Below are positions 1 through 64,000 of a DNA stretch of 64,000 nucleotides, piece after piece; position 1 is the first letter of the stretch; each line of letters starts with the position of its first letter. The stretch lies in NCBI GenBank assembly GCA_009885955.1, contig VFJS01000088.1:1-64000 (forward strand). Direction: 5' to 3'. A program made the translations under genes and the position numbers. The notes beneath the pieces are model-generated. The model saw only the letters and a list, made by a program, of their open reading frames with translations, did not search any database and was not told the origin of the DNA. The stretch is from Spirochaetia bacterium (GTDB lineage Bacteria > Spirochaetota > UBA4802 > UBA5550).

Positions 1-27
1 ATTCGGATTGTTCACTGGTTAGAGTCA

Positions 28-50
28 TCCCTCTCCTGCCAGGAGAGGGA
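28..50. repeat. Perfect 10-bp hairpin of a CCCTCTCC/GGAGAGGG repeat
   Basis: TCCCTCTCCT is followed by a 3-base loop and its exact reverse complement. The flank reads TGAGGGTGAGG. The same words (CCCTCTCCC, GGGAGAGGGG, GGTGAGGGC) recur in the element after lon at 56501-56750, so this is probably the end of another copy cut by the window edge. Confidence 0.55.
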
Positions 51-450
51 CTGAGGGTGAGGTCAAATGGGTTATAATGTCTCAAAAGGTATTCTAAATC
101 TGAGTATTAGAGTTGTTGCTTTTGATATATGGTTTAAATATCTATTAAACCTATGATAATAAAATATTTCACCGATGTTTAAAACAACAAAATCACGGCA
201 AGACCTTATAATAAAATTAGCACTTCATTTTTTTCACATGTTAATGATCTATTATTCAAATCAATATCACACACATTTCACACAGAGAAATGAACGTTCT
301 GAAACACTACAGTACATTCCGAGATATAATAGCAGTAGACTTCAGATTTTAATAGATTTTTATTAAACACTGAATTTGGAATGTACGGAAATACTCTGTA
401 ACATTAGAAGATGTTACCGGACACTGAATTTTGAAGACCTGTAAGATGAA

Positions 451-488
451 TTACGAGTGAAGTGCTTTACCAACTAAGCCAAGCAGGC
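451..488 (-). pseudogene. 5' half of a tRNA-Thr(CGU) gene, remainder missing
   Basis: Read on the minus strand, this begins GCCTGCTTGGC and continues through a D-arm (TTAGTTGGTAAAGC) into an anticodon arm with the loop CTCGTAA, which would be anticodon CGU for threonine. Similarity to a normal tRNA stops at the 3' edge of the anticodon loop. The following bases do not pair with the 5' anticodon strand, and no T-arm or acceptor 3' strand follows within the window. It is therefore a fragment of nucleotides 1-38. Possible origins are a junction left by an integrated element, or decay. It is unlikely to make a working tRNA. Confidence 0.5.
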
Positions 489-699
489 AAGGGTGAATAC
501 TTTTACATAATTAAATGGATGTATTGTTTTTGTAAAGAAATTCATGAAAAAACCTGATTTTTTTTATATGCAGCCATACACTTTATAGATTTTTGTTCAA
601 TTCTAAAAAAATTCTTTGCCGTGTAATAATGGACACTTTTTATTATTACTTTTAATTGACTGTAATCATCTCTTTGCATTGAAATAAAGGCCGGATTGA

Positions 700-1026
700 T
701 TATTTTTTCTTTTTTTTAGTTTTAGTTTCAGGAAGTTCATTAGCGGTAATTCTCATTAATTCACTTATCCATTCCCGATCTTCAAGTTTATCTTTAATAA
801 GGAAACTCATTTTTGCTCCAGGGTATGCTGGTGCTTCAAGAACCTTTCCAATGAATAATTTCCCGCCTGCCGTAGGTTTTACAAAAAGCTGGTTGCCGCA
901 TACGAGGGCAACGACTTTGCCATTGCTATATATTGCATACTCGCCAAACATTTTCCTGTAAGTAATTGTGCCGGCAATATCTATCTGATCGACTATGAAA
1001 TCAATAAAGGCTTTATCCGATGACAT
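700..1026 (-). CDS. TfoX N-terminal domain protein
   Basis: The 108-residue product matches the TfoX/Sxy N-terminal family: KMFGEYAIYSNGKVVALV near residue 25, followed by LFVKPT, a short hydrophobic strand and a helical C-terminus. In enteric bacteria this domain belongs to a competence regulator. Stand-alone copies like this one are common and mostly uncharacterised, so competence should not be assumed. The C-terminus is a run of lysines (KTKKKKK). The start codon lies inside the 3' end of the upstream QueG-like gene (14-base overlap), which suggests coupled translation. Confidence 0.8.
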   Translation of the reverse strand: MSSDKAFIDFIVDQIDIAGTITYRKMFGEYAIYSNGKVVALVCGNQLFVKPTAGGKLFIGKVLEAPAYPGAKMSFLIKDKLEDREWISELMRITANELPETKTKKKKK

Positions 1027-2128
1027 TCTTTTTCCTCATTAATTCATTTTTCAACTTTTCATCCATGACGAATTCCCTCAGGGCATTTTCCGATTCTTCC
1101 CCTCCAATCTGCCCAAGCGCCCATGCGATCATCCCGAGTACTCTGGTATCGTCATTTTCATTGAATGCCTTTATTAAATCAGGAACATATTTTTTATCAA
1201 GGCTGTTGCCCATTACCCGCGCCGTGTTCATCTTCCATTTCCATATACTGTCCGCGGACATGTAGAACATATGGGGATATATTTTCGCGGAAAAATATTC
1301 CCTGTCCATGTGGAGAAGTTTTTTTAAATCAAAATCAGGAGCTTTGGTTAGAACTTTTTCATTGATCGGCATCTCCCGCGCAAGCCAGGCCCTGTTTCTG
1401 GGGCATACGTTCTGGCAGATATCGCAACCGTAGACATACATCCCCATTGGCTCCCTTGATTCCAGAGGAGTAATTTCCCTTCCGAAATATGTCATGTAGG
1501 AGATGCATTTTTTCGGGTCTATTGTCCCGTCCCCTTTCAGGGCCCTTGTCGGGCATGCGGCAACGCAGGCGTTTCTGCACCACTCCGGGCAGCCTATGCC
1601 GCCGGAGGGCTTGTCAGGTTCAAATTCATGGTCGATAAGAATGGCGAACGGCAGAACAAATGAGCTTTTCCCGGCCGCTTTATTTGAAAAGAACAGGCAG
1701 TTCTTCCCGTAATTCCCGAGGCCGGCTCTCGCGGCAGCCACCCGGTACGGGAGATTGGACGGGACTTTTGATTCGATCCCATGATTCCTGAGAAAGTCCC
1801 GGAATTTTTTTATCCGGATAGACAGGCCGTCCTTTGTCACTCGGTCGTCATCAAGATAGCATCTTCCAAAATTATTTTCAAGGGGCATGGGATAAGATTT
1901 GTTAAAGTAATTATCGAGCAGGACAATTATTGTTTTTGCCCCGGGCAGCATATTTTCAGGATCGGTTCCCTGGACAAGGTCAAGTCCGGTTTTTTTGAAG
2001 ATTTCATAGGAATCGCCCATTGATTCGAGCAGCCTCCTCTGATCATGAAAGGGCTCGGCAGATGTAAACCCGATATCGTGAAATCCGATACTGTCAGATT
2101 CCGCTATTATTTCATTTTTATTCAGCAT
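1013..2128 (-). CDS. Epoxyqueuosine reductase (QueG)-like iron-sulfur protein
   Basis: The 371-residue protein has the QueG layout. An N-terminal domain contains RAGLGNYGKN near residue 135. A double [4Fe-4S] ferredoxin-like domain follows, with cysteines in GCPEWCRNACVAACP and GCDICQNVCPRN. A C-terminal HEAT-like helical tail contains MIAWALGQIGGEESENAL. QueG reduces epoxyqueuosine to queuosine in the tRNA wobble position using cobalamin. The first cluster motif is spaced CxxxCxxxCxxxCP rather than the usual CxxCxxCxxxCP, so this may be a paralogue with another substrate. AGGG sits 8 bases before the ATG. The gene overlaps the TfoX-domain gene by 14 bases. Confidence 0.7.
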   Translation of the reverse strand: MLNKNEIIAESDSIGFHDIGFTSAEPFHDQRRLLESMGDSYEIFKKTGLDLVQGTDPENMLPGAKTIIVLLDNYFNKSYPMPLENNFGRCYLDDDRVTKDGLSIRIKKFRDFLRNHGIESKVPSNLPYRVAAARAGLGNYGKNCLFFSNKAAGKSSFVLPFAILIDHEFEPDKPSGGIGCPEWCRNACVAACPTRALKGDGTIDPKKCISYMTYFGREITPLESREPMGMYVYGCDICQNVCPRNRAWLAREMPINEKVLTKAPDFDLKKLLHMDREYFSAKIYPHMFYMSADSIWKWKMNTARVMGNSLDKKYVPDLIKAFNENDDTRVLGMIAWALGQIGGEESENALREFVMDEKLKNELMRKKNVIG

Positions 2129-2261
2129 ATGATTAACCCTTGATCATTAATATTAGAAAAATTTTTATCAACTCAATAATCTGAAGGTGATTCTGGTTTG
2201 AGCCTTGCAGGAATTGAATCTGCAACACTTTTCTGTCAAATGATAAATTTCTGGCGCTGTA

Positions 2262-3053
2262 TTAAAATGCGCTGTCTCCTTTATTAAGTCCCGTCAGCTC
2301 GGGCATCCCGGGCAGAACTTCGCCATTGAGGCTTTTTATCAGCATGTCCATGACTTCTATTGTTATTTCCTTGAAGGCAGCGACCATTTTTTCCTTTTTG
2401 ATTTTGTCAGCACTGGCCTCTTCCCCGAGATACCTGTTTTTTTTATCGAAAGCTATAATATACTCCTGCCAGACTGTTTCCTCTGTACCCGCGTGCTTGA
2501 TCCTGCCGATGAGCATGATAAAGGGGCGATAATATTTTCTGAAGCCCACCTGTTCCGACCCCGCACGTACCCCAAGCCCGTAACTGATCTTGAAGGCAGC
2601 CACATATTCATCGGGCTTCAGCGCCTTTCCCGGCGATTTCCCCTCTTTTTTATCGGGAATGATAAATTCCCCTATCTGAGCCGCCCTCCCGGTATTTTTT
2701 TCCATGACAATCTTCAGTAATTTTGATTTTTCTATATTCTGCCTGAACTGGCCGTCAAAATACGCCGTCACATCAAAATCGCCCAGAAGTTTTTCAAAGT
2801 TGCCGCTCTCGATCCTTGCGCTTTTCCGCTGGTCATAATTCATGACCAGGTATTGCAGCCCGAATCCTCCGATAAATTGAAAAGCAATCTCCTTGCCCAT
2901 GAACCTCTCCTGAAAATATGTCTTGGAGTACAGAATTGCCGAGGCGGTGCGATTTTTCTCTTTCAGAGATTGTTCCTGCATCCTGATGCTGCTCAAGGAA
3001 CAGGCCGTGAAAAGAGAAATAATGGTTATACCGAGAATGGATATCCTTTTCAT
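2262..3053 (-). CDS. Lipoprotein of unknown function
   Basis: A 263-residue product. It starts with a short basic stretch and hydrophobic core (MKRISILGITIISLFTAC) ending in a lipobox, so it is probably lipid-anchored. The mature part mixes charged helices and strands, with no motif I recognise. A strong AGGAGG ribosome site lies 9-10 bases before the ATG. It stands alone, divergent from the DUF4395 gene and separated by 134 bases from the QueG-like gene downstream. Confidence 0.7.
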   Translation of the reverse strand: MKRISILGITIISLFTACSLSSIRMQEQSLKEKNRTASAILYSKTYFQERFMGKEIAFQFIGGFGLQYLVMNYDQRKSARIESGNFEKLLGDFDVTAYFDGQFRQNIEKSKLLKIVMEKNTGRAAQIGEFIIPDKKEGKSPGKALKPDEYVAAFKISYGLGVRAGSEQVGFRKYYRPFIMLIGRIKHAGTEETVWQEYIIAFDKKNRYLGEEASADKIKKEKMVAAFKEITIEVMDMLIKSLNGEVLPGMPELTGLNKGDSAF

Positions 3054-3522
3054 AAAAATATGCCCTCCTGATTATTTAATGACTATCATTATCATAATAC
3101 AACTTACTACATATAGTAAGTCCCCGAATCTCCATGAATGTGCCTCCAATTAACCTTTATGTCAATCAATTTTTGTCATTCATTTTAAAGGGACTCCATG
3201 TTTCCATCAATGCTATAATCCCTGATTCTGTTCTGCAAACCATGTCTTAACAGGCAGCTTTTCGATCTGAAAATGTCAGTGATTATGATATGACCCTGTC
3301 TTATTTTAATCAATCATTACCAGCAAAATCCGGATGAAATTATGCTTTTTGATTTGACTTTTAACGAGGGAAGTTTGCTTTTAAACCTGCTCTCTAAGAT
3401 GTGATGGGTACAGCTGAGTGTATCGGAACTGAAATAAGCCTATGCTGCTATCTGTTGTTTTTCAAATATCAACATTTCCTGAAGCGGGAAAATCTGACAA
3501 AGTTTTTTAAATGGAGTATAGA
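3054..3522. other. Divergent intergenic region
   Basis: About 470 bases between the minus-strand lipoprotein gene and the plus-strand DUF4395 gene. It must hold both promoters. I see AT-rich sequence but no clear -35/-10 pair, hairpin or repeat that I can defend. Confidence 0.4.
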
Positions 3523-4011
3523 ATGAATAAAATTATAAAATTTGGAGAAGATGTTGAAGGATATAATATCCCTGTATTAAATGAACGGGAAATACGGGCA
3601 TCAGCAGGCATACTCTTTTTAGTTGTTTTTATCTCTTTAATGCAAATCATATTTAATGGGAATTTTTTACTGATCAAGTATGTTATAACGCTATTCCTTG
3701 CGGATTTCATAATTCGTGTCTTTGTTAATCCTAAATTTTCTCCTACATTGATAATCGGGCGATTGATAGTGAGGAATCAGGTACCCGAATATGTCGGTGC
3801 TCAGCAAAAAAAGTTTGCATGGATCATAGGTATAGCTATGGCAGCTATTATGTTCATATTTATGGTTGTAGTAAATGCATATAGCCCGATAACGGGTATT
3901 ATCTGCCTGATTTGTCTTATATTTTTATTCTTTGAATCAGCCTTTGGTATTTGTTTGGGATGTAAATTTTATTCAATATTTTATAAAGAAAAGGCTCAAT
4001 ACGCCAATTAA
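3523..4011 (+). CDS. DUF4395 membrane protein
   Basis: A 162-residue integral membrane protein. It begins with a short cytoplasmic stretch containing NEREIRASAG, followed by about four hydrophobic helices, and ends with the family signature CLGCKFYSIFY. The DUF4395 family is of unknown function. I chose the second ATG, because GGAG lies 7 bases before it; the first in-frame ATG at 3511 is part of that ribosome site. rlmA starts 19 bases after the stop, so the two may be cotranscribed. Confidence 0.75.
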   Translation: MNKIIKFGEDVEGYNIPVLNEREIRASAGILFLVVFISLMQIIFNGNFLLIKYVITLFLADFIIRVFVNPKFSPTLIIGRLIVRNQVPEYVGAQQKKFAWIIGIAMAAIMFIFMVVVNAYSPITGIICLICLIFLFFESAFGICLGCKFYSIFYKEKAQYAN

Positions 4012-4030
4012 CTACTGGAGAGTATTTCCT

Positions 4031-4888
4031 TTGCAACATTCAATTGTTGATTCAAATGACCTGTATGTATGCCCGGTTTGTAACAGATCATTACAGCGGG
4101 ATCAATCAGGTAAAAGCTATACCTGTCAGAAACAACACAGCTTTGATCTGGCTAAAGAAGGATATCTGAATCTTTTACCGGTACAACATAAACATTCCAA
4201 AGAGCCCGGTGATAGCAAAGAAATGATAATTGCAAGGGGAGAGTTTTTAGAGGCCGGTTTTTATGACCCGATGATCGAAGCCGTGGCGGTGATGTTCAAT
4301 ACAATTAAAACAGAAGATCAGGGTATGCGTATTCTGGATCTGGGTTGTGGTGAAGGTTATTACTGCCGGAAAATCGCCTCTTATTGCCATTTTGGTGAAC
4401 AGATTATTTTACATGGCATTGATATTTCTAAGTTCGCCATATCCTCAGCCGCAAAAAAACAACCCGATGCCCGATTTATTGTCGCCAGTTCAAAACGATT
4501 GCCATACCCGGATCAGTATTTTGATTTTGTGCTGATAATATTTGCTCCATCAGATGACGATGAACTTAAGAGGGTACTGAAATCTGCCGGACACCTGCTC
4601 ATAGTGACTGCAGGCCCGCGTCATCTATGGCAGTTAAAAGAATTAATCTATACCGAGGTAAAAGAACATACAACAGGGAGTCTGTTACCTCAGGGCTTTA
4701 AACTTTTGACTGAACAATGGTTCAGTTTTAAAATTACTCCGAATCCCCGGCAAAGGATGGCTCTTTTGCAGATGACTCCTTTTGTATGGAGAGCCAGTGA
4801 AATCGTTCAGCAATCCATCCATAATGCTTCTGAACTCGAAATTGAAATCGATTTTATTTTGACCATGGCAATAAGATCAGCTGAATAA
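4031..4888 (+). CDS. rlmA: 23S rRNA (guanine-N1)-methyltransferase RlmA
   Basis: A 285-residue product with the RlmA layout. An N-terminal zinc ribbon (CPVC, then CQKQH) is followed by the family stretch FDLAKEGYLNLLP, and then a class I SAM-binding fold with DLGCGEGYYCRK. Known members methylate N1 of G745 or G748 in domain II of 23S rRNA. A longer open frame begins at an ATG at 3932 inside the DUF4395 gene, but that leader is not family-like. A TTG at 4031 has GGAG(AG) 8 bases upstream and gives the usual length (E. coli RlmA is 269 residues), so I place the start there. A bidirectional terminator follows. Confidence 0.85.
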   Translation: MQHSIVDSNDLYVCPVCNRSLQRDQSGKSYTCQKQHSFDLAKEGYLNLLPVQHKHSKEPGDSKEMIIARGEFLEAGFYDPMIEAVAVMFNTIKTEDQGMRILDLGCGEGYYCRKIASYCHFGEQIILHGIDISKFAISSAAKKQPDARFIVASSKRLPYPDQYFDFVLIIFAPSDDDELKRVLKSAGHLLIVTAGPRHLWQLKELIYTEVKEHTTGSLLPQGFKLLTEQWFSFKITPNPRQRMALLQMTPFVWRASEIVQQSIHNASELEIEIDFILTMAIRSAE

Positions 4889-4951
4889 CAGTTTGTTTAA
4901 CCGATAAACTTCATTTCACCACTGTCCTGCCATCCATTCCCTTGAATTCAT

Positions 4952-4997
4952 ATAGTACCGTTGAGCCTCTCTTCGAAATGAGGCTCAACGGTACTAT
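4952..4997. terminator. Bidirectional hairpin terminator
   Basis: A perfect 18-bp stem (ATAGTACCGTTGAGCCTC and its complement) with a 10-base loop. It lies between the convergent rlmA (stop 4888) and the 57-residue gene (stop 5010). Short T runs follow on the plus side and AT-rich sequence on the other, which suits termination from both directions. Confidence 0.75.
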
Positions 4998-5009
4998 TTC
5001 AGATTGAAA

Positions 5010-5183
5010 TTATTTTTTTTTCACAACCTTCTTCTTGGGGACAACTTTAGCTTTAAGAGCAGGAATAGATTTGTTAATTTGAATTAAATCCTGTTTTAAT
5101 TTTTTTAGTTCCGTGTCGATATTTTTGATTCTCACAATGGTTCTTTTCTCAGATAACAGAAGTTGTTTTAACGTTTTTGCCAT
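5010..5183 (-). CDS. Small basic helical protein (57 aa)
   Basis: Reads ATG to TAA on the minus strand, with AAAAGGAG placed 7 bases before the ATG. The product begins MAKTLKQLLLSEKRTI, continues as an amphipathic, probably coiled-coil helix (DTELKKLKQDLIQINK), and ends in a lysine/valine-rich tail (PKKKVVKKK). The composition suggests nucleic-acid or ribosome binding, but I do not recognise a family. The strong ribosome site and the hairpin just past its stop support a real gene. Confidence 0.65.
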   Translation of the reverse strand: MAKTLKQLLLSEKRTIVRIKNIDTELKKLKQDLIQINKSIPALKAKVVPKKKVVKKK

Positions 5184-5436
5184 TAGAGGCTCCTTTTAAT
5201 TTTATTTAAACTTTATGATACTGAATATATTCTAAATACAGGGATAAATAAATCAAGACATTTTTTTAAGAACTCATGGCAACATCATGAAGCGGTACCT
5301 CTCTGCAAATTCCCTTCGGGAAATATTCATTTATTTACATATTAAAATCCCGGTTCAAATGGTAAAATAATCAATCTTAACGTTATATCCTTCGATAATC
5401 ATGTAGAGAAGCATATTAAGAATATAGGAGTATAAA

Positions 5437-6060
5437 ATGTTCCATATCCAGGGACTGGACGGTGTTGAATTCAACATACCGCTTGAGGACCTTAAAAATA
5501 ATGAGAGAGTTGGTAAACTCGTAAAAAGCTACGCCATAAGGAAAATAATTGAAAAGAAAAATGGAGATGTTGTTGATAACAGGATATCTCATGGAGTAAA
5601 GGCTTATAAAGATTCGATTAAAATAAACAATGACAGAGAACCCATCCTGCATGCTTTCACAATAATGAAATCACCGGTAATAACGCTCAATTCTGAAATG
5701 AGTATTGGAGATGCATGGAATAATTTTAAAGAGAGGGAAGTGAGTCATATGCCTGTTCTGTCAAAGGAAAATAAAATAGCAGGTATCATAACAGATAAGG
5801 ACATTCTAAAATCACTGTGTATTATTGACTGTAATGAAAACACGATAGCTGATAAAACAGTTAAGGATATAATGACAAAAGAAGTAATTACCACGGGCAG
5901 GCTCACAGATATCCGTCGAGTTGCCAAAGCCATGTTTGATAATCATATAGGCGCTATGCCAATTGTCAATGATGCTTCTGGTGAGCTTCTGGGGATTATC
6001 ACCAGAAGCGATATTCTTTATGCCCTGGTAAACTACCCTCCCTTGAGCCTGTGGGTATAA
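5437..6060 (+). CDS. CBS-domain pair protein
   Basis: A 207-residue soluble protein. Residues 1-65 form an N-terminal segment of unknown role. Two CBS domains follow at about 72-135 (IMKSPVITLNSEMSIGDAW, HMPVLSKENKIAGIITDKDIL) and 142-200 (IMTKEVITTGRLTDIRRVA, AMPIVNDASGELLGIITRSDIL). CBS pairs bind adenosyl nucleotides or act as regulatory sensors. There is no fused effector domain here, so the partner is unknown. TAGGAG lies 7 bases before the ATG. The gene stands alone. Confidence 0.8.
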   Translation: MFHIQGLDGVEFNIPLEDLKNNERVGKLVKSYAIRKIIEKKNGDVVDNRISHGVKAYKDSIKINNDREPILHAFTIMKSPVITLNSEMSIGDAWNNFKEREVSHMPVLSKENKIAGIITDKDILKSLCIIDCNENTIADKTVKDIMTKEVITTGRLTDIRRVAKAMFDNHIGAMPIVNDASGELLGIITRSDILYALVNYPPLSLWV

Positions 6061-6320
6061 AAAGGATGCATAGCATCTTTTCTTCCATATTAGAAATTAG
6101 AAACATTTTCAAATTAAAATTTTATTGACAACTTTAGAGAAAACAGCCTATTTCTACCTGTTATTCTAAATGATGAAGAGGTCTCTTGGCTGATGATAAA
6201 GTATCTGACGCATGGAAATTGCCTGCAGATATACATCTCGACTGTAATCTGAGGCTCTGGTGATGGAAGTGCCTGCTATGACCATTGAATAACAAATAAT
6301 TAATTCGGCGAGGTGGAAGC

Positions 6321-7358
6321 ATGATTGATTTAAAACCCCTGTATGAAAAAACATATATGCTGGATTCTCTCGGCAACAGGCTTGAACAGACCATTGAACA
6401 CCGCCGGGACCCGCTCTCTATGAACGTGGCATCCATTAACAGCGTCCTGGGGGAGAAGGCAAAGGCCTTTCTCGGTTCAGCCGACATCGAGATGATAACC
6501 GACCTCCAGGAAAAGACAAAACTCACGTGCCCATTCTGCAGCGCCGCGGAAAAAGGGACCAGATTCATGCCTGAATTTGCCGCAGAAGGCCAGTTGAAGG
6601 TAGGGAATTCCATAGCCATGCCGAACCTCTTCTCGAAATGCACCTATGATTCAGTGGTGATCATCAACCATAAGCAGCACACCCTGTTCCCGTCGCAGAT
6701 TTCAGAAAAGGATTTTGCCAGCGCCATAAAGGCGGCGGTGGAGATCATACGCAGGGCTGCCGGGCAGGACCGGTCACTTGTCCATCATGTACTGGGGATG
6801 AACTTTCTCAATCCAGGCGGCTCCAGCGTGCCCCATCCCCATTTCCAGGTACATGTCAGGAGCATGGCCTATTCAGGCATTGAACGGGTGATGAAGCAGA
6901 GCGCCGATTTTTATCAGACAAATAAAAAAAATTACTGGAGACTGCTGATGGATGTAGAGAGGCAGATCGGATCCAGATATATCGGAAAGACGGGGAGCGT
7001 TGAATGGGTTGCAGCCTATGCCCCGTATCATCAGAAGGAGATATGGGGCGTATTGCCGGGGAAAGGGAGCCTTGGTGAAATTGACGATGACGAGGCCGAT
7101 GCATTCGGATTGGGGATAGCCCGGGTTGCCGGATTTTATGAAAGTATCGGCTCCCATGCCTTCACGCTGGCTTTTTTTTCAAGCCCGAAAACAGGTGAAG
7201 GCGGACATTACGCCCTCCATGTAAAAATATGTACCCGGCCCGCCTTCAAGCCCCTGTACGCCAATTACGACACATGGTTCACGCCCCTTTACCTGGGAGA
7301 TGAAGTTCACACCGAGGCCCCGGAGAAGTATGCGGAAAAGCTCAGGGAAAAGTTTTAA
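6321..7358 (+). CDS. Galactose-1-phosphate uridylyltransferase-like protein
   Basis: A 345-residue protein in the GalT branch of the HIT superfamily. A CPFC zinc-type motif lies near residue 73. The HIT core VPHPHFQVHV lies near residue 174, where the histidines of HPHxQ would carry the nucleotidyl intermediate in the family. A second HIT-like half contains HYALHVKI near residue 293. The length matches GalT (about 348). Other Leloir genes (galK, galE) are not nearby, so a different sugar phosphate is possible. GAGGTGG precedes the ATG by 4-5 bases. Confidence 0.65.
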   Translation: MIDLKPLYEKTYMLDSLGNRLEQTIEHRRDPLSMNVASINSVLGEKAKAFLGSADIEMITDLQEKTKLTCPFCSAAEKGTRFMPEFAAEGQLKVGNSIAMPNLFSKCTYDSVVIINHKQHTLFPSQISEKDFASAIKAAVEIIRRAAGQDRSLVHHVLGMNFLNPGGSSVPHPHFQVHVRSMAYSGIERVMKQSADFYQTNKKNYWRLLMDVERQIGSRYIGKTGSVEWVAAYAPYHQKEIWGVLPGKGSLGEIDDDEADAFGLGIARVAGFYESIGSHAFTLAFFSSPKTGEGGHYALHVKICTRPAFKPLYANYDTWFTPLYLGDEVHTEAPEKYAEKLREKF

Positions 7359-7668
7359 CATACCCGATTCAATAATTGAACAATAATAAATAAATTTATT
7401 GTTTATTCGGAAAAATTTTAATATAATACAGTTGTCGGATATTTATGATGATTCAGGAATATCTGACATGATTGAAATCAATGATTTTAAATGAAAAAGG
7501 GCAATCCTACTATTTTTATATGAATTTTTAAAAAAGCATTATTACGGATCACCAGCTTTGCGACATATGGATATAGCGCCAATAAAGGATGCTGCATGAC
7601 TCTGACAAATAAATAATTACATCGATTGCAGCTGCAATCGAATAGTATGTATCCAGGATGATGAAAAT
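7359..7668. other. Upstream region of the first sensor kinase
   Basis: About 310 AT-rich bases. An imperfect AT-only hairpin (near 7383-7406) just after the GalT-like gene may help termination. A perfect palindrome close to the kinase start is listed separately. Nothing else is evident. Confidence 0.4.
7623..7640. promoter_or_regulatory. Perfect 18-bp palindrome, possible operator
   Basis: CGATTGCAGCTGCAATCG is an exact palindrome ending 28 bases before the start of the hybrid kinase gene. Its place in the 5' leader and its unbroken dyad fit a site for a dimeric repressor or regulator. No binding protein can be named from the sequence. Confidence 0.4.
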
Positions 7669-10600
7669 ATGATCACAGGGGTTCAGAGAACAATCCTCTT
7701 AGTAGAAGATGATGCCGTAATAGCCATGTCCGGGAAAAAAAATCTGGAAAAATACGGGTATAAGGTCATCACTGCCAGTTCAGGGAAAGAAGCGGTAAAG
7801 ACGGCAGATGAGGCCCCGGATATTGAACTGATTCTCATGGATATCGACCTGGGCAAAGGCATGGACGGAACTGAAGCCGCCGGAATAATCCTGAGAAAAC
7901 ATGACATCCCTGTGGTATTTTTATCGAGCCACTCTGAACCTGAAGTTGTTGATAAGACAGAAAAAATTTCATCCTACGGGTATGTGGTAAAAAATTCGGG
8001 GATCACGATCCTTGACGCATCAATAAAAATGGCATTCAGGCTTTTTAACGCCAATAAAAAAATCATTGAGAGCGAATATTTTTTCAAAGAATCCCAGCGC
8101 GCCGCAAACATAGGCTCTTACAAAACCGATTTCACAAAAGGGACATGGGAATCCTCTGAAGTTCTTGATCATATTTTCGGCATAAGCCACAGCTATGACA
8201 GGAGCATCCAGGGCTGGCTGGATATCGTGCATCCGGAAGACAGGGAGATGATGGATGTCTACTTGCGGGAGGAAGTCATCGGGAACCGGAAAGCCTTTAA
8301 CAGGGAATACAGGATTACCCGCAAGACCGACGGGGAGATACGATGGGTAAATGGCCTGGGCCAGGTCGCCTTCGGCAAGACAGGGAACATCGCCTCACTC
8401 ATCGGGACTATCCAGGATATTACAGAGCGCAAGCTGGCTGAAAACAGGCTTACGGCAATCATGAAAGCCGTGGAAGCCACCAGTGACGCAGTGGGTATTT
8501 CCGATGCACAGGGCCGCCATTTTTTCCAGAACAGGGCCCTGTCGGATCTTTTCGGATACGAAAGCGCCGAAGAACTGCAGGCAGCAGGGGGAGGGCCCAT
8601 AGTTGTCAAAGACCACGGAGTAGCCAGGGAGATGTTCGAGAATATCATGAGCGGCAAATCCTGGTCCGGTGAGCTGGAAATGGTGAAAAAGAACGGCCAG
8701 GTATTCCCGGCCTATGAACGGGCCGATGCCATCATGGACAGTGGAGGAAACATCATAGGTCTCATCGGAATCATCACGGACATAACCGGTCGGAAGCGGG
8801 CGGAGAATGAGATTAGAAGACAGAATGAAGAGCTTGAGGCTGCCAATGAAGAGCTGAACGCCGCCATGGAGGAGATGGAGGCAACAAATGAGGAACTCAT
8901 GGCGTCCAACGAGGAACTGATCCGGTCACAGGATGATATCATCGCCGGAGAAAAGGCCCTGCGGGAGAGTGAATTCAAGTACCGCTCGCTCATAGAAAGT
9001 TCCAGCGACGTGGTGTTCTGCGTGGATCGTAACGGTGTGTACCAGTTTGTAAATAATGCCTTTGCCTCTGCCTTTAACAAAGCACCGGAATATTTTACCG
9101 GGAAAACATATTGGGACATATATCCCAAAGAGCATGCCGATTTCAGGCAGGCTGCAACCGGGAGGGTTTTCGAAACAGGGGCCGGTGATTCGGTTGAGGT
9201 CATTGTGCCCCTTGCGGACAAAACGCTCACCTTTCTCGCAAAATTAAATCCGATGAAGGATGAAGAGGGGAAAGTAGGCCTTGTGCTTGTCAACTCAATT
9301 GACATAACAGATCGCAAGCGCCTGGAAGAGGAGCTGCAGAAAAGTGAGTCTACCTTCAGGTCCATATTCGAAAAATCTTCCATCGGCTACGTACTTACAT
9401 CTCCCGAAGGCCGTATGCTTAAGGTAAATTCCGCAATGGCCCACATGCTCGGCTATTCGATTGATGAAATGGAACTTGTCAATTTCCGCGACATCACCCA
9501 TCCCGACGATATTTACGTCAGCAACGAATCTCTCCAGAGCCTGCTTTCAGGTGAATGCGACATTATCCAGTTCGATAAACGCTATATCCATAAAAACGGT
9601 TCCCTGGTCTGGACGCTGGTAAACACAACCCTGGTGCGCGACAACAGGGGTTTGCCGCTCTATTTTATTACCGGCATCACCGACATAACCGAGCGAAAGC
9701 GGGTAGATGAGGAGCTGAAGGAAAGCGAGAGCAAATACCGCCTGTTGTTTGAAAATATGGGCGAGGGCTTCTCGCTGCACGAGATTATTTTTGATACAAA
9801 CGGCAGGGCCGTAGATTTCCGGTTTATCGATGCCAATGCAGCGCATGAACGCCATACCGGCCTGAAACGCTCGGAAACGGTAGGCCGCACAATGCTTGAG
9901 ATAATCCCGAACGCTGACCCGCAGCAGATTGAGCAATACGGGCATGTAGTTCAAACAGGAGAGCCTCTATCTTTCGAATATTATTCTAAAACTTTTAACC
10001 GTCATCTTCGGGTCCTCGCTTTCCGTCATTCGTCCCGGCGTTTTGCAACTATCTTTCAAGACATCACCGAGCGCAAGAAGGCAGATGAAAAAATCAATGC
10101 CCTGCTTGCAGAAAAGGAACTCATACTCAAAGAGGTTCACCACCGCATCAGGAACAACATGAGCACGTTAAAAAGCCTCCTTGAATTACAGGCTGAAGCA
10201 AAGAAAGAGCCGTCAGCAGCTGCAGCGATTACGGACGCAGCAAACCGCATGCAGAGCATGATGGCGTTATATGACAAATTGTACCTGTCCCCCAATTATA
10301 ACGAATTGTCTGTAAAAGAATATATCCCGACCCTGGTTCAACAGATTATGGAAAACTTCCCGGACTCCAATTCAGTAAAAATCGAAAAAAATATTGATGA
10401 TTTTATTCTCGACTCGAAAAGACTATCAACCCTTGGAATACTGATAAATGAGCTCCTGACTAATATAATGAAATATGCATTCAAAAAGAAGGCCGGGGGG
10501 GTAATTACTATTTCCATCCGGTTGAAGGGAAATTGTGTATCAGTAACAATCCAGGACAACGGCATAGGCATGCCTGAAACGATTGATGTTGGACATTCAC

Positions 10601-10707
10601 CCGGTTTTGGCCTGACGCTCGTGGGCCTGCTGGCAAAGCAGCTTGACGGTACCATAACCATAGAAAGGATTCAGGGCACAAGGATTGTTCTGGAATTCAG
10701 GAAATGA
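7669..10707 (+). CDS. Cytoplasmic REC-PAS5-HisKA_2 sensor histidine kinase
   Basis: A 1012-residue protein without membrane segments. Order: receiver domain about 5-125 (LLVEDD, LILMDIDLGKGMDG with the phosphoacceptor aspartate, GYVVKNSG); PAS domains at about 135-255, 262-380, 430-550, 555-678 and 683-800, most ending in a DITxRK linker; a heptad-repeat coiled coil near 382-425 rich in EELEAANEELNAA; a HisKA_2 dimerisation domain with EVHHRIRNNM (His824/825); and an HATPase domain with NELLTN, DNGIGMP and GFGLTLVG. The protein probably receives phosphate or a partner signal through its N-terminal REC domain and senses small ligands through the PAS array. No output gene lies next to it. Confidence 0.9.
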   Translation: MITGVQRTILLVEDDAVIAMSGKKNLEKYGYKVITASSGKEAVKTADEAPDIELILMDIDLGKGMDGTEAAGIILRKHDIPVVFLSSHSEPEVVDKTEKISSYGYVVKNSGITILDASIKMAFRLFNANKKIIESEYFFKESQRAANIGSYKTDFTKGTWESSEVLDHIFGISHSYDRSIQGWLDIVHPEDREMMDVYLREEVIGNRKAFNREYRITRKTDGEIRWVNGLGQVAFGKTGNIASLIGTIQDITERKLAENRLTAIMKAVEATSDAVGISDAQGRHFFQNRALSDLFGYESAEELQAAGGGPIVVKDHGVAREMFENIMSGKSWSGELEMVKKNGQVFPAYERADAIMDSGGNIIGLIGIITDITGRKRAENEIRRQNEELEAANEELNAAMEEMEATNEELMASNEELIRSQDDIIAGEKALRESEFKYRSLIESSSDVVFCVDRNGVYQFVNNAFASAFNKAPEYFTGKTYWDIYPKEHADFRQAATGRVFETGAGDSVEVIVPLADKTLTFLAKLNPMKDEEGKVGLVLVNSIDITDRKRLEEELQKSESTFRSIFEKSSIGYVLTSPEGRMLKVNSAMAHMLGYSIDEMELVNFRDITHPDDIYVSNESLQSLLSGECDIIQFDKRYIHKNGSLVWTLVNTTLVRDNRGLPLYFITGITDITERKRVDEELKESESKYRLLFENMGEGFSLHEIIFDTNGRAVDFRFIDANAAHERHTGLKRSETVGRTMLEIIPNADPQQIEQYGHVVQTGEPLSFEYYSKTFNRHLRVLAFRHSSRRFATIFQDITERKKADEKINALLAEKELILKEVHHRIRNNMSTLKSLLELQAEAKKEPSAAAAITDAANRMQSMMALYDKLYLSPNYNELSVKEYIPTLVQQIMENFPDSNSVKIEKNIDDFILDSKRLSTLGILINELLTNIMKYAFKKKAGGVITISIRLKGNCVSVTIQDNGIGMPETIDVGHSPGFGLTLVGLLAKQLDGTITIERIQGTRIVLEFRK

Positions 10708-10732
10708 AACCATCAATGGAAAAGACAGCTTA

Positions 10733-10927
10733 TCAAACAAAAACACCTGAACCGCATGGCCCAGCCACATTCTCCTTGACAATGTTTTCGATGGCCCCGG
10801 TGACCATGACTTTCCATGAACAGCCGCATTTGTTTTGATTATACACATAAAACATCTCAGGACCAGTTTTCATGAGACCACCGGCATTAACAATATTATA
10901 CTTCATAAGATAATGACGAAATTCCAT
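10733..10927 (-). CDS. Possible small cysteine-containing protein (64 aa), uncertain
   Basis: An open frame in the roughly 345-base gap between the two sensor kinases. The product has a protein-like balance and a glycine/cysteine pattern (NKCGCSWKV, GPCGSGVFV) that could bind metal. There is no good ribosome site before the ATG and I recognise no family. Apart from this frame the gap shows only AT-rich sequence that should contain the promoter of the second kinase. Confidence 0.25.
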   Translation of the reverse strand: MEFRHYLMKYNIVNAGGLMKTGPEMFYVYNQNKCGCSWKVMVTGAIENIVKENVAGPCGSGVFV

Positions 10928-11052
10928 GTAATGTAAAATTTTAATTTGTAAGCCCGGCGGACATTTTCTATTTGACTTTATAATAGTGATTAGTTACTTA
11001 TTCAAATAGTGATTCTCATGTGAAATTCATCGCTTTTCTCTGATTAATATTA

Positions 11053-13419
11053 ATGTATCTGGATACCGGCTGTAATGCCGGCAGGGATATGTATGATAAA
11101 TGGAATGAAATTTATTTTTGGATGCATGGAATGAACCGGGAACAGAAAAAAACTATCCTCCTTGTTGAAGATGAAACACTCATTGCAGTACAGGAGGCAA
11201 AGAGTATCATGAAATCCGGCTATGATGTGATTACCGTTAATTCCGGGGAAAAAGCTGTTGATGAGGCATTGGGCAATGAAAACATAAGCATGATACTTAT
11301 GGATATCGATCTTGGAAAAGGCATAAACGGGCCTGAAGCAGCCAGGAGAATTATTGAAAAACGGAATATTCCCATTATTTTTCTCACTTCACATTCTGAA
11401 AAAAAATATGTTGAGACGGTTAAAGAAATCACGCGATACGGATATGTCAGTAAAAACTCCGGGGATTTTATTCTGCAGTCATCTATTGCCATGGCCTTTG
11501 AGCTGTTTGAAACCCACATGGAATTGATAAAGGAACTCAATAATCGGAGACAGATTGAAGAAACCCTGCATAACAGCGAAAATCATTACCGCGGTCTCAT
11601 TGACCTTGCTGTGGACGGTATACTTACTGGCTCTAACGAAGGAATTATCATATCAGCCAATCAGCAATTTTGCGCCATGGTGGGCATGAAAGAAGATGAA
11701 TTAATCGGCAAACATATAAGCAACGTTCCATTTACCAGGGAGAGCATTGCGAAGAGCCCCCTGCGCTTTGACCTGCTGCGGGAGGGGAAAATTGTAATAA
11801 GCGAAAGGACCATCATCAGGCCCGACACATCGGAGGTGGTAATCGAAATGCGGACAAAAATGATGCCCGACGGTTCATACCAGTCGATTTACCGTGACAT
11901 CACCATACGCAAGCAGATGGAGGAATCACTTGAGGAGAGCCGGGAGAAATACCGGAGTTTGAGCGAAGCCGCCTATGAGGCCATCTTCATCTCTGAAAAG
12001 GGGAAATGCCTTGAACAGAACAGGCGCGCTGAAGAACTTTTCGGATATACCGCCGAAGAGGCAGTCGGCAGGTTCGGCACTGAATGGATTGTCCCGGAGG
12101 ACAGGGACATTGTAATGAAGAACATGATGTCCGGGTATGAACTCCCGTATGAAGTCACCGGGCTCCGGAAGGACGGTTCAACATTTCCTGCGCTCATCCG
12201 CGGCAGGATGATGCACTTCAAAGGAAGGGCGGTCCGGGTAACATCGATGAGCGACATTACAGACCGCAAGGAACATGAAAAGGAGCTGCTGAAAATAGAA
12301 AAGCTTGAATCGCTCGGCATCCTGGCCGGAGGGATTGCCCATGATTTCAACAACATCCTCACCGGCATCATGGGGAACATATCCTTTGCCCGTATGTTCC
12401 TTGAAGCCGGGCATAAGTCATTTAAACCGCTTGTGGAAGCGGAAAAAGCATCGGTGCGGGCAACTGAGCTGGCATATCAGCTTCTGACCTTTGCGCGCGG
12501 CGGCGAGCCGGTGAAAAAAACGGTTTCAGTCAGCCACCTGGCTGGTGAAACCGTATCGCTTGTTCTCCACGGCTCAAATGTCAGGGGAACCGTTGATATT
12601 CCTGATTCAATTCATGCCATCGAAGCGGACGAAGGCCAGTTGAGCCAGGTGTTCCATAACATCATTCTCAACGCTGTCCAGGCAATGCCCGAAGGCGGAA
12701 GCCTTACCATCCATGCGCAAAACGAGAACCTGCCTGGCGCAAACGCAATGTCTCTGGCGCCCGGCAGTTATGTGAAGCTCTCATTTGCCGACCAGGGCAG
12801 CGGTATCACTGAAGAAAATCTGAAGAGAATATTTGACCCTTACTTCACCACCAGGCCGGCAGGAAACGGCCTCGGGCTCGCATCGGTTCATTCCATAATA
12901 AACAGGCATGGCGGCCACATCGGCGCCAGTTCCGCTGCAGGGAAGGGGACTACATTTACAATCTACCTGCCGTCCACGGGTAGGGTATATTCAGATTATC
13001 AAACAGGCACTGTCACCCAGGATACTTTTGAACATGCAGGAGGTTCCGTTCTTGTCATGGATGACGAGGAGACTATCCGGGACATGGTTTCGAAAATTCT
13101 TGAAAATATGGGGTACAAAGTTGAGACATGCCGGAACGGCGAAGAGGCGATAGCCTCGTTTACATCAGCATGGGAATCAGGTGAACCCTTTTCTGCCGTG
13201 ATCGTGGACCTCACCATCCCCGGCGGCATGGGAGGCAAGGAAACGGCAATGCAGATACTTGCAATTGATCCTAATGCCTGCCTCGTTGTTTCCAGCGGCT
13301 ATTCAAATGATCCCATCATGTCTGATTACGGTTCTTACGGATTTGCCGGGGCAGTTGCAAAACCCTATAACATTACTGAATTAGGCAGGCTGATGAAATC
13401 GGTGTTGTCTTCAAGATAG
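11053..13419 (+). CDS. REC-PAS2-HisKA-HATPase-REC hybrid histidine kinase
   Basis: A 788-residue soluble hybrid kinase. A first receiver domain at about 35-155 (LLVEDE, LMDIDLGKGINGPEA) is related to the one in the preceding kinase. Two PAS domains lie at about 175-290 and 297-408. The HisKA helix has GGIAHDFNNILTG (His430), and the HATPase domain has NIILNAVQAMPEGG, DQGSGI and GNGLGLASV. A C-terminal second receiver spans about 665-788 (VMDDEE, VIVDLTIPGGMGG, AKPYN). This allows an internal His-to-Asp relay. The true start is unclear: the ATG at 11131 (MNREQKKT) places the first REC at the N-terminus, while the first ATG lacks a ribosome site. Confidence 0.88.
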   Translation: MYLDTGCNAGRDMYDKWNEIYFWMHGMNREQKKTILLVEDETLIAVQEAKSIMKSGYDVITVNSGEKAVDEALGNENISMILMDIDLGKGINGPEAARRIIEKRNIPIIFLTSHSEKKYVETVKEITRYGYVSKNSGDFILQSSIAMAFELFETHMELIKELNNRRQIEETLHNSENHYRGLIDLAVDGILTGSNEGIIISANQQFCAMVGMKEDELIGKHISNVPFTRESIAKSPLRFDLLREGKIVISERTIIRPDTSEVVIEMRTKMMPDGSYQSIYRDITIRKQMEESLEESREKYRSLSEAAYEAIFISEKGKCLEQNRRAEELFGYTAEEAVGRFGTEWIVPEDRDIVMKNMMSGYELPYEVTGLRKDGSTFPALIRGRMMHFKGRAVRVTSMSDITDRKEHEKELLKIEKLESLGILAGGIAHDFNNILTGIMGNISFARMFLEAGHKSFKPLVEAEKASVRATELAYQLLTFARGGEPVKKTVSVSHLAGETVSLVLHGSNVRGTVDIPDSIHAIEADEGQLSQVFHNIILNAVQAMPEGGSLTIHAQNENLPGANAMSLAPGSYVKLSFADQGSGITEENLKRIFDPYFTTRPAGNGLGLASVHSIINRHGGHIGASSAAGKGTTFTIYLPSTGRVYSDYQTGTVTQDTFEHAGGSVLVMDDEETIRDMVSKILENMGYKVETCRNGEEAIASFTSAWESGEPFSAVIVDLTIPGGMGGKETAMQILAIDPNACLVVSSGYSNDPIMSDYGSYGFAGAVAKPYNITELGRLMKSVLSSR

Positions 13420-13447
13420 GATGGTGGTCACTTCTCGTCGATTTTGG

Positions 13448-13497
13448 TGTTGCTCTGAGCACTTCGGCATAGCTCAGTGTAGCACTTTTCGAAGCGG
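13448..13497. repeat. Imperfect inverted repeat containing TTGCTCTGAGCA
   Basis: A short dyad-rich stretch after the second kinase gene. It contains TTGCTCTGAGCA at 13450-13461, ACTTCGGCATAGCTCAGTGT and a second arm TTTTCGAAGC. The TTGCTCTGAGCA core is the same word that makes up the tandem array in the RNase P RNA gene. It may also act as a terminator for the kinase gene, though it has no T run. Confidence 0.45.
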
Positions 13498-13598
13498 GTT
13501 AGAGCATTATTTGTAAAAAAATTTTATCAACACTTGACTTTTTAATATTTTAGTATTAACTTAAATACAATCGATTAATATTTCAAAGGAGTTATACT

Positions 13599-13802
13599 AT
13601 GAAAAAAAATATGGGGACAGTCGACAGGATTGTAAGGATTATACTTGCCATCGTGGTCATAATACTTTATTTCACAGGACAGATTACCGGCATTGCAGCA
13701 ATTATTCTAGGTATTTTTGCCGCTGCTTTTATCATAACCAGCGCCATAGGTTTCTGCCCGTTATATCTGCCAATCGGGCTATCTACTGCCAAAAAGGAGT
13801 AG
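13599..13802 (+). CDS. DUF2892 small inner-membrane protein
   Basis: The 67-residue product fits the DUF2892 family (as in the membrane part of YgaP). It has an NMGTVDRIVRI start, two transmembrane helices separated by a short turn (FTGQITG), and an end with GFCPLYLPIG that includes the conserved cysteine. The function of stand-alone copies is not established; the YgaP version is linked to rhodanese sulfur transfer. AAGGAG lies 8 bases before the ATG. Confidence 0.8.
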   Translation: MKKNMGTVDRIVRIILAIVVIILYFTGQITGIAAIILGIFAAAFIITSAIGFCPLYLPIGLSTAKKE

Positions 13803-13809
13803 GGGGCTT

Positions 13810-14871
13810 TTAACCCTCCCAGTCCCAGAAAAAATCCCTGTTAGAGAGCTCCTTATCCTCATTACCGGCGTTCTCTTTTCCCGGGGTGCCTTCGGTGACA
13901 GGGAGCTCCAGATTTTTTCGGATTAATTTCAGCTGGTCCTCCAGGTCGCCGGTTTCGTTCTGCCAGTATTCATCTGTTCCGAAGTGGGGGAATATTGCCG
14001 GGAATGCCGGGTCATCCCAGCGTCTTGCTATCCACCCTGCATACCATATGTACCTCATGGCCCTGAGAGGCTCAATGAGCCGCAGCCATGACGGTTCAAA
14101 GCTCCTGAACTCACGGTAGGCATCTAAAAATACATCCCTCTGCCTGAGCCCCTCGGTATCCCGGGCCGGGACCAGCATCCATACATCCTGCACTGCAGGG
14201 CCGCTGAGGAAATCGTCAAAGTCGAGAAAGAACCATCCGTCATTACCGTGCAACAGGTTTCCCCGGTGGCAGTCGCCGTGGATCCGGTGAAAGGGGACAT
14301 TGCTGCATAGATCATCGTAAATGGCTGATAGTTCCCTGGCCGCAGAGCCATATCGTTCCCCCAGGTTCTCCGGGAGAAATCCATTCTCCTCAAGGAAGGC
14401 CAGGGGCTCCAGGCCGTAGGCGGAGCCTGTCAGCCTGATCCGGTGTACCGGTTTTTTTACTGCTCCCATGTTGTGGATCCTGGCAAGCATGCGGCCCAGG
14501 GTCTGAATATGCATGTCTGAAAGTTCATCTGCCGCCCGCCCTCCGGTCCTGGGCCAGATGGAGTAGAATATCCCCTCTATTTCATGGATCGTACTTTCGT
14601 CTGAAAAGCGTATCGGGGAGCAGACCGGGATTTCGTCGTCCCTGAGCTCAAAGAGAAAATCATGCTCCTCCCTGATCTGTTCCCTGGTCCATCTCCCGGG
14701 CCTGTAGAATTTAGACACGATATGCGTCTCGTCCTCGAGCATGAGGTCAAAGACCCTGTTCTCGTAACTGTTCAGGGCAAGGCAGTGGCCCGTGGGCTTA
14801 AACCCGCTCTCTTCAACGGCCTTCATGATGTTGTCAGGGGTGAGCTGAAAGAAAAAATTATTTTTTATCAT
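13810..14871 (-). CDS. srkA: Stress response kinase A (SrkA/YihE family)
   Basis: A 353-residue aminoglycoside-phosphotransferase-fold kinase. It matches SrkA in its N-terminal FQLTPDNIMKAVEESGFKPTG, in the catalytic loop HGDCHRGNLL near residue 198, and in the metal-binding FLDFDD near residue 215. The C-terminal helical half has MRYIWYAGWIARRW. E. coli SrkA is 328 residues; the excess here is a charged C-terminal tail. SrkA phosphorylates serine/threonine and protects cells from stress-induced death. The ATG directly abuts the TAA stop of the PaaK-like gene upstream, so the two are certainly cotranscribed, although no functional link is known. Confidence 0.85.
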   Translation of the reverse strand: MIKNNFFFQLTPDNIMKAVEESGFKPTGHCLALNSYENRVFDLMLEDETHIVSKFYRPGRWTREQIREEHDFLFELRDDEIPVCSPIRFSDESTIHEIEGIFYSIWPRTGGRAADELSDMHIQTLGRMLARIHNMGAVKKPVHRIRLTGSAYGLEPLAFLEENGFLPENLGERYGSAARELSAIYDDLCSNVPFHRIHGDCHRGNLLHGNDGWFFLDFDDFLSGPAVQDVWMLVPARDTEGLRQRDVFLDAYREFRSFEPSWLRLIEPLRAMRYIWYAGWIARRWDDPAFPAIFPHFGTDEYWQNETGDLEDQLKLIRKNLELPVTEGTPGKENAGNEDKELSNRDFFWDWEG

Positions 14872-16158
14872 TTACCTTTTATCGGCGATTCTTTTCGATT
14901 TTCCCTCTGTCCGCGGGAATGTCATGGGCTCTACGATATTGATTTCTATCCTGAACCCTATGATGTCCTTCATGCGGGCCTCCATCCTTGACTTGAGCTC
15001 CTTCCCTCCGTCAACCGGCTGAAAGGCCTGGCACCGTTCAATATCAACGCATATATGGTCAAGCCTCCCTTTTTTCACAAGGTTGATGACATACTGCGGC
15101 TCAACCTCCCTGAAGTCCAGGAGTATGCTCTCCATCTGGGACGGGAAAAAATTCACGCCGCCGATAATGATCATGTCATCGGTCCTTCCCTTGATGGGGG
15201 CATGGCGTATGAGCGTGCGTCCGCAGGCGCATGTACCCTTTTCAAGGCAGGTGATATCCCTGGTCCTGTAGCGGAGTACCGGCATGGCCTCTTTTTGCAG
15301 AGTTGTAAATACCAGTTCTCCATCCTCCCCCGTGGGCAGGGGACTGCCGGTTTTCGGGTCGATGATTTCCGGCAGAAAAAAGTCTTCATTTATATGATAG
15401 CCCTTCTTTTCCGGACATTCTATGGATACCCCGGGCCCTCCCAGTTCTGTGAGCCCGTAGTCGCCGATTGCGGTGATGCCCAGCCTCGACTCTATCTCGC
15501 CCCTGAGCTCTTCTGTCATGGGCTCAGCCCCGAATATGCCCAGCCTGAGCGACAGGGAATCCTTTTTCATTCCGAGTTCGGCAAACTTTTCCGCGATTAC
15601 GATGGCATAGGACGGGGTGCAGTGGAGCACCGTTGCCTTGAAATCCTGCATCATCATGAGCTGCTTTTCCGTCTGGCCCGAGCTGATGGGGATCACCATG
15701 GAGCCGATGAGTTCCGCGCCCAGGTGGTGGCCGAAGGCCCCGGTGAACAGCGTATATTTGAATGAAATCTGGGAGACGTCGCCCTTGCGCACGCCGGCTA
15801 TGGAACAGTTCCTGGCCATGCACTCACCCCAGTTGTCCAGATCTTTCCTCGTGTGAAATACAGGCGTCGGTTTTCCCGTGGTGCCCGAGGATGCATGGAG
15901 CCGCGCCAGTTCCCACGTGGGGACTGAAAGCAGGGCATAGGGATAATTGTCCCTGAGGTCGGTTTTTTCCGTAAAGGAGATGCGGTGCAGGTCTTCGGCG
16001 GATTTAATATCTCCCGGCGAGAGGTGTGCCCGGTCGAATTTTTCCCTGTAAAACCTGTTGTTTTCATAGGCCCATTTGACCTGCCTGGCTAAAAGGCCCC
16101 CCTGCATCCCGGTCATTTCATCGCGGGACATGGCCTCAATTTTTTCATCCCTGAACAT
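14872..16158 (-). CDS. Phenylacetate-CoA ligase (PaaK) family enzyme
   Basis: A 428-residue adenylate-forming ligase, the usual PaaK size. Visible motifs are the phosphate loop ASSGTTGKPTPV near residue 90, the A5-type motif GDYGLTELGGPG near residue 235, YRTRDIT in the hinge region, and a C-terminal lid domain starting at GRTDDMIIIGGVNFFP. The family forms acyl-CoA from aromatic or short carboxylic acids with ATP. A CGGAGGG site precedes the ATG. It lies 227 bases downstream of the molybdopterin oxidoreductase pair on the same strand, with an inverted-repeat element between. The substrate could be an aryl acid oxidised by that enzyme, but this is inference. Confidence 0.85.
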   Translation of the reverse strand: MFRDEKIEAMSRDEMTGMQGGLLARQVKWAYENNRFYREKFDRAHLSPGDIKSAEDLHRISFTEKTDLRDNYPYALLSVPTWELARLHASSGTTGKPTPVFHTRKDLDNWGECMARNCSIAGVRKGDVSQISFKYTLFTGAFGHHLGAELIGSMVIPISSGQTEKQLMMMQDFKATVLHCTPSYAIVIAEKFAELGMKKDSLSLRLGIFGAEPMTEELRGEIESRLGITAIGDYGLTELGGPGVSIECPEKKGYHINEDFFLPEIIDPKTGSPLPTGEDGELVFTTLQKEAMPVLRYRTRDITCLEKGTCACGRTLIRHAPIKGRTDDMIIIGGVNFFPSQMESILLDFREVEPQYVINLVKKGRLDHICVDIERCQAFQPVDGGKELKSRMEARMKDIIGFRIEINIVEPMTFPRTEGKSKRIADKR

Positions 16159-16186
16159 GGCTCCCTCCGTAACATACTAAGAAAAT

Positions 16187-16316
16187 TTTGCCACAGAGGC
16201 TCAGAGACACAGAGAAATAAAAGAAAATTATTAAGTATTCAGAAAATCAGTGCCGCTATTTGGAAAAAAATTGATTATGTATTTTATTAAACTCTGTGCC
16301 TCAGTGCCTCTGTGGC
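16187..16316. repeat. Inverted-repeat element, GCCACAGAGGC family (copy 1)
   Basis: A 130-base element bounded by TTTGCCACAGAGGC on the left and GCCTCTGTGGC on the right, with AGACACAGAG/CTCTGTG words inside each arm and an AT-rich centre. The same layout appears at 26254-26337 and 46460-46603. It separates the iron-sulfur subunit gene from the PaaK-like gene. Confidence 0.7.
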
Positions 16317-16385
16317 CGATTTTTAACAGTTCAATGATCGCCGGTTTGATTTTAAATAGAGCCATGTTCCTGTCAATTCAGATAT

Positions 16386-16889
16386 TTATCCGGAGAGCCC
16401 CTTCCGGATTAATTTCTGTTTTTCTATTTTCCCGGTAATTTCCCCCGGTTCCCCGAAATGAATGCAGTGTGCCAGGCAGACATTGTCGGCGCATGCCGGG
16501 ATAAGTCCCCCATCGACCCTCCCGTGGCACAGGTTGCATTTTTTTGCCGTACCGGCGGTTTCATCAAAGTCTATGGAGCCGTAGGGGCATGCGTCGATGC
16601 AGAGCCTGCACCCGGTACATTTGTCATAATCCATCACAACGATGGAATCTCCTCTTTTGTATATGGCGCTGTCTCCGCATGCCTTCATGCACGGGGGGTC
16701 GTCGCAGTGCCTGCAGAGGTTCATCCGGAAGAGGAAGTAGGGTTTGCCGTCCTTCATGGCCGGTCCCTCTTCCTCCATCTTTATCAGCCTCACCCCGCCT
16801 TGGAGAGTGAACTCCTGCATGCAGGCCACCTCGCATGTCCTGCAGCCCCAGCATGCCTCGTCGTCGATTTTTATAGCATAGGTAATCAT
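16386..16889 (-). CDS. Four-cluster [4Fe-4S] electron-transfer subunit of a molybdopterin oxidoreductase
   Basis: A 167-residue ferredoxin-type subunit of the DmsB/PhsB/NrfC kind. It has four cysteine groups in order: CWGCRTCEVAC near residue 14, CRHCDDPPCMKAC near 59, CTGCRLCIDACPYG near 91, and CNLCHG...CADNVCLAHC near 118-141. It would pass electrons between the catalytic subunit and an acceptor. The fourth group has lost the usual proline after the last cysteine. The ATG overlaps the stop of the catalytic subunit gene by 4 bases, so translation is coupled. No membrane-anchor subunit gene follows. Confidence 0.9.
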   Translation of the reverse strand: MITYAIKIDDEACWGCRTCEVACMQEFTLQGGVRLIKMEEEGPAMKDGKPYFLFRMNLCRHCDDPPCMKACGDSAIYKRGDSIVVMDYDKCTGCRLCIDACPYGSIDFDETAGTAKKCNLCHGRVDGGLIPACADNVCLAHCIHFGEPGEITGKIEKQKLIRKGLSG

Positions 16890-19048
16890 GAATGTTCTCC
16901 CTGGTTTTCGTCCCGTGTTATTCTGCAGAGGAGCGTCCTCACGCTCGTGGCGCCCATGGCAGGGTCGCAGGAGTCATAGGAGTTGTCCGTGAGGATGTTT
17001 ATGTTCGATTCGTCCCACCCGTGGGAGGGGCTTTTGTTTTCCGGGAACCACCATGCATGCTCCGCGGAAACTATTCTCTCGTCCATGCCTGCAAAGAGCT
17101 TTGCCCTCATCCGTATCGCCCCCCTGGGGGACTCGATTTTGACCCAGTCGCCTTCGTTTATCCCGGCTTTTCCAGCAGCCCCGGGATGGATTTCAACAAC
17201 CGGATCCCTGCTCAGGCCCCTCATCCACCGGAGCTGGCGGTTTTCCGTGTGAAAATATCCCGGGATCCTCCTCCCTGTTATGAGGATGAAGGGGTAATCC
17301 TCATAAAGCCCGGGGGTGCTTACCGGGCTCTCAACGGGTTCAGTATATTCCGGCAGGGGGTCGTAACCCCACTTCTCCATCATCGTGGAATAGAGCTCAA
17401 ACTTTCCTGTTGGGGTTGAAAACCCCTTCTCCTTATACTTGTAATATTTTACTTCGCCCCGTATATAATCCATTTTTTTGAAATCCTGCCAGGTGATGCC
17501 CATGGGCTCCAGTATGTAGTCCAGGGCCTTTCCGAAATTCTCCCACCAGTGCTCGCCCTGGCCGATTCTGTGCGCCAGGTCATTCAGCATCTCGTGATCC
17601 GAACGGCATTCGCCCACCTCGATCACCTTCCGCCTGGGGAGGATGTAGCCGTGCCGCTTCCAGTAATCGCCGATGTAGTCCATCTCGAGCCAGGTGGCCG
17701 CAGGGAGCACAATGTCCGCCAGTTCCGCGGTGGCGGTGATGAAGAAGTCGGAAACGGCAAGGAACTCCACCTTTTCCAGGGCGCGGTAGACCTCCCTGGC
17801 ATTGGCCCTGGTCATCACCGGGTTGGAGCTTATAAGGAACATCATCTTCACCGGGTAGGGCTTTTCCTCGAGCACCGCGTCCCATACGCACTTGGGGTTT
17901 ATGATCCCGAAATACCCGGCAAGGCGGAACCTGTCTCCGCCGAGCCTTTTTGCAGCCTGCTCTTTCGGGAGCATCTTGTGCGCGCCGAACTGGCCCACGT
18001 TCCTTATTTTCGGCGCGTTGAAGAGTACCTGGCCTCCCGGAGCGTCGATGTTGCCGGTGATGCCCATGAGGGCCATGAGTATCCTATCGTTGTCCGCGCA
18101 GTTTATCTGCTGTTCAATGGCCACGCCCCACTGTATCCCGGCCGGTTTTGTCGTGGCATAGAGCCTTGCGGCCTCCCTGATTTTTTCCGCGGGCACCCAG
18201 GTTATTTTCTCTACACGGTCCAGGGGGTATTCGTTTACCCGTTTTACAAAGGGCTCCCACCCGTGGACATGGTTCTCAACAAAGTCCCGGTCATAGAGTT
18301 TTTCACTGATGATGACATTGAGCATTCCGAAGGCAAGGGCGGTGTCCGTTCCGGGCCTGAGCTGCAGCCATATATCGGCGCGGGCCGCCATCCTGGTGAG
18401 CCGGGGGTCCACGACTATCAGCTTTGCACCTCTCTCAACTGCCGATGAGAATCCCTCGCCCTTGTATTCGTCGGGGTTGCTGATGACGATGTTGTTTCCC
18501 CAGACCATAACGCACTTCGGGTGGTTCTCATAGTCCACGATCGGGTTTGAACCGCAGGTGATAATGGACGTGGCGATCCTGGGCCCGTAGCAGAAATGGC
18601 CCGCGGTGAGGACATTGGGTGAGCCCAGGAGGTTGGCCATGCGGTAGATGGCAGCCTCGTTCTCGCGGCCCGTGCCGTAGCCCAGTACTACTGACTCTGC
18701 GCCGTGGCTCTCTTTGTATGTTAAAATTTTTTCAGCTATGATGTCAAGGGCGCTGTCCCAGGATATCCTCTCCCATTTCCCGCTCCCCTTGGGGCCTATC
18801 CTTTTCACGGGATGGGTGAGCCGATCCGGGTGATAGGCAAGCTGCGCCGACGCCATTGCCTTGGAGCAGATGGTTCCGCGGTTGATGGGGCAGGCGGGGT
18901 CGCCTGAGATTTTTGCCACTTTTCCCTTTTTTGTATAGACCAGGACGCCGCAGCCCCCATGGCACATGCGGCAGTGGCTTTTAACGACGCCGTCGAATCC
19001 ATGGTACTCGATTTCCCGTGCCGTATTGGAAAAGGTAAATTCCGGCAT
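16886..19048 (-). CDS. Molybdopterin (DMSO reductase family) oxidoreductase, catalytic subunit
   Basis: A 720-residue enzyme with the four family domains. An N-terminal [4Fe-4S] motif (CRMCHGGCGVLV, then GTICSKA) is followed by the cofactor-binding core (ERISWDSALDIIAEKI, VMVWGNNIVISNPDE, LIVVDPRLTRMAARAD, LRPGTDTALAFGMLNV). A possible metal-ligand cysteine lies in GHFCYGPR near residue 150, and a C-terminal dinucleotide-binding barrel begins near 590. No twin-arginine signal is present, so it is probably cytoplasmic. Substrates in this family range from polysulfide and formate to aryl compounds and acetylene, and I cannot choose among them from sequence. A strong AAGGAGG site precedes the ATG. 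Confidence 0.88.
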   Translation of the reverse strand: MPEFTFSNTAREIEYHGFDGVVKSHCRMCHGGCGVLVYTKKGKVAKISGDPACPINRGTICSKAMASAQLAYHPDRLTHPVKRIGPKGSGKWERISWDSALDIIAEKILTYKESHGAESVVLGYGTGRENEAAIYRMANLLGSPNVLTAGHFCYGPRIATSIITCGSNPIVDYENHPKCVMVWGNNIVISNPDEYKGEGFSSAVERGAKLIVVDPRLTRMAARADIWLQLRPGTDTALAFGMLNVIISEKLYDRDFVENHVHGWEPFVKRVNEYPLDRVEKITWVPAEKIREAARLYATTKPAGIQWGVAIEQQINCADNDRILMALMGITGNIDAPGGQVLFNAPKIRNVGQFGAHKMLPKEQAAKRLGGDRFRLAGYFGIINPKCVWDAVLEEKPYPVKMMFLISSNPVMTRANAREVYRALEKVEFLAVSDFFITATAELADIVLPAATWLEMDYIGDYWKRHGYILPRRKVIEVGECRSDHEMLNDLAHRIGQGEHWWENFGKALDYILEPMGITWQDFKKMDYIRGEVKYYKYKEKGFSTPTGKFELYSTMMEKWGYDPLPEYTEPVESPVSTPGLYEDYPFILITGRRIPGYFHTENRQLRWMRGLSRDPVVEIHPGAAGKAGINEGDWVKIESPRGAIRMRAKLFAGMDERIVSAEHAWWFPENKSPSHGWDESNINILTDNSYDSCDPAMGATSVRTLLCRITRDENQGEHS

Positions 19049-19119
19049 TATTGCCTCCTTGTCATTGCAAGCTTCATGGATTTATGCATATATTGAAATT
19101 ATTCTGCAATAAAAAATTT

Positions 19120-19263
19120 GCTCACGGATGCGCACGGATTTTCACGGATTATTATTGATAGTATACACTATCATTTTCATTACAGGTTTATTTCCAACAT
19201 TCAATAACAGACTTTCTCTTGTACTCTATTTTTATCCGTGTTTATCCTCCCAAATCCGTGAGC
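19120..19263. repeat. Inverted-repeat element, GCTCACGGAT/ATCCGTGAGC family (copy 1)
   Basis: A 144-base element with exact 10-base inverted ends (GCTCACGGAT and ATCCGTGAGC). Repeated CACGGAT words lie in the left arm and TATCCGTGTTTATCC in the right arm, with an AT-rich core. It occupies most of the gap between the molybdopterin subunit gene and thiH. Further copies lie at 49036, 57067, 58177 and 63514, and a lone right end at 56791-56800. Confidence 0.75.
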
Positions 19264-19333
19264 TATTTTTTCTTTGTACCTTCAGTAACATTAATGAAGA
19301 CGATTCAGGAAACACCAGGCCGGCTGGAATGAC

Positions 19334-20449
19334 TCAGGCCTGAAAATTTCTGTCCCAGTCCTTCCATACAGGGTCATAGCCTTTTTGCTTCAGCATCTCC
19401 GAAATCACGTAGGGGCTCCTCACATCCTCTATTTCGAACTGGCCGCCGGCGTCATTGTCCAGGGAGTATCCTCCAGGGCTTGTTTTTGATCCTGCGCTCA
19501 TGGTGGTTATCCCAATGGGAAAGAGGTTGTCCCTGAGAACTGCGGGTTCCCTTGTGGAAAGGACCAGGCCTGCATTGTTCAGCAGTATCCTCATCACGCA
19601 GATGAGATGCGCCAGGTCCCGTTCTGTCACATTGAACGGCTGTTTGAAGTCCCCGGGGGCGCAGCGGAGCCTGGGGAAGGATATGAGAACCTGGCTCTTC
19701 CAGAATTTTTTTGATAGGTACATGGCGTGCAGCGCGGTACAGAATCCCTCAATCCTCCAGTCCGAAAGGCCCAGGAGCGAACCTATCCCTATCCGCCTGA
19801 ATCCGGCGGCGCCCCCCCTGTCCGGGGCGTCGAGCCTCCAGTAGAAGTCACTCTTCTCGCCCCTGGGGTGAACGATGGCATAGGCCTCCCTGTCATAGGT
19901 CTCCTGGTAGATGGTGAGCCCGTCTGCGCCGGCCCTGATGAGCTCCATGTATTCCTGGGTTTCCATTGGATAGACCTCAACTGAAATGGAGGAGAACTTT
20001 CCGTGGATGCGTCTTATCATTTCAGCCATGGACGTCACGGGAACGGCCCTTCTGCTCTCTCCGGTTAAAAGGAGGATATGCCTGAATCCCATGCCGTATA
20101 GCGCATCGGCTTCCATCGTGACCTCCTCCGGTGTGAGCGTCACCCTCTTAATCCTGTTCCGCGCGTTGAATCCGCAGTAGATGCAGCTGCTGTTGCATTC
20201 GTTTGATATATAGAGCGGGGAGTAGAGCTGAATGGTATTTCCGAACCTTGCCCTTGTTATGCCCGAGGACCTGTGCGCCAGCTCCTCCAGGTGTTTATCT
20301 GCGGCAGGTGAGAAGAAGGGTATGATGCCATCCGGAGTAAAGCGGCTGTCATTTGATGCCAGGGCCTTTTCAAAGTCGCTTTCTGATGATGAATAGATGC
20401 GATCCCTGATCCTGTTCAAATCATGGCTGTCAAAAATTTCCCTGAACAT
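19334..20449 (-). CDS. thiH: 2-iminoacetate synthase ThiH
   Basis: A 371-residue radical SAM enzyme that cleaves tyrosine to dehydroglycine for thiazole synthesis. The cluster motif is CNSSCIYCGF (CxxxCxxC), followed by LLLTGESRRAVP and the ThiH stretch VYPMETQEYMELIRAGADGLTIYQETY (seen in two parts near residues 145-170). The length fits E. coli ThiH (377). A longer open frame begins at 20500 inside thiG, but the ATG at 20449 has GAGAGG 6-7 bases upstream and sits just past the thiG stop, so I use it. It follows thiG in one transcript; thiS and thiF are not in view. Confidence 0.92.
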   Translation of the reverse strand: MFREIFDSHDLNRIRDRIYSSSESDFEKALASNDSRFTPDGIIPFFSPAADKHLEELAHRSSGITRARFGNTIQLYSPLYISNECNSSCIYCGFNARNRIKRVTLTPEEVTMEADALYGMGFRHILLLTGESRRAVPVTSMAEMIRRIHGKFSSISVEVYPMETQEYMELIRAGADGLTIYQETYDREAYAIVHPRGEKSDFYWRLDAPDRGGAAGFRRIGIGSLLGLSDWRIEGFCTALHAMYLSKKFWKSQVLISFPRLRCAPGDFKQPFNVTERDLAHLICVMRILLNNAGLVLSTREPAVLRDNLFPIGITTMSAGSKTSPGGYSLDNDAGGQFEIEDVRSPYVISEMLKQKGYDPVWKDWDRNFQA

Positions 20450-20459
20450 GCCGCGCCTC

Positions 20460-21254
20460 TCAATCCTTCCTGAGAAATCCTGTGAGCGGGCTTGATGCAT
20501 GGGCTCCGCTTCCGGCAGCGGGCAGGCCCGATCTGTATGCTTCGCGGCCGGCCTCTACGCCTTTTTTAAAAGCGGCTGCCATGAGGGGAGGGTCGCCTGC
20601 AGATGCGATGGCCGTATTGACGAGGACAGCGTCGGCGCCGAGCTCCATAGCCAGCGAGGCATGAGACGGAGACCCCAGGCCTGCGTCAACTACCACGGGG
20701 ATTGAGCACATCTCTATGATAATTCGAATACTGTCCAGGGTCTTCAGCCCCTTGTTAGATCCGATTGGCGAGCCCAGCGGCATTACCGCGGCCGTGCCTG
20801 CCTCTTCGAGCCTTTTGGCCAGTATCGGATCGGCATTAATGTAGGGGAGGACGATGAACCCCTCTTTAACAAGGATTTCCGCTGCCTTCAGGGTCTCAAT
20901 GGGGTCAGGGAGGAGGTATCGCGGATCCGGGGTGACTTCGAGCTTCACCCAGTTCCCGCATCCCATCTCCCTTGCGAGCCGTGCGAGCCTTACGGCTTCA
21001 TCGGCATCCCTTGCCCCCGAGGTGTTGGGAAGGAGCTGGATATTCTTGAATCCGGCAATGGCGCTGAGCAGGCTGTCGGCGGGATTGTCAAGGTCCACGC
21101 GCCTGAGGGCCACGGTGACCATTTCAGTTTCCGAAGCCCTGATGGCTTCATCCATCACATCAATGGATGAAAATTTTCCCGTGCCCAGAAAAAGGCGAGA
21201 GGTGAACTCCCTTCCGGCAATAATGAGAAGGTCATTTTTACTTTTATTTGTCAT
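20460..21254 (-). CDS. thiG: Thiazole synthase ThiG
   Basis: A 264-residue TIM-barrel enzyme that builds the thiamin thiazole from 1-deoxyxylulose phosphate, dehydroglycine and ThiS thiocarboxylate. Family motifs are [42 protein letters not shown] with the Schiff-base lysine, [12 protein letters not shown] and [19 protein letters not shown] (split over residues 175-205). The C-terminus has a serine/glycine-rich tail. The start lacks a clear ribosome site, and I see no THI-box riboswitch in the 350 bases upstream. thiH follows after 10 bases. Confidence 0.92.
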
Positions 21255-21604
21255 TAAATATGCAATGTGATTTTAAAGTGAAAATGTATGACAACTTGAT
21301 TGGTTTCATATATTTTTTTTACTTTTATATTGTGTTGATATTTTTCAAGTAAAATTTATCCCACGTGGCATATTATTGAGTTAATGGCCTGTCATTGTGA
21401 TATAAATTCATTGGTTTTCATTGCGCCATTGAATTATTTTGTATAGTTTATTTTTAATCATAAAATTTCCTTTGCCTTGATTTATGAAAAAGAATTTTTC
21501 TGGAGATTTGAAGGCATTTTGATACTACAGTATATGCTCTGAAAATAAGAGAACCGTCACCGGTGCCGGCGGCGGATCTCCTGGAGGTAAAATTTACCGT
21601 AAAA
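21255..21604. other. AT-rich gap upstream of thiG
   Basis: About 350 bases, strongly AT-rich, between thiG and a tiny minus-strand peptide gene. I looked for the conserved THI-box words and found none. A short dyad GGTAAAATTTACC lies near 21589-21601. Nothing else is supported. Confidence 0.4.
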
Positions 21605-21697
21605 TTAGTTTACGATTTTTGATTTGATATATCTGAATGAAAAATCAATTATCATAAAAAAAACGATAAGGGAAAATCCGAATCCGCACTTGCTCAT
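21605..21697 (-). CDS. Tiny membrane peptide (30 aa)
   Basis: A 31-codon frame with a textbook AGGAGG placed 5-6 bases before the ATG. The product starts MSKCGFGFSLIVFFMIIDF and ends in a basic tail (RYIKSKIVN), which is the profile of a single-span membrane microprotein with a positively charged inner end. I recognise no family. It lies directly downstream of the doxX remnant on the same strand. Confidence 0.45.
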   Translation of the reverse strand: MSKCGFGFSLIVFFMIIDFSFRYIKSKIVN

Positions 21698-21734
21698 AAT
21701 ATCCTCCTGATTGTTTTTATCATTGAAATATAAT

Positions 21735-21837
21735 TTATGAAGGCTTCTTGTTCAAATACCTGTATATCACCCTGTCCAGGGAAAATTTTCCGCTCCCTTT
21801 CAATATAATGACCAGGGTAAGCCCGATGGCAACCTTT
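21735..21837 (-). pseudogene. 3' remnant of a DoxX-family gene
   Basis: Immediately after the FG-GAP gene stop, the minus strand reads KVAIGLTLVIILKGSGKF, then SLDRVIYRYLNKKPS and a stop. A hydrophobic helix followed by GSGKFSLD is the typical end of DoxX-like membrane proteins. There is no start codon or upstream half; the FG-GAP gene occupies that place. I read this as the last 33 or so codons of a doxX-type gene left after a deletion or replacement. Confidence 0.45.
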
Positions 21838-22944
21838 TTACTTCTTGTTCAGATCGATCCATTCCACCCTTCCATTTCCTTTGTCAAACATGGGTGACCC
21901 TACCAGAAGAAAAGAACCGTCGTCGGTGAGGCAAACGCTGAAACCGAACATGGCCCCCGTTGTTTTAGTTTCAGTCTTTGAAACCGGATATGTATATAGG
22001 AGAGCGTCACCGCCATCATTCCAGTTCCCGGACCTGCTCTTGTAGACGAGAACGCTTCCATTATCCGCCTGCCCGTAGGTCCCTGTTGCAATCGTTCTGC
22101 CGTCGCCGGAAACTGCGATTGAGATGCCGGCATTAACCGCCTGAGGATGCATTTTCAAAAGCCGCACAACAGGCTGTATTTCCTTCGTACCCGGCTTGAA
22201 GTCCAGGTTAGTTATCACGTAAATCGACCCGGTGGCGCCGTCGGGCCCGGGTGCGCCTACGGCTATAACCCTGCCGTCCCGGGATACCGCCACGCTATCG
22301 CCGAACCTGGAGCCAGGCTCGTGTGCTGTACCGGCCAGCGGAGTGATTGGGAAGAGGGTTTCAGTCCTCATCCATCCGCCTGCCGGTTTTTTAAAAAGGT
22401 ATACAACACCCTTCCGTCCCATTGATCCCGGAGCTCCGATTGCAATCGTGGAATCATCTGTGGAGATTGCGAGCCCCTTTCCGAACTCTGAGCCGAATTC
22501 AGGAGCAGCGCCAAGGAATCCCGATATGAGGCTATCGCCTTTTTTATAGGCGTTCCAGCCGCCTGCCGGAGCCAGGAAGTAGTGGACCTTGCCGAATCCA
22601 TCCTCCCCCGGGGTTGAAAAGACAACAGTCTGCCCGGCCTGGGATATTCCGGTCCTCATCCCCATTCTCATGCCGGGTTTTTTTCCGTTGAAATAAATTG
22701 TCGGTTCAGTTTGAACATTTTCGCCCTTGGCATTTTTGACTATCCAGCCTGTTGCCGGGCGGATATAGATTGCTATTGAACCGCGGGAATCTGTCGAGGG
22801 CCCCGGTGCCCCGGCTACCAGGAGGCCGCCGTCGGAGCTCAGGGCAAGTCCTGCTCCGAAAAGGGATGGTGAAAAATCCATGCTTATCATATCCACGCGA
22901 CTTTCAGAAGCGATTTTTGACATGATGCTCACCGACCCGTACAT
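21838..22944 (-). CDS. FG-GAP repeat (beta-propeller) protein, main open part
   Basis: A 368-residue open frame made of about six FG-GAP-like units of 50-60 residues. Each has a core such as FGDSVAVSRDGRVIAVGAPGP, GKGLAISTDDSTIAIGAPG or FGFSVCLTDDGSFLLVGSP, and then a Y-hydrophobic strand. Such propellers are usually secreted or surface-bound. The frame is open well upstream of the first ATG and encodes one further unit (WSVAATGTGAIYAVSSPG) before meeting a TAG at 23035-23037. Including that unit gives seven blades, the common number, so the real gene probably started at 23238 and is now interrupted. The ATG at 22944 has no good ribosome site. Confidence 0.7.
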   Translation of the reverse strand: MYGSVSIMSKIASESRVDMISMDFSPSLFGAGLALSSDGGLLVAGAPGPSTDSRGSIAIYIRPATGWIVKNAKGENVQTEPTIYFNGKKPGMRMGMRTGISQAGQTVVFSTPGEDGFGKVHYFLAPAGGWNAYKKGDSLISGFLGAAPEFGSEFGKGLAISTDDSTIAIGAPGSMGRKGVVYLFKKPAGGWMRTETLFPITPLAGTAHEPGSRFGDSVAVSRDGRVIAVGAPGPDGATGSIYVITNLDFKPGTKEIQPVVRLLKMHPQAVNAGISIAVSGDGRTIATGTYGQADNGSVLVYKSRSGNWNDGGDALLYTYPVSKTETKTTGAMFGFSVCLTDDGSFLLVGSPMFDKGNGRVEWIDLNKK

Positions 22945-23034
22945 ATTGCCTTCAGGCAGGAACCATCCGGGACTGCTTACCGCATAAATGGCGCCGGTGC
23001 CCGTAGCTGCAACAGACCAGCCCCTGCCGCCCCG

Positions 23035-23238
23035 CTACCCCTGGAGCACCTGTATTTTTGACAGGGCCCGTCCGTCGGAGCCCCTTATAATCCCGCCGGC
23101 ACAGGCGATGAGCAATGCCAGGAGAATCCACACAGGAAACCTGCGGCTGAATGATTTTCTTTCAGACTTGAAAATATTCAGCGGCAATCGGGGGAAAGAA
23201 AAACTGAAACGCTTATTGAGATGAGAAAAATATTTCAT
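23035..23238 (-). pseudogene. 5' part of the FG-GAP gene, ending at an in-frame TAG
   Basis: A 67-codon frame starting MKYFSHLNKRF, with a basic region and a hydrophobic segment ending in a possible lipobox (LLALLIAC), then GSDGRALSKIQVLQG and TAG. The codons after the TAG continue in the same frame into the first propeller blade, so signal peptide and propeller look like one gene split by a single amber codon. A point mutation, a sequencing error or stop readthrough are all possible. Confidence 0.6.
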
Positions 23239-23579
23239 ACATTGATCTCCAATTTTGAAAAATAATTATGCCGGTACTGGATTAATTAAATAGCAGTGAC
23301 AAATATAAGGATTAACACCTACCCAATGTGCAATAAATTTTTACTATCATACAGAATATTCAGTCCATATATTAATGAATCAGCTGCATTTTATACTAAT
23401 ATACATGCTGCAAAGCTTTTGATTTGTCAATGGTTTTATGGTAATAAAGTATAAAAAAAATAAAGGCCCAGAGTTATTATTAGTTTAACTGGTGTTTGAT
23501 GACAATATTTATAATAATACTTTACCTATGGTTCGATCATAGAGACGGTGAAGTTAAGAACTGTTTTTAGAAACGCCGG
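23239..23579. other. AT-rich gap
   Basis: About 340 bases between the FG-GAP gene start and the truncated regulator. It is AT-rich and holds no gene, repeat or clear promoter that I can support. Confidence 0.4.
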
Positions 23580-24080
23580 TTATATATCCATGCACGGCCA
23601 CCGTCCCATGAAAACCGTGCATGGATAAACCCTGAAATACATTTTATTTTCTACAAACTTTTTTTCTCCATTCTTCTGCCTGCTTCCGGGGCCCCAGGGG
23701 AGGATGTCAAAGATTATCTGCTCTGACCGCTGATCCATCTCAAAAGCCCTGTCCCTGGGCAGAAGGCTTTTTATCTTTTCAATGGCGGAGTCCAGCTCCC
23801 TGTCTTCAAGGGTTGTGTTTACCCCCTTGAGGGCCGAGAGAATTGCAGTCATGTCATTTAATGTGAGGAGCTGGCGGTCGATCTTGTAGTTTTCCATGAT
23901 GCCGAAGCCGCCGTTGTTTCCGGAGTAGGATATTATGGGAATCCCGGCCAGGTTTATCGCTTCGATGTCCCGGTAGACCGTGCGGACTGAGATCTCGAAT
24001 TTATCAGCAAGCTCCTTTGCCGAAATCCTCTCCCTGTTCAGGAGCATGATGGTTATGGTGAGCATCCGGTCTATCCGCAT
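23580..24080 (-). pseudogene. Truncated YafY/WYL-type transcriptional regulator
   Basis: The N-terminus is a clear HTH_11 winged helix: MRIDRMLTITIMLLNRERIS, then AKELADKFEISVRTVYRDIEAI and the wing GNNGGFGI. About 80 residues of linker follow, up to DILPWGPGSRQ. Full-length relatives then carry a WYL ligand-binding domain and reach about 300 residues. Here the next 25 codons (NGEKKFVENKMYFRVYP onward) are not family-like and a stop ends the frame at 166 residues. An 11-bp inverted repeat (TCCATGCACGG, 23587-23597 and 23615-23625) spans the 3' end, consistent with a small insertion or deletion event. DNA binding may survive; sensing probably does not. Confidence 0.6.
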
Positions 24081-24198
24081 GGTTTTTTTCTCAAAAGTTA
24101 TATTTAATGAATATTTTCCCGGAACAATTTCTCCCTGTCAAGAAGTTCACAGATTTTCCCATCTTAATTTTATTTACAGTAACCTGGATACAGGTTCA

Positions 24199-24376
24199 AG
24201 AAAAGGGGATGGGGAGATAGATGAGATAGGGAGATGAAAGAATTTAATGTGTTCTAAGTCGATAAAATGTACTTTTAATAAATATAACATCTGACTTTCA
24301 ATTCACTTTTTTATCCCCTTCATCTCTGCAATCCCCGTATCCCCTTTTTTTTTACACATTTGCGGGTTGAAGTCAG
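24199..24376. repeat. Inverted-repeat element, GGGGAT-AGATAG family (copy 1)
   Basis: The left arm is rich in GGGGATGGGGAGATAG words and the right arm in the complements (CATCTCTG, ATCCCCGTATCCCC). It ends TTTACACATTTGCGGGTTGAAGTC. A second copy with nearly the same right end lies at 59522-59680. It fills most of the 360-base gap between the truncated regulator and the SGNH-like lipoprotein gene. Confidence 0.6.
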
Positions 24377-24442
24377 GAGGGAATTCCAAACGGATAGCAG
24401 TTTTTCACGGACAGCAGTATAATCAATATAGGTGTTTGAGCT

Positions 24443-25312
24443 TCAATTCCCTGTCCATCCGCAGATCCGGGCAAGGATTACCCAGTAGGCCTTAGCAACC
24501 TTCAGGCTGCCTGCGGCATTCAGGTGCCCCCCGTCGCTGGTATAACCCGAATATAATTTTTCACCATTTCCATCGGTCTGTTTCATGCCGTCGGGAGCAT
24601 GGGACTCAATGTCCGCGATATCAAGGAGATACCTGTTGTTTGCCGAGCAGTAATTTCTTACCAGAGTATTATAATTATTCGTCATTAAATCCCCTGTGGT
24701 TGTTAAGGGCATTGTCCACCAGAAAAATTTTACTCCGGGGTATTGGGCTTCAAGCCCTTCCATGACGGTTTTCACGGAGTCGAAAAACAGCTGTGCAGTC
24801 CCGGTATAATTATTGTCGATGTAACAGAATTTGAAAGAGGCAACATCAATTGCACCGGCAAAACCCGCTGTTCTTATCCTTGAATCGAACCTGGATATCT
24901 TAGCAGAAAATCCGGGATTTGACCTGTTATTGTCGCCGAATCCGCTGTTTGAATTATACCAGCTGATGGTGCTCGATGAAATTGTACCGGTATCTGCTGA
25001 CCAGGAGCCCTTGGGAACCCAATATCTTGCCGCATTGGCAGCTGCCATGGCGTCCAAACCGCTGACAATGTTGCCTCCAACGGAAGCATGCTCAAAATAG
25101 ACACCCAGGGACTTTATTGCAGTTATCATTTCCGCCGGGATTGAATCGGCTGCCGGGGAATTGTGATCGATACTATAAACGGTACCGGAATCTGTTCCTC
25201 CCGGCGTTACACTATCATGTGTTGATACGGGGTCTGTATCACATCCGGGAAATAAAACACCTAAAATAAGGAGTATGCAAATTTTTAAAATGGAATCAGA
25301 ATTTTTTTTCAT
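24443..25312 (-). CDS. SGNH-hydrolase-like lipoprotein
   Basis: A 289-residue product with a lipoprotein signal (ILLILGVLFPGC) and a low-complexity linker rich in T, S, G and D. A globular part follows, with FEHASVGGNIVSGLDAM near residue 75, a central VKFFWWTMPLTTTG, and a C-terminal DGGHLNAAGSLKVAKAYW. That last stretch resembles the Asp/His block of SGNH (GDSL-like) esterases, and SVGGNIV may stand for the Ser block. This is a weak family assignment; no enzyme specificity can be given. AAGAGGG precedes the ATG by 5 bases. Confidence 0.55.
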   Translation of the reverse strand: MKKNSDSILKICILLILGVLFPGCDTDPVSTHDSVTPGGTDSGTVYSIDHNSPAADSIPAEMITAIKSLGVYFEHASVGGNIVSGLDAMAAANAARYWVPKGSWSADTGTISSSTISWYNSNSGFGDNNRSNPGFSAKISRFDSRIRTAGFAGAIDVASFKFCYIDNNYTGTAQLFFDSVKTVMEGLEAQYPGVKFFWWTMPLTTTGDLMTNNYNTLVRNYCSANNRYLLDIADIESHAPDGMKQTDGNGEKLYSGYTSDGGHLNAAGSLKVAKAYWVILARICGWTGN

Positions 25313-25558
25313 GGAACCCTCTTATTGTCATAATCAATGCAATGAAATTAATGCCGGTTTATCTCTGTATACTTTATTTCCCATAAAAAATGCATATTAA
25401 TTTTTAAAATAATGGAATTTTTAAATATACATTATGGTGATGAATTTTCTGAATGATAATAGCCAACGGCCCAGGGTTTTCATCGTTTTCACCGGACAAT
25501 TGCATATCTCCCTCCGGGAATAATATCATACAAAATTTACCCTTTTTAAATTTTTTTC

Positions 25559-25590
25559 TTTACATATATTTGCTCTCTGTTGCATACATA
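25559..25590 (+). promoter_or_regulatory. Candidate rnpB promoter
   Basis: TTTACA at 25559-25564 and CATACA/TACATA at 25583-25590 are spaced 18-20 bases apart and lie just before the expected 5' end of RNase P RNA at 25595. The match to sigma-70 consensus is moderate. Confidence 0.35.
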
Positions 25591-25594
25591 TATC

Positions 25595-26218
25595 GAAGAG
25601 AAACAGGCAGACGCGCTTGCCTGCCGCCGGATGCAAATCCGTAGACAGGCGGTGAGGAAAGTCCGAACACCGAAGGACAGGGTGCCGGGTAACGCCCGGA
25701 CGCCGCGAGGCGATGGAAAGTGCAACAGAAAGTATACCGCCCCTCGGCTCCGCTCGGGGCATCGCCCGAAGATGAATTGGGGTTGATGGCATCGCTGATG
25801 AACCCTGATTTGGGGCAGTTGATGTCGTACCGGGTGGAGTCAATGACGTTGCTCCGAGCAGAGTCGAAAACGTTGCTCTGAGCAGGGTCGAAAACGTTGC
25901 TCTGAGCAGGGTCGAAAGAGTTGCTCTGAGCAGGGTCGAAAGAGTTGCTCTGAGCAGGGTCGAAAGAGTTGCTCTGAGCAGGGTCGAAGGCGTCGCCCTG
26001 AGCGGAGCCGAAGGGCAAGGGTGAAATGGCGAGGTAAGAGCTCACCGCGCCGGCTGTAAGGCCGACGGCAGTGTAAACCCCACCCGGTGCAATACCAAGC
26101 AGTCAGCCGCCTGAGAGCTGTCCGCTCAAGGCTGAGGGTAGGTAGCAAGGACAGGCATGGCAACATGTCTGCAAGATAGATGTCTGCATAAACAGAATTC
26201 GGCTTATGGTTCTCTTCA
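25595..26218 (+). ncRNA. rnpB: RNase P RNA with an enlarged P12
   Basis: The catalytic RNA that trims tRNA 5' leaders. Signature blocks appear in order: the terminal P1 helix (GAAGAGAAAC with GGTTCTCTTC), GAGGAAAGTCCGAACAC, ACAGGGTGCCGGGTAACGCC, GGAAAGTGCAACAGAAAGTA, ACCGCC, GGTGAAATGGCGAGGTAAGA, GTAAACCCCACCCGG, AAGATAGATG and ACAGAATTCGGCTTAT. Bacterial rnpB is usually 350-400 nt; this one is about 624. The excess lies between ACCGCC and AAGGGTGAAA, where P12 belongs. Arms at 25739-25760 and 25995-26016 can form a long P12 base, with a tandem repeat array between. I do not see the usual GGU loop motif of P15. Apparent proteins on either strand here are by-products of the repeats. Confidence 0.95.
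25847..26014. repeat. Seven tandem 24-bp repeats inside RNase P RNA P12
   Basis: Seven head-to-tail 24-base units with no spacers, of the form GTTGCTCTGAGCAGGGTCGAA plus 3 variable bases. Units 2-6 are nearly identical; units 1 and 7 have diverged (unit 7 carries GCCCTGAGCGGAGCCGAAGG). TTGCTCTGAGCA is itself a near-palindrome. The array lies wholly inside the P12 hairpin of rnpB and is transcribed with it. Confidence 0.92.
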
Positions 26219-26253
26219 GGAATTATATTCACAGCGAGCTGTCTTAAAAGTCA

Positions 26254-26337
26254 GCCACGGAGTCACGGAGACACGGAGGGTTATAAAAATGGCGCATTTT
26301 TTATATCCATTTCTCTGTGTCTCTGTGCCTCTGTGGC
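26254..26337. repeat. Inverted-repeat element, GCCACAGAGGC family (copy 2)
   Basis: A short 84-base copy. The left arm is GCCACGGAGTCACGGAGACAC and the right arm is CTCTGTGTCTCTGTGCCTCTGTGGC, separated by a brief AT-rich core. It lies between the rnpB 3' end and sppA. Confidence 0.65.
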
Positions 26338-26393
26338 AAAATTTTTTTTTGGGAAATGCTATTATTTTTAATTGAATTATTAACAGGTGGTCA

Positions 26394-27344
26394 ATGGACA
26401 GGAACAGGAAAATCCTCATTTCAATTTTCGCCCTTCTCATATTATCCGTAATGCTGGCCATCATAGATATCTCTATCAAGGTCCAGGACGACAGGGACAG
26501 GGACCACAGGGGAATGCCTTTCAGGACCGGGCCCGGCGTGGGAATAGTCAGGGTTGAAGGGCCCATAAGCATAAAATCGAGGAGCGGCCCTTTTGACCTC
26601 TCTGCCGGGAGTGAAAGTATTGTCAAAAGGCTCGATGAGCTGTCGAGAAACAGCAGCATAAAGGCCATTGTCCTCAGGATAAACTCTCCCGGAGGGACGG
26701 TCGCAAGCGTCCAGGAGATCTATCATAAGCTCTGGAAGATCAGAAAAAGGAATATCCCCCTTATCGCATCCATGGGGGACATTGCCACTTCGGGAGGATA
26801 TTATATAGCGTCGGCATGCAACCTTATATTTGCCAACTACGGCACGGTGACCGGATCCATCGGGGTTATTGCCCTTTCGCCGAACATGAAGGGACTCTTT
26901 GAAAAACTGGGAATAAAGATGAATGTGATAAAGAGCGGAAACTACAAGGACATCATGTCAAGCCACCGGGACCTCACAAAGGATGAATCCGAGCTTTTAC
27001 AGGAGATGATCGATACCTCGTACAGGAGGTTCCTGAAAGACGTGGCCCTGGGGAGAAACCAGGGTATTTCCGATATAGAACCCTATGCAGACGGGAGAAT
27101 TTTAAACGGCGAGACTGCCCAGAAGCTCAAGCTTGTTGACACCATTGGAACATTTGATGATGCCGTAGACAAGGCAAGGGAGATGGCAAAGCTCGATGAG
27201 AATTCGCCTGTGTACGACGAGTACCTGACTCCCTTTCAGCAGGTACTCATGTCGCTGGATACAATGGTCAGGTTCGGCTCAACCATCAAGGAGGGGATGG
27301 ACGGCGGTTCAGCATTTACCCTGGAGTACAGGTACAGGCCATGA
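26394..27344 (+). CDS. sppA: Signal peptide peptidase SppA (short form)
   Basis: A 316-residue membrane-bound serine protease of the S49 family that degrades cleaved signal peptides. An N-terminal membrane helix spans about residues 7-28. The peptidase core contains AIVLRINSPGGTVASVQEIY, the nucleophile in GDIATSGGYYIASA near residue 138, GTVTGSIGVI, and the lysine base in KSGNYKDIMS near residue 185. This is the single-domain type (about 300 residues), not the 67-kDa E. coli type. CAGGTGG precedes the ATG. The stop overlaps the next gene by 4 bases. Confidence 0.92.
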   Translation: MDRNRKILISIFALLILSVMLAIIDISIKVQDDRDRDHRGMPFRTGPGVGIVRVEGPISIKSRSGPFDLSAGSESIVKRLDELSRNSSIKAIVLRINSPGGTVASVQEIYHKLWKIRKRNIPLIASMGDIATSGGYYIASACNLIFANYGTVTGSIGVIALSPNMKGLFEKLGIKMNVIKSGNYKDIMSSHRDLTKDESELLQEMIDTSYRRFLKDVALGRNQGISDIEPYADGRILNGETAQKLKLVDTIGTFDDAVDKAREMAKLDENSPVYDEYLTPFQQVLMSLDTMVRFGSTIKEGMDGGSAFTLEYRYRP

Positions 27345-27946
27345 CAATTTCCGGTTTCAAATCCCTTAAATGGGCCGATCCCTTTCTCTATGCCGCCACG
27401 GATCCCAGGGGCCTTTTCAGGCACATATCCCTGAAGGAGAACAGGTCCATCTGCCTGAGCTTTATTGTCCCTGCAGCTGTGGCATTGACGGAGATATTAG
27501 CATTTTCAATACTCGGAAGGGAGACAGGTTTTTTCCATTATAAGATCACCTACGGCCTGATTTTGGCATTTCTTTTTATCGTATTTAAAACAGTCGTTTC
27601 TGCAGCGCTTATGGACTCCATCGGGCAGTTCCTGGGATGCAGCGGAAGGATTAGCGAGACACTCTGCATCCTTAATTATTCACTGCTGCCGAAATGCCTT
27701 CTCCTGCCCCTGGTCTACATCTTCAAGACAGTTAACTTTGCGCCTCTTTTCTTTTATGCTTTTTTTACCATGGCGCTTTTTGCCCGATCTGCCTATACTG
27801 CGATCCAGGGGTTATCGGAGATGCATACCATCCATTTCTCCAGGGCCCTGCTCATTTACCTTTCACCCGGTATTCTTTTTGCAGTGTTTATCCTCTTTAT
27901 ATCCTTCCTTGCAGTAATCTGCGGTATCGGATTTATTGCCGGGTAA
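27341..27946 (+). CDS. Yip1-like multi-span membrane protein
   Basis: A 201-residue hydrophobic protein with about five transmembrane helices and an N-terminal cytoplasmic stretch (DPFLYAATDPRGLFRHI). The spacing of helices and the small conserved-looking polar residues recall the Yip1/YIF1 domain, but the match is loose. It overlaps sppA by ATGA and so is translated with it; a role in membrane-protein quality control is a guess from context only. Confidence 0.6.
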   Translation: MTISGFKSLKWADPFLYAATDPRGLFRHISLKENRSICLSFIVPAAVALTEILAFSILGRETGFFHYKITYGLILAFLFIVFKTVVSAALMDSIGQFLGCSGRISETLCILNYSLLPKCLLLPLVYIFKTVNFAPLFFYAFFTMALFARSAYTAIQGLSEMHTIHFSRALLIYLSPGILFAVFILFISFLAVICGIGFIAG

Positions 27947-27960
27947 GCAGCCGCACTCTT

Positions 27961-29172
27961 TCAGGATATTTTTTCCATGGCTTCTTTGATCCTTGCAAGC
28001 CCTTTTTTTATATTTTCATCGGATGTCGCAAAAGAGAGGCGCAGGTGGTCGTCGCTGCCGAAAGCGACCCCGGGAACTACGGCAACTTTTGCCTCTTCAA
28101 GGAGAAAGGAGCTCACCTTTGATGAGTTATACGGGGAGTCATATTTTTTTGCTATCTCTGCCCACCCCTTCAACTTCAGAACGCCTTTGATACCCGGGAA
28201 CGCGTAAAAAGCCCCGGCCGGATAAAGGCAGTTTATCCCCGGGATTTCATTCAGCCCTTTTACGATAAATTCCCTCCTTCTTGCAAAGGCAGTGAGCATA
28301 TGCTGGATCACGGACTGGTCGCCGTTCAGTGCTTCCACCGCAGCCCATTGGGAAATTGATGTGGGATTGGATGTGGACTGGCTTTGTAAAATATCCACTT
28401 TTTTCATAACCGAATCGTCGCCGGCCATGTAGCCGATCCTCCATCCGGTCATTGAATAGGTCTTGGATACCCCGTTCAGGACAATGGTCTTTTTCTTTAT
28501 CTCATCGGAAACATTTGCTATATTGCAGAATTTTATTCCATCATAGAGAATTGATTCATAAATATCATCGGATATGATGATGATATCCCTGTCAATGAGC
28601 ACTTTTGCCAGGGATTCGATCTCTTCCTTCTTATAGGTTGCCCCGGTGGGATTTGAAGGAGAATTTATCACAACGGCCCTGGTTTTTGAAGTAATTGAAT
28701 TCACCAGCTGATCCGGTGTGATTTTGAATTCATTCACTTCCCCTGCATCGAGTATTACCGGTTTCCCGCCTGCCAGGAGTACCATGTCCGGATAGGAGAC
28801 CCAGTAGGGCGACGGGATGATCACTTCGTCGCCGTCGTTGAGAAGCACCTGCATGAGGTTGTAGAAAGAGTGCTTCCCGCCGCAGTTTATCGTGATTTCA
28901 GATATCTTATAATCAAGATTGTTATCCCTTCTGAATTTATCTGCAACGGCTTTTTTAAGTTCCGGGATTCCGCTGGAAGCAGTGTATTTTGTCTTTCCGG
29001 CGTTTATGGCCTTAATCGCCGCATTTTTTATAAAATCAGGCGTATCAAAATCCGGTTCTCCTGAACCGAATCCGACAATGTCAATCCCTTTAGCCTGAAG
29101 GGTATTGGCCAGGTTCGTTACCTCAAGTGTAGGTGATGGTTTTACCTTTAAAATCCTGTCTGAAAATTTCAT
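27961..29172 (-). CDS. Class I PLP-dependent aminotransferase (aspartate type)
   Basis: A 403-residue fold-type I aminotransferase. Motifs are GFGSGEPDFDTP near residue 35, YTASSGIPELKKAVADKF, INSPSNPTGATYKKEEIE, DDIYESILYDG, and the PLP lysine in NGVSKTYSMTGWRIGYMAG near residue 237. The last two and the length place it with the AspB/AspC-like bacterial enzymes that exchange amino groups between aspartate or other acids and 2-oxoglutarate. AGGAAG precedes the ATG. It converges with the Yip1-like gene, with only 14 bases between stops. Confidence 0.88.
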   Translation of the reverse strand: MKFSDRILKVKPSPTLEVTNLANTLQAKGIDIVGFGSGEPDFDTPDFIKNAAIKAINAGKTKYTASSGIPELKKAVADKFRRDNNLDYKISEITINCGGKHSFYNLMQVLLNDGDEVIIPSPYWVSYPDMVLLAGGKPVILDAGEVNEFKITPDQLVNSITSKTRAVVINSPSNPTGATYKKEEIESLAKVLIDRDIIIISDDIYESILYDGIKFCNIANVSDEIKKKTIVLNGVSKTYSMTGWRIGYMAGDDSVMKKVDILQSQSTSNPTSISQWAAVEALNGDQSVIQHMLTAFARRREFIVKGLNEIPGINCLYPAGAFYAFPGIKGVLKLKGWAEIAKKYDSPYNSSKVSSFLLEEAKVAVVPGVAFGSDDHLRLSFATSDENIKKGLARIKEAMEKIS

Positions 29173-29462
29173 AATCTTCCTGTATAAATAATTGGTCTCA
29201 TGGTTTTAGAAAAAAACTTAAATTTTTTTATAGATACCCCTGTTTATGTCAAGTTTTTTATTTTTAATATTATTGTTTCATCTTTCATTTGCCGGGGATT
29301 CATTGGAAGGATTTAAATTTTTCTTGCTTTTTTTATTTATCTAATTATCATGCTTATCATGAAACAAATTTTTGCATTAAAACGTTTCTGTCCCATCAAT
29401 CTTAGAATCATGTGATATTCAAATTTAAAGCATGCAGCTATAATAGACTAAGAGAGTTATTT

Positions 29463-30419
29463 ATGCAGATTAGATTATGGGGAGTCAGGGGTTCGCTGCC
29501 GACACCGCTCGATTCCATATCTATTGAAAGGAAAGTGCGCACGGCCCTCTCCCTTGCAAAACCGGGCGATATTATCTCTGAAGAATCAATCGATTCCTTC
29601 CTGAAATCCCTTCCTTTTTCTCTTATAAATACCTATGGCGGGAACACAACATCCCTTGAGGTGAGGACCCGCGCAAATGACCTCATCATCATTGACTGCG
29701 GGTCCGGGGTAAAAGGTCTCGGGAAAGAACTCATGAAAACGGAATTCGGCAGGGGGAAGGGAATAGGGACCATTTTTTTCACCCATACCCACTGGGACCA
29801 CATACACGGCCTTCCGTTTTTTCTGCCGTTTTTCATAGAGGGCAACAGGTTCAATATATTTTCCTCGGTCCCTGATTTGAAGCACCGTCTGGAACATCAG
29901 CAGCAGTATTCTCACTTCCCCATTGCCCTTGACTACATGAGGGCAAAGAAGGAATTTTTTCAGATTGCCTTCGATGAGGAATTTTACCTCAATGACATAA
30001 AAGTCTATTCCAAGAGCATGCCCCATCCCGGGGGCGCCTATGGGATGAGGATTGAAGAGAACGGCAAAGTTTTTGTCTATACGAGCGATTGCGAGTTTAA
30101 CATCAATGTTTTTGATGAAATTGACACCTACCGGGAATTTTTTATTAACGCCGATGTTGTCATCTTTGATACGCAGTACACCTTTCAGGAGTCCATTGAG
30201 AAGTTTGATTACGGCCATTCATCGGCATCAATCGCAATTGACATAGCGGCAAGGTTCAATGTAAAAAGGCTGATCCTCTTTCACCATGAACCGGACTACT
30301 CAGATGAAAAACTTGACACGGTCCTTGCCAATGCGAGGACATACCTCTACATGAATTCCAAAGTTGCAGGCAGACTGGAAGTGGACATCGCCTATGAAGG
30401 GATGGTCATTGACCTGTGA
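29463..30419 (+). CDS. MBL-fold metallo-hydrolase
   Basis: A 318-residue protein from the ATG at 29463 (AAGAGAG 7-9 bases upstream); a longer frame from 29412 adds a non-family leader. It begins MQIRLWGVRGSLPTP, typical of a phnP/ElaC-related MBL subgroup. It has NTYGGNTTSLEV, DCGSGVKGLG, the metal-binding TFFTHTHWDHIHGLPFF region in the form THTHWDH, MPHPGGAYGMR, YTSDCEF and a terminal LFHHEPDYSDE. In several bacteria such proteins are fused to or placed near cyclic-nucleotide or signalling proteins. The substrate is not known. A GTG of the next gene overlaps its stop. Confidence 0.8.
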   Translation: MQIRLWGVRGSLPTPLDSISIERKVRTALSLAKPGDIISEESIDSFLKSLPFSLINTYGGNTTSLEVRTRANDLIIIDCGSGVKGLGKELMKTEFGRGKGIGTIFFTHTHWDHIHGLPFFLPFFIEGNRFNIFSSVPDLKHRLEHQQQYSHFPIALDYMRAKKEFFQIAFDEEFYLNDIKVYSKSMPHPGGAYGMRIEENGKVFVYTSDCEFNINVFDEIDTYREFFINADVVIFDTQYTFQESIEKFDYGHSSASIAIDIAARFNVKRLILFHHEPDYSDEKLDTVLANARTYLYMNSKVAGRLEVDIAYEGMVIDL

Positions 30420-30448
30420 AGCATACCTTTTATCAGCGGAGTGGAACT

Positions 30449-30739
30449 ATGGCAAGAGTATTAAGGTTTAATATGATGAGGTATCTTTATTACGCCGTCC
30501 TTTTATTTGTGTTCACATCATGCTCTCAGACTCCTCCATCAAACTCGCCGAAACAGCAATTTTTAAAAAAGAAATGCTGCACCCAGTGTATAGAGGCATT
30601 CAACAGCAGCCCAGCGGCAATCGGCAAGGAAGGCGCCCAGTGTGGTAAGTTCACTACGGCAACTCAGATCTCCCAAAGATGCGTTGAGTATTTTAAAAAG
30701 AATCCGATGACCGTCGATACGTGCACCAGGAACCCCTGA
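30449..30739 (+). CDS. Small cysteine-rich lipoprotein
   Basis: A 96-residue product. The ATG at 30449 is preferred over an upstream in-frame GTG because GGAG lies 7 bases before it. The signal peptide ends with a lipobox (LLFVFTSC). The mature part has seven further cysteines (KKCCTQC, AQCGKF, QRCVEYF, VDTC), probably paired as disulfides in the periplasm. I recognise no family. Confidence 0.6.
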   Translation: MARVLRFNMMRYLYYAVLLFVFTSCSQTPPSNSPKQQFLKKKCCTQCIEAFNSSPAAIGKEGAQCGKFTTATQISQRCVEYFKKNPMTVDTCTRNP

Positions 30740-30753
30740 AGGCGGATGGCATA

Positions 30754-31860
30754 ATGTCTTTTGAAAGCGCATCGGTACTTGCTGAAAAACTTGCAAACGG
30801 GAGGACGTTCAGGGGCATATGGGAGGAGCTTTCCATAGGCCCGCCGGTTACCGGGAATTTCATGCACAGTACAACGACATCCGGGGCACTGGGTGCGCTT
30901 CCTCTGTCCAGGTTTAAAAACGGCGATATTGCAGCTGCAAGGATAGCTGCCGGTAAACCGCCGGAGGAGTGGGCCATCTGGAGGTTGTCCGGAAGCGATT
31001 TGTCCGCGGAACCGCTTGCCGGCGGGCTGAAAACATGGATAGCGTCTCATATACTGCACTGTGTCTCTGCAGGCGACATTCCGGCCATTGAAATGATAAT
31101 TGAGAGAAGGGAGTCACTGTGTAAACTGGCCATTTTTTTAGGAGATGAGAAGGGCCATACGGAAGCGGTCATCGATGAACTGATAAAGGGAAGGCCCGAC
31201 AGGAGCCGGGATAAGTATTCCCTTTTCACCATGACTGAAGGCGGGGAGAGTATATGGACAAAGTTCTACAGAACTTACCGGGAAGTCATGGTTGAGGGAA
31301 AGGACCCGGTAAAATCATGGCATCTTCTCCATTCAAAAAATCCGGGCTTTGAGCCTGCATTATTGATGCTCTGGGGCGCCCTCCGTACCTTTGCAACAGG
31401 GAAGAGCCTGGACACTGCGTGGCGCGTTTCCATTCTCCCGAGAATGTGGGCCGGCGGAAGGGTATTCAGCGATGCAATGCGTACCGGCCCGGCTGGAGGT
31501 TTTAAAATTTCCGATGATTCAGCGAAGCTGCTTTTTGATGAAGATCCCTTTGCCATGGCAGCTGTATTTACCGCCTGTCATGGGTCCGGAGTCTACGGGG
31601 GCCATCCTTTCTGGAAAGCGGTAAAAGCCATTGCCGATGAGGAAGGCATTACCGACGCATGGATAGAGGCCGCAGAAAGGTGCTGCAGCGAAGGCAGGTT
31701 CAGGAAAGCCTGGGCTGCGTGGCAGAATGCTGTTTTTTATTCTTTATGTGAAACGAAAGCTGTTGACGATTCCCTGTTTAAGGCCCTGTCAAAATTTGCA
31801 TTAAAAATGAAGGATATTAATATCACCTATGCGCTGCAGTCCTTATCCAGGCAGCAGTGA
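30754..31860 (+). CDS. Helical protein of unknown function (368 aa)
   Basis: A mostly alpha-helical, soluble protein without a signal. Stretches such as IWEELSIGPPVTG, WRVSILPRMWAGGRVFSDAM and AAERCCSEGRFRKAWAAWQNA look like stacked helical repeats. I do not recognise a family. The ATG at 30754 has GGCGGATGG upstream; an in-frame GTG at 30721 would overlap the lipoprotein gene. Its 3' end overlaps the convergent phosphopantetheinyl transferase gene by 38 bases. Confidence 0.55.
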   Translation: MSFESASVLAEKLANGRTFRGIWEELSIGPPVTGNFMHSTTTSGALGALPLSRFKNGDIAAARIAAGKPPEEWAIWRLSGSDLSAEPLAGGLKTWIASHILHCVSAGDIPAIEMIIERRESLCKLAIFLGDEKGHTEAVIDELIKGRPDRSRDKYSLFTMTEGGESIWTKFYRTYREVMVEGKDPVKSWHLLHSKNPGFEPALLMLWGALRTFATGKSLDTAWRVSILPRMWAGGRVFSDAMRTGPAGGFKISDDSAKLLFDEDPFAMAAVFTACHGSGVYGGHPFWKAVKAIADEEGITDAWIEAAERCCSEGRFRKAWAAWQNAVFYSLCETKAVDDSLFKALSKFALKMKDINITYALQSLSRQQ

Positions 31861-32650
31861 TAAAATAATTACCCGCCCTTGCGCTCTTGATATAAGGACC
31901 GGAACCTCCGGTCTCAATGAATTTTTTTTCCGCGCTGTTTTTCATGGATACCGTTACTGCGCCGGCATCATCCTCGTTAATCATAATATCCTTTAAATTC
32001 AGGTTGAGGCCCGAGGCTATCGATTTCATGACAGCCTCTTTTATTGTCCAGTACCTTGCAGTGGAACATATATCCCATTTTTCGCCATCGTCCTTTGTCC
32101 CGGCGAGCCGAAGCAGTTCCTCACCGGTGAATGCGATCTCCATGAAGGAGTCATCGCGCCTTTCAATCTTCTCCATATCGATCCCTATTCCCCTGAAATC
32201 TTTTTTCGATCCGGTAATGGACAGGGCTGTCTCCCCTGAATGGGTTATGGAGATATGGATTTCTGTAATCCTGTCATCTATGAAAAGGACTGGTTCCCCG
32301 GAGTCCATCCTGCGTATGTCAAAATCGCGGTGAGAGAGATCCGCCAGGGTATCGTTAATCGGCCGCATCTTCTGCATGATGTTCCGTACTGCATCCTTGC
32401 CTGCAAGCCTTCCGCCCAGGAAATCACCCTTTCTCTTTTCGATTTTCAGTTTATCCAGATAGAACGATTCCCATGGAGAGAGCTCTCCATGGAAGCCCTC
32501 GCCGCCGGTTGAAATAAGCTTCTCCCTGACTGATCTTATTTCTCTATACCTGAGATGGATCCCCTCCTTTTCAAGTATGCCGGCAAAGGATTGCAGCGCT
32601 AAATCCATTGCGCCATCATTTGCCTTTAACCTTGAATGTAAGTTTTTCAT
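31823..32650 (-). CDS. 4'-phosphopantetheinyl transferase, partner of the megasynthase
   Basis: A 275-residue Sfp-type transferase. It has GGRLAGKDAVRNI near residue 80, ISITHSGETALSI, the Mg-binding GIGIDMEKIERRDDSF near residue 153, and the signature WTIKEAVMKSIASGL near residue 212. It attaches 4'-phosphopantetheine from CoA to carrier proteins. Its start overlaps the 3' end of the 2857-residue synthase by 35 bases (a later ATG at 32608 would put it 7 bases past the stop), so the two are made together and the synthase ACPs are its natural substrates, much as PfaE serves PUFA synthases. Confidence 0.88.
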   Translation of the reverse strand: MKNLHSRLKANDGAMDLALQSFAGILEKEGIHLRYREIRSVREKLISTGGEGFHGELSPWESFYLDKLKIEKRKGDFLGGRLAGKDAVRNIMQKMRPINDTLADLSHRDFDIRRMDSGEPVLFIDDRITEIHISITHSGETALSITGSKKDFRGIGIDMEKIERRDDSFMEIAFTGEELLRLAGTKDDGEKWDICSTARYWTIKEAVMKSIASGLNLNLKDIMINEDDAGAVTVSMKNSAEKKFIETGGSGPYIKSARAGNYFITAAWIRTAAHR

Positions 32651-35600
32651 CCAGGTCGCCGGTCTTAACCATTTTATATCCCTTCATTTCGGAAAATACA
32701 TTTCCGGCGCTGTCCATGATTTTAGTATCGTAGACCTGCCTGTCCCCCTCATCACCTGTAAAGAGTGATAGTATCATGAGGTCCTTTGCGCCATCAGGTA
32801 TTTTTTTGAATTTCAGCTCGCCTACGGCATCGGGCAGGGAATGTATCCCCATGAGAGACATGCTGTAAATCCCTGAGTTCTGAAGGGCGCTTTCAATGGC
32901 GAGCGGGTCGGTCATGAATTTGGGATTTTTAACAAAGGTGAAAATTTCCCCATCGGGTACAGCCAGGGCCCCCAGAACTTCCCTGTTCATGATGTCGATC
33001 ACGCCCCCATGGACCTGGAACCTGGGCCCGTGGAAGAACCGCTTGTAAATCGCCTTTTTATCATAGAGGGACTTTCCGCTTTTTTTAAATTCAGTGATGA
33101 CAGCCTTGTATTTCCCGTCAACCGAATCCTTCTTCATCTGGAATTTTTCTTTTGAGAGGACCACTTCCCCATGGAAGTGGAGTTTGTTATCACCCAGTTT
33201 AATGCCGTCTTTGTTGAAAAACTCCGTCTCTATGGAGGCAGTGAGAATTATATCGTCCCCGGATACCCCTTTTTTTGTAACGGTTATGAAGATATCCACC
33301 GGTTTATTCTTCATAATTTTTATCGGGACAAGGAATTTTATATCCCTCATTGCCCTGATATTCATCCCTGGAAACAGGAGGTCCGATGCCTCGGCAAAGG
33401 ACTCAATTCCCATAACCGCGGGAAAGTAGGGAATGGTATCAATGGCGTGGTCTTTTAAATAGATATCGATGTCGGGATTGAGGTTTTTTCTTGCCGACAT
33501 CGTCCTCCCGGGGCTGAAAGCCAGGATCTCATCTATCATGGGATAGCGCTCACGGCTGTTTTTTATTTTATCCGATGCCTCTGATAAGGCCTTTGACCTG
33601 TCCCCGGCTATAAGGCCGCCGCTGTCAATGGGGCCCACTCTGCCGGCTATGATCACTTCGCTGTCTCCGCCGTATAACAGCTCATCGCTCACCCGCGAGA
33701 CCCCTTCGCCCATGGGGATCATGTCAATTCCCGCCTCTTCAAATATTTTTTTTATGCTTCCCCGTGTTGCCATTCCCACGTCCTGCCATCCGGCCCAGTT
33801 CATGGAGATGCCGCGTCTTTTTCCATGAAACCTGGTGTTCATATGGCGGGCATACTTGTTCAGGAGGTCGTTGGCCGCGGCATAATCCGTCTGCCCGTTG
33901 TTTCCGAACCTGCCGGAAATGGACCCGAAAATGACTACTGCTTTAACATCGTGGCCCCTTGTGAGTTCCATGAGGTTATAGCATCCGTCCGCCTTTATGT
34001 CGAATATTTTATTAAAATCCCCGAACTTCTTGTCCCTCATGAGCTTGCTCTCTTCAAGCCCGGCCCCGTGAATGATCACGTCAATTTTGCCGAATTTCTT
34101 TTCAATATCCGAAATTGTTTTTTTCATTTCTGCATTATCTGAAACATCGCAGGGGAAATATTCCACTTCCGCCGCCCCCAGTTTTTTCATCTCCTCGATG
34201 TTCCTGTATTTCTCTATGGCGGTGGTGTATCTGGAAAATTCCCTTTCGATCATGACCGGTGTGACCCTTTCATGCTTCGACTTGAGTTCCTGCACCATTT
34301 TGTCTTTAAGAATTTTTAGCCCGGTGTCATCAAGGGAAGCAAGCTCCTTCGCGTTTTCCGGGAGCCCGGCTCTCGAAATTATTGCGATCCTGGGTTTGAA
34401 TCTCCCGGCAATCTCCTTGGCAACCTCGCTTGTAATCCCATATCCGCCACCGGTAATTGCAAAGACCGGATTCTCCGGAAGAAGGAATCCGGAACCCGAT
34501 TCACGGTCCACGTCCATGTATATAACCTGGGTCACCATTCTCTTCTTTCCTGCGTAGCCTGTCTCCACCCTGGTGCCGCCATACCGGATCTCATCGATGA
34601 GATTCTTTGCGATGGCTGACGGTTTTTCCTTCATGGAGAAGTCCACCACTTTCACCAGTACCCCGCCGAGCTCCTTGCTCAGGCTTTTGGTCAGGCCCGC
34701 CACTCCGCCGCCGATGGGGTCAGCCGCTGTAAAGTCTTCAAATCCGAAGGTGCCGCCCATGGGTGTGGCAGATACGATGAGGGCCTTTTGTGATTTGGCG
34801 CTCTTTTCAATTTCATCCTGCATCGTCTTTGCAATGAGGAAAAGGGACTTCACCCTCCTGAATACCGACTTTCTCCAGTCATCAAAGGTCATTTCATCCA
34901 AAGCCTTTGACTCTTCCAGGGGGGCCAGGTGGATTATTCCGTCAAAGGGGCCGCTTTTACTTATTTCATCCAGGGCTGCGGCAAGGGCTTTATCGTCTGA
35001 AATAGTATCAAGCCCCATCACCTTTACCCTGGAACCTGAATTTTCAAGAAGTCCTGCCAGGTGGCCGGAAATTCCTCTTCCGTCAGAGGTTATAAGAATG
35101 GTAAGCCCCTCCAGGCTGAATGTTTGCTTCTCTTTGTTCAGAGGCGATTCAACTGCCTCAGTGATCATCCTCCTGATGTTTCCCGATGGAAGGGCTTTAT
35201 TGACCTTCTCCGGATCTTTAACCTGAACCGGCGCTGCCATGGCCGCCGGTGATGCGGAAAATTCAGGCGATCTCTCCCTGACAAATTTCACAATATGGTT
35301 CAGGGTAGGGTAGTCCTTTATCAAAAGATTCTCATCCCTTGGTATGCTGAAAAGGTCCCTGACTGTTCCGAAGAGCTCGGCCTGCTTCACTGTGTCAATT
35401 CCAAGGTCCGACTCCATGTCAAGGTCGAAGTCTATGAGGTCCTCGGGGTAGCCTGTCTTTTCCGAGACGGCCGCGCCAATTTTTTTTCTGACCATGTCTG
35501 TCATGCCGTCCATGGTATCGGCCTTTTTCAATGCTGCAGGCTGGATAAAATCAGGGGATGTTTTTATCTCCTCCTTCATCACTGCGGCATGAGCTGTGAT

Positions 35601-38600
35601 TTCAGGAGACCGGTCCATTACAAACTGCACAACGTGATTCAGGGTGGGGTAGTCCTTTATCTGGAGGTTTTCATCCCTGGCAATTTTGAAGAGGTCGCGC
35701 ACCGAGCCGAAGAGTTCAGCCTGCTTCACCGTGTCAATTCCCAGGTCCGATTCCATATCCAGGTCGAAGTCTATGAGGTTCTCGGGATAACCTGTTTTAT
35801 CTGAAACCATTTTAACGATCTTCTTTTTCACGCCGTCCATAGCTGATCCGGCGGCCATGGCCTTCACTGCTGCCGCTGGTGCTGCCATGGCAACCGGTTC
35901 CGCCGCCATGCCGGCAAACTGGGGCGATCTGTCCTTTACGAACTGGACAACGTGGTTCAGCGTGGGGAACTCCTTAATCTGGATGCTTTCGTCCCTGGGG
36001 ATGTTGAACATCTCGCGCACCGAGCCGAAGAGCTCAGCTTGTTTTACCGTATCTATTCCCAGGTCCGATTCCATGTCCAGGTCGAATTCGATGAGGTTCC
36101 TGGGATATCCTGTCTTGTCAGAAACTATTCCGGTTATTTTCATTTTGATGATGTCGGTTCCGGCAGAAACTTTTGCTTCGGCCTTTATTTCCTTCTGCTC
36201 CGGGGCCTGTGCCTTTGTCTCCAGTGCTGCAGCCGCGTCAGCGGACAACCTTGCCTCAGCCGTTTTCATGAACTTGCTGTCATCGGCCTTCACCCTGAGG
36301 GTCCTGTTGACAACCTCAATCTCGGGATGGGCAAGACCCGAAAGTTCCCCGATCCATTTCAAGTAGAGATTCCTGTCCGTAATCCTGGTTGCGTTCCTGC
36401 TTACCAGTTTCAGGAAGCTCATGGCTATCTGTGAACCGAATCCCGCACCAAGCCTGAGGCCGTATTTTAATCCCGGATATGAACCTCCCTTGCTCAGGTT
36501 GAGCTCGCCAAGTTCGGGGTCGGGTTCCCTGTAGTTTGCGATGGGCGGCACCTTTCCGGTCTGCAGGGCCTTGATGACAACGGCATCCTCAATACCCGCG
36601 GCCATTGCATGCCCGGTGAAACCTTTGGTGTTTGATATGACCACGTCACTGTAGTTTGTCCCGAAGGTGGACTTAAGCGAGACTATCTCCGCCGACGCGC
36701 TTCCTCCCCTGGCCGGGGTGTAGGTTTCATGTGACATGAACAGTGTCTCCCTGGCAAAAACGTCCCGCTTGATGCCCATCCTTTTTTCAGCGGTTGAGAT
36801 AAGCTTCTCCATGACCTGGGATATGTGGCTGATATCGAGCCTGGAACCGTGGAATGCGCTGTTGAGAAATTCCGTTGCAATCACTTCGGCTATGGGCTCC
36901 ATCCCCCTCTTTTTGATTTCCGATTCGGCTTCAACAACAATGCCCACGGCCCCCATGCCGACGATCATTCCGTTTCTCCGCCTGTCAAAGGGGATGGCGG
37001 CCTCCTCGATGGTGTCCTTGGTCGTTGCCGCGCCCAGGGCAAGGAAACCGCTCAGGAACCAGTCCAGTGTTGCGCCTGTGGTAATGTCGTCGGCAGCTAT
37101 GATGATGACCCTCTTCGCCCTCCCTGTCCTGATCCAGTCTTCAGCCGTTGCGATGGCAGTGACCGTCGAAGAGCAGGCTGAATTAAGCTGGATATTGGGG
37201 CCCTTTGCCTTTATGAGTTCTGCAAACTGTGAGTGCCCCATGGAGAGTATTTTAAAGAGGAACTTCATGTTGAATGTGTAAATGTTTTCACCCTTCACGT
37301 CATCATTGAGCATGGAATAGTTATCCGCGTACCATCCGGTGAGCACATCCCTGGTCTTGATATCGTCTATTTTCGATATGAGCGATGAATAGAGGTCAAT
37401 GAGCTCCCTTTTGGCCCTGGTCCCGTACTTGTAGGCAAGCCCCCTGGAGATCTCGTCTATGAGCGAGTCATAGCCCGGGAATGCCGATGCGAATATGATA
37501 CCGGTTTCGTCAGAGAGGCTCTCGGACAGGCCCCAGTGAGTCGGGAGCACGGTGTTCGTCGTTGTCTGCTTGTAGTTCATTACAAGGGGTATGCCGGCAT
37601 CCCTGAGCGCCTCAATTCCCGCGGCAATGGCGAGCTTGGTCGTTGTGTCCAGGGCATCGGTATTTTCCTCCCTGAACCCGTAGTCCTTTTCAAAGTCGAA
37701 TAGGCCCTTTATGCCGGCGAGCTTTATGACTTCCGTTTTGTCCCTTACAACTTCGAATTCAGCGCTGCTGTCCGATGATTTTACAAGGCGGTAGATGTTT
37801 TTTTCGATGATTTTATTTTTGATATTTTCAGATACGAAGTCAATCATATTCTCGCCGTTTGCCAGGCGGTCGAAGTTCCCGTCGTCAAATACCCTGCTCC
37901 GCATTCCCGGAAGGCCCATGGCCACGCCTGAAATCATTATCTTCTCAAGAGAGATGTTTTTGAGCTCCATCTCTTTCTTGTAGTACAGGGCCTCCTCAAG
38001 GTGGTCACTCATGAGTTCGCTGCTTTTCACGGAGTATTCCTCCAGCATGTCCCTGAAAAGATTTTCGTGCCTCTCACGGAAGTTCCTGTAAATGGCATCG
38101 GACGATATGCCGTGGCTATGAACATGGCGCAGGTTATAATCTGACGGCGGTTGCAGATGCTGCCGGTCTTTATCAGCCCTTTCCTCCTTTGCGGACTTTG
38201 CTGCCAGGGCGCGTGCGGTTTTCCCGGCCCTTTCAGGATTTTCCCTGCCGAGGAATTGCGATGTGAGCCGCCAGTCGGGAGCGGACATGTTCCTTCCGTC
38301 CGCTGTTATGCCGTTCCAGTCGATGTCATAACCGTATGCCGACAGTGCAGCCAGGGCGTCATTTATGGAAAATACGCCGCCGCGCTTCGGATGATTTGTC
38401 GCAAAGGCAAAAATAGGCTTCCTGTCGTTGACGTTCTGTACATAGGAGGTGAGGGCCTTTTTCGGACCCAGTTCCAGGTACATCCTTACGCCGTCCCTGT
38501 ACATCCGTTCGATCTGGGAAACGAACTCAACGGGGTTTGCGATGTGGGCCACAAGCTTGTCCACGATTTTTTTCGGGGCATCGGGCCCCTTGGGATAGTA

Positions 38601-41189
38601 TTCGGCGTCTATGTTTCCAATGATGTCGATTTTGGGACTGCTGATCTTTGTATTTTCCAGCACCTTCCTGTATGCGGCTGCCGCAGGTGCAACGATCTGC
38701 GAATGGAAGGCATGGGAGACAGGTATTTCAACTGCCTGTATCCCCATTTTGGTAAAGGCGTCTATTGCTTTTAATACGGAATCGGATTTGCCTGATATTA
38801 CGGTCTGTGCGTAGCAGTTCTTGTTGGCGGCAATGACATAGCCGTCTATGGTTTTTAAAACCTCCTCCACCTTTGGAAAGTCCGTGGATATGCTGGCCAT
38901 CTTGCCCAGGTCATCGATCTTCACATTGGCAATCTCCTTCCCCCGTGCAGCCACGGCATGGAGGGCCGAGTCAAAATCCATTACCCCTGCTGCAATGAGG
39001 GCCCCGTACTCGCCCAGGCTGTGGCCCACCACCATGTCGGGGTTGATGCCGAAACTTTTCACGAGCCGGTACAGCGCGTAGTCCGATATGAGTATGGAGG
39101 GCTGTGTTACCTCGGTCTGCCTCAGCTTTTTCTCAGCTGCTTTTTTCATCTTTTCATCGGCATTCCCGTCGATGAAGATGAGGCCCGATATCCTTTCCCC
39201 CAGGATATCCAGCATTATCCTGTCGCCTTCATCAAAGGTGTCCCTGACAATCTGGTATTTATGATAGAGCTCATTCAGCATGTTCAGATACTGTGTCCCC
39301 TGACCGGGGAAGAGGAAGGCCATCTTGCCCATGTTCCCCTTTTTTCCATTGAGGTTCGCCCCGAAGAATATCCCCTTGTTGGCCATGAAGAGCCATTTTT
39401 TTTCATCGCTGAATGCCTGTTTTGCCGCAGCGAGCTTTTCCGCAAGGTCGTCCAGGGAATCGGCCGATACTGCAAGCCTGAAATTTTTCCCGTTGCTTTC
39501 GGGATTCAGTTTAGCTGATATGTCAATCAGCCGGATGGTATATGTTCCATTGCTCTTCTTTGAGCCTATGAGCCTGATCAATTCATCGGCTTTTTTTCCG
39601 ATGTCGTCCCAGGAGTCGCCTCCAATAACAACAGGTTCGCCTTCGAGCTGTATCTTTATCGGTTCGGAAAGAGGGTGGACCGGCAGTTCCTTAAGGGCTG
39701 CAACGCCTTCCTCTCCGTGTTCCGGAAATTCAATACCGGTGCCATAGGATTTTCTGACAGAAACGGGCATCCCGTTGTGCCCGGAATCCTCTTCTACCGA
39801 TACATGGAAATTTGTCCCGCCGAAACCGAAGGCGTTTACGCCTGCGCGCCTTGGATTGCCGTTTATCCCCTTCGGCCACTCCTCAGGGGAGGTAATCACC
39901 CGGAAGGGAATCTTGCCGAAGCCGATAACCGGGTTGGGCTCATTATAATTGAGCGATGGCGGCATGATTTTATGGTGCAGGGCCAGGGCTGTTTTGATTA
40001 TTGAGGCCGACCCTGCTGCCGCCTTTATATGGCCAATCATAGACTTCACCGATGATACGCCTATTGAACCGGCCTTTAGGGATTTGTCATTCCAGATGCT
40101 GCAGAGGCTCCCCATCTCCGTGGCATCCCCTACGGTTGTGGCGGTGCCGTGCGCTTCGATGTATTGAACTGAAAAAGGATCGAACCCGCCGTATTCAAGG
40201 CCCCTGGTTATCGCAAAGATCTGCCCCCTGGGATTGGGCGCGGTGATGCCTTTTCCCTTGCCGTCGCTTGAGGCCCCCACGCCCCTGATCACCGCGTATA
40301 TTTTGTCTCCGTCCCTCCTGGCATCGCTGATCCTTTTCAGTATATATATGCCTGTTCCTTCGCCCATGACAAAGCCGTTTGCCCTGGCGTCAAAGGGTTT
40401 GCTTCCGTCCGGCGACAGAGCCCCTATCTTGCAGAATTTCACATAGGGCCCCGGGCCCATCATGTAGTCTGAACCCCCGGTTATGACCAGGTCGAATTCT
40501 TTCATCCTGAGCCCCTTCATCGATTCGGAAAGGGAGGCCAGGGATGATGCGCATGCAGCGTCCACGGAAAAATTGGGGCCGTTCAGGTTGAAGATGTTTG
40601 CTATCCGTCCTGAAATAACATTTGCCAGTTCTCCCGGCATGGAGTCCTCGGTGATTTCCGGGAGATCTCCTTTGAATGATTGCTCAAACTCCCTGATTAT
40701 CTCCTCTTTCAGCTTGTGGTCCAGGCCTGAAAAATTTTTTGTTTTCGAAAGGTATTTTTCGATATCACCGAAGAAAATCCGGAGGTTGGTGTAGTCTATG
40801 AGGTCTCCGCCCATGGAGTTTCCAATAATTACCGCGGTGCGTTCCCTGTTAAAGTCCTTTTTATCATACCCTGAATCTTCAAGGGCCTCACCGGCAGCGG
40901 CTATGGCATAGGTCTGGGCCATGTCCATGGAGTCAAAGGTCTTTGGAGGAATCTTGAACTTGAGGGCCATGGCCTTCTTATCAATGGAGTTGACAAAAGC
41001 GCCGATTTTGGAATAGGTCTTGTCGGGCATTGTCCTGTCCGGGTGGTAGTATACTTCCGAATCCCATTTTTCCTTCGGGACATCAGTAATGGCATTGACC
41101 CTGTTTAATATATTATTCCAGAAAATATCCTTATTGTCTGCTTTCGGGAATATGCAGCCAATACCGATAATTGCAATACCTTCATCCAT
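32616..41189 (-). CDS. PUFA-synthase/PfaA-like type I megasynthase, KS-AT-KS-ACP3-KR-DH
   Basis: A 2857-residue iterative polyketide/fatty-acid synthase. Order: KS1 at about 1-450 (VDAACASS Cys near 212, IEAHGTATT, SMIGHIKAAAG); AT at about 650-950 (FPGQGTQ, VVGHSLGEYGAL Ser near 723); a linker; KS2 at about 1105-1600 (LNSACSSTV Cys near 1338, SHETYTPARGG, GFTGHAMAAG); three ACPs near 1710, 1813 and 1931; a pseudo-KR half then KR (FAITGGGYGITSEV near 2243, DYAAAND near 2436); and a hot-dog dehydratase (LKDHAID near 2580, FHGPRFQ near 2720). Each ACP reads LGIDTVKQAELFG, with Thr where the pantetheine Ser is expected. It is related to PfaA, but has KS2 built in and no PfaB, C or D beside it. 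GAGGAGG precedes the ATG. The product is unknown. Confidence 0.9.
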   Translation of the reverse strand: MDEGIAIIGIGCIFPKADNKDIFWNNILNRVNAITDVPKEKWDSEVYYHPDRTMPDKTYSKIGAFVNSIDKKAMALKFKIPPKTFDSMDMAQTYAIAAAGEALEDSGYDKKDFNRERTAVIIGNSMGGDLIDYTNLRIFFGDIEKYLSKTKNFSGLDHKLKEEIIREFEQSFKGDLPEITEDSMPGELANVISGRIANIFNLNGPNFSVDAACASSLASLSESMKGLRMKEFDLVITGGSDYMMGPGPYVKFCKIGALSPDGSKPFDARANGFVMGEGTGIYILKRISDARRDGDKIYAVIRGVGASSDGKGKGITAPNPRGQIFAITRGLEYGGFDPFSVQYIEAHGTATTVGDATEMGSLCSIWNDKSLKAGSIGVSSVKSMIGHIKAAAGSASIIKTALALHHKIMPPSLNYNEPNPVIGFGKIPFRVITSPEEWPKGINGNPRRAGVNAFGFGGTNFHVSVEEDSGHNGMPVSVRKSYGTGIEFPEHGEEGVAALKELPVHPLSEPIKIQLEGEPVVIGGDSWDDIGKKADELIRLIGSKKSNGTYTIRLIDISAKLNPESNGKNFRLAVSADSLDDLAEKLAAAKQAFSDEKKWLFMANKGIFFGANLNGKKGNMGKMAFLFPGQGTQYLNMLNELYHKYQIVRDTFDEGDRIMLDILGERISGLIFIDGNADEKMKKAAEKKLRQTEVTQPSILISDYALYRLVKSFGINPDMVVGHSLGEYGALIAAGVMDFDSALHAVAARGKEIANVKIDDLGKMASISTDFPKVEEVLKTIDGYVIAANKNCYAQTVISGKSDSVLKAIDAFTKMGIQAVEIPVSHAFHSQIVAPAAAAYRKVLENTKISSPKIDIIGNIDAEYYPKGPDAPKKIVDKLVAHIANPVEFVSQIERMYRDGVRMYLELGPKKALTSYVQNVNDRKPIFAFATNHPKRGGVFSINDALAALSAYGYDIDWNGITADGRNMSAPDWRLTSQFLGRENPERAGKTARALAAKSAKEERADKDRQHLQPPSDYNLRHVHSHGISSDAIYRNFRERHENLFRDMLEEYSVKSSELMSDHLEEALYYKKEMELKNISLEKIMISGVAMGLPGMRSRVFDDGNFDRLANGENMIDFVSENIKNKIIEKNIYRLVKSSDSSAEFEVVRDKTEVIKLAGIKGLFDFEKDYGFREENTDALDTTTKLAIAAGIEALRDAGIPLVMNYKQTTTNTVLPTHWGLSESLSDETGIIFASAFPGYDSLIDEISRGLAYKYGTRAKRELIDLYSSLISKIDDIKTRDVLTGWYADNYSMLNDDVKGENIYTFNMKFLFKILSMGHSQFAELIKAKGPNIQLNSACSSTVTAIATAEDWIRTGRAKRVIIIAADDITTGATLDWFLSGFLALGAATTKDTIEEAAIPFDRRRNGMIVGMGAVGIVVEAESEIKKRGMEPIAEVIATEFLNSAFHGSRLDISHISQVMEKLISTAEKRMGIKRDVFARETLFMSHETYTPARGGSASAEIVSLKSTFGTNYSDVVISNTKGFTGHAMAAGIEDAVVIKALQTGKVPPIANYREPDPELGELNLSKGGSYPGLKYGLRLGAGFGSQIAMSFLKLVSRNATRITDRNLYLKWIGELSGLAHPEIEVVNRTLRVKADDSKFMKTAEARLSADAAAALETKAQAPEQKEIKAEAKVSAGTDIIKMKITGIVSDKTGYPRNLIEFDLDMESDLGIDTVKQAELFGSVREMFNIPRDESIQIKEFPTLNHVVQFVKDRSPQFAGMAAEPVAMAAPAAAVKAMAAGSAMDGVKKKIVKMVSDKTGYPENLIDFDLDMESDLGIDTVKQAELFGSVRDLFKIARDENLQIKDYPTLNHVVQFVMDRSPEITAHAAVMKEEIKTSPDFIQPAALKKADTMDGMTDMVRKKIGAAVSEKTGYPEDLIDFDLDMESDLGIDTVKQAELFGTVRDLFSIPRDENLLIKDYPTLNHIVKFVRERSPEFSASPAAMAAPVQVKDPEKVNKALPSGNIRRMITEAVESPLNKEKQTFSLEGLTILITSDGRGISGHLAGLLENSGSRVKVMGLDTISDDKALAAALDEISKSGPFDGIIHLAPLEESKALDEMTFDDWRKSVFRRVKSLFLIAKTMQDEIEKSAKSQKALIVSATPMGGTFGFEDFTAADPIGGGVAGLTKSLSKELGGVLVKVVDFSMKEKPSAIAKNLIDEIRYGGTRVETGYAGKKRMVTQVIYMDVDRESGSGFLLPENPVFAITGGGYGITSEVAKEIAGRFKPRIAIISRAGLPENAKELASLDDTGLKILKDKMVQELKSKHERVTPVMIEREFSRYTTAIEKYRNIEEMKKLGAAEVEYFPCDVSDNAEMKKTISDIEKKFGKIDVIIHGAGLEESKLMRDKKFGDFNKIFDIKADGCYNLMELTRGHDVKAVVIFGSISGRFGNNGQTDYAAANDLLNKYARHMNTRFHGKRRGISMNWAGWQDVGMATRGSIKKIFEEAGIDMIPMGEGVSRVSDELLYGGDSEVIIAGRVGPIDSGGLIAGDRSKALSEASDKIKNSRERYPMIDEILAFSPGRTMSARKNLNPDIDIYLKDHAIDTIPYFPAVMGIESFAEASDLLFPGMNIRAMRDIKFLVPIKIMKNKPVDIFITVTKKGVSGDDIILTASIETEFFNKDGIKLGDNKLHFHGEVVLSKEKFQMKKDSVDGKYKAVITEFKKSGKSLYDKKAIYKRFFHGPRFQVHGGVIDIMNREVLGALAVPDGEIFTFVKNPKFMTDPLAIESALQNSGIYSMSLMGIHSLPDAVGELKFKKIPDGAKDLMILSLFTGDEGDRQVYDTKIMDSAGNVFSEMKGYKMVKTGDLDEKLTFKVKGK

Positions 41190-41375
41190 CGGAAAATCCT
41201 CCTCAAATTAAAGCCTGTCAATTGTGTAAGAGCTACAGTATAGCATGATTGAAAAATTGTGTTTATTTTTTAAATAATAATTTCAGTATGGGGCAAAAAA
41301 TATAGGAAATAAATGATAGACGAAGTATGGAAATTGTCTATGTATTGAAAGCGAAGTATTTCTGAAAATCTGCTT

Positions 41376-41409
41376 TTTACAGAGACTCTCTGTAAAGAAT
41401 CTCTGTAAA
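41376..41409. promoter_or_regulatory. Triple TTTACAGAGA/TCTCTGTAAA site upstream of the megasynthase
   Basis: TTTACAGAGA, one base, TCTCTGTAAA, then GAA and another TCTCTGTAAA. The first two form a perfect dyad and the third repeats the second at a 13-base interval. It sits about 190 bases before the synthase ATG and 38 bases past the stop of the metallo-hydrolase gene. It could be an operator with two or more dimer sites, or part of a terminator; there is no T run. Confidence 0.4.
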
Positions 41410-41446
41410 TGCATGGCAGCCCGTGGAACAGGCTAAAAATACATAA

Positions 41447-42226
41447 TTAATACCACTTGAGAAGCCTGACATCAATCTCTTTATTCACGCTCACCAGTTT
41501 TTTGAATTTTTCAAGGTCGCTGAACTTATTCTCCGCGCCCCTGTAATGAAAGGGATAGACTATCTTCGGCTTGAATTCCAGAACTGCCGATGCTGCCTGC
41601 TCCTCGGTCATGGTGTACGGCAGGTTCATGCAGATAAATGCGGCATCAATATTCTTCAGAGATCTCATTTCTGGAATATCTTCCGTGTCACCTGAATGGT
41701 AGATTCTTTTATCATCAATTTCAAAGAGATAGCCGTTTCCCCTCCCTTTCGAATGGTATTTGAGCCTCTCCTTTGTGGTGTTGTACATGGGCATTGCAGT
41801 TATTGTCATCCCGGCCAGAGTGGTTTTTTCACCGTTGCCGATGATTTTTATCCCTTTGAGTTTTTCTTCCACGGCTTTAGGTCCGAGTATGATGGTTTTG
41901 GCCCCTTTTATCTCCTTCACAAGGTCAACATTCAGGTGATCTCCATGGTTATCAGTGAATATGATAAGGTCAGGATTCGGATATGCTGAGTAGAGTGCCT
42001 TATCGCCGACCGGGTCGATAAAAATGGTCTTATCCTTTATTTTTAAAATCATTGAGGCATGAGATATGGGCAGAATAGTTATTTCATTATTCGCGGTTTT
42101 TATCATGTCTTTCAGCATGGGGCCGGCCTTTTCAACAGGTTTTTCCGGTTTGCATCCTTCCAGTGATACCTGTATGAGCATAAGAGTCATAATCAACAAT
42201 TTCAAGTGAAAATTTATTATTTTCAT
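41447..42226 (-). CDS. UlaG-like metallo-beta-lactamase-fold lipoprotein
   Basis: A 259-residue product with an N-terminal hydrophobic segment ending in LEGC, probably lipid-anchored. The fold follows the UlaG/YtkL-type MBL hydrolases: ITILPISHASMILKIKDKTI, FIDPVGD, IIFTDNHGDHL, IYHSGDTEDIPEM and a final VYPFHYRG. The first metal-binding histidine of the THxHxDH motif is replaced (TDNHGDH), while the second His, Asp and third His remain. Catalysis may be altered, or one metal site lost. A good AAGGAG site precedes the ATG. It lies upstream of the synthase on the same strand with 257 bases between. Confidence 0.75.
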   Translation of the reverse strand: MKIINFHLKLLIMTLMLIQVSLEGCKPEKPVEKAGPMLKDMIKTANNEITILPISHASMILKIKDKTIFIDPVGDKALYSAYPNPDLIIFTDNHGDHLNVDLVKEIKGAKTIILGPKAVEEKLKGIKIIGNGEKTTLAGMTITAMPMYNTTKERLKYHSKGRGNGYLFEIDDKRIYHSGDTEDIPEMRSLKNIDAAFICMNLPYTMTEEQAASAVLEFKPKIVYPFHYRGAENKFSDLEKFKKLVSVNKEIDVRLLKWY

Positions 42227-42526
42227 TTTAACTCCTTAATAATTATATTAAAATTTTGATAGTCACCATTCTCTGCTTCATATAAAATTTTTTGCAATCA
42301 TTTTTTCCGGCCTGCCGAAAGCCCCCTGACTGAATTCGAGTTTCTAAATTTGTAAAAGATTATTGACATTAATTAAATTTTAAAACGATCGTTGCAGGTG
42401 ATTGAAAAAATTAAAAACCATACCCTGTAAAAAAGAAGATTTAATTCTATTCTTATTTCTTCTTAGTAAAGACCAAAGCAAAACGATGAGTGCAGAATAT
42501 GAAAGGAGAAACCCCTGAAAGCCGCC

Positions 42527-43396
42527 ATGCCGGGTACGACCAACCTCGCCCTTACTGATAGTCTGCCGCTAACCTGCACACGTGCCGGCACCTGCTGCCA
42601 TGGAAAAATGGTCTGGCTGAACCCGTGGGAACTGACGCGTATGGCTACGGCAAAGGGCCTGACCCCGCGTGTCTTCCGCGACCGCCACTGCGAGTTTGGC
42701 GGTATCCGTTTACGTTTCGATAATCCGCCCGGCTGGAAGGGACTTGCAGCGTGCAGCCAGTATTTGCCTGATTTCGGCTGCAGCGTGCATGTTGGCCGGC
42801 CATTGGTCTGCCGTTTGTATCCCCTTGGCCGTAAGCGGCGCGGTAAGGAACTCCATTACATTCATCGGGGCAGCAGTTTTCCCTGTCTTGATGGTTGTCC
42901 AAAAGTCGTGGATTTACCGTATCTGACTGTTTCCGACTACCTGTCTTGCCAGGACGCGATGGCCTGCGAAACTGCTCAGGACGGGTATCTGGAACTGATG
43001 CAAAGCCTGGCCGATGGTGCCTTCGCACTCCTGCTTGAAAGCGGTTTGGCCGCATCGGGCGACCGGTTGACGCTGCGCCTATGGCGCGAACTGGGGAAGG
43101 AACATCCCGAACACCTGACAAAGCGCCTTGGTCCCGGGTGGATCGACCGGCTGATGCTGCCCGACATCAGCGATGGGTTGGACGATCCCGCAGCTTTTTC
43201 CCACAGGCATCACGATTTGCTCCAGTCGCAGGCCCAGACATCGTTTGGCAATCTGGGCGATGTCGCCGCGCTGCGCGAAGCGTCGGGATTAATGATGGGA
43301 CTGGCGCTGCACCTGGGCTGTGGACTAGGCGCAAATCCTGCCGAACTAGCCGGGCACTGGATCGTGACAGCAAAGAAACTTGGCGCGCGCGAATAG
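42527..43396 (+). CDS. YkgJ-type cysteine-cluster protein, probably acquired
   Basis: A 289-residue protein with the cysteine pattern of YkgJ-family zinc/iron-cluster proteins: CTRAGTCCHGKMVWLNPWE near residue 10, then CSQY, GCSVHVGRPLVCRLYPLG near 85-105, and FPCLDGCPK. The function is unknown. GC content and codon choice differ sharply from the neighbours: arginine is CGT/CGC here but AGG/AGA nearby, and A-runs are rare. This points to horizontal gain. GGAG lies 18 bases before the ATG, so an unusual upstream start (CTG at 42515) is possible. The frame stays open after the TAG stop. Confidence 0.75.
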   Translation: MPGTTNLALTDSLPLTCTRAGTCCHGKMVWLNPWELTRMATAKGLTPRVFRDRHCEFGGIRLRFDNPPGWKGLAACSQYLPDFGCSVHVGRPLVCRLYPLGRKRRGKELHYIHRGSSFPCLDGCPKVVDLPYLTVSDYLSCQDAMACETAQDGYLELMQSLADGAFALLLESGLAASGDRLTLRLWRELGKEHPEHLTKRLGPGWIDRLMLPDISDGLDDPAAFSHRHHDLLQSQAQTSFGNLGDVAALREASGLMMGLALHLGCGLGANPAELAGHWIVTAKKLGARE

Positions 43397-43588
43397 CGGC
43401 GACCGGGCGACCGGGAGTTTCTAAGGGAGGAAATAGTTCGAGAAGAACGTGCAAAACAGCAGTCCGTAACAAAAAGTGAATTCTGCAGCGTTGTAACAGA
43501 AACCGGGAAACCGGACAAGGGGAAGCCGATTCCTTCAGAATGGGACGAAGGCCGGCCCCGGATAATCAATAATAATTTTTACTCATGA
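43397..43588 (+). pseudogene. Open frame continuing past the YkgJ stop codon
   Basis: Directly after the TAG of the YkgJ-type gene the same frame runs for 61 more codons (through REFLREEIVREERAKQQSV, then FCSVVTETGKPDKGKP and EWDEGRPRIINNNFYS) to TGA. It has no start codon of its own with a ribosome site. The composition is protein-like, so it may be a lost C-terminal domain cut off by an amber mutation, or the tail of another gene joined when the GC-rich segment arrived. I recognise no family. Confidence 0.35.
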
Positions 43589-43661
43589 CTTGTAAATTGT
43601 TCGAACAATTTTTCATGGCAATTTGTGATGGCGGAGCCGTCATACTAGGTTTCCTATATGT

Positions 43662-44537
43662 TTAAAACATGAAACTTGATCCCGCCAGAATAAAGAGATC
43701 ATCCCGGTTAACATTATCTCCCCTCGTATGGATAGGGACTCTCACAAGAAAATCGAGAATAAAATGGTAAGAAGAAAATTTAATTCCATAACCGGTATAA
43801 ACATCCGTTTCACTGACTACATATCTCCTGTGTCCGTCCCATGCATTTCCCCTGATGTCCACCATTGATAATTCAATGACCGGGGCTATGGAAAAGCTTG
43901 ATAAAGGCCCAAAGGGCACCTGGTAATATGCTGTCATCGTCATGTTTAACTCGTCTGCCGGATTTCCATGGCTATTCGAATGCATCAATGATACATATTT
44001 CCATTTATACGTCACATTGAAATCACTTTTTAAATTACCATATCTTCCGGTCAATGAAAGGCCGGGCAGGATATTCATCGTATCGGTGCTTTCAGAATAA
44101 TTCCCTGCAGGAATTTCAACACCCAGAGAAAAAGCGATGCCGAAGGTATATGAATGCCTGTTTATCCGGTACAGCTTATATTTTCCTATTAGCAGGGGAT
44201 CATCATAGGAGATGCCGTGACTCATTCCTTCATCAGTATTCATCGAACCGCTCCCGCTGTTCATATTTCCTTCTATGATCGATTCCAGCACCATGAGGGA
44301 AAAAGAATTTGTGAAGCCGTAGGCAAGGCCGACAGGAAACATGTTCTCTTTCATTATACCGCTTGATGAATCATTTTTCATATAATGGTACTGAAATATT
44401 ACGATCCACTGGTCTTCAGCAGGAGTCAGTCCGGACCCGTAGGTACACGATAAGTCTGAATATACAGGGGCGGGAAGGGAGGTATTTACTAATAGCATTA
44501 CAGCAGCCAATATAAAAGCAGGGAGATATTTTTTCAT
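43662..44537 (-). CDS. Outer-membrane beta-barrel-like protein
   Basis: A 291-residue product with a cleavable signal peptide (LVNTSLPAPVYS). Alternating hydrophobic/polar strands follow (FQYHYMKND, LAYGFTNSFSLMVLE, YTFGIAFSLGVEIPAG, GIKFSSYHFILDFLVRVPI), ending in an aromatic C-terminus (SSFMF) as in outer-membrane barrels. A histidine/methionine-rich stretch (LMHSNSHGNPADELNMTM) could bind metal. It resembles the loosely defined transporter family found with metal-resistance genes. It starts 5 bases after the MerP-like gene, so the two form an operon. Confidence 0.65.
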   Translation of the reverse strand: MKKYLPAFILAAVMLLVNTSLPAPVYSDLSCTYGSGLTPAEDQWIVIFQYHYMKNDSSSGIMKENMFPVGLAYGFTNSFSLMVLESIIEGNMNSGSGSMNTDEGMSHGISYDDPLLIGKYKLYRINRHSYTFGIAFSLGVEIPAGNYSESTDTMNILPGLSLTGRYGNLKSDFNVTYKWKYVSLMHSNSHGNPADELNMTMTAYYQVPFGPLSSFSIAPVIELSMVDIRGNAWDGHRRYVVSETDVYTGYGIKFSSYHFILDFLVRVPIHTRGDNVNRDDLFILAGSSFMF

Positions 44538-44542
44538 GGGAG

Positions 44543-44872
44543 CTATTTTAATCTTCTGCCGGGAGTGAAGTTTGCTTTCTTAATTGCATTAAATATTTCC
44601 TGATCATTGACCTGATGATTTTCTTTGATATGGATCGTCAGTATCCCCTTTTGCCAGTCGGTGACAGCTTTTTCAACTCCACTAACCCTGCCTGCAATTT
44701 TATTGAGCGCCGATGCACAGCCCGGGCAATCCATACCAAAAACTTCATATGCCCTGACTTCACGGTCAGTGTCCTGCCTGATATTCTCTGCATATGCCTG
44801 GTTCAGATATCCATTAAAAAACGCAATGTTAAGAAGGAATATAGCTGCTGTAATCTTCATATTTTTCTTCAT
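44543..44872 (-). CDS. MerP-like periplasmic heavy-metal-binding protein
   Basis: A 109-residue product: signal peptide (FFNGYLNQAYA), then one HMA domain with the metal-binding GMDCPGCASALNKI near residue 51 and VSGVEKAVTDWQKGILTI. Such domains capture soft metals such as mercury, copper or cadmium and hand them on. CPGC replaces the more usual CxxC with small residues, as also seen in MerP relatives. It is the first gene of the pair with the outer-membrane barrel gene. No transporter ATPase or regulator lies nearby. Confidence 0.8.
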   Translation of the reverse strand: MKKNMKITAAIFLLNIAFFNGYLNQAYAENIRQDTDREVRAYEVFGMDCPGCASALNKIAGRVSGVEKAVTDWQKGILTIHIKENHQVNDQEIFNAIKKANFTPGRRLK

Positions 44873-45228
44873 AATAATTCTCTGCCTCTTTCCAATAATA
44901 TATGTTCAATCAATGCTCCATAGGACATAAAAAAGCTTGGTCGATTATGTCAATATTTTAAATATAAAAAAGGTCCTGAAATAATATTAAGGCAGTGTGA
45001 ATAGTTTTGCTTATTTGTCATAATTATGCAGTTGATTCCGATATAATTCTATATGTCTCTTGAATTGAGACTGTATGAAATTCATTCTGGTTTTTTTAAC
45101 GGTTCCCGGGATCACTTTTATCCTTATAATAACGAAAATTTCTCGATAATAAAGAGTTTTTTTATTGTAACAAATGACCTGTTTTTTTTCATAAGAGAAA
45201 TATAAGGAATTTTTAATCGGAGGAATCT
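44873..45228. other. Divergent intergenic region before htrA
   Basis: About 355 AT-rich bases between the divergent MerP-like gene and htrA. It should hold both promoters. I see no clear hairpin, repeat or confident -35/-10 pair. Confidence 0.4.
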
Positions 45229-46383
45229 ATGAGGGTACCGGAAAGGAAGATTATCATACTCACATTCATTGCAGTAATTTTTTCAGGAATTATGGCGTTC
45301 CAGGCTGCTTCATGCTACGGGGAGAAGGGGGGCAGGGTCTTCGGCTCATCAAAGGAGTCTCCGCTTAAAACAAGTCCCGATGTTTTAAAGGCGGTGGAAA
45401 TCCAGAATGCCTTCAGCAAAGTCTACGAAATGTACAAGGACAGCGTTGTATATATAAGTACGGAGCAAACGGTCAAGCTCCAGACACACCCTTTTCTGAA
45501 TGATCCCTTTTTCAGGGAGTTTTTCGGAAACCCCGGCACCGGTCCCAGGACTGAAAAGAGAAAGGGGCTGGGAACGGGATTCATACTCTCCGACGACGGA
45601 TATATCTGCACCAATCAGCATGTGATAAAGGGTGTGGACAAGATCGACGTCAAAATTAATGACAAGCATTACAATGCAGTGGTTGTCGGTTCCGATGAAA
45701 GGAGCGATATCGCCCTGATAAAGATTAATGCCGGTGTAAAGTTTACTCCCGTATACCTGGGAGATTCAGGCACGGTGAAGGTGGGCGACTGGGCCATAGC
45801 CATAGGGAACCCCTTCGGCCTGGACAGGACCTTTACCAAGGGCGTCATAAGCGCCATTGCCAGAAAGAACTTTGACCAGATGGGAGGGTCCCAGTCTCAT
45901 CTTCAGACCGACGCGTCAATCAACCCCGGAAATTCCGGCGGGCCCCTCATCAATATTTACGGCGAGGTCATCGGTATAAACAGGATGATCTATTCCAACG
46001 GCGGCGGGAGCCTGGGCATCGGTTTCGCAATACCCATCAACAGCGCGAAATTAATCCTTGAACAGCTCAAGACCAACAAGAAGATAAAGCGCGGCTTCAT
46101 CGGTGTTCAGATTGTTCCGTTGACCGAGGAGTATGCAAAGGAGCTCGGCCTGGGCGCCATTGACGGGGCGCTTGTGGGCGCCGTGGTGGCGGGAAGCCCG
46201 TCAGAGAAAGGGGGGATCAAGGTCAGTGATGTGATTTTAAAGGTCAATGACAGGGATGTGAAAAATTATTCCGATCTCATTGAAGAGGTTGAGAAGACAC
46301 CCATTGGTAAAACAATCCAGGTAATCGTGTGGCGCGAGAAAAACAAGCTTACCCTGTTTCTCTCCGTTGCCGAGAGGCCGTAG
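45229..46383 (+). CDS. HtrA/DegP-family serine protease
   Basis: A 384-residue periplasmic or membrane-tethered protease. An N-terminal hydrophobic segment spans about residues 8-28 (IILTFIAVIFSGIMAFQA). The trypsin-like core has GLGTGFILSDDGYICTNQHV with the catalytic His near 130, SDIALIKI with the Asp near 162, and NPGNSGGPLINIYGEV with the Ser near 235. It ends with one PDZ domain from about 285 to 380 (GFIGVQIVPL, GAVVAGSPSEKGGIKVSDVI). One PDZ rather than two makes it DegS-like in layout, though DegQ-like quality control is equally possible. GGAGG precedes the ATG. Confidence 0.9.
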   Translation: MRVPERKIIILTFIAVIFSGIMAFQAASCYGEKGGRVFGSSKESPLKTSPDVLKAVEIQNAFSKVYEMYKDSVVYISTEQTVKLQTHPFLNDPFFREFFGNPGTGPRTEKRKGLGTGFILSDDGYICTNQHVIKGVDKIDVKINDKHYNAVVVGSDERSDIALIKINAGVKFTPVYLGDSGTVKVGDWAIAIGNPFGLDRTFTKGVISAIARKNFDQMGGSQSHLQTDASINPGNSGGPLINIYGEVIGINRMIYSNGGGSLGIGFAIPINSAKLILEQLKTNKKIKRGFIGVQIVPLTEEYAKELGLGAIDGALVGAVVAGSPSEKGGIKVSDVILKVNDRDVKNYSDLIEEVEKTPIGKTIQVIVWREKNKLTLFLSVAERP

Positions 46384-46693
46384 CAGGGCAGTCCTTAGTC
46401 CCTTAATCAATCCCCTGTTCTTTAGAACACATGGGAATGTCCATAAAGAAAAAATATTTGCCACAGAGGCGCAAAGACACAGAGATAATTGTACAAATAA
46501 ACAATAGCTATATGTTAATTGTCAATAATGAATGATAATAATGGAATTTAATATAGTTGAATATTAATATTTAACATTCTCTGTGCCTCAGTGTCTCTGT
46601 GGCAGACTTTTGGGACAATCCCATGGGACCTGAATGTTTTTCTTTTTATGGACTGCCGGGTTTGAAATTTTTTCGGACCCCCTGTTTTCAAGG
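46384..46693. other. Intergenic region between htrA and a convergent gene
   Basis: About 310 bases between two stops. Nearly half is an inverted-repeat element, listed separately; the rest is AT-rich and unremarkable. Confidence 0.5.
46460..46603. repeat. Inverted-repeat element, GCCACAGAGGC family (copy 3)
   Basis: A 144-base copy. The left end is TTTGCCACAGAGGCGCAAAG and the right end is CTCTGTGCCTCAGTGTCTC then TGTGGC, with a roughly 100-base AT-rich core. It is the longest of the three copies in the window. Confidence 0.7.
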
Positions 46694-47251
46694 TTACTCC
46701 TTTACCGTGTATTTTTTGATAATTCCGTTGTATATGGTTTCAAGTGCCGGATCATTCACTCCTGTAATTTTTGTGTCGATGATTACATCTTTCCTGAATT
46801 TTGAGAACCATTGGTGCAATCTCCCTGAAGCATCCTTTGAATCGGATGACACATGGCATAATTTTACAATTTTTTTCATCTCATCCAGCGTGAAAAAATT
46901 TCTGGCATTGTTGATGACAAGGATAAAATGCCTGTTGTTTTCACCTTCTACTATCTCCATGGAAAACTTGTCATATTGTGGTGGTTCCTGTTTTGTTGAA
47001 CTCCCCGCTTTTTGTTCATTCACTTTGTCAACATGAATGTTATACTGAAGTATCTGGGCCTGGCGGATAAGAAAAAGAAGCCCTTCTTCATTGAGGTCAT
47101 TGAGTATGGCTGTCAGTTGTTTTATCATGTCATCTTTCGGGGAGGCTTTTTTCGCCTTCACCGGATTTTTTTTGCCGGCTGAAACCTTATCTGCAGGGGC
47201 TTTTTGCTTTTTTGAACGGGTACCGGTTTGCACTGTTTTTTTGGAAGCCAT
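46694..47251 (-). CDS. Hypothetical protein with a lysine-rich N-terminus
   Basis: A 185-residue protein from the ATG at 47251 (GAGG 7 bases upstream; an earlier in-frame ATG at 47263 is less well placed). The first 45 residues are Lys/Ala/Pro-rich and probably disordered, as in DNA- or RNA-binding tails. Next comes a helix (MIKQLTAILNDLNEEGLLFL), and then a folded C-terminal domain with FILVINNARNFFTLDEMKK and DPALETIYNGIIKKY. I recognise no named family. Confidence 0.6.
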   Translation of the reverse strand: MASKKTVQTGTRSKKQKAPADKVSAGKKNPVKAKKASPKDDMIKQLTAILNDLNEEGLLFLIRQAQILQYNIHVDKVNEQKAGSSTKQEPPQYDKFSMEIVEGENNRHFILVINNARNFFTLDEMKKIVKLCHVSSDSKDASGRLHQWFSKFRKDVIIDTKITGVNDPALETIYNGIIKKYTVKE

Positions 47252-47425
47252 AGATAACCTCACTTGTAATAATTGATAGTCATATCATTTATAATATTAT
47301 CTTATTTTCAAGAGAATTAAATATTTTTTTATGAAGGTGCACCCTTTCAGACCGAAATCTGCCGGATATATTTTACTTGACATTTCCTGTTTATAATGAA
47401 GAAAATAATTTCAAGAGGATGCTGT

Positions 47426-48151
47426 ATGAAAATTCTGGTCAATATGTTAATCTCCGGCCTGCTGTGCTTGAACGTCAATGCCGCACCCGGTGAATCAAAA
47501 CCGGCCGGCATAACCGGTTTTTACAGCCTGCTGGTAAATGAAAATAAAATTGAAAATATCATAGTGCATAAAGGCAGCAGCTGGATATTCAACGGGGAAC
47601 CGACTAATTTTAATAACAGGATCCAGGGCATAAAGGTTCCCGTTGTTGACCAGGAAAACGGGTACATGAAATATTCTTACTCTTTTTCAGACGGGGCGTG
47701 CTATTGTAAAACTGAACTGGCCCTTTTCATCGGTTCAAAAGAAAAAAAATACATTGCCGTAAGCAATTCCTGCGGGTGCATAGAGGGGGCAGGTTACAAC
47801 TTCCATATATTTGAATATTCAGCCGGTAATAAATTCACCGAGATAACGGACCGCATGATACAATTATCCCGCAGGGATTTTTTTATTATTAGCGGTATAA
47901 CAGACATAAATGATTTTCAAAAGGGGCTGGCAGACTCTGCTCCATATTTGAGTATTCATTATACGCTTCCGCAGTTTGGGACAACGGTAACAGCAGGCCT
48001 ATCAGCATACGATGAGTCGCAGGTAGGCTCTGACACAATGAAGATAAGGGCTGCCAATGCATTTTTAAAGAAATATAAAAGATTCTCGAAGATTGAACTG
48101 AAATGGAACAGTGATAAGGACACATTCGAGATCAGCAGCAGGCAGTATTAA
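47426..48151 (+). CDS. Secreted or periplasmic protein of unknown function
   Basis: A 241-residue product from the ATG at 47426 (AGAGG 7-8 bases upstream); an in-frame ATG at 47396 lies in the promoter-like leader. A signal peptide (ILVNMLISGLLCLNVNAA) is followed by a beta-rich part with a cysteine pair (DGACYCKTEL) and a second cluster (SNSCGCIEGAG), which may form disulfides or bind metal. The C-terminal part is charged. No family is recognised. It is divergent from the lysine-rich gene. Confidence 0.6.
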   Translation: MKILVNMLISGLLCLNVNAAPGESKPAGITGFYSLLVNENKIENIIVHKGSSWIFNGEPTNFNNRIQGIKVPVVDQENGYMKYSYSFSDGACYCKTELALFIGSKEKKYIAVSNSCGCIEGAGYNFHIFEYSAGNKFTEITDRMIQLSRRDFFIISGITDINDFQKGLADSAPYLSIHYTLPQFGTTVTAGLSAYDESQVGSDTMKIRAANAFLKKYKRFSKIELKWNSDKDTFEISSRQY

Positions 48152-48617
48152 ATATTATCTATTCATATCCATCCGTTCCTAAGTGGATATATCATATAAA
48201 TAAAATTTTATAATTGAGCGAGCCACCAAGGCGAGCGAACTGAGCATAGGACGTGTCTTCCAAACCCATCCTATGCAGCTGAAATAAATTTTTATGAGAG
48301 CCTTCCTAAACATTAACTCAGAAAGTAAAACGAATGCCGGTACATTCATAAACTCTCAATGCCCATGGGGCTTAGTTTATGGCTGATACGAATGCCTTCA
48401 TGGGATGGGGAAGCTCTTTGCTTAGCCCCTCCCGGCGTTGAGGGAGGATGCGGGGATTGTTAAGGGGTTTTCGTCTAAAAACCCCTTAACAGAGAGCCAA
48501 TCCAGGCTCCTGGACATCCCCTTGCTGGTAGAAGCCAACTCATGAAAAAATTTCACTTGAAAATTTCAATCATGATAAAATAAATGTATTGAAAATACTA
48601 TTTTCAGGAAAATTGAC
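48152..48617. other. 466-base gap with a structured, possibly non-coding RNA region
   Basis: No gene is visible. From about 48216 to 48545 the DNA is GC-richer than a normal gap and holds several dyads: GCATAGGA/TCCTATGC (48244-48251 and 48269-48276), a CCCCTCCC/GGGAGG stem near 48426-48447, and a perfect 13-bp hairpin at 48459-48490. It ends GGTAGAAGCCAACTCATGAA. The layout recalls the 3' non-coding end of IS200/IS605-type elements, but no transposase or tnpB fragment can be read, so this is only a suggestion. Confidence 0.4.
48459..48490. terminator. Perfect 13-bp hairpin GTTAAGGGGTTTT
   Basis: GTTAAGGGGTTTT, a short loop (CGTCT) and the exact complement, with an extra A at the arm junction. 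It could serve as an intrinsic-terminator-like stem, but no T tract follows on the plus strand. It is part of the structured gap region. Confidence 0.45.
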
Positions 48618-48965
48618 ATGGACCAGGAAGAGAACAGGAGGGAGTGGGGCTTTTACGAGGTCCTCTCCGACGGGACTGATCACAAGGTAAAAAGGATTAC
48701 CGTCTATCCCGGGAAACGGATAAGTTTACAGAGGCATGGGAAAAGAAGCGAACACTGGTTCATCCTTCAGGGCGACGCCCTGGTAACCCTGGACTCGGGA
48801 AAACACCCCATGAAGCAAGGAGAGTCCATCGATATCGGCGTAAGCCGGATTCACCGGATGGAGAACCTGGGAGGCTGCAACGTGGTATTTATCGAGGTCC
48901 AGACCGGGAGTTATTTCGGGGAGGATGATATAGAACGCCTTGAGGACGATTACGGCAGGGTATAA
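48618..48965 (+). CDS. Cupin of the mannose-6-phosphate isomerase type II family (stand-alone)
   Basis: The 115-residue product equals the C-terminal cupin domain of bifunctional ManC/AlgA enzymes. It begins REWGFYEVLSDG and has KRITVYPGKRISLQRHGKRS, EHWFILQGDALV, IHRMENLG and a final VQTGSYFGEDDIERLEDDYG. The metal-binding Gln/His/His positions of the cupin are present. On its own it may isomerise mannose-6-phosphate, or act on an activated sugar. No nucleotidyltransferase partner lies nearby. AGGA precedes the ATG. Confidence 0.85.
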   Translation: MDQEENRREWGFYEVLSDGTDHKVKRITVYPGKRISLQRHGKRSEHWFILQGDALVTLDSGKHPMKQGESIDIGVSRIHRMENLGGCNVVFIEVQTGSYFGEDDIERLEDDYGRV

Positions 48966-49279
48966 AAAAAAGTAACATCTGAGACTCTGATGAATCATAA
49001 AAATTCATAAATCCTCAACAGGAATAAAAATATCAGCTCACGGATTACACGGATAAAGAATCATCGCGATTATTCATAGTTTTTATTTGATCATAAAAAA
49101 AGTGAGATGATAGAGAGAGTTTATGATAATGTTAAATAAATCCGTAATAATCCGTGTTTATCCGTGAGCTCATATTAAAGACCGATTCGTTGCCGGTATT
49201 CAGAATGTAAACCATGCACCACCGGGCATGCGATCAAGAAATTATCTGATTTATCAAAAACAAAGGAGAGTCACCAATT
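48966..49279. other. Intergenic region before the gld-type ABC operon
   Basis: About 314 bases. An inverted-repeat element at 49036-49169 takes up the centre; the remaining 110 bases before the ABC ATPase gene should hold its promoter, but no clear boxes are visible. Confidence 0.45.
49036..49169. repeat. Inverted-repeat element, GCTCACGGAT/ATCCGTGAGC family (copy 2)
   Basis: A 134-base copy with exact 10-base inverted ends. Left arm GCTCACGGATTACACGGATA, right arm TAATCCGTGTTTATCCGTG then AGC, with an AT-rich centre. Confidence 0.75.
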
Positions 49280-50212
49280 ATGATCAGGGCTGAGAGTATT
49301 ACAAAGAGTTACGGTACCGTGCGTGCCGTTGACAGCGTGAGTTTCAATATATCCATGGGTAACATCACAGGCCTCCTGGGCCCCAACGGCGCAGGCAAAA
49401 CCACAACCCTGAGGATGCTCACGGGCTACCTGAAACCCGATTCCGGCACAATAACCGTGGGCGGCTATAATATAGAAGAGAACCCCATTGAAGTGAAAAA
49501 ACTTCTGGGCTATCTCCCTGAATCGGCGCCCCTGTACGGCGACATGCTGGTGTATGACTACCTGAACTTTGTTGCAGACATGAGGGGTATTGAAGAAAGG
49601 AAAAGGATTGATGAGATGGGGGAGCTCTGCGGGATACGGGAAGTGATGCACATGAACATCAACGAGCTTTCCAAGGGATACCGGCAGAGAGTGGGGCTTG
49701 CTCAGAGCATGCTTCATGACCCCGAGATCCTTGTCCTCGACGAGCCCACGAGCGGCCTTGACCCGAACCAGATAATTGAAATCAGGAACATCATTAGGGA
49801 AATCGGAAAGAAAAAGACCATCATCCTCTCGACCCACATACTCTCAGAGGTTGAGGCTACCTGCGACAGGATCATCATCATCAGCCGTGGTTCCATAGCC
49901 GCTGACGACAGGACCGAAAATATACAGCTCTCGGGGAAGAGCGGCCATATAATCTCTATCCTGGTCGGGGAGGCCGGTTTTGGCGAACTGTCGGGTGAAA
50001 TCGGAAAGCTCCCGGGAGTTATATCGGTGAGTGAGAGTCCCGGCGGCGCCCTTACCGGGGCCATGGTGACATGCGGCGCGCATATCGATGTAAGGCCCGA
50101 AATTTTCAGGCTGGTGAGCGGAAAGAACTGGGTCCTCTACGAAATGAAGCAGGAACAGAAATCGTTGGAGAAAATTTTCAGGGATCTGACAATCGGAGGC
50201 GGCAATGCGTAA
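49280..50212 (+). CDS. ABC transporter ATP-binding protein, GldA type
   Basis: A 310-residue ABC ATPase. Walker A is GPNGAGKTTTL near residue 35, the signature is LSKGYRQRVGLAQSM near 132, Walker B is LVLDEPTSGLDPNQ near 153, and the switch His is in STHILSEVE. The C-terminal 90 residues form an extra domain typical of GldA/NatA-like subunits. AAGGAG precedes the ATG. It leads a four-gene operon with a permease, a Gldg-family protein and a DUF4340 protein. The same set accompanies gliding motility in Bacteroidota but is common in non-gliding phyla, where its cargo is unknown. Confidence 0.88.
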   Translation: MIRAESITKSYGTVRAVDSVSFNISMGNITGLLGPNGAGKTTTLRMLTGYLKPDSGTITVGGYNIEENPIEVKKLLGYLPESAPLYGDMLVYDYLNFVADMRGIEERKRIDEMGELCGIREVMHMNINELSKGYRQRVGLAQSMLHDPEILVLDEPTSGLDPNQIIEIRNIIREIGKKKTIILSTHILSEVEATCDRIIIISRGSIAADDRTENIQLSGKSGHIISILVGEAGFGELSGEIGKLPGVISVSESPGGALTGAMVTCGAHIDVRPEIFRLVSGKNWVLYEMKQEQKSLEKIFRDLTIGGGNA

Positions 50213-50918
50213 TTCACAATCACCGGCATTTTCCATAGCCAGAAGGGAGTTGAAGGCATATTTTACCGGCCCCATAGCCTATATCGTGATAACAATTTTT
50301 CTCATCATAACCGGCGTGCTTTTTTTCAACAATTTTTTTCTTTTCAACCAGGCTGAGATGAGGAACCTCTTTCAGCTTCTCCCCTTCATGTTCACCTTCG
50401 CGGCGCCTGCCGTGACCATGAGGCTCTTCTCTGAGGAGAGGTACAGCGGGTCCTTTGAGATACTGATGACCTTCCCGGTATCCACGCTGCAGGTGGTAAT
50501 CGGGAAATTCATCGCGGCCATGGTATTTCTCATGGTCATGATTACCCCGACCCTGGTCTATCTTTTTACCATTCTTCTGGTCGGCCGGCCCGACATGGGC
50601 CCCATCATCGGCGGGTATGCCGGCGCGATTTTACTCGGAGGGGCATCGGCCTCGGTTGGACTACTCACCTCGGCTGCAAGCAAAAACCAGATCGTCGCGC
50701 TCATGACGGGATTTGCCCTGAATTTTTTTCTGTGGCTCCTGGGTAAAATAGTCATCTATCTCCCGGACAGGCTGGCATTTTTGCAATACCTGAGTACCGA
50801 TTTCCATTTCAGGAACATATCCCGGGGAGTGATTGATCTGAGGGACATCATATATTTCCTGTCGATCATTGCGCTGTCAATACTTGTCACTGTCAAAATT
50901 ATAGATGAGAGGAGGTAG
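50205..50918 (+). CDS. ABC transporter permease, GldF type
   Basis: A 237-residue integral membrane protein with six predicted helices. It begins SPAFSIARRELKAYFTGPIAYIV in the manner of ABC-2 permeases (seen here in two parts), with MRLFSEERYSGSFEILMTFP after the second helix, a typical ABC-2 stretch that contacts the ATPase. Its start overlaps the ATPase gene by 8 bases and GGAGG precedes it, so the two are translationally coupled. Confidence 0.88.
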   Translation: MRNSQSPAFSIARRELKAYFTGPIAYIVITIFLIITGVLFFNNFFLFNQAEMRNLFQLLPFMFTFAAPAVTMRLFSEERYSGSFEILMTFPVSTLQVVIGKFIAAMVFLMVMITPTLVYLFTILLVGRPDMGPIIGGYAGAILLGGASASVGLLTSAASKNQIVALMTGFALNFFLWLLGKIVIYLPDRLAFLQYLSTDFHFRNISRGVIDLRDIIYFLSIIALSILVTVKIIDERR

Positions 50919-50921
50919 CCC

Positions 50922-53084
50922 ATGGATATGAAAATGAGAGCGGATAAAATAATAGAATCAATTAAGAACATAACCGGATTCAGCAGCCCGGATATCCAGT
51001 TTGCAATAAATATAATCATCATTATCCTCCTTAACATAGCTGCCATTACGTTAAATTTCAGGATAGACCTCACAAGGAACAGCACCTATTCCCTTTCCGG
51101 GAAGAGCAGGGAGATAGTCTCGGGCCTCAATGAAAACCTGAAAATACGGGTGTTCTTCTCAAAGGATCTTCCGGCTGAGTATGCTGCGCTGTCAAGGTAC
51201 GTGCAGGATCTGTTGAACGAATACGAATATCACGGCAACAGGCATTTCAGCTGGGAGATGGTGGATGATAAAGATCTGAAGAAACAGGCCGAGGACTTCG
51301 GCATACGCCCCGTGGTGGTGAGGGAACTGGCCGATGACCAGGTCAGGACCAGGCAGACCTACATGGGGCTGGTTATCCAGCAGGCGGACCTCATGGAAAA
51401 GATCGAGTCAATAACCGATCCCGTGGGCCTGGAATACAAAATTACGACAAAAATTGAAAAAATTTCAGGCAAGATAGACGGGCTCCTGAAGCTGAAGAGC
51501 CCCATACTCCTTAAGCTCTACCTTGACAGCAGGATTAAGGATCTCCCCATTGACGGCATCACCACGATTGAGCAGAGGGCAAGGGAGGCCGTTGACAAGG
51601 CCAATATCAATAACTACGGGAAGATCGCCTTCAGCCTGGTGGACAGCTCCTCTGATCCCCGGGCCGCGGCGCAGGCGGAGAAGTACGGCCTTGCCAGGCT
51701 GAAGTGGCCCCCGGCAAGGTCAAAATCGGGGAAGCTGGTTGAAGGGGGCGAGGGGATGCTGGGATTGGTTCTTGAAAAGGGGGACCGATTCCAGAGGTTT
51801 GATGTGAATATCGGCCAGTCCCTTTTCGGCAACTATGTTATCACCGGGATGGAAAACCTTATCGACAGGATAAACAACGGGGTCTCATCCATCATATCTT
51901 CGAACAGGAAGATTGGATACATCACGGGGCACGGGTCCGTGGAGATTGAGAATGAACAGTCCAGGGACGGGGGCGCGCTTTTTAAAAGGCTGCTGAGCGA
52001 CATCTATGAAGTTGTGCCTGTGGACATCGAGAAGGAGCCGATTCCGTCCGATATCGATACCATCATTGTCAACGGGCCGCGGGAGAAGTTCGGGGACGAT
52101 GAGATTTTCGCCATTGACCAGTTCCTCATGGCAGGCAAGTCAATGGTCCTCTTCCTCGACTCCTTTAACGAGATAGAGCTCCCCCAGCAGCAGGCCATGT
52201 TCGGAGGGGGGCAGCCGATCATCATTCCTGTCCACACCGGCATAGACGAGATGCTGAAGCACTACGGCATAACCGTGAACCGCGACATTGTCCTTGATAC
52301 GAGCTGCGCCAAGATCGACATGGACAACATGATAAAAGATTATCCCGTACTCCCTGTGATAACCAGGAAGGGGCTGAACAGTGAAAATATCATAACCAGA
52401 TATCTGCAGAGCCTGCTGCTGGTCAAGGCGTCCTCGGTGACCTCCGATGAGAACAGGCTGAAAGAGCAGAACATTAAGAAGACAACCCTCCTATCATCAT
52501 CAGACGAAAGCTGGGTGATGACCGGGAAGATAAACTTCAACCCGTTTTTAATTAATCCTCCTGCAGACAAGGATCGGAAAAAATACGAACTGGCATCGCT
52601 CTTTTCCGGAAAGTTCTCAAGCTACTTCACCGGGAAGGAGGCCCCTGTTTCCAAAGAAGACCCAAAGGTGAAAAAGGGGACCGATGCCATCAAGTCCATC
52701 AGGAAACTTGACCGCACCATAGAATCGGGGAATACCAGCATCATTGTCATAGGGACATCGGAGATTACACGCTCAGGGATACTCATGTACGCGAGAAAAA
52801 TTTTGAGCACCGGTTCAAGGGGCGAGGTCTATTCAAATGAGCACTTCCTCCACAGCCTTGTCGATTATCTTGCGGGGAACCACAATATTCCTGAGATGAA
52901 CAGCAAGAGCCTGGACTATTCGCCCCTGGAGAGGAAGAGCGACAGGTTTAAATTCATTGCCAAGGTAATAAATTTCGCCGGGGTCCCCCTGGCCGTGGCC
53001 ATTCTCGGTTTTGCCGTATGGCGTGAACGGCTGAAGAGAAAGAGGATCATCATGAACACCTATGCCAGGGAGGAAAAAAAATGA
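50922..53084 (+). CDS. Gldg-family ABC-associated protein
   Basis: A 720-residue protein with a membrane helix near residues 27-50 (FAINIIIIILLNIAAI), followed by a large extracytoplasmic part. It matches the Gldg family: RNSTYSLSGKSREIVSGLNE, then LKIRVFFSKDLP, a thioredoxin-like region, IGYITGHGSVEIENEQ and VNGPREKFGDDEIFAIDQFL. A C-terminal membrane helix near 690 (VPLAVAILGFAV) is followed by a basic tail. It would be anchored at both ends and pair with the ABC permease. It begins 3 bases after the permease stop, with AGGAGG, and overlaps the next gene by 4 bases. Confidence 0.88.
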   Translation: MDMKMRADKIIESIKNITGFSSPDIQFAINIIIIILLNIAAITLNFRIDLTRNSTYSLSGKSREIVSGLNENLKIRVFFSKDLPAEYAALSRYVQDLLNEYEYHGNRHFSWEMVDDKDLKKQAEDFGIRPVVVRELADDQVRTRQTYMGLVIQQADLMEKIESITDPVGLEYKITTKIEKISGKIDGLLKLKSPILLKLYLDSRIKDLPIDGITTIEQRAREAVDKANINNYGKIAFSLVDSSSDPRAAAQAEKYGLARLKWPPARSKSGKLVEGGEGMLGLVLEKGDRFQRFDVNIGQSLFGNYVITGMENLIDRINNGVSSIISSNRKIGYITGHGSVEIENEQSRDGGALFKRLLSDIYEVVPVDIEKEPIPSDIDTIIVNGPREKFGDDEIFAIDQFLMAGKSMVLFLDSFNEIELPQQQAMFGGGQPIIIPVHTGIDEMLKHYGITVNRDIVLDTSCAKIDMDNMIKDYPVLPVITRKGLNSENIITRYLQSLLLVKASSVTSDENRLKEQNIKKTTLLSSSDESWVMTGKINFNPFLINPPADKDRKKYELASLFSGKFSSYFTGKEAPVSKEDPKVKKGTDAIKSIRKLDRTIESGNTSIIVIGTSEITRSGILMYARKILSTGSRGEVYSNEHFLHSLVDYLAGNHNIPEMNSKSLDYSPLERKSDRFKFIAKVINFAGVPLAVAILGFAVWRERLKRKRIIMNTYAREEKK

Positions 53085-54070
53085 ACAGAAAGATGGCCGT
53101 GAGCCTGGGGGTCATTGCGCTGCTCCTCGGGTTTGTCATTATCAGAAATATGAAGAAGTCATCGGGACTCCCCGATTTCAGTGACTGGAAGGGTTCCCCT
53201 TCTGAAATAATTTTTAAAAAGGGGGACAAAATTGTCTCCATGAAGAACAGGGATGGAAAATGGCTCATCGGGCAGGAGGAGTTTCCTGCTGATTCGTCTA
53301 TTATTCAGAATATTGAAAACACCCTGAAAAAAATGGTATTCACCGACATGGTTTCAAAACAGGGCTTTTACGAAAAATACGACCTTGCAACGGGTACGGC
53401 ATATCATATCACACTATTAAAGGATGGGAACCGGGTCAGGGAGCTCCTCCTGGGTAAAAAAAGCTCGACAAACCGCCATACCTATGTCAGGATAGATGAA
53501 CGGCCGGAAATATATCTCGTCTCTGAAACATTTGAAACTATCATCGATAAAAGCGCAGCCGATTTCCGGGATAAAAAAATATTCGCAGTTAAAAAAGACG
53601 ATGTTACAGGATTTGATATCAGTTTCAAGCTGGTAAAGTACTCCTTCAAAAAGACAACGGAAGAGAAGAAGTCCGATGGCGATGATATAAAGGCCGGAAC
53701 CGGCAAAGATCCAAAGAATATAAAAGCTCCCGGGGAACTGAAGACGGAGAAGATTGATAGATGGGTCTGCAGGGGTTTTGACCAGGTAAAATTTTCCAAT
53801 GATAAGGTATATTCGCTCCTGGCGCTCTTCAGCCCCCTGTCTGCATCGGATTTTCCCGGGGCTGAAAAGAAGGCCATGGGAAATCCAGACGGAACTTTTA
53901 TCCTGCGCCTAAACGATAAAGCTGTTACCGTGGACATTTTTTCCAGGGGGAAGGATGGCGGCAAAAACAGGTATTTTTTCACTTCCCCGGAAAGCCCCTA
54001 TGTGTTCAGCCTTGAGGACTGGCAGGTTAAGAGAATATTTATGGAAGATATCGAGGGTTTGAAGGAATAG
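53081..54070 (+). CDS. DUF4340 protein of the gld-type operon
   Basis: A 329-residue protein with an N-terminal membrane anchor (VSLGVIALLLGFVII) and an extracytoplasmic part made of two DUF4340-like halves. These contain IVSMKNRDGKWLIG, PADSSIIQNIENTLKKMVF, LLGKKSSTNRHTYVR and VYLVSETFETIID-like stretches, and a lysine-rich insertion near residues 195-225. DUF4340 proteins follow gldG homologues in many phyla; the role is unknown. The ATGA overlap with the preceding gene shows coupling. Confidence 0.85.
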   Translation: MNRKMAVSLGVIALLLGFVIIRNMKKSSGLPDFSDWKGSPSEIIFKKGDKIVSMKNRDGKWLIGQEEFPADSSIIQNIENTLKKMVFTDMVSKQGFYEKYDLATGTAYHITLLKDGNRVRELLLGKKSSTNRHTYVRIDERPEIYLVSETFETIIDKSAADFRDKKIFAVKKDDVTGFDISFKLVKYSFKKTTEEKKSDGDDIKAGTGKDPKNIKAPGELKTEKIDRWVCRGFDQVKFSNDKVYSLLALFSPLSASDFPGAEKKAMGNPDGTFILRLNDKAVTVDIFSRGKDGGKNRYFFTSPESPYVFSLEDWQVKRIFMEDIEGLKE

Positions 54071-54111
54071 AGGTAAGGGATTGGAAAAGTATATCACATC
54101 GGAGAATGTCA

Positions 54112-56487
54112 ATGGATGATAAAGAGGAACTTAACAGCGACAATCAGCTCATAATCCAGAGCGACGTGCTGCCTGATGTCATTCCCATCATACCCCTGAT
54201 ACAGAGGCCGATCTTTCCCGGGATGATGATACCCATTGTACTTTCCGGAGTGGACATGATCAACAGCGCCAGCAGGATTGTCGAGTCGGACAACAAGATC
54301 GGCGGCGTTGTCCTCATAGAATCGCAGCAGGACAATAAAATGGTGGGTTCCCAGGATCTCTACAAGGTGGGAGTTGCCATAAAAATTCTCAGGGTCACCC
54401 CCATCGATGACCACACCCTCCAGATCATGATTAACGCGCTGAACAGGTTTACCCTCCTCGAGGTGATGCGGGACAAGCCCGTTATCGAATGGAGGGTTGA
54501 GCATTACGACGACAACAGTTTTGAATACAACACCCAGATGAAGGCTTATTCCATGGCCATCATAAGCTCGGTAAAGGACCTCATCAAATCCAACTCCCTG
54601 TTCCAGGAGGAGCTGAAGCTCTTCCTCAATCGATTTACCCTGGAGAATCCCGGGAAACTGGCGGATTTCGTCGCATCCATGACCACTGCCGATTCCCATG
54701 AGCTGCAGGAGGTGCTTGAGACCTTTGACATACGGAAGAGGGTGGAGAAGGTAATATATCTGCTCAACAAGGAGATAGAGCTCTCTAAGCTCCAGGCAAA
54801 GATATCCAAGCAGATAGAACAGAAGATAACAAAGCAGCAGAAGGACTTTTTTCTCAGGGAACAGCTCAAGGAGATAAAGAAGCAGCTCGGCCTTGAGAAG
54901 GATGAAAAGACCTCTGAGATAGAAAAGATCCAGGAACGGGTCGATAAGCTGAAACTTTCCGAAGAGGCGGCAAAGAGGATCGATGAGGAGATGAATAAAA
55001 TCAGGCTCCTTGAACCCAATTCCGCCGAGTACAGCGTGAGCAGGAACTACCTTGACTGGCTCACCTCGCTGCCCTGGGGGATATTTTCAGAAGATAACTA
55101 TGACTTAAAGAAGGCAAAGGCCATCCTCGACCATGACCATTACGGCCTGGATGATATAAAGGACCGAATCCTTGAATTTATAAGCACGGGAAAGATGAAA
55201 GGAAACATCTCGGGATCGATCATCTGCTTCATCGGCCCTCCCGGGGTGGGCAAGACATCAATCGGCAAATCCGTAGCCGAGGCCCTTAACAGGAAGTTTT
55301 TCCGCTTCTCCCTCGGCGGAATGAGGGATGAGGCCGAGATCAAGGGGCACCGGAGAACGTATATCGGCGCCATGCCCGGGAAGATCATCCAGAGCCTGAA
55401 GACCGTGGGAGTTGCCAATCCGGTCATCATGCTCGATGAGATAGACAAGGTGGGTATCAGCTACCAGGGTGATCCCGCTTCGGCGCTCCTGGAGGTACTG
55501 GACCCGGAGCAGAACATCCAGTTCCTGGACCACTATATCGATGTACGGTTTGACCTTTCGAACATTCTGTTCATAGCCACGGCGAATCAGATAGACACCA
55601 TACCGAAGCCCCTCCTTGACAGGATGGAGGTCATGAAACTTTCCGGGTATATCCTGGAGGAGAAGCTCCAGATAACAAAGAAGTACCTTATCCCGAAGCA
55701 GATTGAGAAGCATGGCCTGAAAAAGAGCATGATGAAGATTCAGACCGGCGCGATAAAGAAGATTATAGACGGCTATGCCAGGGAGTCCGGCGTACGGAGC
55801 GTTGAAAATAACATACGGCAGATTATGAGAAAGGCCACACGGAAATTTGTCGAGGGTGAAAAGAAGCCCATATCAATCACATCGAAAAACCTGGAGGATT
55901 ACCTGGGGAAACCCCGTTTCACCGATGAGTCCCTCTATGACAAGCGTATTTCCGGCGTGGTCATGGGCCTTGCCTGGACCAGCCTGGGCGGCGCTACCCT
56001 GTACATTGAGTCATCGGCGGTCCCGTCAAAGACGAAAGGGTTCAAGCAGACCGGGCAGCTCGGTGACGTCATGAGGGAGTCAGCGGAAATCGCCTATACC
56101 TATATAAGCTCCAAGATCAAGGACTACGGAATTGATGATGATTTTTTTAACTGCAACTTCATCCATCTCCATGTTCCCGCAGGGGCAACCCCGAAGGACG
56201 GGCCTTCCGCGGGAGTAACCATGGCCACGGCGCTCTATTCCCTTGCAAAGAAAAAGCCGATAAAAAGGAACATCGCGATGACCGGCGAGCTCACGATTAC
56301 CGGCAAGGTGCTTCCCATAGGCGGAGTTAAGGAAAAGACCATCGCGGCAAAAAAAGCAAAAGTCAGGAGGCTGATATTTCCCTTCGAAAACAAGAAGGAT
56401 TTCATTGAACTCCCCGATTACATAAAAAAAGACCTCGATGCCCATTTTGTGAACTATTTTGATGAAATCCTGGAGCTTGTTTTTTAG
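54112..56487 (+). CDS. lon: ATP-dependent Lon protease
   Basis: A 791-residue AAA+ protease. The N-terminal substrate domain starts at VIPIIPLIQRPIFPGM, then a long coiled-coil helix near 215-280 (KITKQQKDFFLREQLKEIKK). The AAA domain has GPPGVGKTSIGKS, RFSLGGMRDEAEIKGHRRTY and VIMLDEIDKVG. The protease domain has the catalytic Ser in PKDGPSAGVTMATAL near residue 700 and the Lys in GGVKEKTIAAKKA. I start at the second ATG because GGAGA lies 6-7 bases before it; the ATG at 54106 is too close to that site. It follows the gld-type operon by 41 bases and could be cotranscribed. Confidence 0.95.
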   Translation: MDDKEELNSDNQLIIQSDVLPDVIPIIPLIQRPIFPGMMIPIVLSGVDMINSASRIVESDNKIGGVVLIESQQDNKMVGSQDLYKVGVAIKILRVTPIDDHTLQIMINALNRFTLLEVMRDKPVIEWRVEHYDDNSFEYNTQMKAYSMAIISSVKDLIKSNSLFQEELKLFLNRFTLENPGKLADFVASMTTADSHELQEVLETFDIRKRVEKVIYLLNKEIELSKLQAKISKQIEQKITKQQKDFFLREQLKEIKKQLGLEKDEKTSEIEKIQERVDKLKLSEEAAKRIDEEMNKIRLLEPNSAEYSVSRNYLDWLTSLPWGIFSEDNYDLKKAKAILDHDHYGLDDIKDRILEFISTGKMKGNISGSIICFIGPPGVGKTSIGKSVAEALNRKFFRFSLGGMRDEAEIKGHRRTYIGAMPGKIIQSLKTVGVANPVIMLDEIDKVGISYQGDPASALLEVLDPEQNIQFLDHYIDVRFDLSNILFIATANQIDTIPKPLLDRMEVMKLSGYILEEKLQITKKYLIPKQIEKHGLKKSMMKIQTGAIKKIIDGYARESGVRSVENNIRQIMRKATRKFVEGEKKPISITSKNLEDYLGKPRFTDESLYDKRISGVVMGLAWTSLGGATLYIESSAVPSKTKGFKQTGQLGDVMRESAEIAYTYISSKIKDYGIDDDFFNCNFIHLHVPAGATPKDGPSAGVTMATALYSLAKKKPIKRNIAMTGELTITGKVLPIGGVKEKTIAAKKAKVRRLIFPFENKKDFIELPDYIKKDLDAHFVNYFDEILELVF

Positions 56488-56500
56488 GAATACCTACAAT

Positions 56501-56750
56501 GCCCTCACCCCCGACCCCTCTCCCGGAATAGGGAGAGGGGAGAGTATAAATGAACATTTTGTTTTTTATAGAAATGGATTATATATATTTAATGAATATA
56601 GATTCAATAAGAACTGAAAAAATATTTGGAACTCATGAAACAGAAACCCTCGCCCTACCGGGAGAGGCGACAAACACGATGTTTTAGTGTCGAGCGCGGA
56701 CAGGAGGTCCGAATAGCGCTCGACGAATGCGGCAGAGCGCGGGTGAGGGC
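56501..56750. repeat. 250-bp inverted-repeat element with GCCCTCACCC/GGGTGAGGGC ends
   Basis: The exact 10-base inverted ends enclose two hairpins: CCCCTCTCCC/GGGAGAGGGG at 56515-56540, and a CGAGCGC/GCGCTCG stem at 56691-56722. Between them lie AT-rich sequence and a second CTACCGGGAGAGGCG arm. It carries no gene and looks like a small non-autonomous mobile element. It fills most of the 414-base gap between lon and tRNA-Leu. A lone ATCCGTGAGC end of another family sits at 56791-56800. Confidence 0.65.
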
Positions 56751-56901
56751 ATTGAGTGGTAATAATTTTATCCCGTGTCGAACCCTGTTAATCCGTGAGC
56801 AATTTTTTATTTTATATGAGAAGATAAAAAAAATTCAATTCCGGTTATTATAATTGACAGGTTTAAACAGAAAATAATTAGATGACTTCGCAACATTGCC
56901 G

Positions 56902-56986
56902 GCCCAGGTGGTGGAATTTGGTAGACACGCATGGTTGAGGGCCATGTGGGAATTGTCCTGTGTGGGTTCAAGTCCCGCCCTGGGCA
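56902..56986 (+). tRNA. tRNA-Leu(GAG)
   Basis: An 85-base class II tRNA. The acceptor arms GCCCAGG/CCTGGGC pair fully. The anticodon stem CATGG/CCATG holds the loop TTGAGGG with anticodon GAG, which reads CUC/CUU. A long variable arm (TGGGAATTGTCCTG region) and a T-arm with GGGTTCAAGTCCCG follow. The discriminator base is A. The 3' CCA is not encoded; CAGA follows. A terminator hairpin lies 7 bases downstream. Confidence 0.95.
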
Positions 56987-56992
56987 CAGAAT

Positions 56993-57021
56993 AAAAAAAG
57001 CTCCTGTCAGGGAGCTTTTTT
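56993..57021 (+). terminator. Intrinsic terminator of tRNA-Leu
   Basis: AAAAAAGCTCC, a TGTCA loop, GGGAGCTTTTTT. A GC core with A/T flanks and a T run forms a standard rho-independent terminator right after the tRNA. Confidence 0.9.
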
Positions 57022-57066
57022 ATTTCCTGCCTGTACAAAATTGTAACTGCTTAGCTGTAAAAAAGC

Positions 57067-57229
57067 GCTCACGGATGCACACGGATTTTCACGGATACAT
57101 TCTCAAGAAAATAAGTTAATGAATTATTAAAGCAGGTCACTATTTGAATTTCGAAATTAATTTAAATTTGAAGGAAAAATTATTAAATTGATATTATCAA
57201 AATTGAAAAACCCGTGTTAATCCGTGAGC
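57067..57229. repeat. Inverted-repeat element, GCTCACGGAT/ATCCGTGAGC family (copy 3)
   Basis: A 163-base copy between the tRNA terminator and the 3' end of the pentapeptide gene. Left arm GCTCACGGATGCACACGGAT then TTTCACGGAT, right arm CCGTGTTAATCCGTGAGC, AT-rich core. Confidence 0.75.
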
Positions 57230-57247
57230 AATAATCTTTTACTGATA

Positions 57248-57949
57248 TTAATCGCTCCAGGTTACGGTATTCAGGTTTTTCACATTTATTTTTTCTATCT
57301 GCCTTTTCCATCTTATGCTTATCACAGCCCGGTCGAGGTCGGCACCGGTGATTATGGCATAGGAGAGGTCGGCATTGGACAGGTTCGCCTGCACCAGGCT
57401 GGAGCCGTTGAGCCTTGCGCCGCTTAAGTTGGAGCCGGACAGGTCTGCCCTGTCCAGGTTTGTATTGATAATTTCGGAACCGCTCATGTTTGCATGGTTC
57501 AGCCGCGAATCCGAGAAATCGGCATTGGATATTTTTGAAGCGCTCAGATCTGAACCGGAGAGTTCTGCTTTTTTTACCACAGAATAGTTCATATTGGTGC
57601 CGCTTAAATAGGCCTGCGCAAGGTTGGCGCCTGTCAGGTTTGCTCTCTCCAAGTCGGCTTCAAGGAGATTTGCCCTTGTGAGGTTGGCCCCGGTGAGGTT
57701 TGCCTCGCGAAGGTCCACGGAAACGTACCGGCCGGTGTGAATTATTTTTGCGAATTTTACCTTGCTCAGGTTGGCATCGGTTAAATCGGCATTCTGTAAA
57801 TTGGCACCTATGAACTTTGTATTTCGTAAATCGGCACCGCGGAAATCCCTTCCATGCAGGTCGAATCCGTTGTAATTGGTCACGCAGCCGGTAAAAAGGG
57901 AAGCAGCAATAAATAATATGACCGTTGAAGGGGGGTGTATTTTTATCAT
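57248..57949 (-). CDS. Pentapeptide-repeat lipoprotein
   Basis: A 233-residue product. A lipoprotein signal (ILFIAASLFTGC) is followed by about 35 consecutive A(D/N)Lxx-type pentapeptides from residue 28 to 210 (GADLRNTKFIGANLQNADL and so on), which fold as a right-handed beta-helix. A non-repeat break near residues 68-80 (KFAKIIHTGRYVSVDLREA) may mark a turn or domain border. Membrane-anchored members are mostly uncharacterised. It begins 4 bases after the zinc-ribbon gene, with which it forms an operon. Confidence 0.85.
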   Translation of the reverse strand: MIKIHPPSTVILFIAASLFTGCVTNYNGFDLHGRDFRGADLRNTKFIGANLQNADLTDANLSKVKFAKIIHTGRYVSVDLREANLTGANLTRANLLEADLERANLTGANLAQAYLSGTNMNYSVVKKAELSGSDLSASKISNADFSDSRLNHANMSGSEIINTNLDRADLSGSNLSGARLNGSSLVQANLSNADLSYAIITGADLDRAVISIRWKRQIEKINVKNLNTVTWSD

Positions 57950-57953
57950 ATCA

Positions 57954-58133
57954 TCAGATGAACTTTTTCACTGTTCTATAAATATGGTAGTTATCAGTAG
58001 TTTCAACGACACCGAAATGCTTTTCGCACATGTCGCATGTATAATATTTTGTCGAGGACTTGTCCCTGCCTCTGAAAATTTTTTCAAAAGTCACATTCCG
58101 GTTTTTGCATTTGGGGCAGAAAACATCAAACAT
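57954..58133 (-). CDS. Small zinc-ribbon protein (59 aa)
   Basis: Starts MFDVFCPKCKNRNVTFEKIF and carries a second knuckle (YYTCDMCEKHFGVV), so two CxxC pairs about 25 residues apart make a zinc ribbon like those in transcription or RNA-binding factors. The C-terminus is basic (HIYRTVKKFI). An AAAGAGA site precedes the ATG. It is just under the size that simple gene finders keep, and is followed after 4 bases by the pentapeptide gene. Confidence 0.7.
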   Translation of the reverse strand: MFDVFCPKCKNRNVTFEKIFRGRDKSSTKYYTCDMCEKHFGVVETTDNYHIYRTVKKFI

Positions 58134-58747
58134 TTTATTTATCTCTTTTTATGTAACCACTCAGCTATAATTAATTGCTCAGGTCTTTATGCGGATATTC
58201 ACGGATTTTTTTAATAACATTATCAGAAACTTATTCTCATATTAAATTTATTTTTTGAATTCAATAATAAATTTTCATTAATATCTCATTTTTATCAGTG
58301 TTTATCCGTGCTAATCCGTGAGCAAATTTATTCTCCTCTTTTCTGGCTGAGTAGTTACCTTTTTATCGATTTTTCACTTAGCTTTATTATTATACTGGAA
58401 AATGATTGAACTTGCAAACTTTTTAATGGGATTTAAGGATTTTTTTGGTTTTTCTGGAATGAACTGATCATGGGAAAATATTAAACCACGAAAAACACGA
58501 AAGGCACGAAAAAAAATTACCATGGAATATCCAACATATTCGAGCTGGCGCGCAGGCCCAAAGAGATCGTCACAATTCACGCCCCAATTAACTTCCCTGA
58601 AAAATCAATAAAAAACTTGACTTCAAATGGCACGGAGAAATATTTTTCCTGTTACGTACTTTCCCGGAAGCATTGCCGGTGCCGGTTTTATCATCCCCCG
58701 GCTGACGAGTAATAATATTCTGATAATCAAAGACAAGGAGAAATATT
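58134..58747. other. 614-base gap with repeat remnants
   Basis: Between the divergent zinc-ribbon and NDK-like genes. It holds an inverted-repeat copy (58177-58323) and, at about 58482-58513, one arm of an ACCACGAAAAACACGAAAGG repeat without a visible partner arm. The rest includes the NDK leader with its AAGGAG site. No gene is supported. Confidence 0.5.
58177..58323. repeat. Inverted-repeat element, GCTCACGGAT/ATCCGTGAGC family (copy 4, worn left arm)
   Basis: The right arm is intact (TTTATCCGTGCTAATCCGTG, then AGC). The left arm has decayed to GCTCAGGTCTTTATGCGGAT then ATTCACGGAT. The AT-rich core is like that of the other copies. Confidence 0.65.
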
Positions 58748-59485
58748 ATGAGCGGAAAAGAAATGGATAAAACACTGGTTCTTATCAAACCCGATGCGCT
58801 GAAGAACTCCCTCACGGGGTATGTGCTCTCAATCCTCTCGGAGTTTCATACGGGTCTCTGTTTTGCAGCGACGAAGATCGTCCAGGTGAACAGGATACTG
58901 GCCGACGAGCACTATGCCGAGCACCGGGGCAAGGTTTTTTTCGATCCCCTCATTGAGTATATCATGGGGCAATCACATTATCCCAAGGAGCCGAACAAGC
59001 AGCGGGTCATCGCCATCGTATATCTCGGGGCAGATGCCGTGAAAAAAGTGAGGGACATTGCAGGCCCCACGAACCCCCATGTCGCGCGGGAGCAGAAACC
59101 CGGCTGCGTCCGGGCCCTGGGGACCATCGTTCCATTGAAGAATGCCGCCGATGAGGTTGTGGGGACCCGCATGGACAACCTGATCCATGCATCTGCCACG
59201 GATGAAGAGGCGGAACGGGAGATTAAGCTCTGGTTCAAGCCCAACGACATTCCTCCGTTCCTCCGCTCATACCCGGTGAAGCAGAGCGACCTTCACTACT
59301 ATTACAAGGGGAAAAAGCTCTTCACATCCCATGAGCCCGGCAGCATCTGCCTCCTGGCACCGGGCGACCTGGCATGGGAAAGCGACCTGGACACTCTCCA
59401 GGGTATCAAGAACGGCAAACCGGGAGCCCAGTCCCTGGAGTCCGTGGCGGCAAAATATCTCATCAATGAGATCCGCGAGGTCTGA
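58748..59485 (+). CDS. Nucleoside-diphosphate-kinase-domain protein, extended
   Basis: A 245-residue protein. The N-terminal half is NDK-like: KTLVLIKPDALKNSLTGYVL, an AEHRGKVFFDPLIEYI stretch, IAGPTNPHVAR, and the active-site region MDNLIHASATDEEAEREI with the likely phospho-histidine near residue 147. Ordinary NDKs are about 140 residues; this one has a roughly 35-residue insertion before the histidine and a 75-residue C-terminal extension (FLRSYPVKQSDLHYYYKGKK onward). HASAT replaces the usual HGSDS. It may be a true NDK of this lineage or a related kinase. AAGGAG lies 7 bases before the ATG. Confidence 0.8.
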   Translation: MSGKEMDKTLVLIKPDALKNSLTGYVLSILSEFHTGLCFAATKIVQVNRILADEHYAEHRGKVFFDPLIEYIMGQSHYPKEPNKQRVIAIVYLGADAVKKVRDIAGPTNPHVAREQKPGCVRALGTIVPLKNAADEVVGTRMDNLIHASATDEEAEREIKLWFKPNDIPPFLRSYPVKQSDLHYYYKGKKLFTSHEPGSICLLAPGDLAWESDLDTLQGIKNGKPGAQSLESVAAKYLINEIREV

Positions 59486-59521
59486 TTTGGTATAAGACGG
59501 CATCATGAACTGATTGTTATC

Positions 59522-59680
59522 CGCAAAAGTGTAAGAAAGGGGGATAAGGGGGCTGGTTGAGATATGGGGATAATAATAAAATTTATTAATTTTTTAAATA
59601 TTACCTATTTCTTCCATCTCCCTATCTCATCTATCCCCCTATCCCCTATATCTTACACATGAGACATGCGGGCTGAAGTC
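59522..59680. repeat. Inverted-repeat element, GGGGAT-AGATAG family (copy 2)
   Basis: Left arm CGCAAAAGTGTAAGAAAGGG then GGATAAGGGG, right arm ATCTCATCTATCCCCCTATC then CCCTATATCTTACACATGAG, ending ATGCGGGCTGAAGTC. Copy 1 lies at 24199-24376. Confidence 0.6.
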
Positions 59681-59770
59681 ATCAATCATAGGAGGAGATC
59701 TGCGGTGAGAACTGATCAATGAAAAAATAAATGTTATCCAGACAAACAGAGCAATGGAAAAATTATTGAA

Positions 59771-60535
59771 ATGAAAAAAATCCTCTACCCTGCCCTGGGG
59801 GCAGTCATCATCTTTATATCATACACCGGATTTAAAAAGCTTGAACCTTCCCCGTCCATTTCCATTTATGGAAACATACCACCGGAAGAGTACCTTACCG
59901 GGCGTTTCAGCTATTCTGAAAATCCCCTCTTCATAAAGCCCGAAACCCTGGGGATCCCGGTTGACAGCAGGAGCCACTATCTCCGGAAGGAGGCCGCAGA
60001 GGCTTTGAAGCAGATGCACTCGGCCTTTTCAGCAGAGAATCCCGGCATTAAGCTCTATCTCAGCAGCTCCACAAGGAATTTCCGGGACCAGAAGGCCATC
60101 TGGGAGAACAAGTGGGATTCCGCTCTTTTCAACGGCGGGGGGAAAGACCCGCTTCAGAAAGCATTAAAAATCTTGAACTACTCCTCCATGCCCGGCACAT
60201 CCCGGCACCACTGGGGCACCGATGTTGACATAAATGTTCTCACCAATGACTACTACGAAACGGGCGACGGGAAAGTCATATACACCTGGCTCAATACCCA
60301 TGCCCGCGAGTACGGCTTCTGCCAGCCATACACTAAGAACAGGCGAAAGGGCTATCTCGAAGAGAGGTGGCACTGGTCCTACATTCCCCTGGCAGGAAAA
60401 TTTTTAAGCGGCTGGAACTCGAATTTCGGGGGGGATGATAATGCCTTTAAGAAGGCCGGGCTTTTCAAGGGTTCGGAACACGCCGGTCACCTGGCCGGGA
60501 TGTATGTAAATTCTATAAACGATCTGTGCAGGTGA
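59771..60535 (+). CDS. VanY-type D-alanyl-D-alanine carboxypeptidase
   Basis: A 254-residue M15B (LAS) metallopeptidase with an N-terminal membrane anchor (YPALGAVIIFISYTGF). The zinc-site motifs are MPGTSRHHWGTDVDI near residue 143 (His and Asp ligands) and LEERWHWSYIPLA near residue 198 (catalytic Glu and His). It would trim the terminal D-alanine from peptidoglycan stem peptides in the periplasm. The radical SAM gene starts inside its last codons, so the two are coupled. Its own ribosome site is poor. Confidence 0.85.
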   Translation: MKKILYPALGAVIIFISYTGFKKLEPSPSISIYGNIPPEEYLTGRFSYSENPLFIKPETLGIPVDSRSHYLRKEAAEALKQMHSAFSAENPGIKLYLSSSTRNFRDQKAIWENKWDSALFNGGGKDPLQKALKILNYSSMPGTSRHHWGTDVDINVLTNDYYETGDGKVIYTWLNTHAREYGFCQPYTKNRRKGYLEERWHWSYIPLAGKFLSGWNSNFGGDDNAFKKAGLFKGSEHAGHLAGMYVNSINDLCR

Positions 60536-62202
60536 AAATTCTCCTCGCATACATCTCCGAGTACCGGGACAGGAATGATTACTATATGTCCCTTATGCCT
60601 TCGGGCCTTACTTCCATAGCCTCGTATCTCCAGGAGAAAGGTCACGATGTCAAGCTTGCAAATTATTCAGCTTCCGGCTGGAAAAAGGGGGCCGGGGATA
60701 TCATACGGGAGAATCCCGATGCCCTCGGCGTCTCTATTTTTTCCTTTAACAGAACGGACTCTTTTCGAATGATTAAAAAAGCCCGGGCATCTCTGACCGC
60801 AGTGAAGATAATTATTGGCGGGCCCCATGCGACTTTCCTGTCCGGCGAGATCATGAAGAGGCACGGGGAGATTGATTACATTGTTGCAGGGGAGGGGGAA
60901 CTGGCGCTATCCTCCCTTCTTGATGACATGGGAAAGGGTGTACCGCGGGAGAAGATAATTCACGGCGGGAGGATTGATGATCTTGATACGCTTCCGGCCG
61001 CCCCTGAATTTACCGGGGAGCTTTCCGGCGTGAACACAAGAGAGCAGTACAAGTACATCATAACCTCGCGGGGATGCCCGGGCAGCTGCACCTTCTGCTC
61101 TTCCCCGGCCTTCTGGGAGAGGAAGGTGAGATACCGGAGCGCGGAACATGTCTTCAATGAAATAAAATATATCCATGAGAAGTACGGAATTATATATTTT
61201 TCCATACGCGATGATAATTTTACCCTCAATAAAAAAAGGGTCCTTGAGTTTTCAAAACTGCTGCAGAAGAGCGGGATCTACCTCATGTGGAACTGCCAGG
61301 CCAGGGTGGATACCGTTGACCAGGAGATGCTCGTTGAAATGAAAAGGGCCGGGCTTGAGCATATCCAGTACGGCGTTGAATCGGGTTCCGGGGAGATGCT
61401 CCGGAGATACGGCAAGTCGATTGACACTGCTGATATAATTAAGGCTGCGGAATTGACCAGAAATGCGGGAATATACCTCTCCATCTACCTCATGACCGGT
61501 ATGGAGGGCGAGGGCCCGGAGGACATAAGAAAAACGGTCTCGCTCATGAAGAAAGTGAGGCCCGGGGACTGCATCATCTCCCCTGTCGCATATTATCCGG
61601 GCACAGCCCTTTACAATGATATGAAGAATAAGGGAAAGATACGCGATGCCCACTGGTTTGAAAACAGGGAGAGCGGCCTCTACGTCAGGGATGATAATGA
61701 TGCCCGCACAGGCATGGCAGAGCTGGCCGAGGCAGCGTACCGGATAGCATCTTCATCGGGTTACGGCGAAAGGGATTTTGCAGGTCACAGGCTGGTTGCC
61801 GGAGATGACTGCTGGGTCACCGATATCATGGAAGGCGACATGTTCATGGCCGGGGGATATTATGACAGGGCGGAGAAATGCCTGGAAAAAGTTATACAGT
61901 CGTATCCTGGTAATATTTGGGGATTTTACCGGATGGGACAACTTAAACAAGAACAGGGTGAATTTCCCGGAGCAGTATTATTCTATAAAAAGGCTCAGTC
62001 TATAAATCCGGAATTTTACGGCACCTGGATGAACCTGGCCGCGGTCTATCTTGCTCAGAGCAATCTTGCTCAGAGTAACAGGTATCTTGCTCAGAGCAAC
62101 AGGGCTGCTGCATTGGAACATATTGAAAAAGCCTATCAGATAAACAGCTATCATAAGAAAATAAAGGAGATACGGAAAAAGTGCCTGCGCCATGGAAAGT
62201 GA
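60526..62202 (+). CDS. B12-binding radical SAM protein with a C-terminal TPR
   Basis: A 558-residue protein starting at GTG, overlapping the VanY-type gene by 10 bases. An N-terminal cobalamin-binding-like domain spans about 1-140 (ALGVSIFSFNRTDSFRMIKK, IIGGPHATFLSGEIM). The radical SAM domain spans about 165-370 (SRGCPGSCTFCSSPAFW with CxxxCxxC near 187; IQYGVESGSGEMLRRYGKS). A TPR-like tail follows from about 430 (MAGGYYDRAEKCLEKVIQSY, WGFYRMGQLKQEQGEFPGA). The DxHxxG B12 motif is not evident. Family members do methyl or lipid chemistry; the substrate is unknown. Near residue 510 a repeat has inserted LAQSNLAQSNRYLAQSN in frame. Confidence 0.85.
   Translation: MQVKILLAYISEYRDRNDYYMSLMPSGLTSIASYLQEKGHDVKLANYSASGWKKGAGDIIRENPDALGVSIFSFNRTDSFRMIKKARASLTAVKIIIGGPHATFLSGEIMKRHGEIDYIVAGEGELALSSLLDDMGKGVPREKIIHGGRIDDLDTLPAAPEFTGELSGVNTREQYKYIITSRGCPGSCTFCSSPAFWERKVRYRSAEHVFNEIKYIHEKYGIIYFSIRDDNFTLNKKRVLEFSKLLQKSGIYLMWNCQARVDTVDQEMLVEMKRAGLEHIQYGVESGSGEMLRRYGKSIDTADIIKAAELTRNAGIYLSIYLMTGMEGEGPEDIRKTVSLMKKVRPGDCIISPVAYYPGTALYNDMKNKGKIRDAHWFENRESGLYVRDDNDARTGMAELAEAAYRIASSSGYGERDFAGHRLVAGDDCWVTDIMEGDMFMAGGYYDRAEKCLEKVIQSYPGNIWGFYRMGQLKQEQGEFPGAVLFYKKAQSINPEFYGTWMNLAAVYLAQSNLAQSNRYLAQSNRAAALEHIEKAYQINSYHKKIKEIRKKCLRHGK
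62051..62099. repeat. Three copies of a TTGCTCAGAGCAA palindrome inside the radical SAM gene
   Basis: TTGCTCAGAGCAA at 62051-62063, TTGCTCAGAGTAA at 62066-62078 and TTGCTCAGAGCAA at 62087-62099, in the same reading frame, each giving LAQS(N). The core matches the TTGCTCTGAGCA of the rnpB array. The insertion interrupts a TPR helix pair but keeps the frame open. Confidence 0.75.
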
Positions 62203-62448
62203 GCTAAAATTCATCAGAATTCTCTCTTTATCTTCATAATTCCCTTATTTTCATTATGAAATAAGGCCCTATGATGATTTTTTCTGCAAACCGTCAGCTT
62301 TTGATTTATTTATCCGGGGGCCTGTATATATTAATTAATAGTGGCTGAAATACTTGACAAATAAGCTGTTATTTTACAATTTACCGTTATAAACATAATC
62401 AGGTTTACGCAGATCATTCAGCAGCCTGATTCTTATAAGTACCTGTAA

Positions 62449-63483
<1,035 letters not shown>

Positions 63484-63513
63484 GGTAATTACGCAGACAG
63501 GAAGAAAAAATTC

Positions 63514-63618
63514 GCTCACGGATCAGAAAGGATAAAGACTGATAAGACTGATAAGAATGAATTGATGATAATAAAAAATATTAAAAAAATCCGTGTATAG
63601 ACCTGTGAATCCGTGAGG
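63514..63618. repeat. Inverted-repeat element, GCTCACGGAT/ATCCGTGAGC family (copy 5)
   Basis: A short 105-base copy between gap and tpiA. Left arm GCTCACGGATCAGAAAGGAT, right arm TGTGAATCCGTGAGG; arms intact, core AT-rich. Confidence 0.7.
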
Positions 63619-63674
63619 AAATATAGTATTGTACAGTTACGAAATAACAGAGAATTAATATACAGAGGTTAGCC

Positions 63675-64000
63675 GTGGGAAGAAGGGAAATTTTCGCCGG
63701 GAACTGGAAAATGTTCAAGACATACCGGGAGGCAGAGGACCTGGTAAAAGGAATACTGTCGGGCCTGGGTGATATCGGGAGCCGCGAGGTTGTTATTTTC
63801 CCGCCGGCTGTCTATGCCAGGGATATGGCAAAGCTCTGCATGAACACCCAGGTGAAAGTGGGCATTCAGAACATGTACCATGAGAAGGAGGGCGCCTTTA
63901 CAGGGGAACTCTCACCTTCCATGGTCAGGGATTGCGGCTGCGCCTACATTCTCATCGGCCATTCCGAGCGCAGGCATGTTTTCGGAGAGAAGGATGGCGA
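63675..64000 (+). CDS. tpiA: Triosephosphate isomerase, cut by the window end
   Basis: Only the first 108 codons are present. The frame starts at GTG (AGAGG about 5 bases upstream) with GRREIFAGNWKMFKT, the standard TpiA beginning. It continues with IFPPAVYARDMAKL, VGIQNMYHEKEGAFTGELSP and the helix end YILIGHSERRHVFGEKD, which carries the catalytic His in IGHSERR. The rest lies beyond base 64000. It interconverts dihydroxyacetone phosphate and glyceraldehyde-3-phosphate next to gap. Confidence 0.93.
   Translation, partial: MGRREIFAGNWKMFKTYREAEDLVKGILSGLGDIGSREVVIFPPAVYARDMAKLCMNTQVKVGIQNMYHEKEGAFTGELSPSMVRDCGCAYILIGHSERRHVFGEKDG

Follow-up and report, generated by a model that had tools for sequence, protein, structure and literature searches.

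Identity and locus of the rnpB gene

The rnpB gene of this Spirochaetia bacterium raises the question of how an essential ribozyme came to contain a long tandem-repeat array within one of its helices, and whether the RNA is likely to work with it. The window, which is the whole stretch of 64,000 nucleotides that was analysed, holds the gene, its probable terminator and a conserved neighbour:

25595–26221, + strand: rnpB, class A RNase P RNA (RF00010 match, the sole match in the genome)
26017–26221, + strand: conserved 3′ part of rnpB, from AAGGGTGAAA onward, comprising P13/P14, P15–P17, P18 and the 3′ end (RF00010 and alignment of relatives)
26254–26348, + strand: probable rnpB terminator, a long inverted repeat followed by a T run (sequence and fold)
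26394–27344, + strand: SppA-like protease, conserved neighbour (matches beside rnpB in 16 family genomes)

The initial annotation had named this gene rnpB, and the Rfam covariance model supports that identity. The + strand at 25595–26221 matches RF00010 over the full length of the model (positions 1–367) with 251.6 bits (E = 9e-81), compared with a curated threshold of 100, and P13/P14 and P16–P18 are present with their helices aligned, as in class A RNAs. Another rnpB elsewhere in the genome had been raised as a possibility; a search of the 4.77-Mb draft genome (117 contigs, 98% complete) found no second copy. The gene for the RNase P protein, rnpA, is present. Because rnpB is single copy and rnpA accompanies it, it is likely that this RNA catalyses the processing of pre-tRNA 5′ ends.

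The SppA-like protein has its best named match in a Spirochaetes metagenome genome (53% identity). Its gene lies downstream of rnpB as it does in 16 family genomes, indicating that the locus is ancestral and orthologous and not a stray copy. Directly after rnpB, the inverted repeat at 26254–26348 has the arms CCACGGAGTCACGGAGACACGGAGG and TCTCTGTGTCTCTGTGCCTCTGTGG and is itself repeat-like; it was not flagged on the + strand by a simple terminator scan because the loop limit of the scan excludes such a hairpin. Matches to MIR173 and other families downstream of rnpB scored below their gathering scores and were rejected as a long hairpin matched by shape.

An excess of length confined to P12

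The rnpB gene spans 627 nt, compared with 301–408 nt (mean 359, sd 21) for the complete matches in the order, and the longest rnpB among the best matches listed in a phylum survey of 393 genomes was ~447 nt. Comparison with relatives placed the excess in P12 alone, where the initial annotation had put it, with the other conserved blocks aligning without large insertions and the core intact. Counted from ACC up to, but without, AAGGGTGAAA, P12 measures 281 nt, against 16–70 nt (median 24.5) in 38 order-level relatives, and this arm of ~280 bases is four times the length of P12 in any of the close relatives compared. In the S-domain, P12 forms part of the P7/P10/P11/P12 stack (PMC4919922), and it has been described as a helix that can at times be dispensed with, cyanobacteria being one example (PMC2858038).

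Anatomy of the insert

The insert consists of a 28-nt inverted repeat, a unique spacer and 24-bp units:

25739–25766, + strand: P12 5′ arm, a reverse-complement copy of a dispersed repeat, GCCCCTCGGCTCCGCTCGGGGCATCGCC (inverted repeat; 28/28 identical to the relative G012)
25767–25823, + strand: unique spacer between the 5′ arm and the array (no convincing copy elsewhere; fold)
25824–25847, + strand: decayed 24-bp unit, the eighth (agrees with the following unit at 15/24 positions, in register)
25848–25991, + strand: six 24-bp tandem units, consensus GTTGCTCTGAGCAGGGTCGAAAGA (Tandem Repeats Finder, unit comparison)
25989–26016, + strand: P12 3′ arm including the seventh unit (25992–26015), a forward copy of the dispersed repeat (inverted repeat)

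The two arms are 28 nt each and 86% complementary; arms closing P12 around the array had been proposed earlier, and those found here are slightly longer than claimed. The earlier count of seven 24-bp units also held, in the register 25848–26015, with the seventh unit being the P12 3′ arm itself. Tandem Repeats Finder reported a period of 24, 6.5 copies and 93% matches at 25848–26003. The similarity of the decayed unit to its neighbour exceeds that of shuffled sequences (p = 0.0002), although only 11 of its 24 positions agree with the array consensus. The array units are identical to the present 3′ arm at only 17/24 positions.

The spacer is predicted to fold as a stem of its own. It was tried as another dispersed element and as a 24-mer unit, and both were rejected: the genome contains no convincing second copy, and no unit in the spacer scored above chance against the array consensus (p = 0.91). 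Two reverse-strand open reading frames across the array (25560–26045 and 25840–26232) are antisense to rnpB and were not taken as genes; such frames stay open through the array because 24 is a multiple of three. Separately, 25819–25840 is 77% complementary over 22 nt to 26077–26098, in the conserved ACCCCACCCGG core region, which may be a coincidence or a potential cause of misfolding.

Because the assembly is a draft and an exact internal repeat of 69 nt lies within the array, the number of units may be too low. Another contig of the same genome opens with at least six 19-bp tandem units, TTGCTCTGAGCAAAACACG, the later ones with one change (C61:1–110), suggesting that such arrays may break assembly. 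Collapse of units during assembly is possible, whereas an array invented by assembly is not likely: the units differ in order, with AAC, AGA and GGC endings, the contig that surrounds the insert is at least 64 kb long, and relatives carry the unexpanded hairpin described below. We therefore consider it very unlikely that the array is an assembly artefact or that its unit number is wrong.

The P12 arms belong to a dispersed repeat family

Both arms carry GAGCGGAGCCGA, in opposite orientations, and together they form an inverted pair of the dispersed repeat CTGAGCGGAGYCGAA. Pattern searches of the genomes found 38 copies of GAGCGGAGYCGA in this genome (control 0), 24 in G017, 15 in G012 and 88 in G004, with 0–1 matches to the reversed controls, a dispersal far above chance as in REP sequences. 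In this genome, 43 copies of the core motif TTGCTCTGAGCA were counted and none of its reversed control pattern. Of 13 pairs of neighbouring copies here that lie no more than 300 bp apart, ten, the rnpB pair among them, face each other in the order seen in P12, an arrangement that would form hairpins as in REPINs; singlets occur too. Inverted pairs are typically 36–76 bp apart, compared with 256 bp for the rnpB pair. The copies sit in short imperfect palindromes with variable flanks, and tandem arrays of the same repeat were found elsewhere, as three 27-bp units in G017 and, in this genome, as a 24-bp pair at C70:51223 and as the 19-bp array that opens contig C61.

REPINs are inverted doublets of REPs, short dispersed palindromic repeats, and are predicted to form hairpins; tandem arrays occur, and excision of a whole REPIN has been reported (PMC3116915). 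The repeat described here is likewise dispersed and palindromic, often arranged in inverted doublets and also found in tandem arrays. REPINs lie in extragenic DNA, however, whereas this element lies inside an essential ribozyme.

GC-rich hairpins could in principle have converged on a similar sequence, and unrelated palindromes of 40–65 nt do occur at P12 in other relatives. Nevertheless, the 12-base core on both arms is identical to that of the dispersed repeat and stands in the same inverted order, and the arm and spacer sequence is common to different genera, making convergence highly improbable.

An unexpanded hairpin in relatives

The same kind of hairpin, unexpanded and 58–67 nt long, forms P12 in four relatives, namely G012, G017, G019 and the more diverged G002; the expanded array was found in one species only. 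When the G019 hairpin was used as a query against 20 family genomes, it matched at full length only in the rnpB genes of G019, G012 and G017 and partially in the rnpB studied here, while matches elsewhere were confined to arms of ~20 nt, the nearest exception outside rnpB being a 73% match of 60 nt in G017.

The distribution of the hairpin is uneven. In the rnpB-core tree, in which many deep branches are unresolved, the closest relative is G006 (support 98/93), whose P12 is 16 nt long without the element, and within genus g4 the hairpin is present in three of six species and absent from the other three. The element must therefore have been lost or gained more than once. Conservation of the hairpin was also considered as a sign of homing and rejected: although the 5′ arm is identical to that of G012 at 28/28 positions (core 85%), the 3′ arm differs at 7/28, so that the two arms shared with G012 are not unusual together.

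Five hairpin sequences, one from each of five genomes, were aligned, the two arms of the present gene being joined to make its row. The arms remain paired in 96.8% of cells, compared with 42–46% in slid controls, and four of the pairs have changed on both sides. Such pairing would be expected if a long P12 had been selected for a function, for example protein binding or the sensing of a condition. However, the hairpin is absent from sister species, the array occurs in one species only and its units diverge, and young or shared palindromic repeats keep their arms paired anyway; selection for a function thus appears quite improbable.

In other relatives (L005, L015 and L072), P12 is made of different palindromes of 40–65 nt; the helix may be a place where palindromes in general land or grow. 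Such palindromes were also examined as dispersed repeats themselves, which was rejected; one in G011 has no further exact copies.

Predicted fold of the insert

The RNA fold of 25733–26022 has a predicted energy of –149.4 kcal/mol, compared with –107.1 kcal/mol (sd 5.2) for shuffled sequences (z = –8.2). In the predicted fold, the paired arms lengthen P12, and the array doubles back so that its units pair with one another in a rod. A GC-rich helix of 17 uninterrupted pairs lies next to the P12 base with the paired units above it, and the array helices are broken by internal loops every 6–7 pairs.

The initial annotation had suggested that each unit might fold as a small hairpin, giving a bristle of stems, and the energies speak against this. 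Restricting the pair span to 24 nt gave –93.1 kcal/mol and to 48 nt –114.1 kcal/mol, compared with –148.8 kcal/mol without restriction, and a single 24-bp unit reaches only about –3 kcal/mol on its own. The short-range fold is therefore ~55 kcal/mol worse, and a bristle is not favoured at equilibrium. Co-transcriptional folding could differ from the equilibrium rod.

Some bacterial 23S rRNAs contain intervening sequences that RNase III cuts out, and the fragments that result are held together by the fold of the RNA. By the same route, RNase III or a similar enzyme could cut the rod and remove part of the array to leave a two-piece RNase P RNA. A long predicted duplex with a 17-pair helix near its base and paired units above would suit such cutting, but the frequent interruptions of the array helices argue against it, as does the lack of any sign of a cut in the shorter hairpins of relatives, and we regard this outcome as unlikely. 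That the rod is cut out of the transcript, with a REPIN-like element acting as an intervening sequence and dividing a naturally two-piece RNase P RNA at P12, is similarly doubtful.

A probable two-step origin of the enlarged P12

The reading that we prefer, and consider probable, is that P12 of a working single-copy rnpB was remodelled in two steps, by a REPIN-like element and then by tandem duplication of one of its arms, giving a nearly neutral rod. In the first step, an inverted pair of CTGAGCGGAGYCGAA, with the copies facing each other as in REPINs, would have occupied the tip of P12 and formed a hairpin of ~60 nt. In the second, specific to the lineage of this genome, the 3′ arm would have been duplicated in tandem as 24-bp units, with replication slippage or unequal recombination as the probable mechanism. 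The 5′ arm and the array would have become separated by the unique spacer, whose origin the model leaves unexplained. The short P12 of G006 and of three g4 species, which calls for losses or repeated gains, and the modest agreement of the units with the present 3′ arm also count against this model. We infer the order of these events from the states of P12 in relatives and from the units themselves. Tandem copying of the 3′ arm is the simplest origin of the array because its units resemble that arm and because the first full unit retains CCGAGC and AGAGTCGA in a form close to that of the 3′ arms of relatives. A mobile or a slipping repeat had been proposed at the outset; both parts enter the best account, refined to a dispersed hairpin that came first and a tandem duplication of its 3′ arm that followed.

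In the transcript, the arms would stay paired and the self-complementary units would pair with each other, and the insert would therefore lengthen P12 as a long rod pointing away from the core. P12 forms the tip of the S-domain, so an extension there would be tolerated and probably close to neutral; a tolerated, nearly neutral extension is thus the likely outcome.

Relation to known systems

Genome-wide short tandem repeats inside rnpB are already known from heterocyst-forming cyanobacteria, in which STRR sequences reportedly sit in P12 and lengthen it, with heptanucleotide units. Vioque 1997 (cited in PMC2858038) names STRR sequences within rnpB of heterocystous cyanobacteria in its title. 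The present rnpB resembles these genes in holding a genome-wide tandem repeat, here in P12, but the repeat and the phylum are unrelated, and the unit is 24 bp long, derived from the arm of an inverted palindromic element, and is not the cyanobacterial heptanucleotide. The present case differs further in that relatives show an intermediate state.

Rickettsia palindromic elements are selfish palindromic repeats that lie inside coding and RNA genes; the repeat and the lineage differ from those described here, and a literature search found no paper linking these elements with RNase P. Large departures in RNase P RNA helices are also seen in CPR bacteria, as an extended P15 and losses of P12, and a repeat-derived P12 is not described in the passages of that study drawn on here (PMC8172020).

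The family thus offers a readable series from an empty P12, through a repeat hairpin, to an expanded array, which shows how selfish repeats may invade an essential ribozyme at a point that tolerates them, and make it larger, while its working core is left untouched. It also offers a natural experiment on the amount of added RNA that RNase P tolerates at P12, and even on whether it would withstand a break there. For annotation, searches of fixed length can miss such an rnpB or mis-size it.

Transposases and further repeats

A literature search with the letters of the repeat found no match. RAYT-like Y1 transposases are present in this genome; the main repeat lies near only one of them, and the GCTCNGAGC core lies near three. 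On contig C9, a RAYT-like Y1 transposase gene is flanked on either side by GCTCNGAGC palindromes, four of them within 3.3 kb, and this gene is a lead as to which transposase moves the repeat. Two further repeats were observed in the window. At 62048–62106, an open frame contains tandem copies of TTGCTCAGAGCAAC, which encode LAQSN and carry the reverse complement of the array-unit core. At 13430–13500 lies a further repeat element, GTTGCTCTGAGCACTTCGGCATAGCTCAGTGTAGCACTTTTCGAAG, and CTGAGCTATGCCGAA occurs at six places in the genome.
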